Assembly (NCBI GenBank): GCA_036504815.1
Contig: DASXUN010000028.1
Location: forward strand, 1-64,000
Source of the DNA: Gemmatimonadaceae bacterium
GTDB lineage: Bacteria; Gemmatimonadota; Gemmatimonadetes; Gemmatimonadales; Gemmatimonadaceae
Direction of reading: 5' to 3'
DNA: 64,000 nt
Shown here: positions 1 to 64,000 of the stretch, in pieces
Layout: each line of letters opens with the position of its first letter
Position numbering within the stretch: position 1 is the stretch's first letter
The notes under the pieces: generated by a model
Databases searched by the model: none
Seen by the model: only the letters and a program-made list of their open reading frames with translations
Told to the model about the DNA's origin: nothing
Translations under genes and position numbers: made by a program

Positions 1-44
1 CGCGGGGGGGGGAGAAGTCGATGCGCTATCTGGTAAGCGAGCGG

Positions 45-104
45 CCTCCCTCCTCGTTCCGACTCTCCTCACCCGTCCCTTCGCCTCTACCCCCTCCCCG
101 TTCC
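45..104. repeat. Single arm of the GGAACGGGGAGGGGG palindrome family, after hutI
   Basis: This stretch matches the right arm of the long palindromes at 2540-2678 and 41494-41631: CCTCCCTCCTCGTTCC, then CTCTACCCCCTCCCCGTTCC. It ends 8 bases from the hutI stop codon. The expected left arm is not visible in bases 1-44, so the copy is either half decayed or its partner lies outside the window. No gene is supportable in bases 1-112. Confidence 0.6.
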
Positions 105-112
105 GCGAGGTC

Positions 113-1369
113 TTACGTCTTTCCGTGCGCCTGCGCGCCCCTCACCCAGCTCGCGTGGCAGCGGTGATCCCCGTACCAGTACGGCAGCTCCCGCACGTCC
201 TCGATGTCGAATAGCGCGAGATCGGCGGCGAATCCCGGCGCCAGCTGCCCGGTGTCGGCCGCGAGACCGACGGCGGCTGCGCCATTGACGGTCGCGGCCA
301 GGATGGCCTCGCTGACGCTCATGCGCAGCTGGCTGACCGCGAGGGCGAGAACGAGCGGGAAGTTGACCGTGGGCGAGGTGCCCGGATTGAAGTCCGAGGC
401 CAGCGCCACCCGGGCACCGGCGTCGATGAGCGTGCGGGCGGGGGCCTGCCGGGGCCGGCCGAGGAACAGCATCGTTCCCGGCAAGAGCGTCGCGACGGTG
501 CCGGACGCGGCCAGCGCCGCGATGCCCCCATCGGAGACGGCGGCCAGGTGATCGGCGCTCGTCGCGCCAATTTCGGCGGCCAGCTCCGCGGCGCCGGCCG
601 TCTCGAGTTCATCGGCATGGAGCTTCAGCTGCAACCCGTGCTGCCGTGCCGCGCCAAGGATGTGGCGCGCCTCGTCGGTGGTGTAGACGCCGGGTTCGCA
701 GAAGATGTCGGCGAAGTCGGCCAGGCGTTCGGTGGCAACGCGCGGCAGCATCTCGTCGACGATGAGTGCGACGTACTCCGCGCGCGTGCGCGGCGCGGCG
801 CGGTACTCGAGGGGGATCTCGTGTGCGCCGAGGAAGGTGGGGACGAGGCGAATGGGGAGGGCGCGCTGCAGGCGACGGATCACCCGCAGCGACTTCAACT
901 CATCCTCGACGGTCAGGCCATACCCCGACTTCACCTCGAGCGTGGTCGTTCCGTGCGCCATCAGGCGCTGGAGGCGCGGGAGGGCGAGCGCCAGCAGGTC
1001 ATCCTCCGAGCGCGCGCGCAGGTCGCGCACGGAACTGTGGATTCCCCCGCCCCGCCGCGCGATTTCCATGTACCCGACGCCGGCGGCGCGCAGCTCCTGC
1101 TCCTCGTGGCGCGGCTTGCCGAAGATGCCGTGGGTGTGCGAGTCGACGAGCCCCGGCATCAGCACGCGCCCACCGCAGTCGACGACCTGTGCCTGGGGAT
1201 GCGCCGCGCACACCGTTTCGCGCGGTCCCACTGCGACGATGCGCTCGCCCTCGACGACGAGGGCGGCGCCGGTGAGCACCTCCATGCCCTGCATCTCGGC
1301 CCCGCGACGGGCGCGCGGAGGACCGGCGCAGGTCACGACCTGAGACGCGTTGTCGAAGAGGACGGACAT
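113..1369 (-). CDS. hutI: Imidazolonepropionase
   Basis: This enzyme hydrolyses 4-imidazolone-5-propanoate to N-formimino-L-glutamate, the third step of cytosolic histidine degradation. The 418-residue product has the amidohydrolase metal motif SHTH (His78, His80), GAHE (His183), KLHADE (His251) and ASDFNPG (Asp326), all expected of HutI, at normal family length. The ATG start gives MSVLFDNA; no Shine-Dalgarno is visible, and the sequence just upstream is a GATT-rich tandem repeat (1376-1446). HutH and hutU lie upstream in the same direction but are separated from hutI by a radical SAM gene. The next enzyme (hutG or hutF) is not in the window. Confidence 0.97.
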   Translation of the reverse strand: MSVLFDNASQVVTCAGPPRARRGAEMQGMEVLTGAALVVEGERIVAVGPRETVCAAHPQAQVVDCGGRVLMPGLVDSHTHGIFGKPRHEEQELRAAGVGYMEIARRGGGIHSSVRDLRARSEDDLLALALPRLQRLMAHGTTTLEVKSGYGLTVEDELKSLRVIRRLQRALPIRLVPTFLGAHEIPLEYRAAPRTRAEYVALIVDEMLPRVATERLADFADIFCEPGVYTTDEARHILGAARQHGLQLKLHADELETAGAAELAAEIGATSADHLAAVSDGGIAALAASGTVATLLPGTMLFLGRPRQAPARTLIDAGARVALASDFNPGTSPTVNFPLVLALAVSQLRMSVSEAILAATVNGAAAVGLAADTGQLAPGFAADLALFDIEDVRELPYWYGDHRCHASWVRGAQAHGKT

Positions 1370-1375
1370 CGGGGT

Positions 1376-1446
1376 GATTTAGGATTGGGAATTCGGATTG
1401 GGATTCAGGATTTCGAATGCTGATTGCGATTGGCGATTGGCGATTG
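1376..1446. repeat. GATT-word leader repeat upstream of hutI
   Basis: A degenerate tandem array in which ATT or AAT recurs every 6-7 bases about ten times (for example GATTGCGATTGGCGATTGGC). It starts about 7 bases before the hutI ATG, so it would form the 5' leader of hutI if transcribed. Related arrays precede tolQ, rel and the small membrane-protein gene ending at 21765. Confidence 0.7.
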
Positions 1447-1549
1447 GGCGGCAACGGGGACGGACGTGCAGGACCGCGTGATTCCAACGACGCTCCACGC
1501 GCGCTTGAAACTACGCCCGGCCGTGGCCATCTCGCGAGATGGCTGGACG

Positions 1550-2518
1550 CTACGCCAGCAGGTCCTGAAAGCGGGAGAGCGTCAGCGGGGCCTGCGCCTC
1601 GCCGCGGCAGGCGTAGTAGCAGGCGTTGCAGGCGATGGGGGCGTACCCGTCGTACTCGCGCCAGTGCTTGTCGGCCGGGAAGTCGGGACAGCGGCGCACG
1701 AGTCCTTGCGGGTTGATGTGAATGGTCGTCTCGCCCGACCGGCACGGCTCCGGCATCTCGTTGCGCAGGTATCGCGGCAGCTGCTGCAGGTACCAGTCGG
1801 AGTTGGTGACGACGCCGCGGTGCTTTTGCTTGAAGGCAAGCAGGTCGTGCACGAGCGCCTGCACCCGCGCATGCTGCTCGGCGCGGATCAGGTGCGCCGT
1901 ATCGCCATTCTTCATGTCGGTGTAGACCGACAGGTTGACGCCTGCGCCCACCGCGTGCGCCCGTTGCACGATGGGGAGGATGTCGTCGAGATTGTCGTCG
2001 CGAATGACGGTGTTGAAGCGCACCGCCATGCCGCGGCCGCGCATCTCGGGAACGAGCGCGAGAATCTTCGCGGCAAGGCCGGGGATGCCGCGCTGCGCGT
2101 CGTGGCGCTCGTCGAGATAGTCGAGCGAGATGTTGAACTGGTCGAGCCCGGCGTCCCACAACCGCTGCGCGCGCTCCACCGACAGCATGCCGCCGTGCGT
2201 GAGCACCGTCATGTAGCAGTAGGGCACGGCCTGCGCGACCTCGGCGACGATCTCCTCGAGATCACGCCGGAGGGTCGGTTCACCGCCGGTGAAGGTGATC
2301 ATCATCGGGTCGAAGGCGCGTGCGGCCTCGACAAACGAGGCCAGCTCGTTCGCCTTGTCCGAGGCCGGCGTCTTCCAGTAATCGCACCCGCCGCAGGCCG
2401 CGTTGCAGCGCATCGTCACCTCGAAATTCACGAGGACCGGACGCCGCGCCAGCCGCAGCCGCGCGTACTTGATGGCGAAGGGGATTAAATGCCAGGGTTT
2501 GTAGTTGGGGCTGAGCAT
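1550..2518 (-). CDS. Radical SAM protein with C-terminal cysteine-rich (SPASM-like) region
   Basis: The 322-residue protein carries the radical SAM cluster motif CNAACGGC (Cys38, Cys42, Cys45; CX3CX2C) on a TIM-barrel-like domain, with FTGGEPTLR for SAM binding. The C-terminus holds additional cysteines (CRSG, CPDF, then Cys297, Cys300 and Cys304 in CNACYYAC), suggesting an auxiliary iron-sulfur cluster of the SPASM/twitch type. The N-terminus (KPWHLIPFAIKYARLRL) resembles HpnH-like and related radical SAM families, but the substrate cannot be read from sequence. It lies between hutU and hutI in the same direction. No RiPP-like precursor ORF is evident next to it. Confidence 0.9.
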   Translation of the reverse strand: MLSPNYKPWHLIPFAIKYARLRLARRPVLVNFEVTMRCNAACGGCDYWKTPASDKANELASFVEAARAFDPMMITFTGGEPTLRRDLEEIVAEVAQAVPYCYMTVLTHGGMLSVERAQRLWDAGLDQFNISLDYLDERHDAQRGIPGLAAKILALVPEMRGRGMAVRFNTVIRDDNLDDILPIVQRAHAVGAGVNLSVYTDMKNGDTAHLIRAEQHARVQALVHDLLAFKQKHRGVVTNSDWYLQQLPRYLRNEMPEPCRSGETTIHINPQGLVRRCPDFPADKHWREYDGYAPIACNACYYACRGEAQAPLTLSRFQDLLA

Positions 2519-2539
2519 TGCCTAAAGCTAAACAGCGAC

Positions 2540-2678
2540 GGAACGGGGAGGGGGTAGAGGCTAAGCGAGGGGCGAGGAGATGTGGAACGAGGAAGGAGGT
2601 CACTGGCGCGCCAATGACCTCCCTCCCTCGTTCCGACTCTCCAACCTCCTCGCCGAGCCTCTACCCCCTCCCCGTTCC
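2540..2678. repeat. 139 bp imperfect palindrome directly after hutU
   Basis: The left arm begins GGAACGGGGAGGGGGTAGAG and the right arm ends with its exact complement; about 23 outer bases pair perfectly, and pairing continues imperfectly to a centre at TGGCGCGCCA. The outer end lies 5 bases from the hutU stop codon. A close relative (41494-41631) follows wbpB. The inner arms pair AGGAGGTCA with TGACCTCC, which resemble Shine-Dalgarno and anti-Shine-Dalgarno sequences. It could act as a strong hairpin at the mRNA 3' end, but it lacks the U-tract of a standard terminator. Confidence 0.85.
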
Positions 2679-2683
2679 GCTCA

Positions 2684-4339
2684 TCATAGCATCGGGATCG
2701 TGATGCCCTTCGCCTTTGCCGTTTCCCGCGCGATCTCGTATCCCGCATCTGCATGCCGGGCGACGCCGATGCCGGGGTCGTTGGTGAGCACGCGCTCGAG
2801 GCGCAGGCGCATCTCGGGGGTGCCGTCGGCGACGATGACCTGGCCGGCGTGCAGCGAGTTGCCGATTCCCACGCCGCCGCCGTGGTGGAACGAGACCCAC
2901 GTCGCCCCGCTGGCCACGTTGAGCAGCGCGTTGAGGATCGCCCAGTCGGCCACGGCATCGGTGCCGTCCTTCATCCCCTCGGTCTCCCGGAAGGGCGACG
3001 CCACCGAGCCGGTGTCGAGGTGATCGCGGCCGATGACGATGGGCGCCGAGAGTTCGCCCTTGGCAACGAGATCGTTGAGCGCGACGCCGAACTTCGCGCG
3101 CTCCCCCTGCCCCAGCCAGCAGATGCGCGCCGGCAGTCCCTGGAAATGGATGCGCTGCTGCGCCATCGTGATCCAGCGCTTCAGGTGCGCGTCGTGCGGG
3201 AAGAGGGAGAGGACGAGTTCGTCGGTGCGCGCGATGTCGGCCGGGTCGCCCGACAGCGCGGCCCAGCGGAAGGGCCCCTTCCCTTCGCAGAAGAGCGGGC
3301 GGATGTACTCGGGGACGAAGCCGGGAATCTCGAACGCGTCCTTGAGGCCGGCGTCGAACGCGACCGTGCGGATGTTGTTGCCGTAGTCGAAGGCGATGGC
3401 GCCGCGGTCCTGCATGGCCCGCATCGCGCGGACGTGCTCGACGGCGCTCGCGGTGGACCACCGCACGTACTCGGCGGGATCGGTCGCGCGCATGGCCGCG
3501 GCGGAGGCGAGCGTCATCCCCGCGGGGACGTAGCCATTGAGCATGTCGTGCGCGCTCGTCTGGTCGGTGACGACATCGGGGATGATGCCGCGTCGCACGA
3601 GTTCCGGGAGCACCTCGGCGGCGTTGCCCACCAGGCCGACGGAGAGGCCGCGCTTCTCGCCCTGCGCGCCGCGAATCCAGGCCAGCGCCTCGTCGAGGGT
3701 GCGCGTCATCTTGTCGCAGTAGCCGGTGGCCAGCCGCTTCTCGATGCGCGCGGGGTCCACCTCGACGCCCAGGAAGGCCGCGTCGTTCATCGTTGCGGCG
3801 AGCGGCTGGGCGCCGCCCATCCCGCCCAGCCCGGCCGTGAGCACGAACTTGCCGGCCAGCGACCCGTCGAAGTGCTTGCGCGCCAGCGAGCCGAAGGTCT
3901 CGTACGTCCCCTGCACGATGCCCTGCGACCCGATGTAGATCCACGAGCCCGCCGTCATCTGCCCGTACATCATCAGGCCCTTCCGCTCGAGCTCGCGGAA
4001 GTGGTCCCAGGTGGCGAAGCGCCCCACGAGATTGCTGTTGGCGATGAGGACGCGCGGCGCATGGGCGTGGGTGCGGAAGACGGCGACCGGCTTGCCGCTC
4101 TGCACGAGCAGCGTCTCGTCGCCCTCGAGGTCGCGCAGCGCGCGCACGATGGCCTCGAAGCACGCCCAGTTGCGCGCGGCCTTGCCGGTGCCCCCGTAGA
4201 CGACCAGGTCGCCCGGACGCTCGGCCACGTCGGGGTCGAGATTGTTCATCAGCATCCGCAGGGCGGCTTCCTGCGGCCAGCCCTTGCAGGAAATGGTCGC
4301 GCCGCGCGGCGCGCGCACTTCGTGAGCGGTGGCGGTCAT
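2684..4339 (-). CDS. hutU: Urocanate hydratase
   Basis: Urocanase adds water to urocanate to give imidazolonepropionate, using tightly bound NAD+; it is step two of histidine degradation. The 551-residue product matches family length. It shows the nucleotide-binding motif [12 protein letters not shown] and the conserved segment with the catalytic cysteine, [13 protein letters not shown]. The open frame continues upstream, but the ATG at 4339 ([13 protein letters not shown]) is chosen because its A is the last base of the hutH TGA (TGATG overlap) and because family members start about here. Confidence 0.97.
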
Positions 4340-5868
4340 CAGCGTGTCCCCTCCGCGACGGCGAACTCGCGCCGCGAGATCGCGTCGGCGATGGCGAAGA
4401 TGTCGGGCGAAAGCATGCGGTCGTCGCCCAGCGGGGCGACGACGCGGCGCACGGCGTCGTGGGCGCGCTCCACCGGCGCGCTGCTGCGCAGCGGCCGGCG
4501 ACAGTCGAGTCCCTGGGCCGCGCACATCAGCTCGATGGCCAGGACGTTGCGGACGTTGCCGACGATGCGGCGCAGCTTCCACGCGGCGCCCATTGCCATC
4601 GGCACCACATCCTCCTTGCTGCCATCGGTGGGGATGGTGTCGACGCTGGCCGGATGCGCGAGCACCTTGCATTCGCTGGCGAGCGACGCGGCCGTCACCT
4701 GCGCCATCATGAAGCCGCTGTTGAGGCCGGCGTTGGCCGAGAGGAAGGGCGGCAGTCCCTCGTTGAGGTCGGGGTGCACCAGGCGGTCGATGCGGCGCTC
4801 GGCCATCACCGCGAGATTGGTCATCGCGATGGCGAGCACATCGAGCGCCATCGCGACGGCCTGGCCGTGAAAATTGCCGCCGCTCAGCATCTCGCCGTTG
4901 TCGAAGACCAGCGGGTTGTCGGTGGCCGCGTTGAGTTCGCGCCCAATGAGCCCTTCGGCAAAGCGAATGGCGTCGAGCACCGGGCCGTGCACCTGGGGCA
5001 TGCACCGCAGCGCGTACGCGTCCTGCACGCGCGGATCGCCGTCGCGATGCGACTCGCGCAACGGGCTCCCATCGAGCAGCGCGCGGAGGAGCGCCGCGCT
5101 GTCGCGCTGGCCATCCTGGCCGCGGGCGTCGTGGATGCGGGCATCGAACGCCGTCGGCGTCCCCTTCAGCGCTTCCAGCGTCATGGCGCCGGCGGTGTGC
5201 GCCGTCTCCCAGAGCGTTCGCGCTTCGGCGACGGCCAGCGCGGCCACCCCGGTGTGCGCCTGCGTCCCGTTGATCAGCGTGATCCCTTCTTTCGGGGCGA
5301 GGACGAGGGGGAGGAGTTCCGCGGTCCGCAGCGCGACGTCGGCGGGCAACCGCTGGCCGCCGGCCGTGTGCAGCTCTCCCTCACCGATCAGCGTCACAGC
5401 GAGTTCGGCGAGCGGCGAGAGGTCGCCGCTGGCACCCACCGATCCCTGCTCGTGCACCACCGGCCAGAGTCCGGCGTTGAGCATGGCGCAGACGAGATCG
5501 GGGACGTCGGGGCGCGCGCCGGAGAATCCCTTGGCCATCACGTTCGCGCGCAGGAGCATCATCGCGCGCACTTCCTGCTCGCAGAGTTCCGGCCCCACGC
5601 CTGCCACGTGGCTGCGCACCAGGTTCACCTGCAGCTGCGCGAGCTTGTCGGCCGGGATGTGCACGTCGGAGAGCTTGCCGAAGCCGGTCGTGACGCCGTA
5701 GACGACGTCGTTGCGCGCGACGATGCCGGCCACCACATCGCGGGTGGCCTGCATGCGTTGGCGCGCCGCGTCGGCAAGAGCCACCGGACGGCGGCGGATG
5801 GCGACGTCGAGGACGTCGGCCACGGTGAGCGAGGCGCCGTCGAGCGCGAGCGGAACGGTGTGGGTCAT
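4339..5868 (-). CDS. hutH: Histidine ammonia-lyase
   Basis: HutH deaminates L-histidine to trans-urocanate. The 509-residue protein contains [15 protein letters not shown], whose Ala146-Ser147-Gly148 cyclise to the MIO electrophile, and the active-site tyrosine segment [13 protein letters not shown] (Tyr57). The ATG at 5868 overlaps the TGA of the upstream lptD-like gene by 4 bases (ATGA), and its own TGA overlaps the hutU ATG, so lptD, hutH and hutU look translationally coupled. No HutC-type repressor gene or obvious operator is seen, and there is no room for a promoter between lptD and hutH. Confidence 0.97.
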
Positions 5869-8849
5869 GGTATGGGCACGAGCGACTGCCGGTAACTGGC
5901 GCGGTCGTAGTTGAATTTGAGGTCGGGCTCGGCCTTCAGCGCCACGAAGAACGTGAACGAGAAGTTGCCGTTGGGCGCCTGCGTGAAGCCGAACATCGCG
6001 CGCCAATCGTGCAGGTCGCGCTGCAGCGTCACCTGGTGGCTGGCGAACTCGTGACGCACCGCATCGTAGCTGGTGCTCCACTGCACCGCCCACTTGGGGG
6101 TGAGGTCAAAGCTGGTGCGCCAGTTGACGCTCGTCTGCGGCGGGACGCGGAAGTACGAGCCGCCGGCCGTCGTGGACGAGAACTGCGTGTAGTCCACCGG
6201 CGGCGCCGCGAGCGCGTTGCGCACGCAGACGTCATACTGGATGGGATTGGTCTTGAGCGCCTCGCACTGCACGGTGGGATCGTACTCCACCACGCGGCCG
6301 TTCCCGCCCGGCGGTCGCTGGCGATTGGCGCTGAGGCTGATGCTCGCCTCGAAGCCGCGCCCGACCGGGACCGCCGCGAGTTGCTGCCGCATGCCGGAGC
6401 CGGCGATCTGCTGGCCGCTCCCCATCATCTGGCCCGCCCCGTAGCCGCCCTGGATGTCACCGATGCGCGACGACGTGTCGGCCCGCGCCTCGCCGGAGCC
6501 GCCAAAGAAGTGCGCCAGCCAGCGCACGACCGCCGTCTTGCGGCTCAACTGCAGCGACGCTGAGACGGATTCGCGGAACGGGCTGAAGCGCGCGGTGTCG
6601 CTGAGAACCGAGCCCTCGAAGAGCGAGTAGCCCATGTCGAACGAGAATCCGGGGAGCAGCTCCGAGTTCAGGTTGAAGTTCATCCGGTCGGTGGCGAAGC
6701 CGCTGCGTCCGGTCGTGCGGGCCCGCTCGAAGTCGTACGTCAGCGGCGACATGCCGATGGAGAGGAGCTTCACTTTCTTCCCCTCAGCGGCCGAGCTCGT
6801 GTCGTTCGCGGCTTTCTTCAGTTTCGCCTCGAACGACTGGTTCAACCCGAGGGTCAGGCGGTTCTGCGCCAGCGCGCCCAGATAATCAGCGCGGCTCTTG
6901 CCGAGCGCGAGCAGGAACTGGTCGCTCACGCTGGCCGCGGGGGAGAAGGACCAGCCGAGCGTCGGATTGATCGAGTGCCGGAAGGTCTGCACCGGACCGA
7001 TGCCCCAGCGCGAACGTCCGAAGAAGGTGGGCCCGACCGAGAGTCCCCACGACAGGCGCTTGCTCTGCGAGACGAAGTTGTTCCCCGTGCGCTCCGACCG
7101 GACCCAGAATCCGGCCGGGTCCACGTTGTCCATCGAGACGCTGGGGACGAGGTTGAACGAGCCCTGGAAGAACGTCGGCAGCGTGATGGCCGTTCTCCAG
7201 TCGAGCGTCGTGAGGTAGGTGCGGCTGTAGACGCGCGTCTCGCGGCGGCTGGTGTCCGACGGATTCACGATCAGGCGGACTTCGGGAAAGTCGTTCATCC
7301 GGTCGCTGTAGCTGAAGGCCAGCGGCAGGTTGAACGAGCCGATCTTGAACGGACTGTTGAACGAGGCCGTCGTGTTCGCCGTGGAGCGGTCGAACTTCGC
7401 CGAGTCGAGCACGCCGGCGCGCAGGAAGTAGCGGTACTTGAAGTCGCCCTGTGCGTCGAGGTGCTGGCTGCTGGACGACGACAGGTTGGCGCCCGGCGTC
7501 CACTCGACGAAGCGGCCCAGGCGGATCGCCTTGGACGAAAGGTTGATGCTGGGAAAGTCCTGGTCGACCTGCTGGCGCCCCGGGTACTGGCGGCGGGTGC
7601 CGCCGATCGAGACGGCCAGCGGGCCCATCGACTTGGAGTAGTTGAGCATCGAGCTGATCGTCGCCAGCGCGCTCATCGCGTTGAGCGCGGTCTGCCGCTG
7701 CACCGTGGTGCTGGTGACGTAGTTCAGGTTGGCGGTCACGCGCGAGGTCTGCGAGAAGTCCTGCGAGTGATTCCACGAGAACTGCGTATTGGACTGCCCC
7801 GTGCTGAGCGTGTGCCGCGAGACGGCGAAGGTCCCGCGGACGAAGCGGTTGCGCCAGTTGTACTGGAACTGCGAGTTGAGCCGCAGCCAGCCGGGGTCGG
7901 CCAGGCTGGCGCGCGCCGACGACCGCCAGTCGAACGAGATGGACAGGTCGGTGTAGTCGCTGAGCGCGAAGTAGTACCCGACGTTCTCGATGTTGCGGCG
8001 ATAGGTCGGGCTGTTTCGCACCAGCTCGGCGAAACCGAATCGCGGCGTCAAAATGCCGCTGCGGCGTCCGGAGCGAATGTCCTGGAAGACAAACGGCAGC
8101 CAGAAGACCGGGACGTCTCCCAAGTACAGGACGGCGGGGCGCGCCACCATCATGCTCTTGCGAATCATCTTGATCTGTGACGCCTGGAAGTGGTAATGCG
8201 GGAGCGAGTCCTCGCAGCTCGTGATCGACCCGTCGCGGCCGTACGTGGACTCATCGGTCGTCGAGTCGCCCGCGAAGCCGCCGACGTGCGCCGAGACGAC
8301 CCAGCGCTCGCCGCTCTGCTCGACCGTGCGGATGTTGGTGCCGATGCCCTGCTTGTTGGTGATGTCGTAGGTCGTCCGCCCGCTCGCGTTGATGTCGTCG
8401 CGCCCGGCCTCGCGCACGACGATGGCCGGGCCGAGGGCGATGGCCTTGTTCGTCGAATCGCTGTAGCGGATGGTGTCGGCCGCGATGATCGTCGGCTCGC
8501 GCTCGACGACGGCGCGCTCGGTGGGAAGGCCGATCAGGGTGATGGTGCGATCGCCGGCCTGGAAGTGCACGAAGTCGGCCTGATAGCGGACGAGCGCAAA
8601 GCCCTTGCGGGCCATCAGCGCTGCGGCCACGGAGTCAGGGGCCATCCAGTGCACCAGCGCCGTGTCCTTGGCCGTGCTGTCGGCGCCGGGCCGCGCCTGC
8701 CGCGGCTGCGTGGCGCGCGGCTGGGTCGTGCGCGGCTGACCCGGGCGCGGCTGCGTGGGACGGGCCCCGGGAAGCTGTGCCGCCGCCCCCGGCGCGATGA
8801 CGAGGGCGAGCACGCCCAGCCCCGCGAGCGCGCGCCAGCGCGAGCGCAT
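5865..8849 (-). CDS. lptD: LptD-like LPS-assembly outer-membrane protein
   Basis: The 994-residue protein starts with a signal peptide (MRSRWRALAGLGVLALVIAPGAAAQ), followed by a proline/glutamine-rich spacer with TQPR repeats (about residues 27-50), then an OstA-like periplasmic segment and a long beta-barrel region. The segment PVFWLPFVFQDIRSGRRSG and the following ILTPRFGF is typical of LptD, which inserts lipopolysaccharide into the outer leaflet. The cysteine pattern of E. coli LptD is not obviously kept. The ATG is chosen from the signal peptide and a TGATG overlap with tatC; it overlaps hutH by 4 bases at its 3' end. Only the LPS-assembly role is inferred; it could be an LptD paralogue. 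Confidence 0.85.
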   Translation of the reverse strand: MRSRWRALAGLGVLALVIAPGAAAQLPGARPTQPRPGQPRTTQPRATQPRQARPGADSTAKDTALVHWMAPDSVAAALMARKGFALVRYQADFVHFQAGDRTITLIGLPTERAVVEREPTIIAADTIRYSDSTNKAIALGPAIVVREAGRDDINASGRTTYDITNKQGIGTNIRTVEQSGERWVVSAHVGGFAGDSTTDESTYGRDGSITSCEDSLPHYHFQASQIKMIRKSMMVARPAVLYLGDVPVFWLPFVFQDIRSGRRSGILTPRFGFAELVRNSPTYRRNIENVGYYFALSDYTDLSISFDWRSSARASLADPGWLRLNSQFQYNWRNRFVRGTFAVSRHTLSTGQSNTQFSWNHSQDFSQTSRVTANLNYVTSTTVQRQTALNAMSALATISSMLNYSKSMGPLAVSIGGTRRQYPGRQQVDQDFPSINLSSKAIRLGRFVEWTPGANLSSSSSQHLDAQGDFKYRYFLRAGVLDSAKFDRSTANTTASFNSPFKIGSFNLPLAFSYSDRMNDFPEVRLIVNPSDTSRRETRVYSRTYLTTLDWRTAITLPTFFQGSFNLVPSVSMDNVDPAGFWVRSERTGNNFVSQSKRLSWGLSVGPTFFGRSRWGIGPVQTFRHSINPTLGWSFSPAASVSDQFLLALGKSRADYLGALAQNRLTLGLNQSFEAKLKKAANDTSSAAEGKKVKLLSIGMSPLTYDFERARTTGRSGFATDRMNFNLNSELLPGFSFDMGYSLFEGSVLSDTARFSPFRESVSASLQLSRKTAVVRWLAHFFGGSGEARADTSSRIGDIQGGYGAGQMMGSGQQIAGSGMRQQLAAVPVGRGFEASISLSANRQRPPGGNGRVVEYDPTVQCEALKTNPIQYDVCVRNALAAPPVDYTQFSSTTAGGSYFRVPPQTSVNWRTSFDLTPKWAVQWSTSYDAVRHEFASHQVTLQRDLHDWRAMFGFTQAPNGNFSFTFFVALKAEPDLKFNYDRASYRQSLVPIP

Positions 8850-9655
8850 CAGCCGCCGGAGGCGGGCGCGATGCGTTCCGCCTCCTCCTCGCGGCGAGCC
8901 TTCGCCTGCCTGGCCCGGTAGACGAACCACGACAGCACGATGCTCAGCTCGTACAGTCCGTAGAGCGGAATGAAAAGCATCAGCGTCGAGATGATCAGGT
9001 CGCCCGGCGTGATGATCGCCGAGAGAATCAGCATCCCGACGAACGAGTGCCGGCGGAACTTGGCCAGCGTGCGCGGCGTGACGAGGCCGAGCGCGGTGAT
9101 GACCACGATCAGGATGGGCAGCTCGAAGACCGCGCCGAACGCGAGCGTCAGCGTCACCGCGAACGAGAAGTACTCCTGCGCCGAGATCATCTGCTTCAGC
9201 GACGACGAGGCGATCCCCTTCAGCAGTTCGAGCGTGATGGGCAGCACCCACAGCACGGACAGCGTGCAGCCGATGAGGAACAGTCCGACCGCGCCGATGA
9301 GCACGGGGACGACGATCCGCTTCTCGTGCGGATGCAGCGCCGGCGACAGGAAGGCCCAGACCTGGTAGACGATGACGGGCGCGGCGAGCACCACGCCCAG
9401 GCCGAACGCCACCTGCATCAGGATCGTGAACGACTCGGCCGGGTGCGTGTAGATCAGCTGCCCGCCGTCGAGGAAGTCGCGCGCGGGATAGGCGAGGACG
9501 CTGATGAAGTCGAACTGGTAGACGACGGTGAAGGCGACCGCGAACGAGACCAGCAGCGCGATGCCGCTCCAGATCAGGCGCCAGCGCAGTTCCTCGAGAT
9601 GATCGAGGAACGGCATCTCCGCCTGTGGGTCGTGCTGTTGGTCCGCCGCGGCCAC
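8849..9655 (-). CDS. tatC: Sec-independent protein translocase TatC
   Basis: TatC is the inner-membrane receptor for twin-arginine signal peptides. The 268-residue product has the conserved N-terminal FLDHLEELRWRL with the signal-binding glutamates, about six hydrophobic segments, and a charged C-terminal tail ending EEEAERIAPASGG. Length is normal. No tatA or tatB is adjacent. Its TGA shares one base with the lptD ATG; cpoB lies 13 bases upstream. Confidence 0.96.
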   Translation of the reverse strand: MAAADQQHDPQAEMPFLDHLEELRWRLIWSGIALLVSFAVAFTVVYQFDFISVLAYPARDFLDGGQLIYTHPAESFTILMQVAFGLGVVLAAPVIVYQVWAFLSPALHPHEKRIVVPVLIGAVGLFLIGCTLSVLWVLPITLELLKGIASSSLKQMISAQEYFSFAVTLTLAFGAVFELPILIVVITALGLVTPRTLAKFRRHSFVGMLILSAIITPGDLIISTLMLFIPLYGLYELSIVLSWFVYRARQAKARREEEAERIAPASGG

Positions 9656-9668
9656 GCCCGCCCCCGCG

Positions 9669-10490
9669 CTACTTCAGGTCCCGCAGCAGGGCCGCCGCGA
9701 GGGTCGCCGCCTCGGACTTGGGATACTTGTCGATCACCTGCTGCAACAGCGTGCGCGCCTGGCGTGTCTGCCCCGCCACCTTGAGCGCGACGGCGCGCTT
9801 GTAGATGGCGACCGGCGCGCGCTCCGACGCCGGATACTTCTCGGCGACCAGCGCGAAGACCGAATCGGCCTCCACCGCGCTCCCCGCGGAGGCGTACGCC
9901 TCCGCAATCCAGTACTGCGCCTCGGGGGCGAGGTCGGACGTGGGATACTGGGTGAGCAGGTCGCTGAACGCCGCGCGGGCCGCCGAGGTCGCGCCGCGCG
10001 CGAGCTGCTGCCGACCGAGGTCCATCAGCTGGTACGGTCCGGGCGACGGCGCATTGGGGACGGCGGCGGGTGCGGCGGTCGGCGGAGCGCCTGGCGCCGC
10101 GGCGGGCGGCACCGGCTGCGCGGTCTCCGCCGCCCGGGCCTCGAGCTGGGCACGCAGCGACTCCACCTGCTTGCGGCTCTGCCCCGTGAGTTCCTGCACC
10201 GTCAGCAGCTGCTCCTGCACCGAGCGCATCGACATCGAGACATCGCCCTGGAAGCGTTGCAGCGTGCCGTTCGCGACGCGCAGTGAATCGGCGACGTTGG
10301 TAAGCGACTGGATGATGCGGCGCAACTGCACGGCGCGCGCCGTGTCGGCCGAGGCGGCCTGTGCGGCGGCGAGCTGCAGGCGGGCGATGTCACCCTGGAG
10401 GATGCGCACATCGCCCCGGGTGGCAAAGCACGCCCCGGCCGTCAGGATGACGGCCGGAGCAATCAGGACGCGAGCGATACGACGAATCAC
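9669..10490 (-). CDS. cpoB: Tol-Pal system protein CpoB (YbgF-like), lipoprotein
   Basis: The 273-residue envelope protein has a signal sequence ending TAGAC (candidate lipidated Cys21), a helical coiled-coil region (about residues 28-125), a proline/alanine linker, and C-terminal TPR repeats of the YbgF type (QLMDLGRQQLARGATSAARA onward). In proteobacteria CpoB couples Tol-Pal constriction energy with peptidoglycan synthesis. The start is GTG at 10490, which overlaps the pal TGA as GTGA. E. coli CpoB is soluble and periplasmic, so the lipobox is a difference; it is weak because the -3 residue is Ala. Confidence 0.88.
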   Translation of the reverse strand: MIRRIARVLIAPAVILTAGACFATRGDVRILQGDIARLQLAAAQAASADTARAVQLRRIIQSLTNVADSLRVANGTLQRFQGDVSMSMRSVQEQLLTVQELTGQSRKQVESLRAQLEARAAETAQPVPPAAAPGAPPTAAPAAVPNAPSPGPYQLMDLGRQQLARGATSAARAAFSDLLTQYPTSDLAPEAQYWIAEAYASAGSAVEADSVFALVAEKYPASERAPVAIYKRAVALKVAGQTRQARTLLQQVIDKYPKSEAATLAAALLRDLK

Positions 10491-11104
10491 TTGTTGGGAA
10501 GCTTGAAGGGGTTGGCGCCGGCGATGATCTCGAACTCATCGCGGCGATTCTTGGCCCACGCCTCTTCGTTGTCCTGCGCCACGGCGGGACGCTCCTCGCC
10601 GAAGCTCACGACGTCAATGCGATCGGCGGCGATGCCGCGGGCGATGAGGTACTGCTTCACCTCGGCGGCGCGGCGCTGGCCGAGCGCGAGGTTGTACTCA
10701 TCCGACCCGCGGTTGTCCGTGTGTCCGGCCACGCGAATGCGCATGTCGGGGTTGGCCTGGAAGACCGGGATCTTGGCCTCGAGCGTCGCCTTCTGGTCGT
10801 CGCGAATGTCCGACTTGTCGTAGTCGAAGTAGACCGGCACCGCGAAGGCCACCTTGGCGGCGGCGATGTCGGCGGCGAGCTTCGCGGCGGCCGCCTTGCG
10901 GGCGGCTTCCTCGGCGGCGGCGCGGCGTGCCGCTTCGGCGGCATCGCGCTTCGCCTTCTCGGCGGCATCCGCCGAATCCTGGTTGAACGGCTTCACGACG
11001 GGCGCCGGCGTCGGGACCACGACTGGCTTCTTCTTGCAGGCAGTCGTGGTCACAGCCGAGATCGCGACAGCGACGAGGGCGAGCGAACGAATACGAGCGT
11101 GCAT
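10487..11104 (-). CDS. pal: Peptidoglycan-associated lipoprotein Pal
   Basis: Pal anchors the outer membrane to peptidoglycan and partners TolB. The 205-residue product starts with a lipoprotein signal (MHARIRSLALVAVAISAVTT, Cys23), then an alanine/lysine/glutamate-rich helix (about residues 45-85) and an OmpA-like domain with FDYDKSDIR and the peptidoglycan-binding GHTDNRGSDEYNLALGQRRA. The ATG at 11104 is chosen because the signal peptide begins there; the open frame upstream codes for nothing recognisable. It lies 34 bases after tolB and overlaps cpoB by 4 bases. Confidence 0.96.
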   Translation of the reverse strand: MHARIRSLALVAVAISAVTTTACKKKPVVVPTPAPVVKPFNQDSADAAEKAKRDAAEAARRAAAEEAARKAAAAKLAADIAAAKVAFAVPVYFDYDKSDIRDDQKATLEAKIPVFQANPDMRIRVAGHTDNRGSDEYNLALGQRRAAEVKQYLIARGIAADRIDVVSFGEERPAVAQDNEEAWAKNRRDEFEIIAGANPFKLPNK

Positions 11105-11138
11105 GACTGGGTCTCCGGTGGGGGTACTTCGAATGCGA

Positions 11139-12437
11139 CTACGGTTGTTCCATGCGGGGCGACCAGGCCGCCTGCCGGGCCACACCAGCGCCTCGCGTCA
11201 GCTGCCGCGTGCGTCCCGATTCGGTGTCCAGCACCCACAGTTGCTTCGAGCCGCCACGAGTGGACGTGAACACCAGATGCCGGGCATCGGGGGCCCACGA
11301 CGGATTCTCGTTGCGCGCATCGCCGGTGAGCTGCTTGATGCGCCGGTCCCGCATGTTGATCACCATCACCTGCAGATTCGGTCCTTCCTGCGATGTGAAC
11401 GCCACGGCGCGGCCGTCGGGCGACCAGTCCGGATCGGAGCGATACGGCCGATCACCGCTGGGGGATTCCGTCAGCAACTCCGCGTTCGTTCCATCTGCAT
11501 CGGTAATATACACTTCGGGATGGCCGAGGCGACCCGAGATATATGCGATCTTGCGGCCGTCCGGACTGAACGAGGGCGACGACGTCGGCGTGCCGCGTCC
11601 GAAGGTCACCCGGCGGGGCTGCTCCCCTCCGCCGAAGGCCGAGACGGCATACAGGTCGGTGCCATCGTCACCGGCCGAACAGACCACCGTGCCGCCATCC
11701 GGCGAGAAGGTGGGCGTGAAGCTGGAGCCGCCCAGCCGCGGCATGCGGCGCGCCTGTCCGTTCTGCACATCGCGCACGACGACGCTCAGCCCGTCATCGG
11801 CCATCGCCGTGTAGGCGATGTAGCGGCCGGTCGGGTGCCAGGCCGGAGAGAGGGCCGTGCCGCCCACGCCGAGGGGCGAGAGGTTCGCGCCATCCGAATC
11901 CACCATCCAGAGCCGCTGGTCGCGTACGAAGACGATGCGGGTGGCCGCGACGCCGCGCACCGAGGTGATCCAGCGCTCGACTTCATCGCTCGCCCGGTGC
12001 AGCGTCATCCTCCACGCCGGCGAGAGCGAGGCCGCGCCGCGGAAGGCGAAGTCGCCGACGTTCAGCACCCGCTTGGCCGCCACATCGTGCACGGCCACGT
12101 GCAGCGAACCCTCTCGTGTCACCGACGCCTGCACGATGGCCGAGGCGCCGAGCTTCGCGAAGAGCTCGTAGTTGAACCGCCCCGAGGGGGGCGGACCGGC
12201 GTCGGCGCTGATGACGGTCAGCCGGTCGCCGAAATCGAGGTCGCGCGCGAGGATGGCGCGCACGGAATCCCCCGCCTCACCGCCCACGGCGGTGACAAAG
12301 ACGCCTGGGCGCGTGCTCGGATCGTACGTCAGGCCGACACGGACTCCGGTGGGAATCGTGTCCTGCCCGAAGACGGTGACGGGGCACAGGCACAGCAGGG
12401 CGGCGAACAGCGGGAGTGGACGGCGGCTCAGAAGCAT
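11139..12437 (-). CDS. tolB: TolB, periplasmic beta-propeller
   Basis: The 432-residue protein has a signal peptide (about residues 1-25, ending VFGQ), an N-terminal domain, and a six-bladed propeller with repeated SPDGR/SPDG and WSPDGRAVAF motifs, as in TolB. It links Pal with the inner-membrane TolQRA motor. The ATG at 12437 shares one base with the upstream TGA (TGATG); an in-frame TTG one codon earlier is less likely. Confidence 0.95.
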   Translation of the reverse strand: MLLSRRPLPLFAALLCLCPVTVFGQDTIPTGVRVGLTYDPSTRPGVFVTAVGGEAGDSVRAILARDLDFGDRLTVISADAGPPPSGRFNYELFAKLGASAIVQASVTREGSLHVAVHDVAAKRVLNVGDFAFRGAASLSPAWRMTLHRASDEVERWITSVRGVAATRIVFVRDQRLWMVDSDGANLSPLGVGGTALSPAWHPTGRYIAYTAMADDGLSVVVRDVQNGQARRMPRLGGSSFTPTFSPDGGTVVCSAGDDGTDLYAVSAFGGGEQPRRVTFGRGTPTSSPSFSPDGRKIAYISGRLGHPEVYITDADGTNAELLTESPSGDRPYRSDPDWSPDGRAVAFTSQEGPNLQVMVINMRDRRIKQLTGDARNENPSWAPDARHLVFTSTRGGSKQLWVLDTESGRTRQLTRGAGVARQAAWSPRMEQP

Positions 12438-13132
12438 CAACGCAGGGTCTTCGGGTCAAAGCGGAAGATGACAGGGAGCACGTCATCCATGAACTGCGTG
12501 GGGAGCGGGCCCCAGGCCTTCGCGGCGGCGGCGGCTTCAACCGCCCCCTGGCATTCGAGGTCGAACGAGTAGGACCCGCTCTTCTGCAGGAAGCGGAAGC
12601 CCGCCATCGAGCCGTCCCGCCGGATGAAGAAGAAGACTTCGGCCGTGCGCATCGACTTGTCCGTCGGTGCGAAGTTCAGCCGCACCTGGCGCACGATGTT
12701 CTGGAGATACCCCGGAAACGGGAAGTCGATCCCCTCGGTGCGGATGTTGGCGACATCGGCCCCCGCGCCGCCCACCGCGCCGCCACCGGCGCGGGGCGCG
12801 CTGGCGCCGGCTTTGCTCTTGGGCACGGGCGTCGCCTTCGTCGCCGTCTTCGCGTTCGCGGCCGCGGGCTTCTTGAGCGGCACGGCGTCCGGCGTCGGCT
12901 TCGGCGGCGTCTTGGCCTTCGTGGCCGCATCAGCCGGCGCATCGGTCACCGTCCCGATCGCGGGCGGACCCGCGGGGGCGGCGATCAGCTCGACCTTGTA
13001 CATCGGCGGAAGATTGACCTTCCCCTCGGCGCGCGACGCGAGAACGAGCGCCGCCGCAACCAGCACGTGCAACGCCGCCGACGCGACGAGCGGCGCCGCA
13101 ATGCCCGTCGGGCGCGCCTGCGCGCGAATCAC
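12437..13132 (-). CDS. TolA/TonB-like energy-transducing protein
   Basis: The 231-residue product has a single N-terminal membrane anchor (IAAPLVASAALHVLVAAALV), an alanine/lysine/proline-rich periplasmic spacer (about residues 60-115), and a C-terminal TonB/TolA-type domain (YLQNIVRQVRLNFAP to the end). Position between tolR and tolB shows it is the functional TolA of this cassette, transmitting proton-motive force from TolQR to the outer membrane. The GTG start overlaps the tolR TGA (GTGA). Confidence 0.88.
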   Translation of the reverse strand: MIRAQARPTGIAAPLVASAALHVLVAAALVLASRAEGKVNLPPMYKVELIAAPAGPPAIGTVTDAPADAATKAKTPPKPTPDAVPLKKPAAANAKTATKATPVPKSKAGASAPRAGGGAVGGAGADVANIRTEGIDFPFPGYLQNIVRQVRLNFAPTDKSMRTAEVFFFIRRDGSMAGFRFLQKSGSYSFDLECQGAVEAAAAAKAWGPLPTQFMDDVLPVIFRFDPKTLR

Positions 13133-13545
13133 GGCTGTACGGACTCCGGTTCCGTGACGAGGCCGACGTTGACGATGCCGGCCTTCTGGATGGTGGCGAG
13201 CACCTGCGCCACGACGCCGTACGGCGCACCCTGATCGGCGCGCACGTAGACGCCTTCGCGCCCGGCCTTGGACGAGAGCATCTTGAACGTCGACTTGAAC
13301 TCGGGCAGGGACATGCCCGTCTCGTCCACGTAGACGCGGCCGTTGGCGGCGACGCTGACGACGACCCCGCCCTTGGGCTCCAGGGACCGCGACTCGGTCT
13401 TCGGCAGGCGCACGTCCACGCCGCCCTGCATCAGCGGCGCCGTCATCATGAAGATGACGAGCAGGAGCATCATCACGTCGATGAGCGAGACGACGTTGAT
13501 GTCCGCGTTCAGCGGCGTCCGGTCCCCGTGCGTGCGGCGGCGCAC
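13129..13545 (-). CDS. tolR: Biopolymer transport protein TolR (ExbD family)
   Basis: The 138-residue protein has the ExbD/TolR transmembrane helix with its proton-carrying aspartate (NVVSLIDVMMLLLVIFMMTA), followed by a periplasmic domain (YVRADQGAPYG). It forms the proton channel with TolQ. Start is GTG, two bases after the tolQ TAG. Confidence 0.95.
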   Translation of the reverse strand: MRRRTHGDRTPLNADINVVSLIDVMMLLLVIFMMTAPLMQGGVDVRLPKTESRSLEPKGGVVVSVAANGRVYVDETGMSLPEFKSTFKMLSSKAGREGVYVRADQGAPYGVVAQVLATIQKAGIVNVGLVTEPESVQP

Positions 13546-13546
13546 G

Positions 13547-14236
13547 CTAGACCCGGCCCTCGCGGGCCATCAGGGCGATGACTTCGGAACCGAAGCCCTC
13601 GAGCTCGCCATCGAACCGGTTGAGGCGCGCGGCGAAGATGTTGTACGCGAAGGTCGCCGGAATGGCGACGGCGAGCGCCGCGGCCGTGGCGATGAGCGCT
13701 TCGGCGACACCCGGCGCGACGGCGCCAAGATTGCCCGACCCCTTGATGGCGACACCCAGGAACGCGTCGATGACGCCGAGCACGGTGCCGAGGAGGCCGA
13801 TCAGCGGGCTCGCCGAACCAATGACCGCGAGCGACGGAATGAAGCGGCCGAGCGCGTCACGCTCGGTGGTCACTTCGGCGTCGAGCAGCAGGCGCATGGC
13901 CTCCACCTGCGACTCGCGCAGCGCCTTGGTGTTCCCCTCGGCGTCGCGCAGCGCCGTGTCCTGCAGGAAGTTCACGGCGCGCGCGAAGACGCGATTGAAG
14001 GGCGACGCCGGCGCCTTGCGGGCCACGGCAACCGCCTGCTCGAGCCTGGTCGCGCGGGCGAACTCGCGCAGGAAGGCCTGCGAGGCCTTCGTCATCCGGC
14101 GGAACTCGAACCACTTCGCCAGCATGATGCCCCAGCTGTACAGCGACAACAGCAGGAGCAGCGCCAGCACGATCTTCGTCGCCAGGACGGAGTTGACGAT
14201 GAGTTCGAGGGGGGTGGTTGGGATGGCGGAGTTCAT
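13547..14236 (-). CDS. tolQ: MotA/TolQ/ExbB proton channel protein TolQ
   Basis: This 229-residue membrane protein has a first helix near residues 12-35 (NSVLATKIVLALLLLLSLYS), a large cytoplasmic loop, and two C-terminal helices with GLLGTVLGVIDAFLGVA and the channel segment IATAAALAVAIPATFAYNI typical of TolQ/ExbB. It leads the tolQ-tolR-tolA-tolB-pal-cpoB run. Directly upstream of its ATG is a GATT-word repeat sharing an exact 19-mer with the rel leader. Confidence 0.95.
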   Translation of the reverse strand: MNSAIPTTPLELIVNSVLATKIVLALLLLLSLYSWGIMLAKWFEFRRMTKASQAFLREFARATRLEQAVAVARKAPASPFNRVFARAVNFLQDTALRDAEGNTKALRESQVEAMRLLLDAEVTTERDALGRFIPSLAVIGSASPLIGLLGTVLGVIDAFLGVAIKGSGNLGAVAPGVAEALIATAAALAVAIPATFAYNIFAARLNRFDGELEGFGSEVIALMAREGRV

Positions 14237-14239
14237 GAC

Positions 14240-14335
14240 TGCGGATTGAGGATATGGAATCCGGACGACGATTCAGGATATGGATTTTGGACTTCGATTC
14301 GTGATAGCGATTCAGGATTTCGATTCGCGATTGTA
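14240..14335. repeat. GATT-word leader repeat upstream of tolQ
   Basis: A degenerate 6-7 bp period array (GATTCAGGATTTCGATTCGCG and related words) lying between the epimerase 3' end and tolQ. It contains TGAGGATATGGAATCCGGA at 14247-14265, an exact copy of 24555-24573 in front of rel. In both places the 19-mer starts about 10 bases before the start codon. Confidence 0.75.
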
Positions 14336-14375
14336 CTCGCACGCCACCGTCATCTTGCCACCCACGCCGACCGCG

Positions 14376-15329
14376 CTATCCGCGGCGGGCGGCGAAATAC
14401 TCGAACGTCTCCTTCAGTCCCGCTTCCAGCGTGCGCTGCGGTCTCCAACCGAGCTGGCGCTGCACCTTACCGATACTGACGGCGGACCGCACCTGTTCCC
14501 CGGGACGCGCGGGAGCGAACTCGAGCGCGGCGCTGCGCCCGCTGACGGCGAGCAGCGTGTTGGCGAGCGTGACCACATCGGTCTCGACCCCGGTCCCGAT
14601 GTTCATGGCGCGGCTGTCGAGCCGGCCGACGGCAGGGAGCGGCGCCGTGGCGATGGCGGCGTTGGCGGCGGCGACATCCTTTACGTGCACGTAGTCGCGC
14701 GTCTGCCGGCCGTCGCCGAAAATGGTGAGCGGCTTCCCCTCGAGCAGGCGGTTGCAGAAGATCGCGACGACGCCCGCCTCGCCGTGCGGATCCTGCCGCG
14801 GTCCGTACACGTTGGCGTAGCGCAGCACCGCCCCTTCGAGGCCGTGGATGCGGCCGTAGTACGCGAGGTAATGCTCGACGGCGAGCTTCGCGATGCCGTA
14901 GGGCGAGTCGGGATCCTTCGCGAACTCCTCGACGTTGGGCGGCGTGACGAAATCGCCGTAGATCGCCCCACCGGTTGAGGCGAAGACGAAGCGCGGACGG
15001 CTGGTCGCCGCGCGCACCGCCTCGAGCAGGTTCAGCGCGCCGAGAACGTTGATGGAGGCATCGTGGACCGGATCGTTGACGCTCTTGCGCACGTCAATCT
15101 GCGCGGCCTGGTGCAGCACGACGTCGAAGCCGCCTTCGCGCAGCAGGCGCGCCGCGTCGGCGCTGCGCACGTCGAGTTGCACGAATTCGGCCGCGGCCGG
15201 CACGTTCTCGCGCCGGCCGGACGACAGGTCATCGAGGACGACGACGTGGAAGCCGCGGTCGAGCAGGGCGTCGGCGATGTGCGAGCCGATGAACCCCGCG
15301 CCGCCAGTGACGAGCGCGCGTGAAGTCAT
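14376..15329 (-). CDS. NAD-dependent sugar nucleotide epimerase/dehydratase (GalE-like)
   Basis: An extended short-chain dehydrogenase of 317 residues with the Rossmann motif GGAGFIG (residues 9-15), Ser118/Thr119 in ASTGG and the catalytic pair Tyr144/Lys148 (YGIAK). The C-terminal half has GDGRQTRDYVHVKDVA, usual in UDP-glucose/UDP-glucuronate 4-epimerases. It probably interconverts a UDP-hexose for envelope polysaccharide; exact substrate is not readable. It is not next to the main sugar cluster at 36.6-48.5 kb. Confidence 0.88.
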   Translation of the reverse strand: MTSRALVTGGAGFIGSHIADALLDRGFHVVVLDDLSSGRRENVPAAAEFVQLDVRSADAARLLREGGFDVVLHQAAQIDVRKSVNDPVHDASINVLGALNLLEAVRAATSRPRFVFASTGGAIYGDFVTPPNVEEFAKDPDSPYGIAKLAVEHYLAYYGRIHGLEGAVLRYANVYGPRQDPHGEAGVVAIFCNRLLEGKPLTIFGDGRQTRDYVHVKDVAAANAAIATAPLPAVGRLDSRAMNIGTGVETDVVTLANTLLAVSGRSAALEFAPARPGEQVRSAVSIGKVQRQLGWRPQRTLEAGLKETFEYFAARRG

Positions 15330-15367
15330 GCGTGAAAACTAACCCGCCGAGCGCGGCGACGCCGCGC

Positions 15368-16489
15368 TCAGGGCATCTTGGCGGTCAGTCGTCCCTTCAT
15401 ACCCGTCGCGATGCTCGCCTGCGTCCGGCCGAGCAGGATGCCCGAGACACCGTAGGGAGTCACGCGCAGGAGCTGCAGCACGCCTGCCACCTCGGGTGCG
15501 TGCTCTTCGCCGGCCAATCCTTTTCCGAGTGGCGCGAGGAGGGTCACCTGGTCGCCGGGCACCACGCCGTCGCGCGACGTGAGCGAGAGGATCATGTACG
15601 AGCCGAGCGTGGGGATGACCGGGGTATCCTGGACCCAGCGAAGCTGCGTCTCGAGGCCGAACTCGATGGCGGCCGGATGCTTGTCGAGCTGCGGAATCAG
15701 CGTATCGAGCATCGTCACGCCCTGCCCTTCGTTGATGGGGCGGAAGCGCGTGCGGATCACGGCGCGCGCATCGCCCACGCCGGGATCCTGCTGCAGTTCG
15801 ACCACGCCGGTCACGATGATCACCTGCCCCTGCCCCGACAGGACGGGGCCCAGTTCATACGTCATGAAGCGCTGGCCGTCGACGCGCGGGGCCCCAACCG
15901 GGAGGCGCAGATAGACCGCCTCCTGCGACTGCGGGACGCGGACATCGAGGCTGGGTGTGACAATCTGCGACGTGGCCGCCTTGATTACCTGTCCGTGACC
16001 AGTCGGTCCGCCCTCGATCCAGACGAAGGGCGAGGCGAGATACTCACCCGGGCGCACGGCCTGGCGCGATTTCAGCAGGTTGGCGGAGACCCGCTCACCA
16101 CGCTGCCGCTTGAAGCGACGGGGGTCGAAGACGGTCGACGCATTCGGGTCGTACGGCGCGCTGCGGGCCGCCGCCTGCGGCGCCTCGGCCGCCCCCGCGA
16201 CGCTGGCCGGGAGCTTGAGCACCTCGCCCGGATAGATCCAGTGCGGGTCTTCGATGACCGCCGTATTCAAGCGGTAGATCTCGGGCCAAAGGTAGGCATC
16301 GCCCAGATACTGCTTCGCGAGGCTCCACAGGGTCTCGCCGCGGGCGACGGTATGCGTGGCCGGCGTCGCCACCTGGGCGGCCGGTTGCGCGCCAGCTTTG
16401 GACGGCGGCGTCGTGGGCTGCTGCGCCGAGACGGCGAGCGCGGCACCAAGGAACGCGGGGGTGATCAGCGAAACGCGGATGCGGGCCAT
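15368..16489 (-). CDS. LysM-domain envelope protein
   Basis: The 373-residue product has an N-terminal signal peptide (about residues 1-23, ALAVSAQQ) and one LysM domain (about residues 46-94: THTVARGETLWSLAKQYLG to YPGEVLKLP), which binds glycan chains of peptidoglycan. The rest (about 110-373) is predicted mainly beta and I do not recognise it. The ATG at 16489 is chosen from the signal peptide; an extended frame upstream only translates the 10 bp repeat at 16601-16668. Probably periplasmic or outer-membrane associated. Confidence 0.85.
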   Translation of the reverse strand: MARIRVSLITPAFLGAALAVSAQQPTTPPSKAGAQPAAQVATPATHTVARGETLWSLAKQYLGDAYLWPEIYRLNTAVIEDPHWIYPGEVLKLPASVAGAAEAPQAAARSAPYDPNASTVFDPRRFKRQRGERVSANLLKSRQAVRPGEYLASPFVWIEGGPTGHGQVIKAATSQIVTPSLDVRVPQSQEAVYLRLPVGAPRVDGQRFMTYELGPVLSGQGQVIIVTGVVELQQDPGVGDARAVIRTRFRPINEGQGVTMLDTLIPQLDKHPAAIEFGLETQLRWVQDTPVIPTLGSYMILSLTSRDGVVPGDQVTLLAPLGKGLAGEEHAPEVAGVLQLLRVTPYGVSGILLGRTQASIATGMKGRLTAKMP

Positions 16490-16600
16490 GGATGGGTCCG
16501 GTCGACGGGAAGGTCGTTGTAAAGCATGGCAGAACCCGCCCCCGCCCTCAAGGCGGAGACGGATGCTAACTGATAATTGGACGAATGAGGGGAAAAACCG

Positions 16601-16668
16601 ATACGGCAGAGTACGACAGAATACGACAGAATACGACAGAATACGACAGAGTACGACAGAGTGCGGCA
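16601..16668. repeat. 10 bp tandem repeat, unit TACGACAGAR
   Basis: Seven consecutive units with an exact 10-base period: ATACGGCAGA, GTACGACAGA, three of ATACGACAGA, GTACGACAGA, then a degenerate GTGCGGCAGC. It lies between the LysM gene and the lipoprotein gene whose stop is at 16680. The same unit, inverted, forms the array at 43321-43395. Confidence 0.95.
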
Positions 16669-16679
16669 GCAACAGCGCC

Positions 16680-17120
16680 TTACTTGCTGTTCACGGTCAC
16701 GTTGAACAGCCCCTGGCCGGACTGGGTGTCCGTGCAGCCATTCACGGTCACGGTGAACGTGAAGGTGGCCTGGCTGACGGCGCCGTATTCGACGTGCCTG
16801 GTCCCCGTCGCGCCGGCGGCGATGGACTCGATGGGCGATCGCCCCGGGAGGGTGATGAGTTCGAGCGTGCGGCCGGACTGGTTCACAACCTGGTACGCGT
16901 TGCCCGCGGTAAGGATCACCGTGCTCGGCGTGGCGACCGGACAGAAGCCGCTCCAGGTGGCGGGGAGCCCGCTGGGGCGGTAGGCGCTGGTCGCCTCTGC
17001 TGGCCCGATCGTGACCGTCGTGGTCGCGACGACGGCCGGCGCCGTGCTCGAGTCGGAGGACGAGGAGCACGCCGCGGCGAGGAACGCGACGGCAACAGCT
17101 GGAATGGCGCGAGCACGCAT
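16680..17120 (-). CDS. Small secreted lipoprotein, function unknown
   Basis: The 146-residue product has a clear lipoprotein signal (MRARAIPAVAVAFLAAAC, with SSSSDSS after the cysteine) and a compact beta-rich domain (about residues 45-146) with two cysteines (SGFCPV and VNGCTD) that could form a disulfide. I do not recognise the family. The ATG at 17120 is chosen from the signal peptide. Its 3' end is followed 12 bases later by the 10 bp repeat array. Confidence 0.75.
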   Translation of the reverse strand: MRARAIPAVAVAFLAAACSSSSDSSTAPAVVATTTVTIGPAEATSAYRPSGLPATWSGFCPVATPSTVILTAGNAYQVVNQSGRTLELITLPGRSPIESIAAGATGTRHVEYGAVSQATFTFTVTVNGCTDTQSGQGLFNVTVNSK

Positions 17121-17201
17121 CAGGGGGCTCCCGGAGGTTCGTGCGCCAACGATACGACGGATTCGCGCGGCGGGACAGGTTTGTCCTCGATCGCCGGCCT
17201 T

Positions 17202-17364
17202 TTCACCACGGAGGCACGGAGGGAAAGCCGAGGGGCACGGAGGAACCACAGCGGCCCGGAGGTGCAATTCGCGCCACGCAGAGGCCTGCGTGGCGCGAGG
17301 TCGTCACCCCAATTGTAGCCGTTCTCCGTGGCCCGCAGGCAGTTCTCCGTGCCTCCGTGGTGAA
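17202..17364. repeat. 163 bp palindromic element (CCACGGAGGCACGGAG) after ssb
   Basis: The ends are a perfect 20-base inverted repeat (TTCACCACGGAGGCACGGAG and its complement). The centre is a second perfect 12 bp inverted repeat, CGCGCCACGCAG (17270-17281) with CTGCGTGGCGCG (17286-17297), separated by 4 bases. The arms carry repeated CACGGAGG words. It fills the gap downstream of ssb (stop 23 bases away) and upstream of the lipoprotein gene. Similar CACGGAGG/CACAGAG intergenic words occur in some other phyla, but I cannot name this element. Confidence 0.85.
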
Positions 17365-17387
17365 GAAACCCGAGCGGCGTGCCGAAC

Positions 17388-17876
17388 TCAGAACGGCAGG
17401 TCGTCGTCCGCCTCGAGGCCGCCCGGGAACTCTTCGAAGTCACCCGACGGGGCGGCCGCGGCGCCCTTGGCGGGGGCGGCGGAACGGCTGCGGGACGGGG
17501 CGCTCCCCTCGAAATCACCGCCCTTGCCACCGAGCAGCATGATTTCGCGGACGTTGATCTCCGTCACGTACTTGGTCTGGTTCTCCTTGTCCTGGTACTG
17601 CCGATACTCGATGCGCCCCTCGACGTAGAGCTTCTCGCCCTTCTTGCAGTAGCGCTCGATGATGTCGGCGAGACCCATCCCGCCGGCCTTGCCGTTCCAG
17701 GCGACGCACTTGTGCCACTCGGTCTTCTCCTGCTTCTCGCTCCCGCCCTGCCCGCCCCACGACCGGCTGGTGGCCAGCGAGAACGATGCCACCTTGCTCC
17801 CGTTCGACGTCGTGCGGATCTCGGGATCGGCCCCGAGGTTTCCAATCAGCGTCACCTTGTTCAAGCTGCGGCTCAC
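17388..17876 (-). CDS. ssb: Single-stranded DNA-binding protein
   Basis: SSB coats single-stranded DNA during replication and repair. The 162-residue product has an OB-fold (SLNKVTLIGNLGADPEIR to about residue 110), a flexible alanine/serine-rich linker, and the acidic protein-interaction tip DDDLPF. The GTG start at 17876 (VSRSLNKV) is fixed by a strong GAGGAGG Shine-Dalgarno 5 bases upstream. A candidate promoter lies at 17922-17950, so ssb probably starts its own transcript. Confidence 0.96.
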   Translation of the reverse strand: MSRSLNKVTLIGNLGADPEIRTTSNGSKVASFSLATSRSWGGQGGSEKQEKTEWHKCVAWNGKAGGMGLADIIERYCKKGEKLYVEGRIEYRQYQDKENQTKYVTEINVREIMLLGGKGGDFEGSAPSRSRSAAPAKGAAAAPSGDFEEFPGGLEADDDLPF

Positions 17877-17921
17877 AACTCCTCCTCGCGTATGAAGTCC
17901 GTACGTCGTCGTTGACAGTAA

Positions 17922-17950
17922 AGATACGCCCCTCGACTGACACAACCAAT
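17922..17950 (-). promoter_or_regulatory. Candidate sigma-70-like promoter of ssb
   Basis: Read on the minus strand, TTGGTT and TATCTT are separated by 17 bases, about 45 bases before the ssb start codon. Matches to TTGACA and TATAAT are 3/6 and 4/6, so this is suggestive only. Confidence 0.35.
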
Positions 17951-18001
17951 CGGCCGCCGCCGGGCGCAGGACATTGCGGCCGACCTTGGGTCGCCGCGCA
18001 C

Positions 18002-18442
18002 CTACCCGAGATCGCGGCGCAGGACGAGGGCGTCCTCGGACGGGTTCTGATAGTACTTCGGACGCCGTCCGACCTCGTGGAATCCCCGGCTGGCATAGAG
18101 CCGCTGCGCCGCGTGATTCGATGCGCGGACCTCGAGGAACATGACCATCAGCCCTTCCTCGTGCGCCTGCCGCAGCGCGGCGTCGAGCAGCAGCGCCCCG
18201 AGGCCGCGGGCGCGCCGCGGGGGATCCACGGCGAGGTTCGCGAGCTCACATTCTTCGCCCGAGACCCACACCACGGCATAGCCGGCGACAACGCCGTCCT
18301 CGAGGGCGACGCTCATGCGCACGAAGCCATGCGCGAGCGAGTCGGTAAAGCTCTTCAGCGACCAGGGATCACCGAAGGACGCGCACTCGATCGCCTCGAT
18401 CGCCGGCAGGTCGGCCGTGGTGGCCGCGCGGATGGTCGCCAC
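18002..18442 (-). CDS. rimI: Ribosomal-protein-alanine N-acetyltransferase RimI
   Basis: A GNAT-fold acetyltransferase of 146 residues. It has the acetyl-CoA loop in RRARGLGALLLDAALRQA, EVRASNHAAQRLYASRGF, and the C-terminal YYQNPSEDALVLRRDL typical of RimI, which acetylates the N-terminus of ribosomal protein S18. The GTG at 18442 is chosen because its first G is the last base of the tsaB TAG (TAGTG); a longer open frame continues upstream inside tsaB. Linkage to tsaB/tsaE is the usual arrangement. Confidence 0.93.
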   Translation of the reverse strand: MATIRAATTADLPAIEAIECASFGDPWSLKSFTDSLAHGFVRMSVALEDGVVAGYAVVWVSGEECELANLAVDPPRRARGLGALLLDAALRQAHEEGLMVMFLEVRASNHAAQRLYASRGFHEVGRRPKYYQNPSEDALVLRRDLG

Positions 18443-19116
18443 TATCCGGTGGCGAGCGGCCGCCCGTGCGCCGCCTCCCATCGGACCTGCGCCTCGGCGA
18501 GGCGGCCGTACGATGGCTCCCAGCCCTCAAGGTCGACGGGCCCATCGGTGAGGCAGGCGGCGAGCAGGCGCGCGACGCCGCGCGCGTGCGGCGGACGTGG
18601 CTCGCGTTCGAGCGGACCGACGACGGTAAGTCCGAACTCGGCCAACTGTTCGAGAGTCGCAAGCGCAGGGGCACGCTCCACCGTCACCTGTCCGTCCTCC
18701 CGCATCGTGACCGGCTGGACATAGCGCTCGCCCCGCATCGCATCGAGCGCCACGACGTACCGGCCCGTCGGCAGGACCGGTTCCGCGCCCGCCACGACGA
18801 GCGCCAGCGACGACACCGCGTAGAGCGGCACGTTCGCCCCGTGCGCGATCCCCTTGGCGATTCCCGCGGCGATGCGCAGCGACGTGAAGCTGCCGGGCCC
18901 CGCCCCGCAGACCACCCGCGCCAGATCGCGCGGCGACGCGCCGGCATCACCGAGGACGGCCAGGACGGCGGGCATCAACCGTTCCTCGCGCTCGCCGCGC
19001 ATCATCGCCTCGCGCGACGCGATGACGACCCCGTCGCGCAGCACGGCGACCGTCCCCACGTAAGTGGAGGCGTCGATCGCGAGCGTCAGTCCGGGCGCGC
19101 GCGCATCGCCGGTCAC
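18442..19116 (-). CDS. tsaB: tRNA t6A biosynthesis protein TsaB
   Basis: TsaB scaffolds the TsaD-TsaE complex that makes N6-threonylcarbamoyladenosine at tRNA position 37. The 224-residue product has an ASKHA-type N-terminus (LTLAIDAST) and GAGPGSFTSLRIAAGIAKG, the hallmark of TsaB. The GTG start overlaps the tsaE TGA (GTGA). TsaD is not in the window. Confidence 0.95.
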   Translation of the reverse strand: MTGDARAPGLTLAIDASTYVGTVAVLRDGVVIASREAMMRGEREERLMPAVLAVLGDAGASPRDLARVVCGAGPGSFTSLRIAAGIAKGIAHGANVPLYAVSSLALVVAGAEPVLPTGRYVVALDAMRGERYVQPVTMREDGQVTVERAPALATLEQLAEFGLTVVGPLEREPRPPHARGVARLLAACLTDGPVDLEGWEPSYGRLAEAQVRWEAAHGRPLATG

Positions 19117-19565
19117 CAGCTGACCCTCCGCGTTGCGTCATCGCCCGCGACGTGCGCCAAGTTGATGGCCAGCGCGTCCGGCGGAATCAGCGCCCCGGCG
19201 CGATCCGGCCATTCGATGATGACGAGGGCGGGCTCATCGAAGAGGGCCTCCCAGCCGACGTTCGCCAACTCGGCGGGATCCTTGATGCGATAGAGATCGA
19301 GGTGGAAGAGCCGCGCCGACTCGCGCGCCCGGTACTCGTGCACCAGGGCAAAGGTGGGGCTCGTCACCGGTTCGAGGACCCCGAAGCCGCGGCCGATGGC
19401 GCGCGTGAGCGTGGTCTTGCCGGTGCCGAGGTCGCCGGCGAGCGCGATGGCACAGGGGAGCGACTTCGCGGCGAAGCGGCCGAGCATGACCCCGAACGTC
19501 TCGAGTTCGGCCAGCGTCATGGTGTAGGCGCCGTGCGGCGGGAGCGGCGGGATGAGCGACGTCAC
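19113..19565 (-). CDS. tsaE: tRNA t6A ATPase TsaE
   Basis: TsaE is the P-loop ATPase partner of TsaB/TsaD. It has Walker A GDLGTGKTT, the segment SPTFALVHEYR and FHLDLYRI, all family hallmarks. Start is uncertain: the GTG at 19565 lies one base after the uvrB TAG and gives 150 residues; an internal ATG at 19520 (MTLAELETFG) gives 135 residues and also fits the family. I chose the GTG because tightly spaced or overlapping GTG starts are the rule in this cluster. Confidence 0.92.
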   Translation of the reverse strand: MTSLIPPLPPHGAYTMTLAELETFGVMLGRFAAKSLPCAIALAGDLGTGKTTLTRAIGRGFGVLEPVTSPTFALVHEYRARESARLFHLDLYRIKDPAELANVGWEALFDEPALVIIEWPDRAGALIPPDALAINLAHVAGDDATRRVSW

Positions 19566-19566
19566 G

Positions 19567-21642
19567 CTACCGTCCCGCCCGCCACGACGCGCCACGGCGG
19601 GCGCCGTGACTGCGCCCGCCCATCGCCGCCTTGATCTCGAAGAGCTCGTCCCGCAACCGGGCCGCCGTCTCGAAGTCGAGCGCCTTCGCCGCTTCCTTCA
19701 TTTCCTCCTCGAGCTGGACCACGAGCGCGGGAAGATCCTCCACGCCGTAGTGCGCGGCGGCCTCCGCCACCTTCCGCTGCTGCTTCTCGCCCGCCCGCGC
19801 CTTTTCCCGTCCTTCGCGCTCCTCGCGCGCGTCGGCCACGCGCGTCAGGACGCGGATCTGCTCCGTGCTCTTGGTCACGCCGCGCGGCACGATGCCGTGC
19901 GCCGCGTTGTGCGCCTCCTGCACCGCGCGGCGACGATTCGTCTCGTCGATCGCGCGCTGCATCGAGCCGGTGATGCGATCGGCGTAGAGAATCGCCTTCC
20001 CCTCCATGTGGCGGGCCGCGCGCCCCACCGTCTGGATCAGCGAACGGTCGGAACGCAGGAAGCCTTCCTGATCCGCATCGAGAATCGCGACGAGCGAGAC
20101 CTCCGGCAAGTCGAGCCCCTCGCGCAGCAGGTTGATCCCGACCAGCACGTCGAACTCGCCAAGGCGCAGGCCGCGGACGATCTCCATGCGCTCGATGGCG
20201 TCGATGTCGGCGTGCATGTAGCGCACGCGCACCCCCATCTGCTGGAGGTAGTCGGTCAGGTCCTCGGCCATGCGCTTGGTCAGCGTCGTGACAAGGACGC
20301 GCTCGCCCTTGCGCTCGCGAATGCGGATCTCCCCGAGCAGGTCGTCCACCTGCCCGCGCACGGGGCGGATCTCGAGCACCGGGTCCACCAGCCCCGTCGG
20401 CCGGATGATCTGCTCCACGACGACGCCCTGCGACAGCTGCAGCTCGAGATCGGCCGGCGTCGCGGAGACGAAGATCGCGCGCGGGGTCAGCGTGAGGAAC
20501 TCGTCGAACATCAGCGGCCGGTTGTCGAGCGCGCTCGGCAGGCGGAAGCCGTACTCCACCAGCGTCGTCTTGCGCGACCGGTCGCCGTTGAACATCCCGC
20601 CGATCTGCGGAAGCGTGACGTGCGACTCGTCCACGACGACGAGAAAGTCCTCGGGGAAGTAATCGAGGAGCACGGCCGGACGCTCGCCCGACGCGCGTCC
20701 CGAGAGGTGCCGCGAGTAGTTCTCGATGCCGGCGCAGGTGCCGACCTCGAGCATCATCTCAATGTCGAAGTTGGTGCGCGACTCGAGGCGCTGGGCCTCG
20801 AGCAGCTTCCCCGCCGCCTTCAGCGCGGCGAGGCGCTCCCGCAGTTCGTCCTGGATGAGGCGCACGGCGCGCTCGAGCGTCGGCCGCGAGGTGACGAAGT
20901 GCTTCGCCGGATAGACCGCCGTGCGGGTGAGCGGCGTGATCGTCTCGCCGGTCAGCGGGTTGATCTTCGAGATCCGTTCGACGACGTCGCCCCACAGCTC
21001 GACGCGCACCGCCTGCTCCTCGTAGGCCGGGAAGATCTCCACCGTGTCGCCGCGCACGCGGAAGGTGCCGCGCTCGAAGGCGACGTCGTTGCGGCCGTAC
21101 TGGATCTTCACGAGGCCGCGCAGGATCTCGTCGCGCGCGATCGTCTGGCCGGTCTTGAGGTGCACCATCTGCTCGCGGTACTGCACCGGGTCGCCGAGGC
21201 CGTAGATCGCCGAGACGGTGGCGACGATGATCACGTCCTCGCGCTCCATCAGCGAGGAGGTGGCGCGCAGCCGGAGCCGGTCGATGTCCTCGTTGATCGA
21301 CGCGTCCTTCTCGATGTAGGTGTCGCTCGTCGGGACGTACGCTTCCGGCTGGTAGTAGTCGTAGTACGAGATGAAGTACTCGACGGCGTTGTTCGGGAAG
21401 AACGACTTGAGCTCGCCGTAGAGCTGGGCGGCGAGCGTCTTGTTGTGCGAGAGGACGAGGGTCGGCCGCCCCGCGTTCCGGATGACGTTCGCGATCGTCA
21501 TCGTCTTCCCCGACCCGGTGACGCCGAGCAGCGTCTGGAACCGGTCGCCGCGTGCGAGCCCCGCCGTCAGCTCGGCGATCGCCTTGGGCTGATCGCCGGC
21601 CGGCTCGAACGGCGCCTGCAGGTCGAAGGGGACGGAAGACAT
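19567..21642 (-). CDS. uvrB: Excinuclease ABC subunit B
   Basis: UvrB is the damage-verifying helicase-like subunit of nucleotide excision repair. The 691-residue product has Walker A GVTGSGKT (about residues 40-47), the beta-hairpin [12 protein letters not shown] that probes DNA damage, DESH in the DEAD-box position, the helicase motif QTVGRAARH, and a C-terminal UVR coiled coil ([20 protein letters not shown]) that binds UvrC. Length and start are typical. uvrB leads the tsaE-tsaB-rimI run. Confidence 0.97.
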
Positions 21643-21764
21643 CCGTGGAATATATCGCTTCGGGCTTTGTTCGGCAGGCGTCGCCGGACGCCCGGCAGTT
21701 GCCTGGGCACCATCGGCGCCGCGGGGCGTCGAGGGTAACTCCCGCCGACGCCCCTCCCCCTCCC

Positions 21765-22211
21765 CTAGAAGTGAGGCAGGAGCGGGCGCTGCCAGGGGAT
21801 GCCGGCGAGGAGCAGCCCCAGCGAGAGCGCGATACCGATGGCCGCGCGGCGGTGCCGCACGGTGTCATCCGGGCCGCGCCGCGCGATGATCCCCGTGACT
21901 GTCGCCACCACGACCGCGAGCAGCATCAGCGACGGGTGCTCGACGATGAAGTAGCGGATGCCCGGGTCCTTCATTGCCGCCGCCATGTCGGACATCCCGT
22001 GCCGCGTCAGCGGACTGACGCCGTAGAGCACGAGGCCGAGCAGAAACTGAAGGTGCACGGACATCGTGAAGAGCGAGAGCGCGCGCTTGGCGCCCGTCGC
22101 GTAGTCCACCCCGCCGTTGATCCCCTTGAGGGCGCGCAGGAGCGCGACGACGGCAAGGAGGAAGACCAACCAGCGGAGGAGGTTATGAAGGCCAAGGACG
22201 ATTGAGGGCAT
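21765..22211 (-). CDS. Small four-helix membrane protein, function unknown
   Basis: The 148-residue product has four hydrophobic segments: [52 protein letters not shown] and [16 protein letters not shown]. Histidines in or near helices (LHNLLRW, SVHLQF, VEHPS, VRHRR) recall small proteins often annotated cytochrome-b-like, but no haem site can be confirmed. The ATG is preceded directly by the GATT-word repeat. Confidence 0.75.
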
Positions 22212-22356
22212 GGATTCCGGATTCCGATTGAGGATCGCGACTGAGGATCGCGATTCCGATGGGGGACGGGGGAGCGGAGCGAGGGGGGGCGGTGCGAGAC
22301 GAGGGTCCAGATCGTGATCCTGAATCGTAATCAGCGATCGCGATCCTCGGTCCTGA
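22212..22356. repeat. GATT/GATC-word repeat between rel and the small membrane-protein gene
   Basis: The gap holds degenerate 6-8 base words at both ends: GGATTCCGGATTCCGATTGAGG just before the membrane-protein ATG, here counted from its start codon outward in pieces of under 20 bases, and GATCGTGATCCTGAATCG near the rel 3' end (22309-22356). Between them is a G-rich stretch with runs of 5, 5 and 7 G (about 22261-22292). The start-proximal part corresponds to the leader repeats of hutI, tolQ and rel. Confidence 0.6.
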
Positions 22357-24546
22357 TCATCCGTCCGCGGTCAGTCTTTCACGCCGGGACACTTCCGTGA
22401 CGCCTTTCACCCGCCGAGCGGCGCGAATGATCTTGTCGAGGTGGACGAGGTTCTCGACCTCGACGAGGGCGGCGCCGGTCACGCGGCCGTCGGTGGACTT
22501 GAGCTCGAGCGTCTTGATGTCGGTGCCGGTGCCGCTGACGGCGGCCGCGAGGTCGGCATAGAGGCCGCGGCGGTCATTCCCCTCGATGTGCAGGCGGATG
22601 ACGAAGCGTTCGCCTTCGCTCTCCTTCCAGTCGATCTCGAGCCGGCGCTCCGGTTCGTGCACGAGGAAGAGGAGGTTCGGGCAGTCGGCGCGGTGAATGC
22701 TGACGCCGCGCCCGCGCGTGACGTAGCCCACCACCTTGTCGCCCGGCACGGGCTGGCAGCACTGCGCATAGCGGACCATCAGGCCGTCGGCGCCCTGCAC
22801 GCGGATGCCGCGCGAGGTGTCCGAGCGCTTCATCCGGTCGAGGAGGCGCTCGAGCGGGCTCGCCTTCACCTGGTGCTGGTCCGGGTGCTCCTCGACGTCG
22901 GGGAAGACGGCCTTCAGGATGTGCGTGATGGTGACGTCGCCCTGCGCGATGGACGCCAGCACGTGGTCGGCATCGCCGAGCTTGAGCACGTCGGCGGCCA
23001 CGGCCAGCTCGTCGTCGGTGAGCTTCGCCATCTTGCGGCGGCGCAGTTCGCGGTCGAGGATCTCGCGCCCGATCTGGCGCGACGCCTTGTGCTCCTCGAC
23101 GCGCAGCCACTGCCGGATGCGATGCCGCGCGCGCCCGGTGCGCACGTGCGCCAGCCAGTCGCGGCTGGGGCGCGCCGTGGGAGAGCGCGAGATCTCCACC
23201 GTCTCGGAATTGCGCAGCTCGCGCGAGAGCGGCACGATGCGCCCGTTGACCTTCGCCCCCTGCACGTGGAGGCCAAGCTCCGAGTGCACGGCAAAGGCGA
23301 AATCGATGGGCGTCGCGCCCTTGGGGAGCTGGATCACGTCCCCCTTCGGCGTGAAGACGAAGATCTCGTCCTGGTACAGGTCGAGCTTGAGGAACTCGAG
23401 GAACTGGTCGGGGGTCTCGGCGTCCAGCTGCAACTCGAGCACCTGGCGGAACCAGTGCAGCGCGCGGTCGAGGTCGTCGCCGTGCCCCTTCTCGCCCTCC
23501 TTGTATCGCCAGTGCGCGGCGATGCCATAGTCCGCCGTGCGATGCATCTCGAGGGTGCGGATCTGGATCTCGAACAGCGTGCCCCGCGGGCCGAAGACCG
23601 TCGTGTGCAGCGACTGGTAGCCGTTGGACTTGGGCTGCGCGATGTAATCCTTGATGCGCTCCTGCAGCGGTGACCAGGCGCCGTGGATGACCCCGAGGGC
23701 GTGGTAGCATTCCGGGACGCTGTCCACGAGCACGCGAATGGCGTAGAGGTCGTAGACGTCGTCGTACGACTTGTCGCCCTTCACCATCTTCTTGTGGATG
23801 GACCAGAGGTGCTTTGGGCGCCCGCTCACTTCGTGGACCACGACGCCGCTGTCCTTGAGGCGCTGCGAGAGCGGGCCGACCATCTCCTGGATGAGCGCCT
23901 CGCGATCGGCGCGCTTCTGCTGGACGAGGCGCGCCAGCGCGCGGTACTCCTCCGGCTCCAGATAGCGGAAGGCCAGGTCCTCGAGTTCGGCCTTCATCGC
24001 GGCCAGGCCGAAGCGGTGCGCGAGCGGCGCATACAGGTCGCGCGTCTCGAGGGCGATGCGGCGGCGCTTCTCCTCGGGGAGATGTTCGAGCGTCCGCATG
24101 TTGTGCAGGCGGTCGGCGAGCTTGATGAGGATGACGCGCGCGTCCTTGGCGATCGAGAGGAGGAGCTTGCGGTAGTTCTCGACCTGCCGCTCCTCGCGCG
24201 ACCCCGTGGGGAGGTGGCCGATCTTCGTGACGCCGTCGACGATCTGGGCGACCTCGCGGCCGAACTCGCGCTCTACGTCCTCGCGCGTCGCGTCGGTGTC
24301 CTCGATGACGTCGTGCACGAGCGCGCTGGCGACGGTCACGGTGTCGAGCTGCAGCTCGGCGAGGATCTTGGCGACCTCGACGCAGTGCGTGACGTAGGGA
24401 TCCCCGTTCCGACGGGTCTGTCCCGCGTGCGCCTTCTCGCTGAAGCGATAGGCGCGCGACAACAGGGCCGCGTCGAGCCGCTCCGGATGGGCGTCGGCGC
24501 TGAGCTCCCACTTGGGGATGATGTCGGTGAGGACGGGAGTGATCAC
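22357..24546 (-). CDS. rel: Bifunctional (p)ppGpp synthetase/hydrolase (RelA/SpoT homologue)
   Basis: Rel makes and degrades the stringent-response alarmone. The 729-residue product has an N-terminal HD hydrolase domain (YVTHCVEVAKILAEL, SALVHDVIEDT), the synthetase domain (SGRPKHLWSIHKKM, NGYQSLHTTVFGP), a TGS domain (DEIFVFTPKGDVIQLPKG), a conserved-cysteine region (RYAQCCQPVPGDKVVGY) and a C-terminal ACT domain. Hydrolase and synthetase motifs both appear intact, so it is probably bifunctional. The start is GTG with no obvious Shine-Dalgarno; no other start precedes the HD domain. It is flanked upstream by a GATT-word leader repeat. Confidence 0.96.
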   Translation of the reverse strand: MITPVLTDIIPKWELSADAHPERLDAALLSRAYRFSEKAHAGQTRRNGDPYVTHCVEVAKILAELQLDTVTVASALVHDVIEDTDATREDVEREFGREVAQIVDGVTKIGHLPTGSREERQVENYRKLLLSIAKDARVILIKLADRLHNMRTLEHLPEEKRRRIALETRDLYAPLAHRFGLAAMKAELEDLAFRYLEPEEYRALARLVQQKRADREALIQEMVGPLSQRLKDSGVVVHEVSGRPKHLWSIHKKMVKGDKSYDDVYDLYAIRVLVDSVPECYHALGVIHGAWSPLQERIKDYIAQPKSNGYQSLHTTVFGPRGTLFEIQIRTLEMHRTADYGIAAHWRYKEGEKGHGDDLDRALHWFRQVLELQLDAETPDQFLEFLKLDLYQDEIFVFTPKGDVIQLPKGATPIDFAFAVHSELGLHVQGAKVNGRIVPLSRELRNSETVEISRSPTARPSRDWLAHVRTGRARHRIRQWLRVEEHKASRQIGREILDRELRRRKMAKLTDDELAVAADVLKLGDADHVLASIAQGDVTITHILKAVFPDVEEHPDQHQVKASPLERLLDRMKRSDTSRGIRVQGADGLMVRYAQCCQPVPGDKVVGYVTRGRGVSIHRADCPNLLFLVHEPERRLEIDWKESEGERFVIRLHIEGNDRRGLYADLAAAVSGTGTDIKTLELKSTDGRVTGAALVEVENLVHLDKIIRAARRVKGVTEVSRRERLTADG

Positions 24547-24620
24547 ACTACGACTGAGGATATGGAATCCGGATTACGATTGAGGATTGCGAATTCGGAT
24601 TACGATTGGCGATTGCGATG
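24547..24620. repeat. GATT-word leader repeat upstream of rel
   Basis: An array of words such as GATTACGATTGAGGATTGCG beginning directly at the rel start codon. The 19-mer at 24555-24573 is identical to that before tolQ (14247-14265). Confidence 0.75.
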
Positions 24621-24633
24621 GCACGGCGCGAAC

Positions 24634-24668
24634 AACGGGGTCCACCGCAAGCGCGGCGGGACCCCGTT
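24634..24668 (-). terminator. Candidate hairpin terminator after the surface lipoprotein gene
   Basis: AACGGGGTCC (24634-24643) pairs perfectly with GGACCCCGTT (24659-24668) across a 15-base loop. In the minus direction it follows the lipoprotein stop at 24733 by 64 bases and is trailed by TGTTCG, only weakly U-rich. The surrounding gap (24621-24732) holds nothing else recognisable. Confidence 0.4.
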
Positions 24669-24732
24669 GGCTGGCCTCTCCCCTGAAACTGCCCCCCGGT
24701 GGCGGGGAGTCAAGGGGGCGTGGCGGCGCGCA

Positions 24733-26319
24733 TCAAGGTGCCGGGTAGGCCCAGACGTCACTTCCCCAACCCGATCCGGTCAGGCCTGAAACAAGGATCA
24801 ACCGGCGCCGCAGGACATCGTAATGCAGACCCGGAAGATACCGGGGACCCGGCGAGGTCGCGGCGGTCGGCATCGCCTGCCAGCGCACGCTCGCGTCATC
24901 GGGTCGGCTTCGTACGAAGTCCGAGGTCGTGACGAAGCCATGCAGCGTCATCCCTCCGTACCGGTACAGCGTGCCGGAGACTGGATCGTACGCCATGCCG
25001 CTGCCTCCGCGTGCATCGCTCCCGGTGTTCGGCGGAATCAAGTTCCTGAACGCGTAGGTCCGAAGGTTCAGCACCCAGAGGTCGTCATACATGCCTTCTG
25101 TCGCCCCGAGCCAACGCTGGGTGAGGAACGCGCGCGCACCGGCCGCATCGACAACCACGTTCGTCTGCGCACCGAACCGAGGCTCCGGCACCGCGCCGCT
25201 CGTCGTGATAGCCAGCCACGCGTTGGATCCGTTCCACTCCCACAGGGTGTTCCTGAAGCTGCCCCAACCATAGCCGGCGAACAGCGACAGGCGGCCGCTC
25301 ACGGGGTTCATGAACGCATAGCCTTCGTAGTACTGATCCGAGTTGCCGGTCGCGCCCTCGGCGGTCCACGTGCCGCCCGTCTCGGGAATGCTGTACACCT
25401 GGCCAAGTCCGTCCCAGTAGGTGAGCAGCCGATGGCGCGCCGCATCGTAGATCAGCTTGCGATATTTGCCCATCGGCCAGCCGTTCGCGGTCAGGCGCGT
25501 CCATCTCTGGGTTCCGAGGTCGAAACGCCAGAGCGAGCCGACGGCACCGTCGGGCATTTCCGCCGCGAAGATGGCGTCGCTGGCCGCGGAGTAGGCAGAC
25601 GCCGTAATGGCCGCCGGCACGGCGGATCGCGACGCCAGCAGTCGCCAGAGCGCCGGCACCGTGACGGTCGCGGTTGCCGAGACGCCTTCGCTCGTGACCG
25701 TCATGATGGCTTGTCCCGGCCCGACCGCGGTCGCGACACCTGCCGGACTGACGGTGGCGACCGCCGGAGCAGAAGTCGTCCAGATCACGTCGCGGCCATT
25801 CAGCACCGCACCGAAGCGATCGAGCAGCGTGGCCGTGAAAATCACGGTCGCACCGACGTCCAGTACGGACGCTGTCGGTGCGAGCAGAATTGTCGCCACG
25901 GGTTCGGCGCCAATCCAGCGTGTACAGGCGGAGAACTTGCTGTTGTTCGCGTCACCTCCGGGCGCCGACGTCGCCTTGCGCGACCGTATCTTGACGCCAT
26001 AGGCGACCCCCGGCGTGAGTCCCGTGTACTGGTGCACGGTCTCTGTCGCCGTGGCCTTGTCCACCGTCGGCAGCATGCCTGTGTCACAGCTCACCAGCTG
26101 ATAGCCGTTGGCATCGGCCACCGCGGACCAGGCGACGGTGGCGCTCCCCCCGGCAAGTCGCACCGAGAGGACGGACGGCGCGTCAAGCCGTTCATTCGCG
26201 GCCATTCGGGAACGGGCATCAGCGAGCATTGCAGTCGGGACCGCAGTCGTCGCGTCGCCCGCCGTGCAGCCGGCGAGCAGGCTGCTGCAGGCCATCAGGA
26301 ATCGCAGTGAGTTTCGCAC
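24733..26319 (-). CDS. Large surface lipoprotein with Ig-like and Kelch-like regions
   Basis: The 528-residue product has a lipoprotein signal with LLAGC, a fibronectin-like segment (about residues 45-135: VAWSAVADANGYQLVSCDTG), a BIG2-type Ig-like domain (about 140-225: ATVSPAGVATAVGPGQAIMT) and a C-terminal region of propeller-like repeats (LWEWNGSNAWLAI, LWVLNLRTYAFRNL, DVWAYPAP) resembling Kelch blades. It is probably an outer-membrane protein; no enzyme motif is visible. The GTG at 26319 is chosen because AAGGAG lies 8 bases upstream and the signal peptide follows; a longer frame starts at 26352. It is 106 bases downstream of the membrane-anchored regulator, which may control it. Confidence 0.82.
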   Translation of the reverse strand: MRNSLRFLMACSSLLAGCTAGDATTAVPTAMLADARSRMAANERLDAPSVLSVRLAGGSATVAWSAVADANGYQLVSCDTGMLPTVDKATATETVHQYTGLTPGVAYGVKIRSRKATSAPGGDANNSKFSACTRWIGAEPVATILLAPTASVLDVGATVIFTATLLDRFGAVLNGRDVIWTTSAPAVATVSPAGVATAVGPGQAIMTVTSEGVSATATVTVPALWRLLASRSAVPAAITASAYSAASDAIFAAEMPDGAVGSLWRFDLGTQRWTRLTANGWPMGKYRKLIYDAARHRLLTYWDGLGQVYSIPETGGTWTAEGATGNSDQYYEGYAFMNPVSGRLSLFAGYGWGSFRNTLWEWNGSNAWLAITTSGAVPEPRFGAQTNVVVDAAGARAFLTQRWLGATEGMYDDLWVLNLRTYAFRNLIPPNTGSDARGGSGMAYDPVSGTLYRYGGMTLHGFVTTSDFVRSRPDDASVRWQAMPTAATSPGPRYLPGLHYDVLRRRLILVSGLTGSGWGSDVWAYPAP

Positions 26320-26425
26320 GGACCGTCTCCTTGGAGGCGTGCCAGGCGGCACAGGTGGCCGGACACGGTCCCAAGGTCGTCGGAGGAGTCAGTCCGCCGT
26401 CAACGGGCGTGAACTGACGTCGTTT

Positions 26426-29400
26426 TCACGGCTCGCGCGACACGTGCACCTCGACGGCGGCGATGCCGATGGGGGACTCGACGCGATATGGCGGCACGGG
26501 GCCTCGGTCCTTCCAGCAGCGCACGATCTTCCAATACGCTGCTCCCTCGAGGGCGGCCGCGCGCAGGGTATCGAGCGGCAGGTCGAGCAGGTCGTCGCCA
26601 TTGCGCCACCGGGGCTCGCCGCACGTCCAGTTGGTGCTGGAGAAGATGAAGGCCGCGCGCGGCTCGGCGCCGAATGCCCAGAGCAGGAGGTAGCGCCCCG
26701 GCAGCAAGGGCGCCACTCGGCGCACCGGCACCTCGATGCGCCCCGAATCGAGCGGTGTCACGAGCGAGCGCACGGACGCGGTGTCGGTCTCCCGACGCTC
26801 CCACGTGGCGGTCGCGCCAAGGAAGACCGTCGCCGTTGTCCAGAGACTGGAATAGAGCAGGCTCACGCGCCCGACCAGCGGTTCGCCGGGGCGGACGCGC
26901 ACGACCGGAACTGGACCGGAAAGCAGTTGACCGTTGATGACGCCGGAGCGCAGCCTCAGCTTCGAACCGCCGATCCACTCGTGTATCCATCGCACGCTCG
27001 TCAGGCCCTTTGCCTCGAAGTTCAGTTCCGAGGACTGGCCTTCCTTGCGACCCATACTCAATGAGTCGAAGGTCGCTTCGCCATCCACCGTCTCGGCGGT
27101 CAGCCGGCCACCGGGATTTTGCCCCGGCGCGCCACGCACGGATACTCGAAGCCCGGTGACGCGGAGTCGGCGACCGAGCCGATCGTGCACGCCGATCACC
27201 GGCGCGCGATCCATCACCTCTTCGCCGTTACTCGGGATCGGCGCCTGCACCATCACCAGCTTGGCCGGCCGGGTCAGGTACCATGCGCCGATGACGAGGA
27301 GGGCGAGGACGGCGGCGAAGGCCCAGTGGGTCCGATGGTCGCGCCCGCGGCGCGGAAGCGTGCGCCGCACCGCCGTGCGGAGGGCCAGCGTCCGCTCATC
27401 GGACAGCCCGGGCGGGAGCAGATCCACGGTGGGCACGCCCACCGCCGGCACCTCGCCGCGGCGCACCCACGCCCGCAGCACGCCGGCCACCTCGTCGTCC
27501 GACCCGGCCTGCACCAGCAACGCGATGATACGACGCATCTCGACGACGCCCACGCCCTGCTCCGCGGCGAGCGCGAGGGCCAGTCCAAGCCGCGCCGAGG
27601 CCAGCGAGGGCGCGTCGCTCTGCGCCACGATGAGGTCGGTGATCTCATCGTGCGCCGTCGCCCACCCTCCATCGGGCATGCGGCGCGCGTATCCGCGCAC
27701 CTCGAGCGCCAGCAGCACCGACTCCACATTCGTCCGCTCCGCCGATACGGCTGCAGCCACAACCTCAGTCGACGGTGCGGCGCCAACGCAGAGGACCCGC
27801 AGCACCGCACGTGCCTCCACCGAGAGCTGGGCGACGCGCATGCGCGCCGCCTCGCTTGCGTCGAGCGCGGCCAGCAGCGCCGGAACGTTCGGCGCCGCCC
27901 AGTGCTCGGCGTCGATCATCAACAACTGTTTCTCCACCACGGCGTGCAGCAACTGCAGCACATGGAAGGGCACACCGCCTGCCGCGTCACGCAGCGCCGC
28001 CGCGAACGCGTCCCACCAGGCGGCATCGCCAGCACCGCCGAGCGACTGCAGCATCGCGTCCACCTGCGCCGTCGTCAGCGGCGGCAGCGACACGCGCTCC
28101 ACGCCCGTTTCGCCCGCCCAGGGTTCACGCCCCGCGGTGAGCAGCAGCACCCGCGCGTCGGCCGCCAGCCGCCCCATCGCGACCAGCAGCAGGTTCAGCG
28201 ATGCGCGATCCGCCCAGTGCGCGTCGTCGATCGCCAGCACCACGGACGCCTCGTGCGTGACCGCACCGAGGAGGTCCGCGAGCGCGACGGTGCGGCGACG
28301 CATCGCCTCGTCGCCCGTGGCGGTGTCGGCGTGCGCGGCGAAGACCGTCGAGGCGTCGGGTGCCATCGCCACCAGCGCCGCCATGGAACCGGGCGCCACC
28401 GCGATGCTCCCCGGCAGGCGGGCGAGTGCCGTGACGACGCTGGCGCCGAGCGCGAATGGCACGTCGCGCTCGTCACGGCGCGCACCGCACCGCACGACGC
28501 GCGCCCCGGCCGCCTGCAGGCGCGCGCACGATTCCTCGAGCAGCCGGGTCTTCCCCGTTCCCGCCAGCGCCTCCACGTGCAGATGCTGCCGCCGGCCGCG
28601 CTTCACGATCCCCCAAGCCGCCAGCACGCGCGCCAGTTGCGTCTCGCGCCCCACGAACTCGGGGGCCGACAGGGCCCCGCCGCGCTCCGGCGACGGACGG
28701 GCGACGTCGCGAACCCGCTGGAAGAGCTGCGCGGTGGCGGGTTCAGGCGGCCGGCCCTCGTTGCGCAACAGCTCCGCGAGGCGCTCGGCCTCGAGGCGCG
28801 CCGACGCGACCCCCTCGGCGGCGATCTCCGCCTCGATCAGCAGGCGCCACGACCGCTCGCGCGACGCGTCCATGTCACGCAGGCGACGCGCGTGGGGAAG
28901 CGCCGCCGCGGCGCGACCGGCCGCGAGGTCAGCGCGCGCGACGGTCTCGAGCAAGCGCGCGAAGAGCGCCGCCAGGTGCCGACGCTCGATATCGCACCAC
29001 ATCTCGAACTCGGCGCCGCCCGGCACCGCGAGATCGGGGATGAAGTCGCCGCGATACAACGCAATAGCCGCCGCGAAATCACCGCGATCCGCCGCCGCGA
29101 CGAACTCATCGCGGTCGAAGGTCAGCGCCGCCCGCAAGATGACGAGGTCGCCATCCGAGACCAGCGCATCGTCCGGAAGGAGCCGCCGCAGCACCAGCAG
29201 GGCCTGCCGCAGGTTGGCGCGTGCCCGCTCCGGTTCGAGGTCGGACCAGAGCAGGTCGATCAAGTGCGGCCGGGTGGCCGAGTGCACGGACTGTGAACGA
29301 AGGTAGGCCAGCAGGGCGAGCGGCTTGCCCGGCCCCAGCCGGAGCACGCCCTCGGCGGAGACCAGTTCGAGGCGTCCCAGCACATGCAGCGACAGTCGCT

Positions 29401-29551
29401 GAGCGCCGGCTTCAGGCAGGCCGTCGGTCGGCACAGGAGGGAGCGAGTTCACGATGCGCGCAAAGTCTTCACGCCCGAGAATCTGTGGGTGCTCCCCGCA
29501 TCCCGCGAGCGCGTGGCGGCGGCACGCGAATGGTGAACGAACATGCGACAT
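26426..29551 (-). CDS. Membrane-anchored SARP-type AAA ATPase transcriptional regulator
   Basis: The 1041-residue protein has an N-terminal winged-helix plus BTAD segment as in SARP activators (about residues 50-285: LSLHVLGRLELVSAEG, HLIDLLWSDLEPERARANLR), then an AAA/STAND ATPase with Walker A ALAGTGKTR (about 330) and Walker B SVVLAIDDAHWAD (about 440). Near residue 740-760 there is one transmembrane helix (FAAVLALLVIGAWYL), followed by about 280 residues predicted extracytoplasmic. This order implies DNA binding inside and sensing outside the inner membrane. I know of no characterised protein with exactly this layout. The ATG at 29551 is used; a GTG at 29452 just before the SARP domain is an alternative. 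Confidence 0.85.
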   Translation of the reverse strand: MSHVRSPFACRRHALAGCGEHPQILGREDFARIVNSLPPVPTDGLPEAGAQRLSLHVLGRLELVSAEGVLRLGPGKPLALLAYLRSQSVHSATRPHLIDLLWSDLEPERARANLRQALLVLRRLLPDDALVSDGDLVILRAALTFDRDEFVAAADRGDFAAAIALYRGDFIPDLAVPGGAEFEMWCDIERRHLAALFARLLETVARADLAAGRAAAALPHARRLRDMDASRERSWRLLIEAEIAAEGVASARLEAERLAELLRNEGRPPEPATAQLFQRVRDVARPSPERGGALSAPEFVGRETQLARVLAAWGIVKRGRRQHLHVEALAGTGKTRLLEESCARLQAAGARVVRCGARRDERDVPFALGASVVTALARLPGSIAVAPGSMAALVAMAPDASTVFAAHADTATGDEAMRRRTVALADLLGAVTHEASVVLAIDDAHWADRASLNLLLVAMGRLAADARVLLLTAGREPWAGETGVERVSLPPLTTAQVDAMLQSLGGAGDAAWWDAFAAALRDAAGGVPFHVLQLLHAVVEKQLLMIDAEHWAAPNVPALLAALDASEAARMRVAQLSVEARAVLRVLCVGAAPSTEVVAAAVSAERTNVESVLLALEVRGYARRMPDGGWATAHDEITDLIVAQSDAPSLASARLGLALALAAEQGVGVVEMRRIIALLVQAGSDDEVAGVLRAWVRRGEVPAVGVPTVDLLPPGLSDERTLALRTAVRRTLPRRGRDHRTHWAFAAVLALLVIGAWYLTRPAKLVMVQAPIPSNGEEVMDRAPVIGVHDRLGRRLRVTGLRVSVRGAPGQNPGGRLTAETVDGEATFDSLSMGRKEGQSSELNFEAKGLTSVRWIHEWIGGSKLRLRSGVINGQLLSGPVPVVRVRPGEPLVGRVSLLYSSLWTTATVFLGATATWERRETDTASVRSLVTPLDSGRIEVPVRRVAPLLPGRYLLLWAFGAEPRAAFIFSSTNWTCGEPRWRNGDDLLDLPLDTLRAAALEGAAYWKIVRCWKDRGPVPPYRVESPIGIAAVEVHVSREP

Positions 29552-29616
29552 CGTTCGCGCCGCGCGTCAGCCCCGCGTCAATCGACCATCGTAGGCATTG
29601 CCGCACTTCTCGACCA

Positions 29617-29654
29617 CCCCTCTCCCCTGCACCACACCCTGCACCCCGCACCCC
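29617..29654 (-). other. Putative G-quadruplex-forming tract between radC and the regulator gene
   Basis: On the minus strand five G-runs (4, 4, 3, 4 and 4) are separated by loops of 3, 4, 9 and 3 bases (GGGGTGCGGGGTGCAGGG and so on). The tract is built from degenerate GGTGCAGG words and lies in the 113-base gap downstream of radC. The rest of the gap holds no gene. Confidence 0.55.
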
Positions 29655-29664
29655 TCCTCCTCGC

Positions 29665-30357
29665 TCAAAGAAACCCCATCTCCGCAAACGACAAGTATCT
29701 CCCCCGCCCGATGATCACGTGATCGTGCACCGGGATGTCGAGCAGTCGCCCGGCCGCCACCAGCTGTTCAGTCACGCTCCGGTCGTCCGCGCTCGGCGTC
29801 GGGTCGCCGCTCGGGTGGTTGTGCACGAGGATGATGGCCGCGGCCCGTTCGGCGATGGCCTCGCGAAAGACCTCGCGGGGATGGACGAGCGAGGAATTAA
29901 GTATGCCGCGCGTCACCAGCACATCGCGCCCCAGCCGGTGCTGGGCGTCGAGGATGGCGACGTGGAACTCCTCGACCGGCAGGTCCTCCAGTGTGGGCGC
30001 GAAGGAGCGCCAGACGTCGCGCGGCGCGCGCAGTGGACGTGCCTCGCCCGGCTCCTCGCTCGCCAGCCGCCGTCCGAGTTCCAGCGCGGCGTGGATGGCC
30101 ACGGCGCGCGTCGCGCCAAGCCCCGGCACCTCCGCCAGCGCGGCGAGCGGGCGATCGCCGAGGCGCCGGAGCGATCCATCGGCGCGGCTGAGCACGTCGT
30201 GGGCGAGAGTCAGCGCCGGTCGGCCGCGCGTTCCCGCGCCGATGACGAGGGCAAGCAACTCAGGCGCCGACAGCGCGCGGGCGCCGAGTGTACGGAGGCG
30301 CTCACGCGGCCGGTCGGGCGGCAGGAGCCCTTGAGGTGTGATGGCGAGAACCGTCAT
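29665..30357 (-). CDS. radC: RadC-family JAB-domain protein
   Basis: The 230-residue product has an N-terminal helix-hairpin-helix region (LAALAEVPGLGATRAVAIHAAL) and a C-terminal MPN/JAB metalloprotease-like fold with HNHPSGDPTPSADD, the RadC signature. Despite the name, a DNA-repair role is not established; function is unknown. The ATG at 30357 (MTVLAITPQG) is preferred over an upstream in-frame TTG. Confidence 0.93.
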   Translation of the reverse strand: MTVLAITPQGLLPPDRPRERLRTLGARALSAPELLALVIGAGTRGRPALTLAHDVLSRADGSLRRLGDRPLAALAEVPGLGATRAVAIHAALELGRRLASEEPGEARPLRAPRDVWRSFAPTLEDLPVEEFHVAILDAQHRLGRDVLVTRGILNSSLVHPREVFREAIAERAAAIILVHNHPSGDPTPSADDRSVTEQLVAAGRLLDIPVHDHVIIGRGRYLSFAEMGFL

Positions 30358-30393
30358 GCTCAACCGTATCAAGGGTCGCGCAGCGATCCGTCA

Positions 30394-30437
30394 CCAAAAC
30401 AGAGCGGCCCGGTGCGCACCATTGCACACCGGGCCGC
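30394..30437 (-). terminator. Rho-independent terminator after the DUF4384-like gene
   Basis: An 11 bp stem, GCGGCCCGGTG with CACCGGGCCGC (30404-30437), lies 17 bases past the stop at 30455 in the direction of transcription and is followed by TCTGTTTTGG. This fits an intrinsic terminator and separates radC from its upstream neighbour. Confidence 0.75.
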
Positions 30438-30454
30438 GACGATCCGAGTCGGCG

Positions 30455-31813
30455 TTACGGGTCCTTGGTCGTCGACGCGGGCCGGGCCGCGCTCACCGCC
30501 TCACGCGAAGCAGCACTGCGCTCGGCCTGGGCCTGCGACGCCGCCGAGGCCGCGGCGGCCGACGAGGCGGATGCGGCGGCTGACCCCGTCGAGGATGCGT
30601 TGTTGCCGTACTGCGGCGAACCCGTGCCGCCGGCCGTTCCGGTGGTCCAGCCGCCGGAGTTGGCGCGACGCGCCCCCGAAACGCCTTCAGTGGGCACCGA
30701 CCGGACGATCCACGGCACGAAGGCCTCGGACGCCGGGGTGACGTTGCCGCGCTGCAGGCCTGTCGGATCGACCGGCACGCCGACGGCGATCGTCCCCTGC
30801 GGTCCAACACCAGTCGTGCGAACGCCGCGCGCGAACGACTTGAAGCCTTCTTCGGATTCGCCGCCGCTCGGCCGATACGGGCGGTAGCCCTCTTCGGGGC
30901 GCATCGACGGGTTCACCGGTGTGGCGACCACGCCGCGGCGCAGCGGCACCGCCTGCTCCTCGACGATGGACTTCGACGGCACCTTCCGGGCCGGCAGCTG
31001 CAGCTTCTCGGTCGTGATGGTGTCGCCGCCGCCCGGCGTTCCGGTGGGCGTCGAGCCAGGCGAGTCGTAATAGTGGCGGATCGGGCAGTAGAACATGCCC
31101 GTGGCGAAGAAGTAGTCAGCCGGGATGTTGTACATGCCCGTCGGACAGTAGAACGCAATGCTCTGGCCCGCGTAGCGGTTGTACGCGTTGTTGTGATCGG
31201 TCACTTCGAGCACGTCCACGACGATGTCGTCGACCGTGCTCCCCAGCGGCATGATGGCATCCACGATGTCCGTCAGGAACGCGTCAGGGGCAATCACGGT
31301 GCTCGAGATCGCACGGAATCCCAAGGCCTGCTGCAGCCAATGTTGCGCGGCGTCCGGCGAGCCCACCTGCCGGAGCGGACGGCGCGACGCGACGAGGAGG
31401 AGCGTGCGCGTCGGGGCCAGGGACGACGCCCCCCATCCCGCCTCCGTCCCCGTCCAGCCCGTCGTGTAGTAGTACGAGATGATACGACCCTGATTGTCGA
31501 CCATCCACATCGGCCGGGCGTACGGCATGGCATAGTTCCAGCCGTAATACCGATACTGCGAGCGGAACGGCCGCGAGAGGAGATATTCGCCGGGTTCCAC
31601 CGGCTTGGCCGCCTGCGATGTGGTACGGGGGAAGAGCTGCTGCACGCCCTGTCCCGGAATGACTTCGAACACCGCCACATACGCCGGCTGGTCCACGAAG
31701 AAGCTCGGTTCGCTCGTTCCGTGGCGCAGCGACGCCTCGAGCGGCCGCGCCACCTGCGCGGCGGCTCCGACGGTGCACGCGGCCAGCAGGGCCGCCAACC
31801 TCAGGACTCGCAT
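30455..31813 (-). CDS. Secreted DUF4384-like protein with low-complexity C-terminus
   Basis: The 452-residue product has a signal peptide (MRVLRLAALLAACTVGAAAQ) and a beta-rich domain whose YVAVFEVIPGQGVQQLFP matches the pattern of DUF4384-type domains. A tyrosine-rich middle (SQYRYYGWNYAMPYARPMW) and cysteines at FYCPTGMY and FYCPIRHYY follow. The last about 60 residues are almost only Ala, Ser, Gln and Arg. Function is unknown; likely cell-surface or periplasmic. The ATG at 31813 has AGGG 5 bases upstream and opens the signal peptide. Confidence 0.78.
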   Translation of the reverse strand: MRVLRLAALLAACTVGAAAQVARPLEASLRHGTSEPSFFVDQPAYVAVFEVIPGQGVQQLFPRTTSQAAKPVEPGEYLLSRPFRSQYRYYGWNYAMPYARPMWMVDNQGRIISYYYTTGWTGTEAGWGASSLAPTRTLLLVASRRPLRQVGSPDAAQHWLQQALGFRAISSTVIAPDAFLTDIVDAIMPLGSTVDDIVVDVLEVTDHNNAYNRYAGQSIAFYCPTGMYNIPADYFFATGMFYCPIRHYYDSPGSTPTGTPGGGDTITTEKLQLPARKVPSKSIVEEQAVPLRRGVVATPVNPSMRPEEGYRPYRPSGGESEEGFKSFARGVRTTGVGPQGTIAVGVPVDPTGLQRGNVTPASEAFVPWIVRSVPTEGVSGARRANSGGWTTGTAGGTGSPQYGNNASSTGSAAASASSAAAASAASQAQAERSAASREAVSAARPASTTKDP

Positions 31814-31942
31814 GAACCCTCCCGCTCTGGACGGGTGCGTCAGGCCTCTAACTGAAACGTTGGGGGAGGCGACCGGCGATGCAATAGGGGACCGCACCAA
31901 ACCGTCGCTCTCGACGACGGGCACCCGTCCCCACGCATCGTC

Positions 31943-35185
<3,243 letters not shown>

Positions 35186-35195
35186 GCAGTATCCT

Positions 35196-35759
35196 CTATC
35201 GGTACAGGCCATGCGCCGCGATGTACGCGGCCACGGCGTCAGGCACGAACCCACGAATGGAGCGTCCGGCCGCCACGCGCGCGCGGATCTCGGTGGCCGA
35301 GACGTCGACGCGCCACGTCGGCAGCGCCCGCACGCCGGTGGGGAGCGCCAACTCCTCCCCGCCCCGCGAGAGCACCACCACTTCTGCCAGCTCCCGAATG
35401 ATCTCCGGTTCCCGCCACTTCGGCAGCAGGGCCGCCGCATCCATCCCAAGGAGCAGGAATAATGCCGCGTCCGGCTGTCGCGCCCGGCATGTCCGCAGCG
35501 TGTCCACCATGAACGAGACGCCGCCCCGCTCCAGTTCCAGCGCATCCACCCGGAACCGCGGGTCCCCCTGCACCGCCAGCCGCGTCATCGCCAGGCGATG
35601 CTCAGCCGGCGCCGAAGCGTCAGCCGCCTTCAGCGGCTGCTGCGCGGCCGGCACCCAGATCACCTGATCCAGCGTCAGCGACTCGACCGCATCGCCGGCC
35701 GCCAGCAGATGTCCCACGTGCGGCGGGTCAAACGTCCCGCCGAAAATGCCGATCCGCAC
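35196..35759 (-). CDS. nadD: Nicotinate-nucleotide adenylyltransferase
   Basis: NadD adenylates nicotinate mononucleotide in NAD biosynthesis. The 187-residue product has the nucleotidyltransferase motif GGTFDPPHVGH (residues 7-17) and the SATEIRARV motif near the C-terminus, which corresponds to the conserved SxTxIR. Start is GTG (GTGCGGATCGGC). It sits 3 bases after bamD and 10 before secA. Confidence 0.95.
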   Translation of the reverse strand: MRIGIFGGTFDPPHVGHLLAAGDAVESLTLDQVIWVPAAQQPLKAADASAPAEHRLAMTRLAVQGDPRFRVDALELERGGVSFMVDTLRTCRARQPDAALFLLLGMDAAALLPKWREPEIIRELAEVVVLSRGGEELALPTGVRALPTWRVDVSATEIRARVAAGRSIRGFVPDAVAAYIAAHGLYR

Positions 35760-35762
35760 GGT

Positions 35763-36557
35763 TCAGGGCGCCGGTTTGGCCGGCGCCGCCGTCGAGTCCT
35801 TGGCCGGCTTCATCCCGTCGCACGCCTTCGCGACGCCCGCGTCCTTCGGGTACAGCTCAAACAGCGTGGCGCAGACTTCGCGTGCGTCCTCGCGGTAGTT
35901 CATCGTCGGCGAGCGATACGCATTCACCATGCGGATCATCGCCTGCCGCGCCCGGTCGGTGTTGGGGTAGTTCTTGACGACGTCGCGGAAGTAGATGATG
36001 GCCGAATCGTAGGCCTTGCGGCGGAAGTAGGCGTCACCCGTGTCGAAGTCCTTGGTGGCGAACCACTCGTCGAGGCGCTTCAGCTCGGCGTCGGCCTTCG
36101 GCTTGAAGGGCGACTCCGGATACAGCGTGATGAGCAGGCGATACTGCACCTGCGCCAGCTGCCCGTATTGCGGGTCGAGCGCCGGACGGCGCCAGAGCCG
36201 CGAGTAGCTGCGCCCCGACTCGTACAGGGCGTCGTCCGCGAGCGAGTCGTCGGCAAAGTTCTCGGCGAGCTTGGTGTACTCCTGCGCCGCCAGCAGATGC
36301 TCGGAGCGCCCGGTGTGCGCCTTGGCGAGGTACCAGTGCGCGCGCGACAGCAGCGAGTCGCCGGCCGGCAGGTCGAGCGTCAGCTTCTCGAACCCCGTCA
36401 CGGCGTCATCCCACTTCTTCTTGTGGAAGCGGTCGAGCGACGCGGTGTAGAGCTTCTCGCTGGTCGGATACTTGCGAAGACTGAACGCCGGCCGGCACGC
36501 CGGCAGCACGAGGGCCGCGGCAAGCAGGATGGCGGGGATGCGGAAACGGAGGGTCAC
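35763..36557 (-). CDS. bamD: Outer-membrane assembly lipoprotein BamD
   Basis: BamD is the essential TPR lipoprotein of the beta-barrel assembly machine. The 264-residue product has a lipoprotein signal ending LPAC (Cys21) and TPR helices with the typical spacing (KLYTASLDRFHKKKWDDAVTG, YPESPFKPKADAELKRLDEW, FRDVVKNYPNTDRARQAM). The GTG start has no clear Shine-Dalgarno. BamA is not in the window. Confidence 0.92.
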   Translation of the reverse strand: MTLRFRIPAILLAAALVLPACRPAFSLRKYPTSEKLYTASLDRFHKKKWDDAVTGFEKLTLDLPAGDSLLSRAHWYLAKAHTGRSEHLLAAQEYTKLAENFADDSLADDALYESGRSYSRLWRRPALDPQYGQLAQVQYRLLITLYPESPFKPKADAELKRLDEWFATKDFDTGDAYFRRKAYDSAIIYFRDVVKNYPNTDRARQAMIRMVNAYRSPTMNYREDAREVCATLFELYPKDAGVAKACDGMKPAKDSTAAPAKPAP

Positions 36558-36597
36558 GTCGGAAAGGTACCCGGAGAGGGGGCGATGGTTCGGCAGG

Positions 36598-37557
36598 TCA
36601 ACGGCCGCGCGGCGCCATGCGCGGCGAGCCGGCCAGGGTGCGGAAGTAGTCGATGGTGCGCTGGACTCCGGTGCGGACGTCGATCTGCGGCGTCCACCCG
36701 AGCAGGGTCCGGGCGCGCGTGATGTCCGGCTTGCGCACCTTGGGGTCGTCCTCGGGGAGCGGTTCGTGCACGATGCGCGACGCGGAGCCCGTCAGCTCGA
36801 CGACGATCTCGGCGAGCTGGCGCACCGTGTACTCGTCAGGGTTGCCGATGTTGCACGGATTGGCGTCACCCTTCAGGAAGAGCTGGTACAGCCCTTCCAC
36901 CTCGTCCTCCACGTAACAGAACGAGCGGGTCTGCGAGCCATCGCCGTAGATGGTGATGGGCTCGCCATTGAGCGCCTGCACGATGAAGTTCGACACCACG
37001 CGGCCGTCGCGGGGACGCATGCGCGGCCCGTAGGTGTTGAAGATCCGCACGATGCGCGTATCGAGCCCGTGCGTGCGGTGATACGCCATGGTGATCGCCT
37101 CGGCGAAGCGCTTGGCCTCGTCGTAGACGCCGCGCGGGCCGATGGGATTCACGTTTCCCCAGTACGACTCGACCTGCGGATGGACGAGCGGGTCGCCGTA
37201 CACCTCGCTGGTGGACGCCAGGAAGAACCGCGCCCCCTTGGCCTTGGCGATGCCCAGCGCGTTGTGCGTCCCCAGCGATCCCACCTTGAGCGTCTGGATC
37301 GGCAGCTCGAGATAATCGATGGGGCTCGCCGGCGAGGCGAAGTGCAGCACGCCGTCGAGCGGGCCGGCGACATACGTGAACTCGGAGATGTTGTGCCGCA
37401 GGAACGAGAAGCGGTCGTTCCCAATCAGGTGCGCGATGTTGTCGGGGTGGCCCGTGACGAAATTGTCGAGCCCCACCACCTCATGGCCGTCGCGCAGGAA
37501 ACGGTCGCACAAGTGCGAGCCGAGAAAGCCCGCCGCGCCGGTGATGAGCACTCTCAT
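36598..37557 (-). CDS. uxs: UDP-glucuronic acid decarboxylase (UDP-xylose synthase)
   Basis: This SDR enzyme oxidises and decarboxylates UDP-glucuronate to UDP-xylose. The 319-residue product has GAAGFLGSH (residues 7-15), STSEVYGDP with the conserved Glu118, and the catalytic Tyr145/Lys149 (YDEAKR); [12 protein letters not shown] is characteristic of UXS enzymes. The ATG at 37557 overlaps the ugd TGA by 4 bases, so product and substrate enzymes are co-translated. The upstream in-frame extension lies inside ugd and is not real. Confidence 0.94.
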
Positions 37558-38858
37558 GCGCGCTCCCGCCCGATGGAGCGATAGGTGAAGCCGAACTTCG
37601 CCATCTTCGCCGGATCGTACAGGTTGCGGCCGTCGATCAGCACCGGCGCCTTGAGCGTCGCGTGAATGCGCGCGAAATCCGGGAACCGGTATTCGTTCCA
37701 GTCGGTCACCACGACGAGCGCATCGGCGCCCTCGAGGGCGGCGTAGTTCGTCTCGGCGTAGGTGATCGTGTCGCCGAGTCGGCGCCGCGCCTCCGGCATC
37801 GCGGCCGGGTCGTGCGCGCAGACCGTGCCGCCCGACTTCAGGATGGCATCGATGAGCACCAGCGCCGGCGATTCGCGCATGTCGTCGGTGTTCGCCTTGA
37901 ACGACAGCCCCCAGACGGCGATCCGCTTCCCCTGCAGCGAGCCGAGCGCCGCGGCGAGCTTGGCGCCGAGCACCGTCTTCTGGCGCGCATTCGCGGACTC
38001 GACGGCCTCGAGCACCGCGAGCGGCGCGTCGACGCGGTGCGCGGTGCGCAGCAGCGCCTGCACGTCCTTGGGGAAGCACGAACCGCCGTACCCCGGACCC
38101 GGGAAGAGGAAGGCGGACCCGATGCGCGAATCGCTGCCGATGCCCTTGCGCACGAGATCGACGTTGGCGCCGACCTTCTCGCACAATCCGGCGATCTCGT
38201 TCATGAACGAGATGCGCGTCGCGAGCATCGAGTTGGCGGCGTACTTGGTCATCTCCGCCGACGGGATGTCCATGAAGATGATCGGCTTGCCGGTGCGCAC
38301 GAACGGCGCGTACAGCTCGGCCATCACCGAGCGCGCGAAGTCGCTCTCGACGCCGAGCACGACGCGGTCGGGCTTGAGGAAGTCGTCGATGGCCGCCCCT
38401 TCCTTGAGGAACTCGGGATTGGAGCAGACGTGGAACGGGAACTTCGCGTTTGCGGCCACCGCGGCGCGCACCTTCTCGGCCGTGCCGACCGGGACGGTCG
38501 ATTTCGTGACGACGACGATTTCGCGCGCCATGAAGCGGCCGATGGTGTCGGCCACGGCCAGCACGTGCTTGAGGTCGGCCGAGCCGTCCTCGTCCGGCGG
38601 CGTGCCGACGGCGATAAAGACGACGTCCGCCGAAGCGACGGCCCCAGCGATGTCGATCGTGAACTTGAGGCGTCCCGCGCCCTGGTTGCGCTCGACGAGC
38701 GTGTCCAGTCCGGGTTCGTAGATCGGCAGGACGTTCTTCTTCAGTCCGTCGATCTTGGCCTGGTCAATATCGGCGCACGTGACGTTCGAGCCGGTCTCGG
38801 CGAAGCAGGCGCCGGCGACCAGGCCGACATATCCGGATCCGATGACGGTGATGTTCAT
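37554..38858 (-). CDS. ugd: UDP-glucose 6-dehydrogenase
   Basis: Ugd oxidises UDP-glucose to UDP-glucuronate with two NAD+. The 434-residue product has the Rossmann start [15 protein letters not shown], the catalytic cysteine in [12 protein letters not shown] (Cys261), and [16 protein letters not shown]. Its product feeds uxs directly downstream (ATGA overlap). The 45-base gap upstream is filled mostly by a heptad repeat. Confidence 0.97.
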
Positions 38859-38865
38859 CGACAGT

Positions 38866-38894
38866 GATGGCGGATGGCAGATGGCGGATGGCAG
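38866..38894. repeat. GATGGCR heptad repeat upstream of ugd
   Basis: Four perfect heptads (GATGGCG GATGGCA GATGGCG GATGGCA) begin 7 bases before the ugd ATG. The 12-mer GGCGGATGGCAG occurs twice here (38869-38880 and 38883-38894), twice before gmd, and once in the TPR lipoprotein gene. Confidence 0.9.
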
Positions 38895-38903
38895 AACATT
38901 CGA

Positions 38904-40253
38904 TCAGACCGCTGCGTGCTGGCGGGGAGCGTCGGGGGTGAGCGAGACGATGCGGGCCTTGCCGGGCTTGAGGCCGGCCGTGGCGTGGCGGGTGTCCACC
39001 ACCAGCGAGGCGAGGTTGACCACGCGCTGGTAGTCCACCGCCTTGTGATTCGTGACGACCACCACGACGTCGGCGGCGACGAGCACTTCATCTGTCAGCG
39101 ACACGCCCACCACCTCGTGCCCGTCCTCGCGGAAGCGCGGCACGTGCGGATCGTGGTACTCCACATGCGCGCCCTGCGCCTCGAGCAGCTTGATCACGTC
39201 CAGCGCCGGGCTCTCGCGCATGTCGTCGATGTCGTTCTTGTAGGCGACGCCGAGCACGAGCACGCGCGAGCCGTTGACCGCCTTCTTCACGTCGTTGAGC
39301 GCGCGGGCGACCTTCTCGACGACGTACGCCGGCATCGCGCTGTTGATCTCGCTCGCGAGGTCGATGAAGCGCGTCTTGTAGTTCAGCGTGCGCATCTTCC
39401 ACGCGAGGTAGTGCGGATCGAGCGGAATGCAGTGCCCGCCGATGCCGGGGCCCGGCGTGAACTTCATGAAGCCGAACGGCTTGGTGGCCGCGGCCTCGAT
39501 CACTTCCCAGACATCCACGCCCAGCCGGTCGCAGACGATCGCCATCTCGTTCACGAGCCCGATGTTGACCGACCGGAAGGTGTTCTCCAGCAGCTTCACC
39601 AGTTCCGCCGCCTCCGGCGACGACACCGGCACGGTGCGGTCGATGCACGACGAGTACAGGCGCGACGCCATGTCCGTGCAGGCCGTCGTGATGCCGCCCA
39701 CGACCTTGGGCGTGTTCTTGGTGTTGTAGACCGGGTTGCCCGGATCGACGCGTTCGGGCGAGAAGGCGAGGAAGGCATCCTCGCCGATGGTCAGGCCGCG
39801 CGCTTCGAGCGCCGGCAGCAGCAGGTCGCGCGTGGTGCCGGGATAGGTCGTGCTCTCGAGCACCACGAGCATGCCCGGGTGCGCATGGCGCGCCACGGTG
39901 TCGGTGGCCGAGATCACGTACGACATGTCGGGATCGCGCGTCTTGGCGAGCGGCGTCGGCACGGCGATGGACACCGTGTCCACCTCGCCCAGCCGGGCCT
40001 CGTCGGTGGTCGCCTCGAAGCGCCCGCCCTTCACGTGCTTCGCCACCTGCGCGGCCGGCACGTCCTGGATGTGCGACTCGCCGCGCATCAGCAGGTCGCA
40101 GACGCGCTGCTGCACGTCGTACCCGATCACGTGGAATCCGGCCTCGCAGAGCTCCATCACCAGCGGGAGTCCCACGTAGCCCAGCCCCACCACGGCACAG
40201 ACGGCCTGGCGGGACTCGATGCGCTGCTGCAGCCGATCGCGAATGCTCGTCAT
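38904..40253 (-). CDS. wbpA: UDP-N-acetylglucosamine 6-dehydrogenase (WbpA-like)
   Basis: This UDP-sugar dehydrogenase of 449 residues has GLGYVGLPLVMELCEAG, the active-site cysteine in GPGIGGHCIPLDP (Cys275), and [16 protein letters not shown]. The IGGHCIP form and the company of wbpB, wbpE and wbpD fit the enzyme that oxidises UDP-GlcNAc to UDP-GlcNAc-uronate, the first step toward UDP-2,3-diacetamido-2,3-dideoxyglucuronate. A UDP-ManNAc dehydrogenase is possible on sequence alone; context argues against it. Confidence 0.9.
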   Translation of the reverse strand: MTSIRDRLQQRIESRQAVCAVVGLGYVGLPLVMELCEAGFHVIGYDVQQRVCDLLMRGESHIQDVPAAQVAKHVKGGRFEATTDEARLGEVDTVSIAVPTPLAKTRDPDMSYVISATDTVARHAHPGMLVVLESTTYPGTTRDLLLPALEARGLTIGEDAFLAFSPERVDPGNPVYNTKNTPKVVGGITTACTDMASRLYSSCIDRTVPVSSPEAAELVKLLENTFRSVNIGLVNEMAIVCDRLGVDVWEVIEAAATKPFGFMKFTPGPGIGGHCIPLDPHYLAWKMRTLNYKTRFIDLASEINSAMPAYVVEKVARALNDVKKAVNGSRVLVLGVAYKNDIDDMRESPALDVIKLLEAQGAHVEYHDPHVPRFREDGHEVVGVSLTDEVLVAADVVVVVTNHKAVDYQRVVNLASLVVDTRHATAGLKPGKARIVSLTPDAPRQHAAV

Positions 40254-40271
40254 CGTTGGCCTGGCCTCGGG

Positions 40272-41384
40272 TTACTTGCCGAAGAAGCCGCGCACCGCCG
40301 ACACGACCTCGTCGAGCTGCGCCGGCGTGAGCTCGGGGTAGATCGGGAGCGAGACGACTTCCTTCGACGCCCGCTCGGCCTCGGGACACTGCCCTTCCTT
40401 GTAGCCGAGGTAGGCGAAGCACGGCTGCAGGTGCAGCGGAAGCGGGTAGTAGACCGAATGGCCGATCCCCTTCGAGGCGAGGTGCGCCTTGAACTCATCG
40501 CGGCGCGGCACGCGGAGGGTGTACTGGTTGAAGATCGACTCGCTCACCGGCTCGGTGTACGGCGTCGTGATCTCGGCGACATCGGCGAACGCCTGGTTGT
40601 AGAACGCAGCGTTGGCGCGGCGCTTGGCGCTCCACTGCGCGAGGTGCGGAAGCTTGGCCAGCAGTGCCGCCGCCTGCAGCGCGTCGAGACGCGAGTTGTA
40701 GCCGACGATCTCGTGGATGTATGTCTTGGTGCTGCCGTGCGTGCGGAGGCGCATGAGTTCGTTGTAGAGCCCCTCGTCCTGCGTCACCACCGCGCCGCCA
40801 TCGCCGTAGCCGCCCAAGTTCTTGGACGGGAAGAAGGAGAAGGTGCCGATGGTCGCCGCTTCGCCCGCCATGCGCCAGGTGCCGTCGATCTTGCGGCGCG
40901 CGCCGATGCTCTGCGCCGCGTCCTCGATCACGGGAATGTCCTTGGCCACCTTGGCCACCGCCTCGACCGCCGCCACCTGGCCGAACAGGTCGACGGGAAC
41001 GACGGCCTTCGTTTTCGAGGTGATCGCCGCGCCCACCGCCGCCGGATCGATGTTGAACGTCTTCGGGTCGATGTCCACGAAGACCGGCGTGGCGCCGACG
41101 TTGTGGATGGCGCCCGCGGTCGCGAAGAAGGTGAAGGGCGACGTGACGACTTCCGTTCCGGCCACCGCCCCCACCGCGCGATACGCGATCAGCAGCGCGT
41201 CGGTGCCGCTGGCGCAGCCCACGGCATACCTGGCGTTCGACAGCTTGGCCACCTCAGCCTCGAGGTCGGCAACCGGCTTGCCGAGGATGAACGCCTGGTC
41301 ATCCACGACCTTCATGATGGACGCGACGACCTCGTCGCGGATGGTCGCGTGCTGCGCGCGGAGGTCGAGCAGAGGGACGGACAT
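40272..41384 (-). CDS. wbpE: PLP-dependent 3-aminotransferase (WbpE-like)
   Basis: A DegT/DnrJ/EryC1-family aminotransferase of 370 residues with PLP-binding ASGTDALLIAYRA, EDAAQSIGA and the Schiff-base lysine in SFFPSKNLGGYGDGG (Lys188). In the known pathway it transfers an amino group from glutamate to the 3-keto UDP sugar made by WbpB. It lies 18 bases before wbpA. A 248-base gap upstream contains a long palindrome and an AT-rich possible promoter, so it may be transcribed separately from wbpD-wbpB. Confidence 0.92.
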   Translation of the reverse strand: MSVPLLDLRAQHATIRDEVVASIMKVVDDQAFILGKPVADLEAEVAKLSNARYAVGCASGTDALLIAYRAVGAVAGTEVVTSPFTFFATAGAIHNVGATPVFVDIDPKTFNIDPAAVGAAITSKTKAVVPVDLFGQVAAVEAVAKVAKDIPVIEDAAQSIGARRKIDGTWRMAGEAATIGTFSFFPSKNLGGYGDGGAVVTQDEGLYNELMRLRTHGSTKTYIHEIVGYNSRLDALQAAALLAKLPHLAQWSAKRRANAAFYNQAFADVAEITTPYTEPVSESIFNQYTLRVPRRDEFKAHLASKGIGHSVYYPLPLHLQPCFAYLGYKEGQCPEAERASKEVVSLPIYPELTPAQLDEVVSAVRGFFGK

Positions 41385-41402
41385 GGGCGGGTATGGGAAA
41401 GG

Positions 41403-41448
41403 GGGAACCGGAGGTTCCCTTAATAGTTGTCGTAACCGGATAAAGTTA
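41403..41448 (-). promoter_or_regulatory. AT-rich -10-like element with start-site hairpin upstream of wbpE
   Basis: Read on the minus strand, TATTAA (41420-41425) is followed immediately by a 7 bp hairpin, GGGAACC with GGTTCCC and a 3-base loop (41403-41419). The only -35 candidate at 17 bases is TAACTT (41443-41448), a poor match. The local AT content stands out from the GC-rich background. Confidence 0.3.
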
Positions 41449-41493
41449 CTTCCGGAGAGCGAGGAAGGGGAGGCACAGCGGGGTTATGGGGGC

Positions 41494-41631
41494 GGAACGG
41501 GGAGGGGGTAGAGGCCAGGCGAGGGGCGAGGGGATGCGGAACGAGGAGGGAGGTCACTGGCGTGCCCAGGACCTCCCTCCTCGTTCCGAATCTCGTCCCG
41601 CCTCGCCTGGCCTCTACCTCGTCCTCGTTCC
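41494..41631. repeat. 138 bp imperfect palindrome directly after wbpB
   Basis: The left arm begins GGAACGGGGAGGGGGTAGAG, identical to the element after hutU; the right arm is its near complement, with inner arms GAACGAGGAGGGAGGTC and GACCTCCCTCCTCGTTC pairing perfectly. One base separates it from the wbpB stop. Together with 2540-2678 this shows a dispersed element always placed at a gene's 3' end. Confidence 0.9.
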
Positions 41632-41632
41632 G

Positions 41633-42676
41633 TTACAGTTGCGCCCTGAGCGGGAGGGGCACTTCCCTGCCCGTCTTCGCCGACTCGTAGATCCCGAGGA
41701 TCAGCTCGAGCGACTTGCGGCCGGAGCGTCCGTCCGTGTCGGGCACCGACTCATCGCGCAGGACGGCCAGCACATTTCGGTAGTAGCCGGCGTGGCCGAA
41801 GCCGTAGACGTTGGGCGGGTTGGTGGCCGCCTGCTCGATCAGCTTGTCATCGTCGTCGTACGACTCGAACTGCCAGTGCTCGACCTTGTTCACCGCCGTG
41901 CCGCCGATCTTGACCGTCCCCTTCTCGCCGATGATGGTGATGGACCCTTCGAGGTTCCGCGGATAGGTCAGCATCGTCACTTCGAACACGCCGATGGCGC
42001 CGTTGCGGAACTTGAGGATCGCCGCGCCCGAGTCCTCGGCTTCGATGCGCCGCGCCAGCGTGGCGGTGCGCGCCATCACGCTTTCGACCGGACCCACCAG
42101 CCACTGCACCAGATCCACGTAGTGCGAGGCCTGGTTCATGAAGGCGCCGCCGTCGAACTCCCAGGTGCCGCGCCACGGCGCCTGATCGTAGTACTCCTGC
42201 GGCCGCGCCCAGCGCACCGTGGCATTGGCCATGTAGATGCGGCCGAACCGGCCGCGGTCCACGGCGCGCCGCAGCAGCTGGATCGCGGGATTGAGCCGGT
42301 TCTGCTTGACGACGAACAGCCGCACGCCCGCGTCATCGCACGCCTGCACCAGCGCATCCGCCGCCGAGAGCGAGATCGCCATCGGCTTCTCGCAGACCAC
42401 GTGCTTGCCCGCCTGCGCCGCCTTGATGCCGTGCGCGGGATGCAGCCCCGACGGCGTGGCGACCACCACCACGTCACAGTCGGCCCGCTTCAGCATCTCG
42501 TCGTACGCGGTGAACCACGGCACGCCCCACTTGGCACCGGCCTCGCGCGCCCGCTCCTCGACGATATCGCACACGGCCGTGAGCGTGAGTCCCTCGAGGC
42601 CCGCGATCGCGTCGAAGTGGTTGTGCGCGATGCGCCCGCAGCCCACGAGCGCCACCTTGAAGTTGCGATCGCTCAT
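41633..42676 (-). CDS. wbpB: UDP-GlcNAc-uronate 3-dehydrogenase (WbpB-like oxidoreductase)
   Basis: A Gfo/Idh/MocA-family NAD oxidoreductase of 347 residues with [13 protein letters not shown], the EKPM motif (residues 96-99) and [19 protein letters not shown], as in WbpB/WlbA. It oxidises carbon 3 of UDP-GlcNAc-uronate. The ATG at 42676 overlaps the wbpD TGA (ATGA); the open frame continues upstream inside wbpD but is not used. Neighbours wbpD and wbpE confirm the pathway. Confidence 0.92.
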
Positions 42677-43257
42677 CGGTTGCCTGCCGGCAGCGGCGTG
42701 ACCTTCTCCCCCTTGCGCGCATACTCGCGCGCGCACGACGGGCACTCGAGTTGCATGATGTCCTCGCGCAGCTTCACGCCACACTCGCACATCCACCCGG
42801 TGCGCCGCGCCGGCACGCCCGTCACCAGCGCGTAGTCCGGCACGTCCTTCGCCACCACCGCGCCGGCGCCGACGAAGCAGTACCGGCCCAGGGTGACGCC
42901 GCAGACGATGGTGGCGTTCGCGCCGATGGAAGCGCCCTGCTGCACCAGCGTGCGCCGGTACTCGTGCTTGCGCGACACCGCGCTGCGCGGATTGATGACG
43001 TTGGTGAAGACCATCGACGGGCCGCAGAAGACGTCGTCCTCGAGTTCCACGCCCTCGTAGATCGAGACGTTGTTCTGGATCTTCACGTTGTCGCCGATCT
43101 TCGTGCCGTTCATCACCACCACATTCTGGCCCAGCGAGCACCGCGCGCCGATGACGGCGCCCGGCATCACGTGGCAGAAATGCCAGACCTTGGTGTCGGC
43201 GCCAAGCACCGCGCCGTCATCAACGAACGAGGATGGGTGGACCCAGGGTTTAGTCAT
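42673..43257 (-). CDS. wbpD: UDP-2-acetamido-3-amino-2,3-dideoxyglucuronate N-acetyltransferase (WbpD-like)
   Basis: A left-handed beta-helix acetyltransferase of 194 residues with repeated hexapeptides ([32 protein letters not shown]) and [15 protein letters not shown] as in WbpD/WlbB. It acetylates the 3-amino group, finishing UDP-2,3-diacetamido-2,3-dideoxyglucuronate. An extra C-terminal segment has two cysteine pairs (CECG and CPSC), probably a small zinc ribbon not present in all homologues. It is the first gene of its run; a heptad repeat lies directly upstream of the ATG. Confidence 0.92.
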
Positions 43258-43270
43258 GGCGGAAATGTGG

Positions 43271-43310
43271 GTGGGGCAGACGGGAGACGGAAGACGGGAG
43301 ACGAGAGATC
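43271..43310. repeat. GACGGGA heptad repeat upstream of wbpD
   Basis: Units of 7 bases (GGGAGAC, GGAAGAC, GGGAGAC, GAGAGAT) start about 14 bases before the wbpD ATG. The same words, in the same heptad phase, occur at 53083-53118 inside the 5' end of pyrF. Confidence 0.8.
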
Positions 43311-43320
43311 CGCCGCCATG

Positions 43321-43395
43321 CCCTGTCGTACTCTGTCGTACTCTGTCGTACTCTGTAGTACTCTGTCGTACTCTGTCTTACTCTGTCATACTCTG
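43321..43395. repeat. 10 bp tandem repeat, unit CTCTGTCGTA (inverse of TACGACAGAG)
   Basis: About eight consecutive units with an exact 10-base period and a few substitutions (CTCTGTCGTA, CTCTGTAGTA, CTCTGTCTTA, CTCTGTCATA). It starts 3 bases past the carB stop in the direction of transcription. The unit is the reverse complement of that at 16601-16668. Confidence 0.95.
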
Positions 43396-43398
43396 CGG

Positions 43399-46609
<3,211 letters not shown>

Positions 46610-46626
<17 letters not shown>

Positions 46627-47575
46627 TCAACAGGTCGTCGATGATGTCCGTGCGGGACCGGCGGGGAGTCCATCCGGTCGCGGTACGAAGTTTCGAGTTG
46701 TCGCCCACGAGCCACGGCACGTCCACGGCGCGGCGGAGGGCGGGATCGCTCACGAGCTCGGCGTCGACGCCGGCCCGCGCGCACACCTCGCGGGCGAGGG
46801 CCTCGACGGTCACGCCGGTGCCTGAGCACACGTTGTAGACCTCGCCGGGAACGCCGTGGCTCGCGAGTGAAAGATAGGCGGTCGCAACGTCCTCCGCGTG
46901 CAGGAAGTCGCGGGTGGTGTGGCCGTTCCCGATCTTCAGCGACCGCGGCGCCGGCGCGTGTTTCGCGGCCAGCACACGGTCCACGAGGGCGGGAATCAGG
47001 AAATGCCGCGCCTGGCCCGGGCCCGAATGGTTGAACGAGCGGGTGCAGGTGACGCGCAGGCCGTCGGCGCGCGCCGCCTCGAGCGCGAAGACTTCCTGCG
47101 CCCCCTTGCTCGCGGCATAGATGGTGCGCGGATGGCACGCCGCCGTCTCCGGCAGCGGCCCCGCTTTCGCCTCGTGCGCGCCATACTGCTCGGCGCTGCC
47201 CACGATCACGATGGCCGGGTCGAGCGCGCCCGCCGCGCGGCGGCGGCGGATGTCGGCGAGCATCACCACGGCGCTCATGACGTTGGTCTCGCAGACGTTC
47301 ACTGGCTCCTCGCGCGCCGTCGGCACGAAGGAGATGCCCGCGAGGTGGAAGACGGCGTCCGGCGTCGACGCGTCGAGCACCTCGGCGACGGCATCCACGG
47401 CGCGCAGGTCGGTGGAGATCCAGCGCACCGCGCGGCGCTCGTCGTCGGTGAGGGCGCCGTGCGGGGCGGGACCGGTGAGCGAGGCGCCGGTCACCTCCCA
47501 TCCGTCGCGGAGGAGCGCCCGGCACAGCCACTGCCCTGCGAAGCCGGCGGCGCCGGTAACGAGGGCGCGCTTCAC
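46610..47575 (-). CDS. rmd: GDP-4-dehydro-6-deoxy-D-mannose reductase (Rmd-like)
   Basis: An extended SDR of 321 residues with GAAGFAGQW (Rossmann start), [10 protein letters not shown] and catalytic YAASK. The sequence and its place one base after gmd suggest reduction of GDP-4-keto-6-deoxymannose to GDP-D-rhamnose. A GDP-fucose synthase or GDP-talose route is less likely because those enzymes differ in family, but substrate stereochemistry cannot be proved here. The start is GTG. Its stop lies inside carB. Confidence 0.85.
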
Positions 47576-47576
47576 G

Positions 47577-48542
<966 letters not shown>

Positions 48543-48548
48543 TTAGGA

Positions 48549-48672
48549 GATCGGATGGCGAAAGGCGGATGGCAGACGGCGGATGACGGATGGCGGATGG
48601 CAGCGCAACCTGGTGGCGGCCTCTGCAGATGAATGTACCATCTGCCAACGGCCATCAGCCATCTGCCATCGC
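48549..48672. repeat. GATGGCR heptad repeats in opposing orientation upstream of gmd
   Basis: About seven heptads (GATGGCG, AAAGGCG, GATGGCA, GACGGCG, GATGACG, GATGGCG, GATGGCA) run from 48554 to 48604, and the inverse words (CCATCTGCCAACGGCCATC and so on) run from 48638 to 48672. The two blocks could fold into a long hairpin with a loop of about 35 bases. The first block directly precedes the gmd start codon. The 207-base gap holds this array and the rpmB terminator only. Confidence 0.85.
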
Positions 48673-48684
48673 CCGTTGGGCCTC

Positions 48685-48714
48685 ACATGAAGAAGGGAGC
48701 CCTCTGGGGCTCCC
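48685..48714 (-). terminator. Rho-independent terminator after rpmB
   Basis: GGGAGCCC (48695-48702) pairs with GGGCTCCC (48707-48714) around a 4-base loop, and in the minus direction is followed by TTCTTCAT. It lies 35 bases past the rpmB stop and probably ends the ribosomal-protein transcript. Confidence 0.75.
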
Positions 48715-48749
48715 CTCTCACTACCCCAACGAGAAGCGCGACCGCGCGC

Positions 48750-48971
48750 TTAAGCGACCGCCGCCTTCCCGCGCGGGGCGCGGCGCACCTTGTTGGCGTG
48801 CAGGCAGCGGGTGCACACCTTGACCTTGGTGATCTTCCCTTCGTGGACCACGCGGACGACCTGGAGGTTGGGCTTCCAGGTGCGGCGGGTCTTGTTGTTG
48901 GCGTGCGAGACGTTGTTGCCGAAGGCGATTCCCTTCTCGCAGACGTAGCACTTGTTGCGGGCGATGGGCAT
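48750..48971 (-). CDS. rpmB: 50S ribosomal protein L28
   Basis: The 73-residue protein matches L28 ([28 protein letters not shown]). It has four cysteines (CYVC and CTRC), the zinc-binding form. It lies 3 bases after rplQ, so L28 is part of the alpha-operon run here rather than beside rpmG, its place in many bacteria. Confidence 0.96.
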
Positions 48972-48974
48972 GGC

Positions 48975-49331
48975 TCAGTTCTCCACGATCTCGATGCGCG
49001 CCATGTCCGCGCCGTCGCCCTTGCGATGGCCCGTCTTGAGGATGCGCGTGTACCCGCCCGCGCGCTTGGCCATCTTCGGACCGACTTCCTGGAACAGCTT
49101 GTCGGCGGCCCCGCGCTTGTGGACGTGCTTTCCGGCCTCGCGGCGCGCGTGCAGCGTGCCGGCCTTGGCCTTGGTGATCAGCTTCTCGACGAACGGCCGC
49201 AGCTCCTTGGCCTTCGCTTCGGTCGTTTCGATCGCGCCGCTCTCGATGAGAGAGGTCGCGAGGTTGCGCAGAAGCGCGAGCTTCTGCTCGCTGGTCCGGC
49301 GCAGCTGCCGGCCTGCCTTACGGTGACGCAT
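48975..49331 (-). CDS. rplQ: 50S ribosomal protein L17
   Basis: The 118-residue product begins MRHRKAGRQLRRTSEQKLALL and contains RAGGYTRILKTGHRKGDGADMARIE, both characteristic of L17. Six bases separate it from rpoA, the standard order. Confidence 0.97.
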   Translation of the reverse strand: MRHRKAGRQLRRTSEQKLALLRNLATSLIESGAIETTEAKAKELRPFVEKLITKAKAGTLHARREAGKHVHKRGAADKLFQEVGPKMAKRAGGYTRILKTGHRKGDGADMARIEIVEN

Positions 49332-49337
49332 CGGGTG

Positions 49338-50399
49338 TTACTCCTCTTCTTCGTCGTCGGGCGCGTTGGCCGCGGCCCGGCTCGGCGGCGTGCCCCAGTC
49401 CGTGACCCGGACGCCGTCGCCACTGTCCTCGAACTTCATCCCGAAGTTCAACCCTTCACGCTCGAGCAGGTCCGCGATCTCCTGGAGCGACTTCTTGCCA
49501 AAGTTCTTGACCTGAATGATCTGCCCTTCCGTCTGCCGGACGAGATCGCCGAGCGAACGGATGTTGGAATTCTTCAGGGAGTTGACCGACCGCACCGAGA
49601 GCTCGAGCGCGTCGATGGAGGTCGACAGCAGCTGGGCGAGACGCTGGGCGTCGGACGTGCCGTCGCCGGCGATGGCCGCGCTGTGCGACCCGAAGCCGGC
49701 GAAGTACTGGAAGTGCGTCTGCGCGAGGGCGGCGGCGTAGCTGACCGCCTCCTCCGGCGACACCGTGCCGTTCGTCTCGACCGTGAGGACGAGGCGATCG
49801 TAGTCGGTGCGCTGGCCGACGCGGGTCTCGCTGACGTGGAAGTTCACGCGGCGGACCGGCGAGTAGATGGAGTCGATGCGGACGAGGTCCACCGGGAGCG
49901 ACCGGTCGGCCGGGTGCTGCTCGGCCTCGAGGTAGCCGCGCCCCTTGTTCACGTACAGCTCGACCGTGATGTCGCGGTCGTCCTGCATGGTGAACAGGTG
50001 ATGCCTGGGGTTGACGACCTTCACGCCCCCCTGGTCCTCGATGTCGCCCGCGACCACCGCCCCGGCCTTGGTGCAGTTGATGCGGAGCACCGTCTCCTCG
50101 AGGTCGCTCGCCAGCGAGAGCGTGAGCGTCTTGAGGTTGCCGATGATCTGGTGGACGTCCTCGACGACGCCCTGGATGGTCTGGTGCTCGTGGAGCACGC
50201 CATCGATGCGGAAGCCCCACACCGCGGAGCCGCGCAGCGACGACAGCAGCATGCGGCGCATCGCGTTGCCGAGCGTGTGCCCGTAGCCGCGTTCGAGCGG
50301 CTGCAGGCGGAACTCGGCGATGTTCGGGTTGTCGTCGCGCTTCGTCATCTCAACGAGCTGCGGCCGCACCAACCCGCGCAAATCAATAGTCTGAGCCAT
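49338..50399 (-). CDS. rpoA: RNA polymerase subunit alpha
   Basis: The 353-residue subunit has the N-terminal assembly domain (RGYGHTLGNAMRRMLLSSLRG) and the C-terminal DNA/activator-binding domain with helix-hairpin-helix (LVRQTEGQIIQVKNFGKKSL). It is longer than E. coli alpha (329) through an acidic C-terminal tail (DDEEEE). A 166-base gap before it, larger than others in the operon, contains a hairpin and a short tandem repeat. Confidence 0.98.
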   Translation of the reverse strand: MAQTIDLRGLVRPQLVEMTKRDDNPNIAEFRLQPLERGYGHTLGNAMRRMLLSSLRGSAVWGFRIDGVLHEHQTIQGVVEDVHQIIGNLKTLTLSLASDLEETVLRINCTKAGAVVAGDIEDQGGVKVVNPRHHLFTMQDDRDITVELYVNKGRGYLEAEQHPADRSLPVDLVRIDSIYSPVRRVNFHVSETRVGQRTDYDRLVLTVETNGTVSPEEAVSYAAALAQTHFQYFAGFGSHSAAIAGDGTSDAQRLAQLLSTSIDALELSVRSVNSLKNSNIRSLGDLVRQTEGQIIQVKNFGKKSLQEIADLLEREGLNFGMKFEDSGDGVRVTDWGTPPSRAAANAPDDEEEE

Positions 50400-50426
50400 A
50401 CGTCCGTGAGATCCGTGATGTGGTCA

Positions 50427-50447
50427 GGCGGCGATCAGTTCGCCGCC
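50427..50447 (-). promoter_or_regulatory. Hairpin in the rpoA leader
   Basis: GGCGGCGA pairs with TCGCCGCC around a 5-base loop, 27 bases before the rpoA ATG. The 166-base rpsD-rpoA gap also has three GGGCAC repeats (50513-50530). This could be a control element or intergenic RNA-processing hairpin; no known r-protein leader is recognised. Confidence 0.35.
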
Positions 50448-50565
50448 TACGCCCTGCCTCGCCCCTGACGCGCGGCAGGCCCGTGTAACAGTCAGGGTAG
50501 ACCAGGTGGTGCGGGCACGGGCACGGGCACGGAACAGCTGCCAGCCCCCGGGCGTCGCACCGCCG

Positions 50566-51198
50566 TTACTTCGAGTACAACTCCACGACCAGCTGCTCCT
50601 GCGCCGCGATCGGGATGGACGCGCGCTGCGGACGCTCGAGCATGCGGCCGCTGAACGAATCCTTGTCCACGGCCAGCCAGCTCGGGACCTGGCCGCGGGC
50701 GGCCTGCTCGAGCGAGGCGACCACCGCACCGAAGGCGCGGGCGTGCTGACGGACGCGGATCTCCTCGCCCGGCTGCACCTGGTACGACGGGATATCGACG
50801 GACTTGCCGTTGATCTCGACGTGGCGGTGACGGATGAGCTGGCGCGCCGCCTTGCGGCTGGCGGCGAAGCCCATGCGGTACACCATGTTGTCGAGACGGC
50901 TTTCGAGCGCGGCCAGCAGGTTGTGGCCGGTGATGCCCGGGAGCGACGACACCTTCTCGAAGGTGTTGCGGAACTGCCGCTCGCTCACGCCGTACATGCG
51001 CTTGATCTTCTGCTTCTCACGCAGCTGCTTGGCGTATTCCGACACCTTGCGGCGACGCGACGTGTTCTGCCCGTGCTGGCCCGGCGCGTACGGCCGGCGC
51101 TCCACGGGGCACTTCTCGGTGAAGCACTTCGTGCCCTTCAGGAACAGCTTCGTGCTCTCACGCCGGCACTGCCGGCAGCTGGGACCCGTATACCGCAT
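50566..51198 (-). CDS. rpsD: 30S ribosomal protein S4
   Basis: The 210-residue product has an N-terminal zinc motif (CRQC with later CFTEKC), YGVSERQFRNTFEKVS, and the S4 RNA-binding domain (ESRLDNMVYRMGFAASRKAARQLIRH). S4 initiates 30S assembly and often autoregulates this operon. Confidence 0.98.
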   Translation of the reverse strand: MRYTGPSCRQCRRESTKLFLKGTKCFTEKCPVERRPYAPGQHGQNTSRRRKVSEYAKQLREKQKIKRMYGVSERQFRNTFEKVSSLPGITGHNLLAALESRLDNMVYRMGFAASRKAARQLIRHRHVEINGKSVDIPSYQVQPGEEIRVRQHARAFGAVVASLEQAARGQVPSWLAVDKDSFSGRMLERPQRASIPIAAQEQLVVELYSK

Positions 51199-51201
51199 GG
51201 G

Positions 51202-51579
51202 TTAGACCCTCCGGCGCTTCGGCGGACGGCAGCCGTTGTGCGGAATCGGCGTGACGTCCTTGATCGACTTGACGGTGAGTCCGGCGGCAGCGAGCGCCTG
51301 GATCGCGGACTCGCGTCCCGACCCCGGCCCCTGCACCCGGACGTGCACCTTGCGGACGCCGGCGGTCAACGCCTCGCGCGCGCACTGCTCGGCGGCGACC
51401 GTCGCCGCGAACGGGGTGCTCTTCTTGGAGCCCTTGAACCCGGCCTTGCCGGCCGAGCCCCACGACACCGCGTTCCCGTGGGAATCGGTGATCGTGATGA
51501 GGGTGTTGTTGAACGTGGCGCTGATGTGGGCGACGCCTTCCGCCTCCACCACGCGCTTGGTCTTCTTGCCTGTAGCCAT
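51202..51579 (-). CDS. rpsK: 30S ribosomal protein S11
   Basis: The 125-residue product has [20 protein letters not shown] and [18 protein letters not shown], both diagnostic of S11. The ATG shares its A with the rpsM TAA (TAATG). Three bases separate it from rpsD. Confidence 0.98.
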
Positions 51580-51956
51580 TACTTGGTCACCTTCTTCTTG
51601 CCGGCGATCGCGCGACGCGGACCCTTCTTGGTGCGCGCGTTGGTGTGCGTCCGCTGCCCGCGGACGGGCAGCCCGCGACGGTGGCGGATGCCGCGATACG
51701 ACCCGATGTCCATCAATCGCTTGATGTTCATCGCGATCTCGGTGCGCAGGGCACCTTCGACGCGGTAGTTCTTTTCAATCTCCTGACGGAGCTTGTTGAC
51801 GTCGGCGTCGTTGAGGTCCTTCACCCGGATGTCCGGGGAGACGCCCGCCGCCTCGAGGATGCGGCGCGCCACGGCGCGGCCGATGCCATAGATGTACGTC
51901 AGGCCAATATCCACGCGCTTTTCGCGCGGCAGGTCGACGCCAGAAATTCGAGCCAT
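51579..51956 (-). CDS. rpsM: 30S ribosomal protein S13
   Basis: The 125-residue product starts [21 protein letters not shown] (20 residues and one more) and has [19 protein letters not shown], typical of S13. It follows rpmJ by 6 bases and overlaps rpsK by one. Confidence 0.98.
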
Positions 51957-51962
51957 AGTCGG

Positions 51963-52079
51963 TTAACCCTGCCGCTGCTTGTGCTTGGGATTGCGCTTGC
52001 AGATGATGCGAGTCACGCCGTCGCGCTTCACGACCTTGCAGTGCTCACAAATCGGCTTCACGCTGCTTCGAACTTTCAC
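51963..52079 (-). CDS. rpmJ: 50S ribosomal protein L36
   Basis: A 38-residue protein read from [21 protein letters not shown] and the remainder [18 protein letters not shown]. The zinc ligands CEHC, the later Cys and a His are intact. GGGAG lies 8 bases before the GTG. It is the first gene of the alpha operon; infA and secY, commonly upstream, are absent. Confidence 0.97.
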
Positions 52080-52216
52080 GCGAACTCCCGGTGGTGATTT
52101 TTGGGACAGACTGGAAGCGTAACCGGTTGGGAGAGCGAATACAAGCGGGGCCCTTGACTTTTTTTTGGTGCTGACGTGTACGGGAATGGATCCGCATGGT
52201 TTCGGCGGATATTCGG

Positions 52217-52288
52217 GTCAAACGATTGAGGATTGGGAATTCGGAACGGGATCCAGGATTCCGATTCGGGACGGCGACTAGCGATGGC
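52217..52288. repeat. GATT-word repeat between rpmJ and pyrF
   Basis: Words such as GATTGAGGATTGGGAATTCG and CAGGATTCCGATTCGG recur with 6-7 base spacing. Here the array lies about 140 bases upstream of the rpmJ start codon rather than directly next to it. The 326-base gap 52080-52405 also contains an oligo-T run (CTTGACTTTTTTTTGG, 52152-52167) and the small ORF at 52278-52409. Confidence 0.65.
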
Positions 52289-52409
52289 GCTTCGACCCGC
52301 GTCCCGTGGCTACCGAGGCGAGCGCAACGGAGCGGGCGACCATCGCCGCGATCGCCCGGCGCGGAATGCGCGTGCCTCGAGGGAAGTCGGCGGCGGCCGT
52401 TTGCGTCAT
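52278..52409 (-). CDS. Possible 43-residue basic small protein
   Basis: An ATG overlaps the pyrF TGA as ATGA, exactly the coupling used between many neighbouring genes, and opens 43 residues (MTQTAAADFPRGTRIPRRAI to GRGSKRHR) ending TAG. The peptide is basic with a short hydrophobic stretch (MVARSVALASVA). I recognise no family. Support is the overlap geometry only; a GC-rich chance ORF of this length is possible. Confidence 0.35.
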   Translation of the reverse strand: MTQTAAADFPRGTRIPRRAIAAMVARSVALASVATGRGSKRHR

Positions 52410-53122
52410 CCGGCGTGCAATTCCCCGAGCACCATCCGCATCGCCGAGGGCGGGTCGTCGGCTGCCGTTACCGTGCGGCCGATTACCACGTACGACGCGC
52501 CCGCCTTGGCCGCCTCGCGCGGAGTCATGACCCGCGCCTGATCGTGGGCGGGCGCGCCGCCGAGACGAATGCCGGGCACCAGCGTGCGCAACGCTTCACC
52601 GTGCACGGCGCGGACCGCCGAGACTTCCGTGCCGGCGCAGACGATCCCGTGCGCGCCGGCCTGGGCCGCCAGCCCGGCCAGGCGCAGCACCTCCACGCCG
52701 ACGCTCTCAACCGTGTGTCCCCGCGAGGCTTCCAGGTCGCCTTGCGTCATCGAGGTCAGCACCGTCACCGCGAGAATGCCCGTCGACCCGCCCGCTCCCT
52801 CGACCGCCGCGCGGAGCATCGGCGCGCCTCCCACCGCGTGCACCGTGAGCAACTCGACGCCGAGCGATGCGGCGCTCTGCGCCGCCCCACGCACCGTGTT
52901 GGGGATGTCGTGCAGCTTGAGGTCGAGGAAGACCCGCTTCCCCGCCCCACGCAGCCACTCGACGACGCGCGGCCCTTCGGCCGTGTACAGCTGCAGCCCC
53001 ACCTTGTAGAAATCCGCGCTCGCGCCGAGCCGCTCCACCAGCGCATGCGCGGCGGCCATCGTGGGTACGTCGAGCGCGACGATGGCAGACGGCGGACGGG
53101 AGACGAGAGACGAGAGAGTCAC
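52406..53122 (-). CDS. pyrF: Orotidine 5'-phosphate decarboxylase
   Basis: PyrF decarboxylates OMP to UMP. The product has IVALDVPT, the catalytic motif DLKLHDIPNTV, and IRLGGAPAHDQ and YVVIGRTVT phosphate-binding segments. The GTG at 53122 is chosen because it overlaps the pyrD TGA (GTGA), giving 238 residues; another GTG at 53134 would give 242. The first about 14 codons (TLSSLVSRPPSAI) are made of a 7 bp repeat shared with the wbpD leader. Confidence 0.95.
   Translation of the reverse strand: MTLSSLVSRPPSAIVALDVPTMAAAHALVERLGASADFYKVGLQLYTAEGPRVVEWLRGAGKRVFLDLKLHDIPNTVRGAAQSAASLGVELLTVHAVGGAPMLRAAVEGAGGSTGILAVTVLTSMTQGDLEASRGHTVESVGVEVLRLAGLAAQAGAHGIVCAGTEVSAVRAVHGEALRTLVPGIRLGGAPAHDQARVMTPREAAKAGASYVVIGRTVTAADDPPSAMRMVLGELHAG
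53083..53118. repeat. Heptad repeat inside the 5' end of pyrF
   Basis: Heptads GATGGCA, GACGGCG, GACGGGA, GACGAGA, GACGAGA run in phase through the beginning of pyrF and are translated as a Ser/Pro-rich N-terminus before the conserved IVALDVP. The series links the GATGGCR and GACGGGA types in one array. Confidence 0.8.
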
Positions 53123-54051
53123 GACGTGGGCCACTCCAGGGTGCCGCGCAGGCTATCCACGTGCGATACCCCATGCGCGTCGCACCAGCGGGCGAGGTCG
53201 CCGACGATGCGCTCGGCGGTGCGCGGATCGGCCATCGACGCGGTGCCGAGTGCCACCAGCGAGGCGCCGGCGATGATGAGCTGGAGGACGTGCGCCGCGG
53301 AGCTCACGCCGCCGGTTCCGATCACGGGCGTGCCGGGCAGCGCCTGCGTCACGCGCCGCACCGCGAGCGCCGCGATCGGCAGCAGCGCCGGCCCGCTCAC
53401 GCCGCCGCTTCCGAAGCCGAGCACGGGGCGCCGCGATTCGACGTCCACCACCAGGCCCGGCATGGTGTTGAACAGCGTCACGCCGGTGGCGCCGTTGTCG
53501 ACCGCCGTCCGCGCCGTGGCCACCACGTCGGGGAGCGTGGGCGACAGCTTGACGAAGAGCGGCTTGGCCGTCGCCGAGCGGGCGCGCGACACGAGGGCGC
53601 CCAACGCCTCCGGGTCCGCGCCGAACTCGAGCCCACCCTTCCTGGTATTCGGGCAGCTGACGTTCAGCTCGAAGCCGTGCAATCCCGCCGATGCGTCGAG
53701 TCCGGCCACCACCTCGGCGTAATCCTCGATGGCGCGCCCGACCACGTTCACGAAGACGCGGGGCTGACGGACGTTCGCCGCGATCCACGGCATCGCCTCG
53801 ACGCGCACGGCCTCGAGCCCGGGATTGGCGAGGCCCACGGCGTTGATCATCCCGCCGTCAAAGTCCCAGACGCGTGGCGCGGCGTTGCCGTGCCGCGGCT
53901 CCGGACTCACCGCCTTCGTCACGAATCCGCCCAGCCGCTCGAGTTCCACGATGCCCGCCAACTCGCGCCCGTACCCTGCCGTGCCGGAGGCGAGCAGCAC
54001 CGGATTGGTGAACTCCAGCCCCGCCACCGTCGTGCGCAGCGCAGCGGTCAT
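53119..54051 (-). CDS. pyrD: Dihydroorotate dehydrogenase (class 1)
   Basis: PyrD oxidises dihydroorotate to orotate on FMN. The 310-residue product has NPVLLASGTAGYG, the catalytic cysteine in ELNVSCPNT (class 1), and FMN-site motifs GSGGVSGPALLPIA and VIGTGGVSSA. The sequence resembles class 1B, which needs the PyrK electron-transfer subunit; pyrK is not in the window. The ATG at 54051 overlaps the upstream TGA (ATGA). Confidence 0.95.
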   Translation of the reverse strand: MTAALRTTVAGLEFTNPVLLASGTAGYGRELAGIVELERLGGFVTKAVSPEPRHGNAAPRVWDFDGGMINAVGLANPGLEAVRVEAMPWIAANVRQPRVFVNVVGRAIEDYAEVVAGLDASAGLHGFELNVSCPNTRKGGLEFGADPEALGALVSRARSATAKPLFVKLSPTLPDVVATARTAVDNGATGVTLFNTMPGLVVDVESRRPVLGFGSGGVSGPALLPIAALAVRRVTQALPGTPVIGTGGVSSAAHVLQLIIAGASLVALGTASMADPRTAERIVGDLARWCDAHGVSHVDSLRGTLEWPTS

Positions 54052-55550
54052 GGGATCGCTCCTGCCGCAGGGGCCTTCGGGGCTGGCTTCTTCACGGGAC
54101 GGATGGGTCGCTTGGTGGTGGCCGGCGAGCGGCCGGCGCGCAGCTGCGCCAGTGAATCGGCAAACTGCATCGCCACTTCCTTCCACGCAACGCGCAGCGT
54201 CGCTTCGGAGACCTCCCACGCCGGAAGATCGCCGGGGCTTCCGCCGTCGAGCGCGACGGCCCACGGCGATCGTGGATAGCGCTCGCGGAGGCGCTCATGC
54301 ATCGCGGGCGCCGAGTCGGGTTCGAGAACGGCGGCGCTGTAGAGCCCGCGCGGCGCCATCAGCGCGCCCTGCAGCTGCTGGTCGATGCGGCGGAAAAGCT
54401 GGAAGGCCAGGCGCGGCGCGCGCAGTGAGTCGCGCGCGATCTCGGCGGCGAGGTAGAGCGACGCGCCGGACGCGTCCTTGCGTCCCGCCAGGAGTTCGAG
54501 CAGCAGCAGGTTGTCGTCGAGCCGGCGCTGGAGCGATGACGCGCGTCCCGTCGTGGCGCCGCGTCGGACCGCCGCGGCAACGTCCTCGAGGTGAGAAAGC
54601 GGCGCCAGCGAGATCAGCGTGAGCCGAGCCACGGCCTCCGCCTCGGCGACGCTGTCCACCGCCAGGCGGCGCGCCGCCACGAGATGCGACCGCGCCGCGG
54701 CATCATGGCCATCAGCAATCTGGAGATCGGCCGCGAACATCCGCAGCGCCAGCATGTCCGGCGCGTGCGTGCCGGCGGACTGATACCGGGCCACGAGTCG
54801 TTCCACCGCATCACGCTCCCCGGCGAGCCAGAGCGCGCGAAGCATCGGCGTGAGGTCGGGTCGCACGTCTCCCCGAGCGGCGCGCAGGGTGAGCAGCGAC
54901 TCCGCCACCGCGTACTGCCTGGCCGCCAGCGAGGCCTGCGCCAGTTCCCACTGTGCGGCGCCGGCGTCGAGCGGACCCAGCACGCGCCGCGCGCGGTCCG
55001 CGTCACCAAGGGCGATGGCGGCGCGGGCCGCCCAGAGCGCCGCCTGGGGCCGGAGATCGCGCTGGCCCGCGGCGGCAAGCGGCTCGAGCACCGCGAGCGC
55101 CGCCAGCGGACGGGCCGCGCGCACTTCGCACACGCCCTGCGCGACGAGCAGTTGTTCGCGCGACAATGCGTTCTTCGTCGGATGCGCGAGCGCCTCCGCG
55201 AGTCGCGGCCGGGCCGCGGCGCAGTCGCCGCCCAGCGCGGCGGCGCGGGCCGCGATGCCGACGGCCTCGGGGCGCCAGCGCGAACGCGGATACCGGACGA
55301 GCACGGTTTCGGCCTTCGCCGCGGCGGCGGCGTATCGCGTGCCGGCCTCGCTCTCGCGCCCCTGACGCGCCAGGCGGTCGCCGGCGGTCAGCTCGGCCTT
55401 GGCGTTGTAGAGGCCGTTGTAGTACGCGCAGGCCGTGACGGATGGCAGAAGGCAGAGGGCGGATGGCAGCACGAGACGCCGAAGCGCCGCGCGCACGCGG
55501 CCAGTCGCGGGAGCCGGTCGCCGGGTGCGACGGCGGCGCGCCACGTTCAT
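54048..55550 (-). CDS. TPR-like lipoprotein, function unknown
   Basis: The 500-residue product has a basic N-terminus, a hydrophobic stretch VLPSALCLLPSVTAC with a probable lipidated cysteine (Cys41), then YYNGLYNAK and many alanine-rich helix pairs resembling TPR repeats to about residue 470. Part of the signal peptide is encoded by the 7 bp repeat at 55437-55472. It overlaps the amidase gene upstream and pyrD downstream by 4 bases each. Role unknown; likely an envelope scaffold. Confidence 0.78.
   Translation of the reverse strand: MNVARRRRTRRPAPATGRVRAALRRLVLPSALCLLPSVTACAYYNGLYNAKAELTAGDRLARQGRESEAGTRYAAAAAKAETVLVRYPRSRWRPEAVGIAARAAALGGDCAAARPRLAEALAHPTKNALSREQLLVAQGVCEVRAARPLAALAVLEPLAAAGQRDLRPQAALWAARAAIALGDADRARRVLGPLDAGAAQWELAQASLAARQYAVAESLLTLRAARGDVRPDLTPMLRALWLAGERDAVERLVARYQSAGTHAPDMLALRMFAADLQIADGHDAAARSHLVAARRLAVDSVAEAEAVARLTLISLAPLSHLEDVAAAVRRGATTGRASSLQRRLDDNLLLLELLAGRKDASGASLYLAAEIARDSLRAPRLAFQLFRRIDQQLQGALMAPRGLYSAAVLEPDSAPAMHERLRERYPRSPWAVALDGGSPGDLPAWEVSEATLRVAWKEVAMQFADSLAQLRAGRSPATTKRPIRPVKKPAPKAPAAGAIP
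55437..55472. repeat. GATGGCR heptad repeat inside a lipoprotein signal peptide
   Basis: Heptads GATGGCA, GAAGGCA, GAGGGCG, GATGGCA lie in phase and, on the minus strand, encode LPSALCLLPSV. The 12-mer GGCGGATGGCAG (55458-55469) is identical to copies in front of ugd and gmd. Confidence 0.85.
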
Positions 55551-56722
55551 CGCCCGCCGCCGACGCCGATGCGCTGCTGGTAGCGCGCGAGATACTCGGC
55601 GGCCGCGTCGGCGATCGCGGCGGCGAGCGTGCGCTGGCCCGACTCGGAACTCATGAAGGCGGCATCGGCGGTGTTCGTGCCGAATCCGATCTCGACGAGC
55701 ACGGCGGGCATGTACGCCTTCACCAGCACGCGGAATCCGGCCTGCTTCACGCCGCGACTCGGCCCGGGATGCACCCGGCGCAGCGCGGCCTGCACGCTCT
55801 CGGCCAGGTCATTCGACTCGCGCAGGTGTTCGTTCTGCGCCATGTCGTTGATGATGAAGCCCAGCGGATCGTCCCTGGGCGCGTCGGCTTCGGTCTCGAA
55901 GCGCACGACCTCGTTTTCCATCTGCGCCACGCGGCGTTCGTCCTCGGTCTTCGCTTCGGCCAGGAAGTACGTCTCGAAGCCGCGCGCCGCGTGCGGCTCG
56001 CGCCAGTGCGGATTGGCGGCGTTGACGTGCACCGAGATGAACAGGTCGCCCTTGCTGCGATTCGCGATGCGGCCGCGGTCATCGAGGGCGATGAGCGTGT
56101 CGGTGCGTCGCGTCATCACCACGGCGTAGCCGCGGCGCTCGAGTTCCTGTTCCAGCTGCAGCGACACGCCGAGCGTCACGTCCTTCTCACGCACGAGGGT
56201 GCGATCGGGGCTCCAGCCGCGCATCCCGGGATCGCGGCCGCCGTGTCCAGCATCCACGACGATCACGCGCCGCCGGGCCGGACGGGCGGGCGCGGCCGGC
56301 GACCTGGGCGGGACGGGCGCGACGGCGATGGCGTCCGGGTTGGGCGAGAGCAGCCGCTTCGCCGGATCCCACTGCAGCCGGGCTCCGGCGCGCGGAGCAA
56401 TCTCGGTGAAGAACTGCACCGGAACGTCGAGCCGGCCATCACGCTCGCGCGCGGCCGCCACCAACGAGTAGAGTCGGCCGCCGGACAGCGCGAAGGGCGC
56501 GCGGTCGGCGAGTTCGAAAACGACACCCGCGAAGCTGACCAGGTACCGGTGGTTCGGCAGGCGCTGGACACGACCGCCGAGAACGCCGACGGTCGCCTCG
56601 GCGCCGACGAACGTCGCATTCGCTTCGGTGCGCACCGGAATGGCGGAATCGCGGCCGCTGACCAGGATGCGCAGCGAATCGGGCGGGCCGAGCAGGGCCG
56701 CGGCGAGGAGCAGCGCGACCAT
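55547..56722 (-). CDS. N-acetylmuramoyl-L-alanine amidase
   Basis: The 391-residue protein has a short hydrophobic start, an N-terminal domain of about 150 residues resembling an AMIN-like or copper-amine-oxidase-like domain, a proline/alanine linker, and an Amidase_3 zinc hydrolase domain with DAGHGGRDPGMRG, the metal-binding Glu in REKDV, His in FISVHVNA, and VEIGFGTN for the catalytic Glu. It cleaves peptide stems from peptidoglycan, e.g. at cell separation. The ATG shares a base with the smpB TGA. Confidence 0.93.
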   Translation of the reverse strand: MVALLLAAALLGPPDSLRILVSGRDSAIPVRTEANATFVGAEATVGVLGGRVQRLPNHRYLVSFAGVVFELADRAPFALSGGRLYSLVAAARERDGRLDVPVQFFTEIAPRAGARLQWDPAKRLLSPNPDAIAVAPVPPRSPAAPARPARRRVIVVDAGHGGRDPGMRGWSPDRTLVREKDVTLGVSLQLEQELERRGYAVVMTRRTDTLIALDDRGRIANRSKGDLFISVHVNAANPHWREPHAARGFETYFLAEAKTEDERRVAQMENEVVRFETEADAPRDDPLGFIINDMAQNEHLRESNDLAESVQAALRRVHPGPSRGVKQAGFRVLVKAYMPAVLVEIGFGTNTADAAFMSSESGQRTLAAAIADAAAEYLARYQQRIGVGGGR

Positions 56723-57189
56723 CAGCGCGTGCTCCGCAGCGCGCGCTCCACGTCCCGCTTGGCGTCGCGATCCTTCAGGTCCGCCCGCTTGTCATGCAGC
56801 TTCTTGCCGCGTCCGACGGCGATGACCACCTTGGCGCGGCCGCGGCGGAAGACCATCTCGAGCGGAATGATGGTCAGCCCCTTCCGCTCCACCGCCCCGA
56901 TGAGCCGGCGCAGCTCGCTGGCGTGCAACAGCAGCTTGCGCGTGCGCGTGGGTTCGTGGTTCCAGGCCGTGCCCTTTTCATACGGGGCGATGTGGAGATT
57001 GAGGAGCCAGAGCTCGCCATCCTTCACGATCCCGTAGGCGTCCGAGAGGTTCGCCTTGCCGTTGCGCAGCGACTTGACCTCGGTGCCCAGCAGCACGAGC
57101 CCCGCCTCGTAGGTCTCGAGGATCTCATAGTCGTGGCGCGCGCGCTTGTTGCGGGCGATCGACTCGGTGTCGGCGGGCGGCTTGGACAA
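56722..57189 (-). CDS. smpB: SsrA-binding protein SmpB
   Basis: SmpB carries tmRNA to stalled ribosomes. The product has IARNKRARHDYEILETYEAG, GTEVKSLRNGKANLSDAYG and the basic tail KKLHDKRADLKDRDAKRDVE. The TTG at 57189 (SKPPADTESIARNK) gives 155 residues, the normal length. An ATG at 57321 would add 44 residues unlike any SmpB, so I do not use it. No good Shine-Dalgarno is visible at either. Confidence 0.94.
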   Translation of the reverse strand: MSKPPADTESIARNKRARHDYEILETYEAGLVLLGTEVKSLRNGKANLSDAYGIVKDGELWLLNLHIAPYEKGTAWNHEPTRTRKLLLHASELRRLIGAVERKGLTIIPLEMVFRRGRAKVVIAVGRGKKLHDKRADLKDRDAKRDVERALRSTR

Positions 57190-57351
57190 GGGCGGTGATG
57201 CGAAGGGAGGGCAACAGGAGAAATCTACACCACGGGCGTGGACAGGTCCCCGCGTGGCCGACGCGGTACCCCGGAGAAGGACGAATATCGGGGTCGGCGG
57301 GTCTCCGACGCCTTGATTCACCCCGTCGGCGCGAATACGTTTCTGCTCCCT

Positions 57352-57435
57352 GCCGAAGTGGTGGAATTGGTAGACGCGCTGCGTTCAGGGCGCAGTGGGC
57401 TTACGCCCGTCCGGGTTCGAGTCCCGGCTTCGGCA
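57352..57435 (+). tRNA. tRNA-Leu (anticodon CAG)
   Basis: The 84-base gene has acceptor arms GCCGAAG/CTTCGGC with discriminator A, a D-arm GGTGGAATTGGTAGAC, anticodon stem CTGCG/CGCAG with loop TTCAGGG (anticodon CAG, 57386-57388), a long variable arm (TGGGCTTACGCCCG) as in class II tRNAs, and T-arm CCGGGTTCGAGTCCCGG. The CCA end is not encoded. It is the only plus-strand gene found, transcribed away from smpB. Confidence 0.97.
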
Positions 57436-57436
57436 C

Positions 57437-57479
57437 TCAAAGACAGAGAAGGACAGAAGAGCACAGAAAACGACAGAGG
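57437..57479. repeat. Decayed copy of the 10 bp repeat after tRNA-Leu
   Basis: Four units with a 10-base spacing keep an ACAGA core: AAGACAGAGA, AGGACAGAAG, AGCACAGAAA, ACGACAGAGG. Orientation matches the 16601-16668 array. Confidence 0.6.
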
Positions 57480-57510
57480 GCGGCGCCTTGGCGCCGCCCT
57501 TCGTCATTTC
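57478..57510 (+). terminator. Hairpin terminator of tRNA-Leu
   Basis: GGGCGGCGC (57478-57486) pairs with GCGCCGCCC (57491-57499) around a 4-base loop, followed by TTCGTCATTT. It also lies 27 bases past the stop of the converging gene at 57537, so it may serve both directions. Confidence 0.7.
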
Positions 57511-57536
57511 CGGGATCGGCCGCCCGGGACTCTGCG

Positions 57537-58109
57537 CTACGGCGCGGGCGGCACTTCCGAGGGGCGCTTGTCTTCTGGCAGGTCGGGCGCGCCCCCGTAC
57601 ACGTCACGCAGCGCGTCGCCGGCCTCGGCGAGGTAGCTCTCCATCAGGCCGATGGCGCGGTTGAGCGGCGAGCCGGCGGTGCGCGCGGAGTCCGAGGCGA
57701 ACGCCAGCAGCATGCGCCCGAGCTTGTCGGCGGGACCAATGGTGCCGCCGCGCGATTGCAGCGCTTCACGATAGGTGGTCACGCGATCGTTGAACTGCCG
57801 CTCGGCGAGCAAACGCCGCTCGGGCGCAACGTGCGGATCGATAGCGAAGGCGGTCGACATGGCGGTGGCGATGTCGGAGGCCGTCCGATCGTCCAGCGCG
57901 TCGCGCTGCGCCGCGATGAGGCCCAGCGCGCGGCGCGCGTAGCGCAGTTCCCAGCGCGCGTGATCCACATCGCCACCCGCGGCGGACTCGGCGAGCCACA
58001 GGACGTCGGCTTCGCGCGGCTCCGCGAAGAGGCGGGCCACCACCGATTCGGCCCGGAGCCGCCGCCGGCGGCCTGCGAGCAGCGCGCCAATGAAGGGAAT
58101 GCCGGACAT
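57537..58109 (-). CDS. Uncharacterised helical protein
   Basis: The 190-residue product begins MSGIPFIGALLAGRRRRLRA and is mostly helical with many Ala and Arg (ELRYARRALGLIAAQRDALDD, SPLNRAIGLMESYLAEAGDAL). The first 15 residues are weakly hydrophobic, followed by a basic patch. I do not recognise the family. It lies 3 bases downstream of the Rrf2 regulator gene, so the two probably share a transcript. Confidence 0.65.
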   Translation of the reverse strand: MSGIPFIGALLAGRRRRLRAESVVARLFAEPREADVLWLAESAAGGDVDHARWELRYARRALGLIAAQRDALDDRTASDIATAMSTAFAIDPHVAPERRLLAERQFNDRVTTYREALQSRGGTIGPADKLGRMLLAFASDSARTAGSPLNRAIGLMESYLAEAGDALRDVYGGAPDLPEDKRPSEVPPAP

Positions 58110-58112
58110 GGA

Positions 58113-58565
58113 CTACTGGAGGACCGGAAGTCCGACGCGCTGGCGCACCAGGCGCTCCTCCTCGAGGAGGTCGGAGAGCCGGACGCCCTCGAGCACCTCG
58201 TCGATGCGCCGCTGCAGCATCTGCCAGACGGGGCGTATGGAGCAGTCGTGCGAGGCCGCGCAGCGCGCGTCACTCACCGGATGCGCGTCGCACTGGAGTT
58301 GGAACGTGACCAGCTCCGACGCGTTCAGGATCTCGCGCAGGGTGATCTCGCCGGCCGGACGCGCCAGCGCATAGCCGCCGCGCGAGCCGCGCGAACTGGT
58401 GACGATGCCGGCGCGCCGCAGGCGCAGCAGGATCTGTTCCGCATAGTCGGGGGGCAGTTGCTCGCGCTCCGCGATCTCCCGCCCGCTGACGAGCCCGTCA
58501 TCCGTGCGCCGCGCGAGGTGCAGCGCGCAGATGACGCCGTATTCGGCCCACGTCGTGATGCGCAT
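58113..58565 (-). CDS. Rrf2-family transcriptional regulator, probably with Fe-S cluster
   Basis: A 150-residue winged-helix protein beginning MRITTWAEYGVICALHLA, with the Rrf2 recognition segment LLRLRRAGIVTSSRGSRGGYALARP. Three cysteines (Cys92, Cys102, Cys108) in the C-terminal half match the cluster-binding region of IscR/NsrR, although the first spacing is nine residues rather than five. It may sense iron-sulfur status, nitric oxide or redox. No isc or suf genes are adjacent; trxB is 2 kb away. Confidence 0.9.
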   Translation of the reverse strand: MRITTWAEYGVICALHLARRTDDGLVSGREIAEREQLPPDYAEQILLRLRRAGIVTSSRGSRGGYALARPAGEITLREILNASELVTFQLQCDAHPVSDARCAASHDCSIRPVWQMLQRRIDEVLEGVRLSDLLEEERLVRQRVGLPVLQ

Positions 58566-58618
58566 GAGGGGAGATTATCGCGCCAACCGACGCGCAGGAA
58601 GAGGCAGGACCGCCCGCG

Positions 58619-59419
58619 TTACGGCGCCTGCGGCGTCGGAACGTCGAACGTCGAGATGAAGTCGAAGTAGCCGCCACGGGCGACGGGCGCCACATAGGTG
58701 CGGACGCGCGCCGCACTCCAGGCCTTGGTCTTCGCCGCGGTCCACGCCGAGATGAATCGCGCCGGGATCGAGTCGGTGCCGTCGTCCTTGAACTGGCAGG
58801 AGATCTGCGTGTTCAGGGTGTCGGCGTTGACGGCGCCGTACCGGAAGGCAAAGGCCACGGTGCCATTCAGGTCCTGTCCCGCATTCCACCGCAGGTCGAG
58901 CCGCGTACCCACCGCCGGTGTTCCGAACTCGGCCACCGTCAGCGCCTCGGCGGTCTTCGCGCGGAACGAGATCGCCGGATATCCGCCGGACGCGGTGCCC
59001 GGAATGACGACGCTCACCGAGTCGCCCGGGACGTAGGGCACGCCCGGCCCGCGCAGGCGGTACTGGACGTCGTTGCCAACCGGGGCCGGGAAGAGCGAAT
59101 CGGTGCGCCCCGGGAGCCTCACCTGAATGGAAGTTCCCGCGCCGAGCACGGGGAAGATGTCGCCGAGGCCAACGGTGGCGCGCGAATAGGTTTCCTGCCG
59201 GCACGAGTCCCACGAAGCCGACGCCGTCGGGACGCCCAGCCCGGACGCGCTGTAGAACGTGCCGACCGGCGATGTCACGAAGCCGCTACCGGACCGCTGC
59301 GCCGCGAGCGTGAAGAAGCCGAAGGGCACGGCCGTGACGTTCGTGGACGCCTCGGCGCACGCCACGACGACCAAGGCCACCGCGGCGAGCGCGAGGGGGA
59401 TGCTTCGCTGGCGGTTCAT
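58619..59419 (-). CDS. Secreted lipoprotein, function unknown
   Basis: The 266-residue product has a lipoprotein signal (MNRQRSIPLALAAVALVVVAC) and a beta-rich body with repeating short strands (TSIQVRLPGRTDSLF, GDSVSVVIPGTASGGYPAI). Two further cysteines (DSCRQE and ISCQF) could form a disulfide. Not recognised. The ATG at 59419 overlaps the upstream TGA as ATGA. Probably outer-membrane attached. Confidence 0.75.
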   Translation of the reverse strand: MNRQRSIPLALAAVALVVVACAEASTNVTAVPFGFFTLAAQRSGSGFVTSPVGTFYSASGLGVPTASASWDSCRQETYSRATVGLGDIFPVLGAGTSIQVRLPGRTDSLFPAPVGNDVQYRLRGPGVPYVPGDSVSVVIPGTASGGYPAISFRAKTAEALTVAEFGTPAVGTRLDLRWNAGQDLNGTVAFAFRYGAVNADTLNTQISCQFKDDGTDSIPARFISAWTAAKTKAWSAARVRTYVAPVARGGYFDFISTFDVPTPQAP

Positions 59420-59898
59420 GGAGCCTCTCCGGACGAGGGGGCGCGCAGCCTGACGGTCCGCACGAGGAGGACAAGCAACACCGCCAGGCAGAGCATGGCA
59501 AGGCCGAGGAGCGCGACGGATCCGGCGTGCAGCATGCCGAACAGGGCGCGCCGCGGATCGGCGGGGGCGAGCTGGTCGATGGGGACCACCACGGTCGCGC
59601 GCAGCGCGGCGATGCGCGGATTGACCACCCAGAGCGCGGCCGACGCGGCGACCGCCGAGGCGAGGCTGACGACGACCGCGAGCCCCGAGCGGCGCATGGC
59701 GGGCGCGATGCCGTGCACGAGTGCGGGCACCAGCAGCGCGCCGGCGAAGACTACGGGCAGGACGCGTCCCACCATCTCGCCGGCCATCGCGCGGGTGGGA
59801 AGCACGGCAAAGGCGCCCGGCGCGACGACGGTGATGGTCAACAGCGCGGCGCCCAGCCACAGCGCCACTGCGACGAGCGCCACGAGGGTGCGCGTCAC
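59416..59898 (-). CDS. DUF4149-like four-helix membrane protein
   Basis: The 160-residue product has four hydrophobic helices (TLVALVAVALWLGAALLTI, LPVVFAGALLVPALVHGI, LAVVVSLASAVAASAALWV, SVALLGLAMLCLAVLLVLL) and a pattern (WLGA, VAPGAFAVLPTRAMAGEMVG, NPRIAALR) seen in DUF4149 membrane proteins. The GTG start overlaps the hydrolase TGA (GTGA). Function unknown. Confidence 0.75.
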   Translation of the reverse strand: MTRTLVALVAVALWLGAALLTITVVAPGAFAVLPTRAMAGEMVGRVLPVVFAGALLVPALVHGIAPAMRRSGLAVVVSLASAVAASAALWVVNPRIAALRATVVVPIDQLAPADPRRALFGMLHAGSVALLGLAMLCLAVLLVLLVRTVRLRAPSSGEAP

Positions 59899-60536
59899 CG
59901 CGTGATCAGGCGCGCCGCGCCGGTGAGGAATGGATTGGTGCGATTCTCCTCGCCGATCGTCGTGGCAGGCCCATGCCCGGGGTAGAGGACGGTGTCGCTC
60001 GGCAGCGCGCCGAGTCGCTGCAGCGACTGCTGCAGCGCGCGCGGATCGGAGAGCGGCAGGTCGGTGCGGCCGACCGAACCCGCGAAGAGGCAGTCGCCGC
60101 CAAAGGCCACGCCCTGTCCGACGAAGGCGACATGCCCGGGCGCGTGCCCCGGCACGTGCATCACGTTGAACGTCAGGGCGCCCACGGTCATCGCCTGCCC
60201 TTCGGCAAGGTCGTGGTCGGGAGCCGGCGGCACCTCGATGCGTAACCCGTACTTCCGACCCTGCTCCACCACGCGGTCGTAGAGCGGACGATCGAGCGGA
60301 TGCAGGAAGACGGGCACATCCCACCGGCGCTTCACCGCGGCAATGGCGCCCACGTGATCGATGTGCGCGTGCGTGATCCAGAGCGCCCGCAGGGTGAGCG
60401 CCCCCTGCTCCACCGCACCGATCAGCCGCTCGCCCTCGTCGCCGGGATCCACGAGCACGGCGTCGCGCGTCGCCTCGTCGGCGACCAGGTACGTGTTCTC
60501 CTGAAACGGACCAACGGTGAGCATTTCAATGATCAT
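59895..60536 (-). CDS. Metallo-beta-lactamase-fold hydrolase (glyoxalase II-like)
   Basis: The 213-residue product has the binuclear metal motif THAHIDH (His56, His58, Asp60, His61), VPGHAPGHVAF, and GDCLFAGSVGRTD with later YPGHGP, the typical order of glyoxalase II and related thioesterases. It probably hydrolyses a thioester or other small substrate in the cytosol. The ATG shares a base with the trxB TGA (TGATG). Confidence 0.9.
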   Translation of the reverse strand: MIIEMLTVGPFQENTYLVADEATRDAVLVDPGDEGERLIGAVEQGALTLRALWITHAHIDHVGAIAAVKRRWDVPVFLHPLDRPLYDRVVEQGRKYGLRIEVPPAPDHDLAEGQAMTVGALTFNVMHVPGHAPGHVAFVGQGVAFGGDCLFAGSVGRTDLPLSDPRALQQSLQRLGALPSDTVLYPGHGPATTIGEENRTNPFLTGAARLITR

Positions 60537-61519
60537 CAGCGCACGAGCATCGGAATGGGTGGCGGCACGGCCTGTCCCGTTCGGCGGGCCGTCAGGTACT
60601 TCTCCACCGCGATCGCCGCCGTCGTGGCGTCTCCCACCGCGGTGGTGACCTGTCGCGTGAGCTGCACGCGCACGTCGCCCGCGGCGAAAAGTCCCTCGAT
60701 GGAGGTCATCATGTTGGCGTCGGTCAGGATGTAGCCGGCGCTGTCGTGCTCGAAGTGACCGTCGATGACGCCGGTGTTCGGCCGGAAGCCGACGAAGACG
60801 AAGCAGCCGGTCGCGGCGAGATCCCGCGCCTCGCCCGTCTTCACGTTGCGGATCTTCGCGTGCGTCATCAGCCCCTGCGCGTCGCCGTGAATGGAGTCCA
60901 CGACGGTGTCGTAGATGGGCTCGATCTTCGGATTGGCGAGGGCGCGCTTCTGCACGATCTTCGACGCGCGGAACGCATCGCGCCGGTGCACCAGGTAGAC
61001 CTTGCTGGCGTAGCGCGTGAGGAAGTCGGCCTCCTCGAGCGCGGCGTCGCCGCCGCCCACCACCAGGATGGTGTGCCCCTTGTAGAACGCGCCGTCGCAG
61101 ATGGCGCAGTAGCTCACGCCCTTGCCGGCGTACTCGATTTCGCCGGGCACGCCGAGCTTCACCGGCGTGCCGCCGGCGGTGACGATCACGGCCGGGGCGT
61201 GGTAGCTGTCTCCGCCCTCGGTGGTGACGAGGAACGTGCCGTCCGCCTGCCGGCTGACCTTCTCGACGCGCACGAACGTGTGCAGTTCCATGCCGAACTT
61301 CACGGCGTGCGCCTGGAACTTCTCGGCGAGCTCCGAGCCGAGGATGTGCTCGAACCCCAGGTAGTCCTCGATGATTTCGGTGTTCAGCAGCTCGCCGCCC
61401 GGCAGGCCCTGTTCGAGCACCGCCGTCTTCAGCATCGAGCGGCCGGTGTACATCCCCGCGCAAAGGCCGGCGGGCCCCGCGCCAATGATGATCACTTCGT
61501 ATTCGTGCGTGGTCGCCAC
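60536..61519 (-). CDS. trxB: Thioredoxin reductase
   Basis: The 327-residue flavoprotein has FAD-binding GAGPAGLCAGMYTGR, the redox pair Cys138/Cys141 in SYCAICDGAFYKG, NADPH-binding VVGGGDAALEEA, and C-terminal FAAGDVRVQLTRQVTTAVGDA. It reduces thioredoxin with NADPH. The GTG start has GGAAGG 4 bases upstream. It leads the run trxB, hydrolase, DUF4149, lipoprotein. Confidence 0.96.
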   Translation of the reverse strand: MATTHEYEVIIIGAGPAGLCAGMYTGRSMLKTAVLEQGLPGGELLNTEIIEDYLGFEHILGSELAEKFQAHAVKFGMELHTFVRVEKVSRQADGTFLVTTEGGDSYHAPAVIVTAGGTPVKLGVPGEIEYAGKGVSYCAICDGAFYKGHTILVVGGGDAALEEADFLTRYASKVYLVHRRDAFRASKIVQKRALANPKIEPIYDTVVDSIHGDAQGLMTHAKIRNVKTGEARDLAATGCFVFVGFRPNTGVIDGHFEHDSAGYILTDANMMTSIEGLFAAGDVRVQLTRQVTTAVGDATTAAIAVEKYLTARRTGQAVPPPIPMLVR

Positions 61520-61644
61520 GTTTCCTTCCCAGTAGGTGATCCAGGCCGCGCCGCGGCCCGGTTGCTACCTGAAAGATCGTCAGGGCCGCAAGGGCACTGG
61601 AAGGGGCGGCCGGCCGACTTCCGCCGCCCAATGCGGGGCCGCGC

Positions 61645-62376
61645 TCAGCGCAGGTGCCGTCCGCCGTCCACGAAGAGCACGTGTCCCGTGACGTACGGAG
61701 CGGTCGCGAGGTAGACGACCGCCTGCGCCACGTCGTCCGGCGTCCCGAGCCGCCGCAGCGGCGTGGACTCCTCGAACCGGCGGCGCGCCGCCTCGGGCCA
61801 CCCCTCCGGCGGCAGCACCGCGCCGGGCGCCACCGCGTTCACCCGCACGAGCGGCGCGAGCTGGACGGCGAGTTGCCGGGTGATCGTCTCGAGCGCGCCC
61901 TTGCTGGCGGCGTGCGGCACGAGCATCGGCCACGACTCGTGCGCGAGGTGGTCGGCGATGTTCACGATCGCGCCGCCGCGATTTCCCATCGCGCGCGCCG
62001 CCGCGAGCGACAGGAAGAACGGCGCGCGCGTGTTGACGGCGAACGTCTCGTCCCAGTCCGCCGGCGTCACCGCGTCGAGCGCGAGGCGCCGCATGATGGC
62101 CGCCGAATTCACGAGCAGATCGAGGGCGCCGAATCGCTCGACGACCTCGCCGATGAGCCGGGCCGGCGCGTCGGCCGCCTGGAGGTCGGCCGCGAATGTC
62201 GACGTCTCCGCGCCCAGCCCGCGCAACGCCGACGCGGTGCGCCGCGCGCCCTCGGCCGATGCGTGGTGATGCACCGCCACCTGCATCCCCTCGGCGCCGA
62301 GCGCCAGCGCGATGGCCTGCCCGACGCGCTGGCCCGCACCCGTTACGAGCGCCACACCGCCCCGGAGCGCCGTCAT
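61645..62376 (-). CDS. Pteridine-reductase-like SDR with His in place of the catalytic Tyr
   Basis: A short-chain dehydrogenase of 243 residues. TGAGQRVGQAIA at the N-terminus and Asp142 after IVNIA resemble FolM and pteridine reductase (arginine in the TGxxxR turn, aspartate where most SDRs have serine). The catalytic YxxxK position reads HAASK (His155, Lys159), so the usual tyrosine is histidine. The rest, including RVNAVAPGAVLPPEGWP, is intact. It may reduce a pterin or quinonoid substrate by an altered mechanism, or be inactive. The ATG at 62376 overlaps the PHP gene. Confidence 0.85.
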   Translation of the reverse strand: MTALRGGVALVTGAGQRVGQAIALALGAEGMQVAVHHHASAEGARRTASALRGLGAETSTFAADLQAADAPARLIGEVVERFGALDLLVNSAAIMRRLALDAVTPADWDETFAVNTRAPFFLSLAAARAMGNRGGAIVNIADHLAHESWPMLVPHAASKGALETITRQLAVQLAPLVRVNAVAPGAVLPPEGWPEAARRRFEESTPLRRLGTPDDVAQAVVYLATAPYVTGHVLFVDGGRHLR

Positions 62377-63248
62377 TCTTCGCGCACCGGCACCGCGCGA
62401 CGGCGCATCGCCAGCCGCTCCTCGTGGCGCTCCAGCCATTCGGACGGCACCTGCACCGCGCCGAGCATCCGCGGCCCCGCCGTCGCGCCGTGCCAGTCGG
62501 AGCCGCCGCTCGGCACGAGGTGGAAGAACTCGACGAGGGCGCCGATGCGCGACACGTCAGACGCATTGTGGCCGGGGTGGCGCACCTCGGCACCGTCGAT
62601 GCCGGCGGCGACCATCCGCTCGAACTTCGAGCGCCGTCCCTCATCCCCGGGGTGCGCCCAGACCGCGAGCCCCCCGGCCCGATGAATGACATTGACGCCG
62701 TCCGCGACTTCGAGCCGCGGCTTCTCGACGTAGGCCGGACGTCCCGCGCCCAGCCACTTGTCGAAGGCCTCACGCAGGTCGGTCACCCATCCGCCGGCCA
62801 CCATCGCGCGCGCCACGTGCGGACGCCCCACCGCCCCCCCCGCCGCCTCGGCGAGCACGGCCTCGAGCGTGAGCGGGACGCCCAGCGTGTTGAGCGTGTC
62901 GACCATCGCCGCGGCGCGCGCGGCGCGTCCCTCGCGGAAGCGACCCAGCGCATCGGCAATCGCGCCGACATCGGCCAGGTGCAGGCCGAGCAGGTGGACC
63001 TCGTCCTTGCCATCCATCACGCTCAGTTCCACGCCCGGCACGACGCGGACGCCGAGCGGTTCGGCGGCCGCGACCGCCTCGGCGACACCGTCCACGGTGT
63101 CATGGTCGGTGAGCGCGACGACGGTCAGTCCCGCCCGCGCCGCCGTCTCGACGAACAGCGTCGGCGATGCGACGCCGTCGGAGGCGGTGCTGTGCGCGTG
63201 CAGGTCGATGCGCACGGCTGCTCCCGTCGTGGCCGCCGGCGACGTCAC
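62373..63248 (-). CDS. PHP-domain phosphatase (YciV/RNase AM-like)
   Basis: The 291-residue product has the metal-binding motifs IDLHAHSTASDG (His17, His19), ALTDHDTV, PGVELSV, AHPGD and GGSDWHG of PHP nucleoside 3',5'-bisphosphate phosphatases such as YciV. It probably cleaves small phosphorylated nucleotides or RNA 5' ends. Start is GTG at 63248. Confidence 0.9.
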   Translation of the reverse strand: MTSPAATTGAAVRIDLHAHSTASDGVASPTLFVETAARAGLTVVALTDHDTVDGVAEAVAAAEPLGVRVVPGVELSVMDGKDEVHLLGLHLADVGAIADALGRFREGRAARAAAMVDTLNTLGVPLTLEAVLAEAAGGAVGRPHVARAMVAGGWVTDLREAFDKWLGAGRPAYVEKPRLEVADGVNVIHRAGGLAVWAHPGDEGRRSKFERMVAAGIDGAEVRHPGHNASDVSRIGALVEFFHLVPSGGSDWHGATAGPRMLGAVQVPSEWLERHEERLAMRRRAVPVREE

Positions 63249-63276
63249 AGGCCCAGCCCTCGCGCTTGTGGCCTGG

Positions 63277-63540
63277 TCATGCGGTCAGTTCCACCTGCTC
63301 GTAGATGCGGCTGGGATCCACCATGGGCTCCGGCGCCGCGGCGTGCGCGCGCTTCAACGCGTCGGCATCGCGCGCCTCGGTGAACTCGATGAAGGCGCCC
63401 GGCAGCGCGGCCTCCTCGAAGACCCAGAACTGGCACCCCGCATTCACGTAGTGCGTCTCGCGGAGCCGGGCGCGCTCGAAGAACCTGGCGCGGTCGCCGG
63501 GCGGCACGACGGTGCGTTGCATGCTCAGCGCACGAGGCAT
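63277..63540 (-). CDS. Small protein of unknown function (about 87 residues)
   Basis: The product has a folded-looking core (YVNAGCQFWVFEEAALPGAF, IEFTEARDADALKRAHAA, PSRIYEQVELTA) with a conserved look but no family I can name; similar short proteins seem to resemble small ferredoxin-like or dimeric alpha/beta barrels. The ATG at 63540 gives 87 residues and the internal ATG at 63522 gives 81. It lies 28 bases upstream of the PHP gene. Confidence 0.7.
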   Translation of the reverse strand: MPRALSMQRTVVPPGDRARFFERARLRETHYVNAGCQFWVFEEAALPGAFIEFTEARDADALKRAHAAAPEPMVDPSRIYEQVELTA

Positions 63541-63634
63541 TGGGGAGCGGGGGCGAGGGTGAACCGACCGGCGCCGGACGGCGCCGCACTGCCTGCCGAG
63601 CCGGCGCGACGGTGCAACCGCCGCGCCGCCACGG

Positions 63635-64000
63635 TCAGAATCCCTGATTTGGTATGGTCTCCAACGTCTTCCGCAAATCGGCCATGAAGCGGTCGGCGTC
63701 GGCGCCATCCACCACCTTGTGGTCGAAGGAATACGAGAAATAGGCGCAGGTGCGAATGGCGATCGTGTCCTCGCCGTCGGGGCCGGTGACCACCTTCGGC
63801 CGCTTCTCGATGGCGCCGATCCCGAGGATCGCGGTCGTCCCGACGGGAATGATCGGGGTGCCGAAGATCGAGCCAAACGTGCCGTAGTTGCTGATCGTGA
63901 ACGTCGCGTCCTGCACCTCGGCGGGGTTCAGCCGCTTGGTGCGGGCGCGGAGCGCGAGATCGTTGGAGGCCTTCGACAGTCCGGACAGCGAGAGGTCCTC
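63635..64000 (-). CDS. 2-oxoacid dehydrogenase E2 acyltransferase, C-terminal part (cut by window edge)
   Basis: The visible 121 residues continue past the right edge of the window. They include FTISNYGTFGSIFGTPII, LGIGAIEKRP and the catalytic DHKVVDGADA (His and Asp of the DHxxxDG motif) of dihydrolipoamide acyltransferases. The lipoyl and E1/E3-binding domains are outside the window, so the acyl type (pyruvate, 2-oxoglutarate, branched-chain) is unknown. Between this and the next gene (63541-63634) lie two CGGCGCCG words that could fold. Confidence 0.92.
   Translation of the reverse strand, partial: EDLSLSGLSKASNDLALRARTKRLNPAEVQDATFTISNYGTFGSIFGTPIIPVGTTAILGIGAIEKRPKVVTGPDGEDTIAIRTCAYFSYSFDHKVVDGADADRFMADLRKTLETIPNQGF

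Follow-up and report, generated by a model that had tools for sequence, protein, structure and literature searches.

A predicted membrane-tethered SARP–STAND regulator with an extracytoplasmic domain in Gemmatimonadota

Large SARPs are described as cytoplasmic proteins, mostly regulators of antibiotic clusters in Streptomyces. An open reading frame in a Gemmatimonadaceae genome (3.5 Mb, 31 contigs) raises the question of whether a regulator of this kind can be tied to the membrane and carry a domain outside it. The frame lies in the 64,000-nucleotide stretch of DNA analysed here, referred to as the window, with radC (29665–30372) upstream and a lipoprotein gene, then relA (22357–24546), downstream. 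A sequence-only reading had proposed that SARP-type DNA-binding, BTAD and AAA ATPase domains are followed in this protein by a single transmembrane helix and about 280 outer residues, and that the lipoprotein is a target or partner. It had suggested topology prediction, structure prediction of the outer residues, and a survey of related genomes for the same architecture and for a conserved neighbour. The proposed architecture holds: a SARP/BTAD module, a STAND NTPase, a helical region, a transmembrane helix and about 281 C-terminal residues are predicted in that order (Table 1; residues are counted from the first ATG).

Table 1. Positions in the window of the regulator gene, its predicted domains, the predicted operators and the lipoprotein gene
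Feature	Position	Strand	Remarks
Membrane-tethered SARP–STAND regulator gene (predicted)	26426..29551	-	1041 aa from ATG 29551; probable start GTG 29452, ~1008 aa
SARP module, winged helix and BTAD, residues 53–283	28703..29395	-	BTAD E 1e-12; Foldseek AfsR 8k60_I TMt 0.73, EmbR
STAND NTPase domain, residues 298–480	28112..28660	-	AAA_16; Walker A 328–336, Walker B 437–448
Helical region between NTPase and membrane, residues 494–731	27359..28072	-	AlphaFold2 model
Transmembrane helix (predicted), residues 742–760	27272..27328	-	hydrophobic in 26/26, basic N-flank 25/26; lone helix 741–759 in model
Ig-like linker domain, residues ~768–862	26967..27250	-	resembles repeated Ig-like units in giant ORFs; poorly modelled
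Distal beta-sandwich domain, residues ~863–1041	26429..26966	-	signature SxTNWxxGxPxWGDGNDL; Cys977/Cys1012
SARP-type operator (predicted) TTGACGCGGGGCTGACG, two half-sites, 11-bp period	29565..29581	-	upstream of regulator; proposed autoregulatory site
Second operator (predicted) TTGACGGCGGACTGACT	26387..26403	-	gap upstream of lipoprotein
Lipoprotein, lipobox LAGC; fn3, Big_2 and Kelch-type repeats	24733..26320	-	probable target gene

All three inner domains named in the sequence-only reading are recovered by profile searches. Pfam places the BTAD at residues 158–281 (E 1e-12) and AAA_16 at residues 298–470 (E 6e-19). The winged helix (residues ~53–150) falls under the Pfam threshold in the regulator itself, and Trans_reg_C is matched in 20 of 26 full-length relatives, which share 27–77% identity and make up the alignment used below (A1). 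A sequence search of the PDB with the single protein found AfsR at E 0.0085; the family profile found AfsR (8k60) at E 1e-10 and EmbR (2fez) at E 7e-9. An AlphaFold2 model, computed from a 20-sequence alignment (mean pLDDT 77.5, pTM 0.38), is laid out as SARP (53–283), NTPase (303–480), helices (494–731), a lone helix (741–759) and beta domains (785–1037). Foldseek matches its SARP module to EmbR and to the SARP domain of AfsR from a transcription complex (8k60_I, TMt 0.73), and its NTPase to Apaf-1, CED-4 and MalT. These last three are STAND proteins, and the Walker residues G331, G333, K334, D442 and D443 are invariant or near-invariant across the 26 relatives. No TPR family match was found in the regulator with Pfam; its C-terminus consists instead of the membrane helix and the beta domains.

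The membrane segment itself, HWAFAAVLALLVIGAWYLT (residues 742–760), is the top hydropathy window of the protein, with 281 residues C-terminal of it. Its Kyte–Doolittle (KD) value of 1.71 is suggestive rather than decisive, since another helix of the same protein peaks at 1.61. A hydrophobic segment is found at the same position in all 26 relatives (KD 1.3–2.9). The 15 residues N-terminal of it have a net charge of 0 to +7, positive in 25 relatives and neutral in one, and the C-flank is mostly less positively charged than the N-flank. By the positive-inside rule these flanks predict an N-in, C-out orientation, so that hydropathy and flank charge bear out the topology that had been proposed. 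In the model the lone helix, whose pLDDT is low, separates the helical and beta regions. Cysteines C-terminal of the helix number exactly zero (eight members) or two (18 members), against one to nine N-terminal of it. The outer pair is found at three alternative places, the 977/1012 type, a tail type at ~1013/1028, and 897/955 in a single relative (L089). Such a distribution, none or two at varied pair positions, points to an exported disulfide domain. In a comparison set of SARP/STAND-like proteins, none of about 25 from other phyla shows a strong peak of hydropathy C-terminal of its NTPase; both Gemmatimonadota proteins in the set do have one. That the protein is soluble and the stretch a buried helix is extremely improbable: its hydropathy is modest (1.71 here, 1.32 in the nearest ortholog), no greater than that of certain helices buried elsewhere in these proteins, but the position of the segment, its flank charge and the cysteine pattern across 26 relatives argue against burial, as does the lone helix of the model. 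Membrane tethering with an extracytoplasmic C-terminus is thus a well-supported prediction. Transmembrane transcription regulators have been defined as proteins with a DNA-binding domain and at least one transmembrane segment (PMC10269533), and both are predicted here.

Structure prediction was successful for one portion of the outer residues. The core strands of the distal domain reach a pLDDT of ~90, whilst the Ig-like part is poorly modelled; the latter, the first 100 residues of the outer part, matches repeated Ig-like units within multi-kiloresidue ORFs of the phylum. The distal domain has no Pfam match even at E values up to 10. A fold search with the outer domain returned generic beta-sandwich matches only (best Z 6.7), the tied best being ester-bond adhesin repeats, the ILRUN FW domain and the Wzt carbohydrate-binding domain, and because these matches are generic and tied no ligand class can be assigned. 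An FW-domain identity, considered on account of shared tryptophans, was rejected as no sequence match supports it.

Searched with the real sequence, the C-terminal part is present in 33 of 148 genomes of the family, and its strong matches lie nearly all inside ORFs of ~1000–1100 aa, fused to a SARP–STAND half. A phylum-wide search, for which the query was a consensus hand-typed from the alignment, gave a result in agreement with this. Among the matches listed, every named record with a full-length relative belongs to Gemmatimonadota or Gemmatimonadaceae. The distal outer domain was not found in 40 genomes of other phyla, where the two weak matches were to the Ig-like part only. The survey for the same architecture was productive, with 26 full-length relatives having the segment in place, and the predicted membrane-tethered SARP–STAND architecture is a trait of the Gemmatimonadota lineage.

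A sister class of ~1320–1540 aa (for example L043 and L051, with a paralog, L041, in the regulator's own genome) has the same inner half and, in most members, a hydrophobic segment in the same place. Predicted operators of the type described below precede several of its genes. Outside, however, it has a PD40 beta-propeller and an Ig-like module (Big_2 in some members) where the regulator has its TNW/WGDGND domain. Retention of the inner half with a different exterior suggests that the outer module has been exchanged. Some genes of the family and the sister class are split into two or three frames (L039:8166–11193, L085:262–3331, L087:8885–11854 and L040:8080–12110), being either assembly errors or decaying copies. 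At two further loci (L092:10762–12303 and L100:11381–13039) a shorter SARP-like ORF of 513–552 aa adjoins a family member on the opposite strand, which suggests paired SARP regulators in that genus.

Alignment of the regions upstream of four close orthologs revealed one block conserved in all of them, TTGACG-N5-CTGACG, an 11-bp direct repeat. Its end lies only ~15 nt from ATG 29551, leaving little room for a promoter, so that this start is doubtful. GTG 29452 is kept in all four orthologs at a constant 112–113 nt past the operator, and is probably the true start, giving a protein of ~1008 aa. AfsR sites consist of direct repeats at a spacing of 11 or 22 bp, and the site overlaps the −35 region (PMC10936776); the predicted operator likewise shows the 11-bp direct repeats near −35 of the large SARPs.

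The motif YTGACGNNNNNYTGAC is found at three sites in the window against 0.12 expected: before the regulator, before the lipoprotein and inside ORF 30455–31924. The last of these, CTGACGCGTTCCTGACG (31271–31287, minus strand), lies in a frame that is situated between radC and secA and weakly resembles DUF4384, and is probably a coding chance. In the 3.5-Mb genome TTGACGNNNNNYTGACK has three exact matches, two of them at the regulator locus, and the reversed-pattern control has none, although this count is partly fitted because the last letter of the pattern was broadened to K so as to include the lipoprotein site, which ends in T. Each of three orthologous genomes has a single match, in front of its ortholog. 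In 596 kb of SARP loci, 17 half-site pairs have the operator spacing against 2.3 expected, and each of the other eight spacings in the range 3 to 11 is seen one to six times. As these loci were picked for their SARP genes, the fitting comparison is with the remaining spacings and with the other genes at those loci. Fourteen of the 17 sites are directly upstream of a SARP gene, the beta-propeller class included. TGAC pairs at 11 bp occur in eight of 25 upstream regions of members, where no other spacing exceeds two, against five of 251 controls, three of those five belonging to the lipoprotein (one) and another family member (two); about two-thirds of the members are without an exact TGAC/TGAC pair at this distance. 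It is very unlikely that the block is simply a strong −35 element. TTGAC does look like a −35 box and stands at promoter distance, but a second half-site follows at exactly 11 bp, the enrichment is specific to that spacing (17 sites versus one to six), one genomic site consists of four tandem 11-bp repeats, and the block is rare in the genome, unlike a general promoter.

That tandem site is the third genomic match (G000:C21:591321–591358; L220:1141–1501). It reads TGATGCC, TGATGCC, TGACGCC, TGACGCC, lies ~76 bp ahead of a 94-aa cysteine-rich secreted ORF, and is the sole match with a triple or longer repeat among the four genomes searched. It is probably the target of a SARP, which may be a different one from the regulator. 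A repeat, ATGACGGGGTTTTGACG, stands 60 bp upstream of an ORF of 213 aa whose signal resembles a lipobox (L093:4825–5543), ~5 kb from a family member. The regulator's own genome also encodes a SARP-like protein without a membrane segment (L042:5007–8165, G000:C3), and the same repeat type, ATGACGCGGCTGTGACG, is found 21 bp before its ORF, suggesting that the operator type extends beyond the membrane-bound members.

The lipoprotein ORF runs from 24733 to 26352, and its signal-peptide start, GTG 26320, leaves a gap of ~106 bases to the regulator, in agreement with the distance originally given. Because the 11-bp repeat upstream of it is common to the regulator's own promoter, the lipoprotein gene is likely to be a target of the regulator where it is present. 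The lipoprotein is found beside the orthologs of G000 and G001, at 62–64% identity, and the G001 gene has a one-mismatch copy of the operator, TTCACGGCGGACTGACG, at the same place within a 13-bp identical block. In G005 and G007 relA comes immediately after the regulator ortholog, and a lipoprotein homolog was not found anywhere else in either genome. Of the two roles put forward for the lipoprotein, that of target is thus favoured by the shared operator, whereas that of conserved or obligate partner has to be abandoned, and the search for a conserved neighbour ended negatively. Lipoproteins near family members generally were also considered, but seven of 47 immediate neighbours against 11 of 178 farther genes, with two of the seven coming from one ortholog pair, is too weak an enrichment. 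relA was rejected as a target since no 11-bp repeat precedes it in G005 or G007. A conserved CTTGAC...CAG.TT block without the 11-bp repeat does stand before relA in the related genomes (L034:9200–9240, L035:14340–14375, and window 24690–24715, minus strand), and probably represents the promoter region of that gene.

The SARP domain of AfsR is kept inhibited by the protein's NOD and TPR parts until ATP binds (PMC10936776). The protein described here is probably an autoregulated one-component membrane transcription activator, AfsR-like inside and with a lineage-specific sensor outside, which is released by an external change. Its predicted domains, topology, operator and autoregulatory position are supported by the comparisons above. 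The cytoplasmic SARP winged helix and BTAD would bind YTGACG direct repeats that have an 11-bp spacing and lie at promoter distance, whilst the STAND NTPase and helical region would hold the SARP module off, as in soluble AfsR. The single helix would span the cytoplasmic membrane and lead to an Ig-like stalk and to a beta-sandwich for which a disulfide is predicted. A change outside, in a ligand or in the state of the envelope, would act through the membrane helix to lift the STAND brake; the protein would then assemble on the repeats and activate both the gene that encodes it and that of the downstream lipoprotein. In this scheme we infer the disulfide, activation rather than repression, the ATP switch, the transmembrane coupling and the external signal. 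The one-protein sensor with an ATPase switch that had been suggested at the outset is a reasonable inference, given that the 26 relatives show conservation of the STAND motifs. Tentatively, it may be that an outside ligand shifts the nucleotide state of the inner Apaf-1/NLR-like NTPase, that a still-anchored assembly forms on promoter DNA, and that the exchangeable sensors make up a Gemmatimonadota receptor family.

Two other accounts of signalling compete with this one. The membrane form could be a precursor from which an external cue, through juxtamembrane proteolysis, frees the SARP–STAND half to diffuse to promoters. Linker 734–743 is disordered in the AlphaFold2 model, and several membrane-bound bacterial regulators are reported to act through regulated proteolysis (review PMC7593790), but the juxtamembrane alignment (A1) shows no conserved cleavage motif and such release is unlikely. 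Equally, the outer domain might merely anchor or localise a protein whose STAND domain senses a cytoplasmic signal. This too is improbable, for the distal domain has a strict signature of its own (TNW, WGDGND) and alternative cysteine pairs, and the sister class has a different outer module, the beta-propeller, as swapped input domains would show, even though the invariant columns of A1 lie mostly in the inner half and the STAND regulators AfsR and MalT are known to sense inside (PMC10936776, on AfsR).

An activator sensing from outside would combine features of known systems. With AfsR and the large SARPs of Streptomyces the regulator shares the SARP module, a STAND-type nucleotide-binding domain, the helical region and the predicted 11-bp operator; AfsR, however, ends in a cytoplasmic TPR sensor, and the regulator in a transmembrane helix and the outer Ig-like and beta-sandwich domains. 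With the transmembrane transcription regulators CadC, ToxR and TcpP (survey PMC10269533) it has in common an inner winged helix, a single pass, a periplasmic C-terminus and a one-component design. A SARP with a large ATP-binding half is also found in the SARP-LAL proteins PimR and SanG. CadC, ToxR and TcpP are not known to have a STAND NTPase between their DNA-binding and membrane parts. The SARP-LAL proteins are described without a membrane segment (PMC10972967), whereas one is predicted in the regulator, and its match to a kinase/cyclase-fusion over the NTPase is weak and sub-threshold. It appears closer to the large SARPs of the AfsR type with a STAND NTPase than to SARP-LAL. The remark that known SARP-LAL regulators are soluble was apt as to the solubility of large SARPs, which fits PMC10972967, but probably not as to the class. 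The only parts named in that review are DBD, BTAD, NB-ARC, TPR and AAA/LAL, and a membrane is mentioned nowhere in it. Transmembrane transcription regulators are common, with 50,302 across 9,673 genomes according to the main text of PMC10269533, which names neither BTAD nor Gemmatimonadota. The literature searched, that main text included, yielded no membrane-tethered SARP combined with a STAND NTPase; such proteins may be listed in the supplements of the survey without comment. Large SARPs and transmembrane transcription regulators were already known, and what seems new is their combination with a STAND NTPase.

In this poorly studied phylum, an AfsR-like SARP–STAND core appears to be coupled to the outside by a membrane helix and to carry changeable outer modules. 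The predicted operators would provide ready-made reporters for identifying both signal and regulon. If signalling were shown, the regulator would offer a simple example of a STAND NTPase that serves, within one protein, as a transmembrane receptor.
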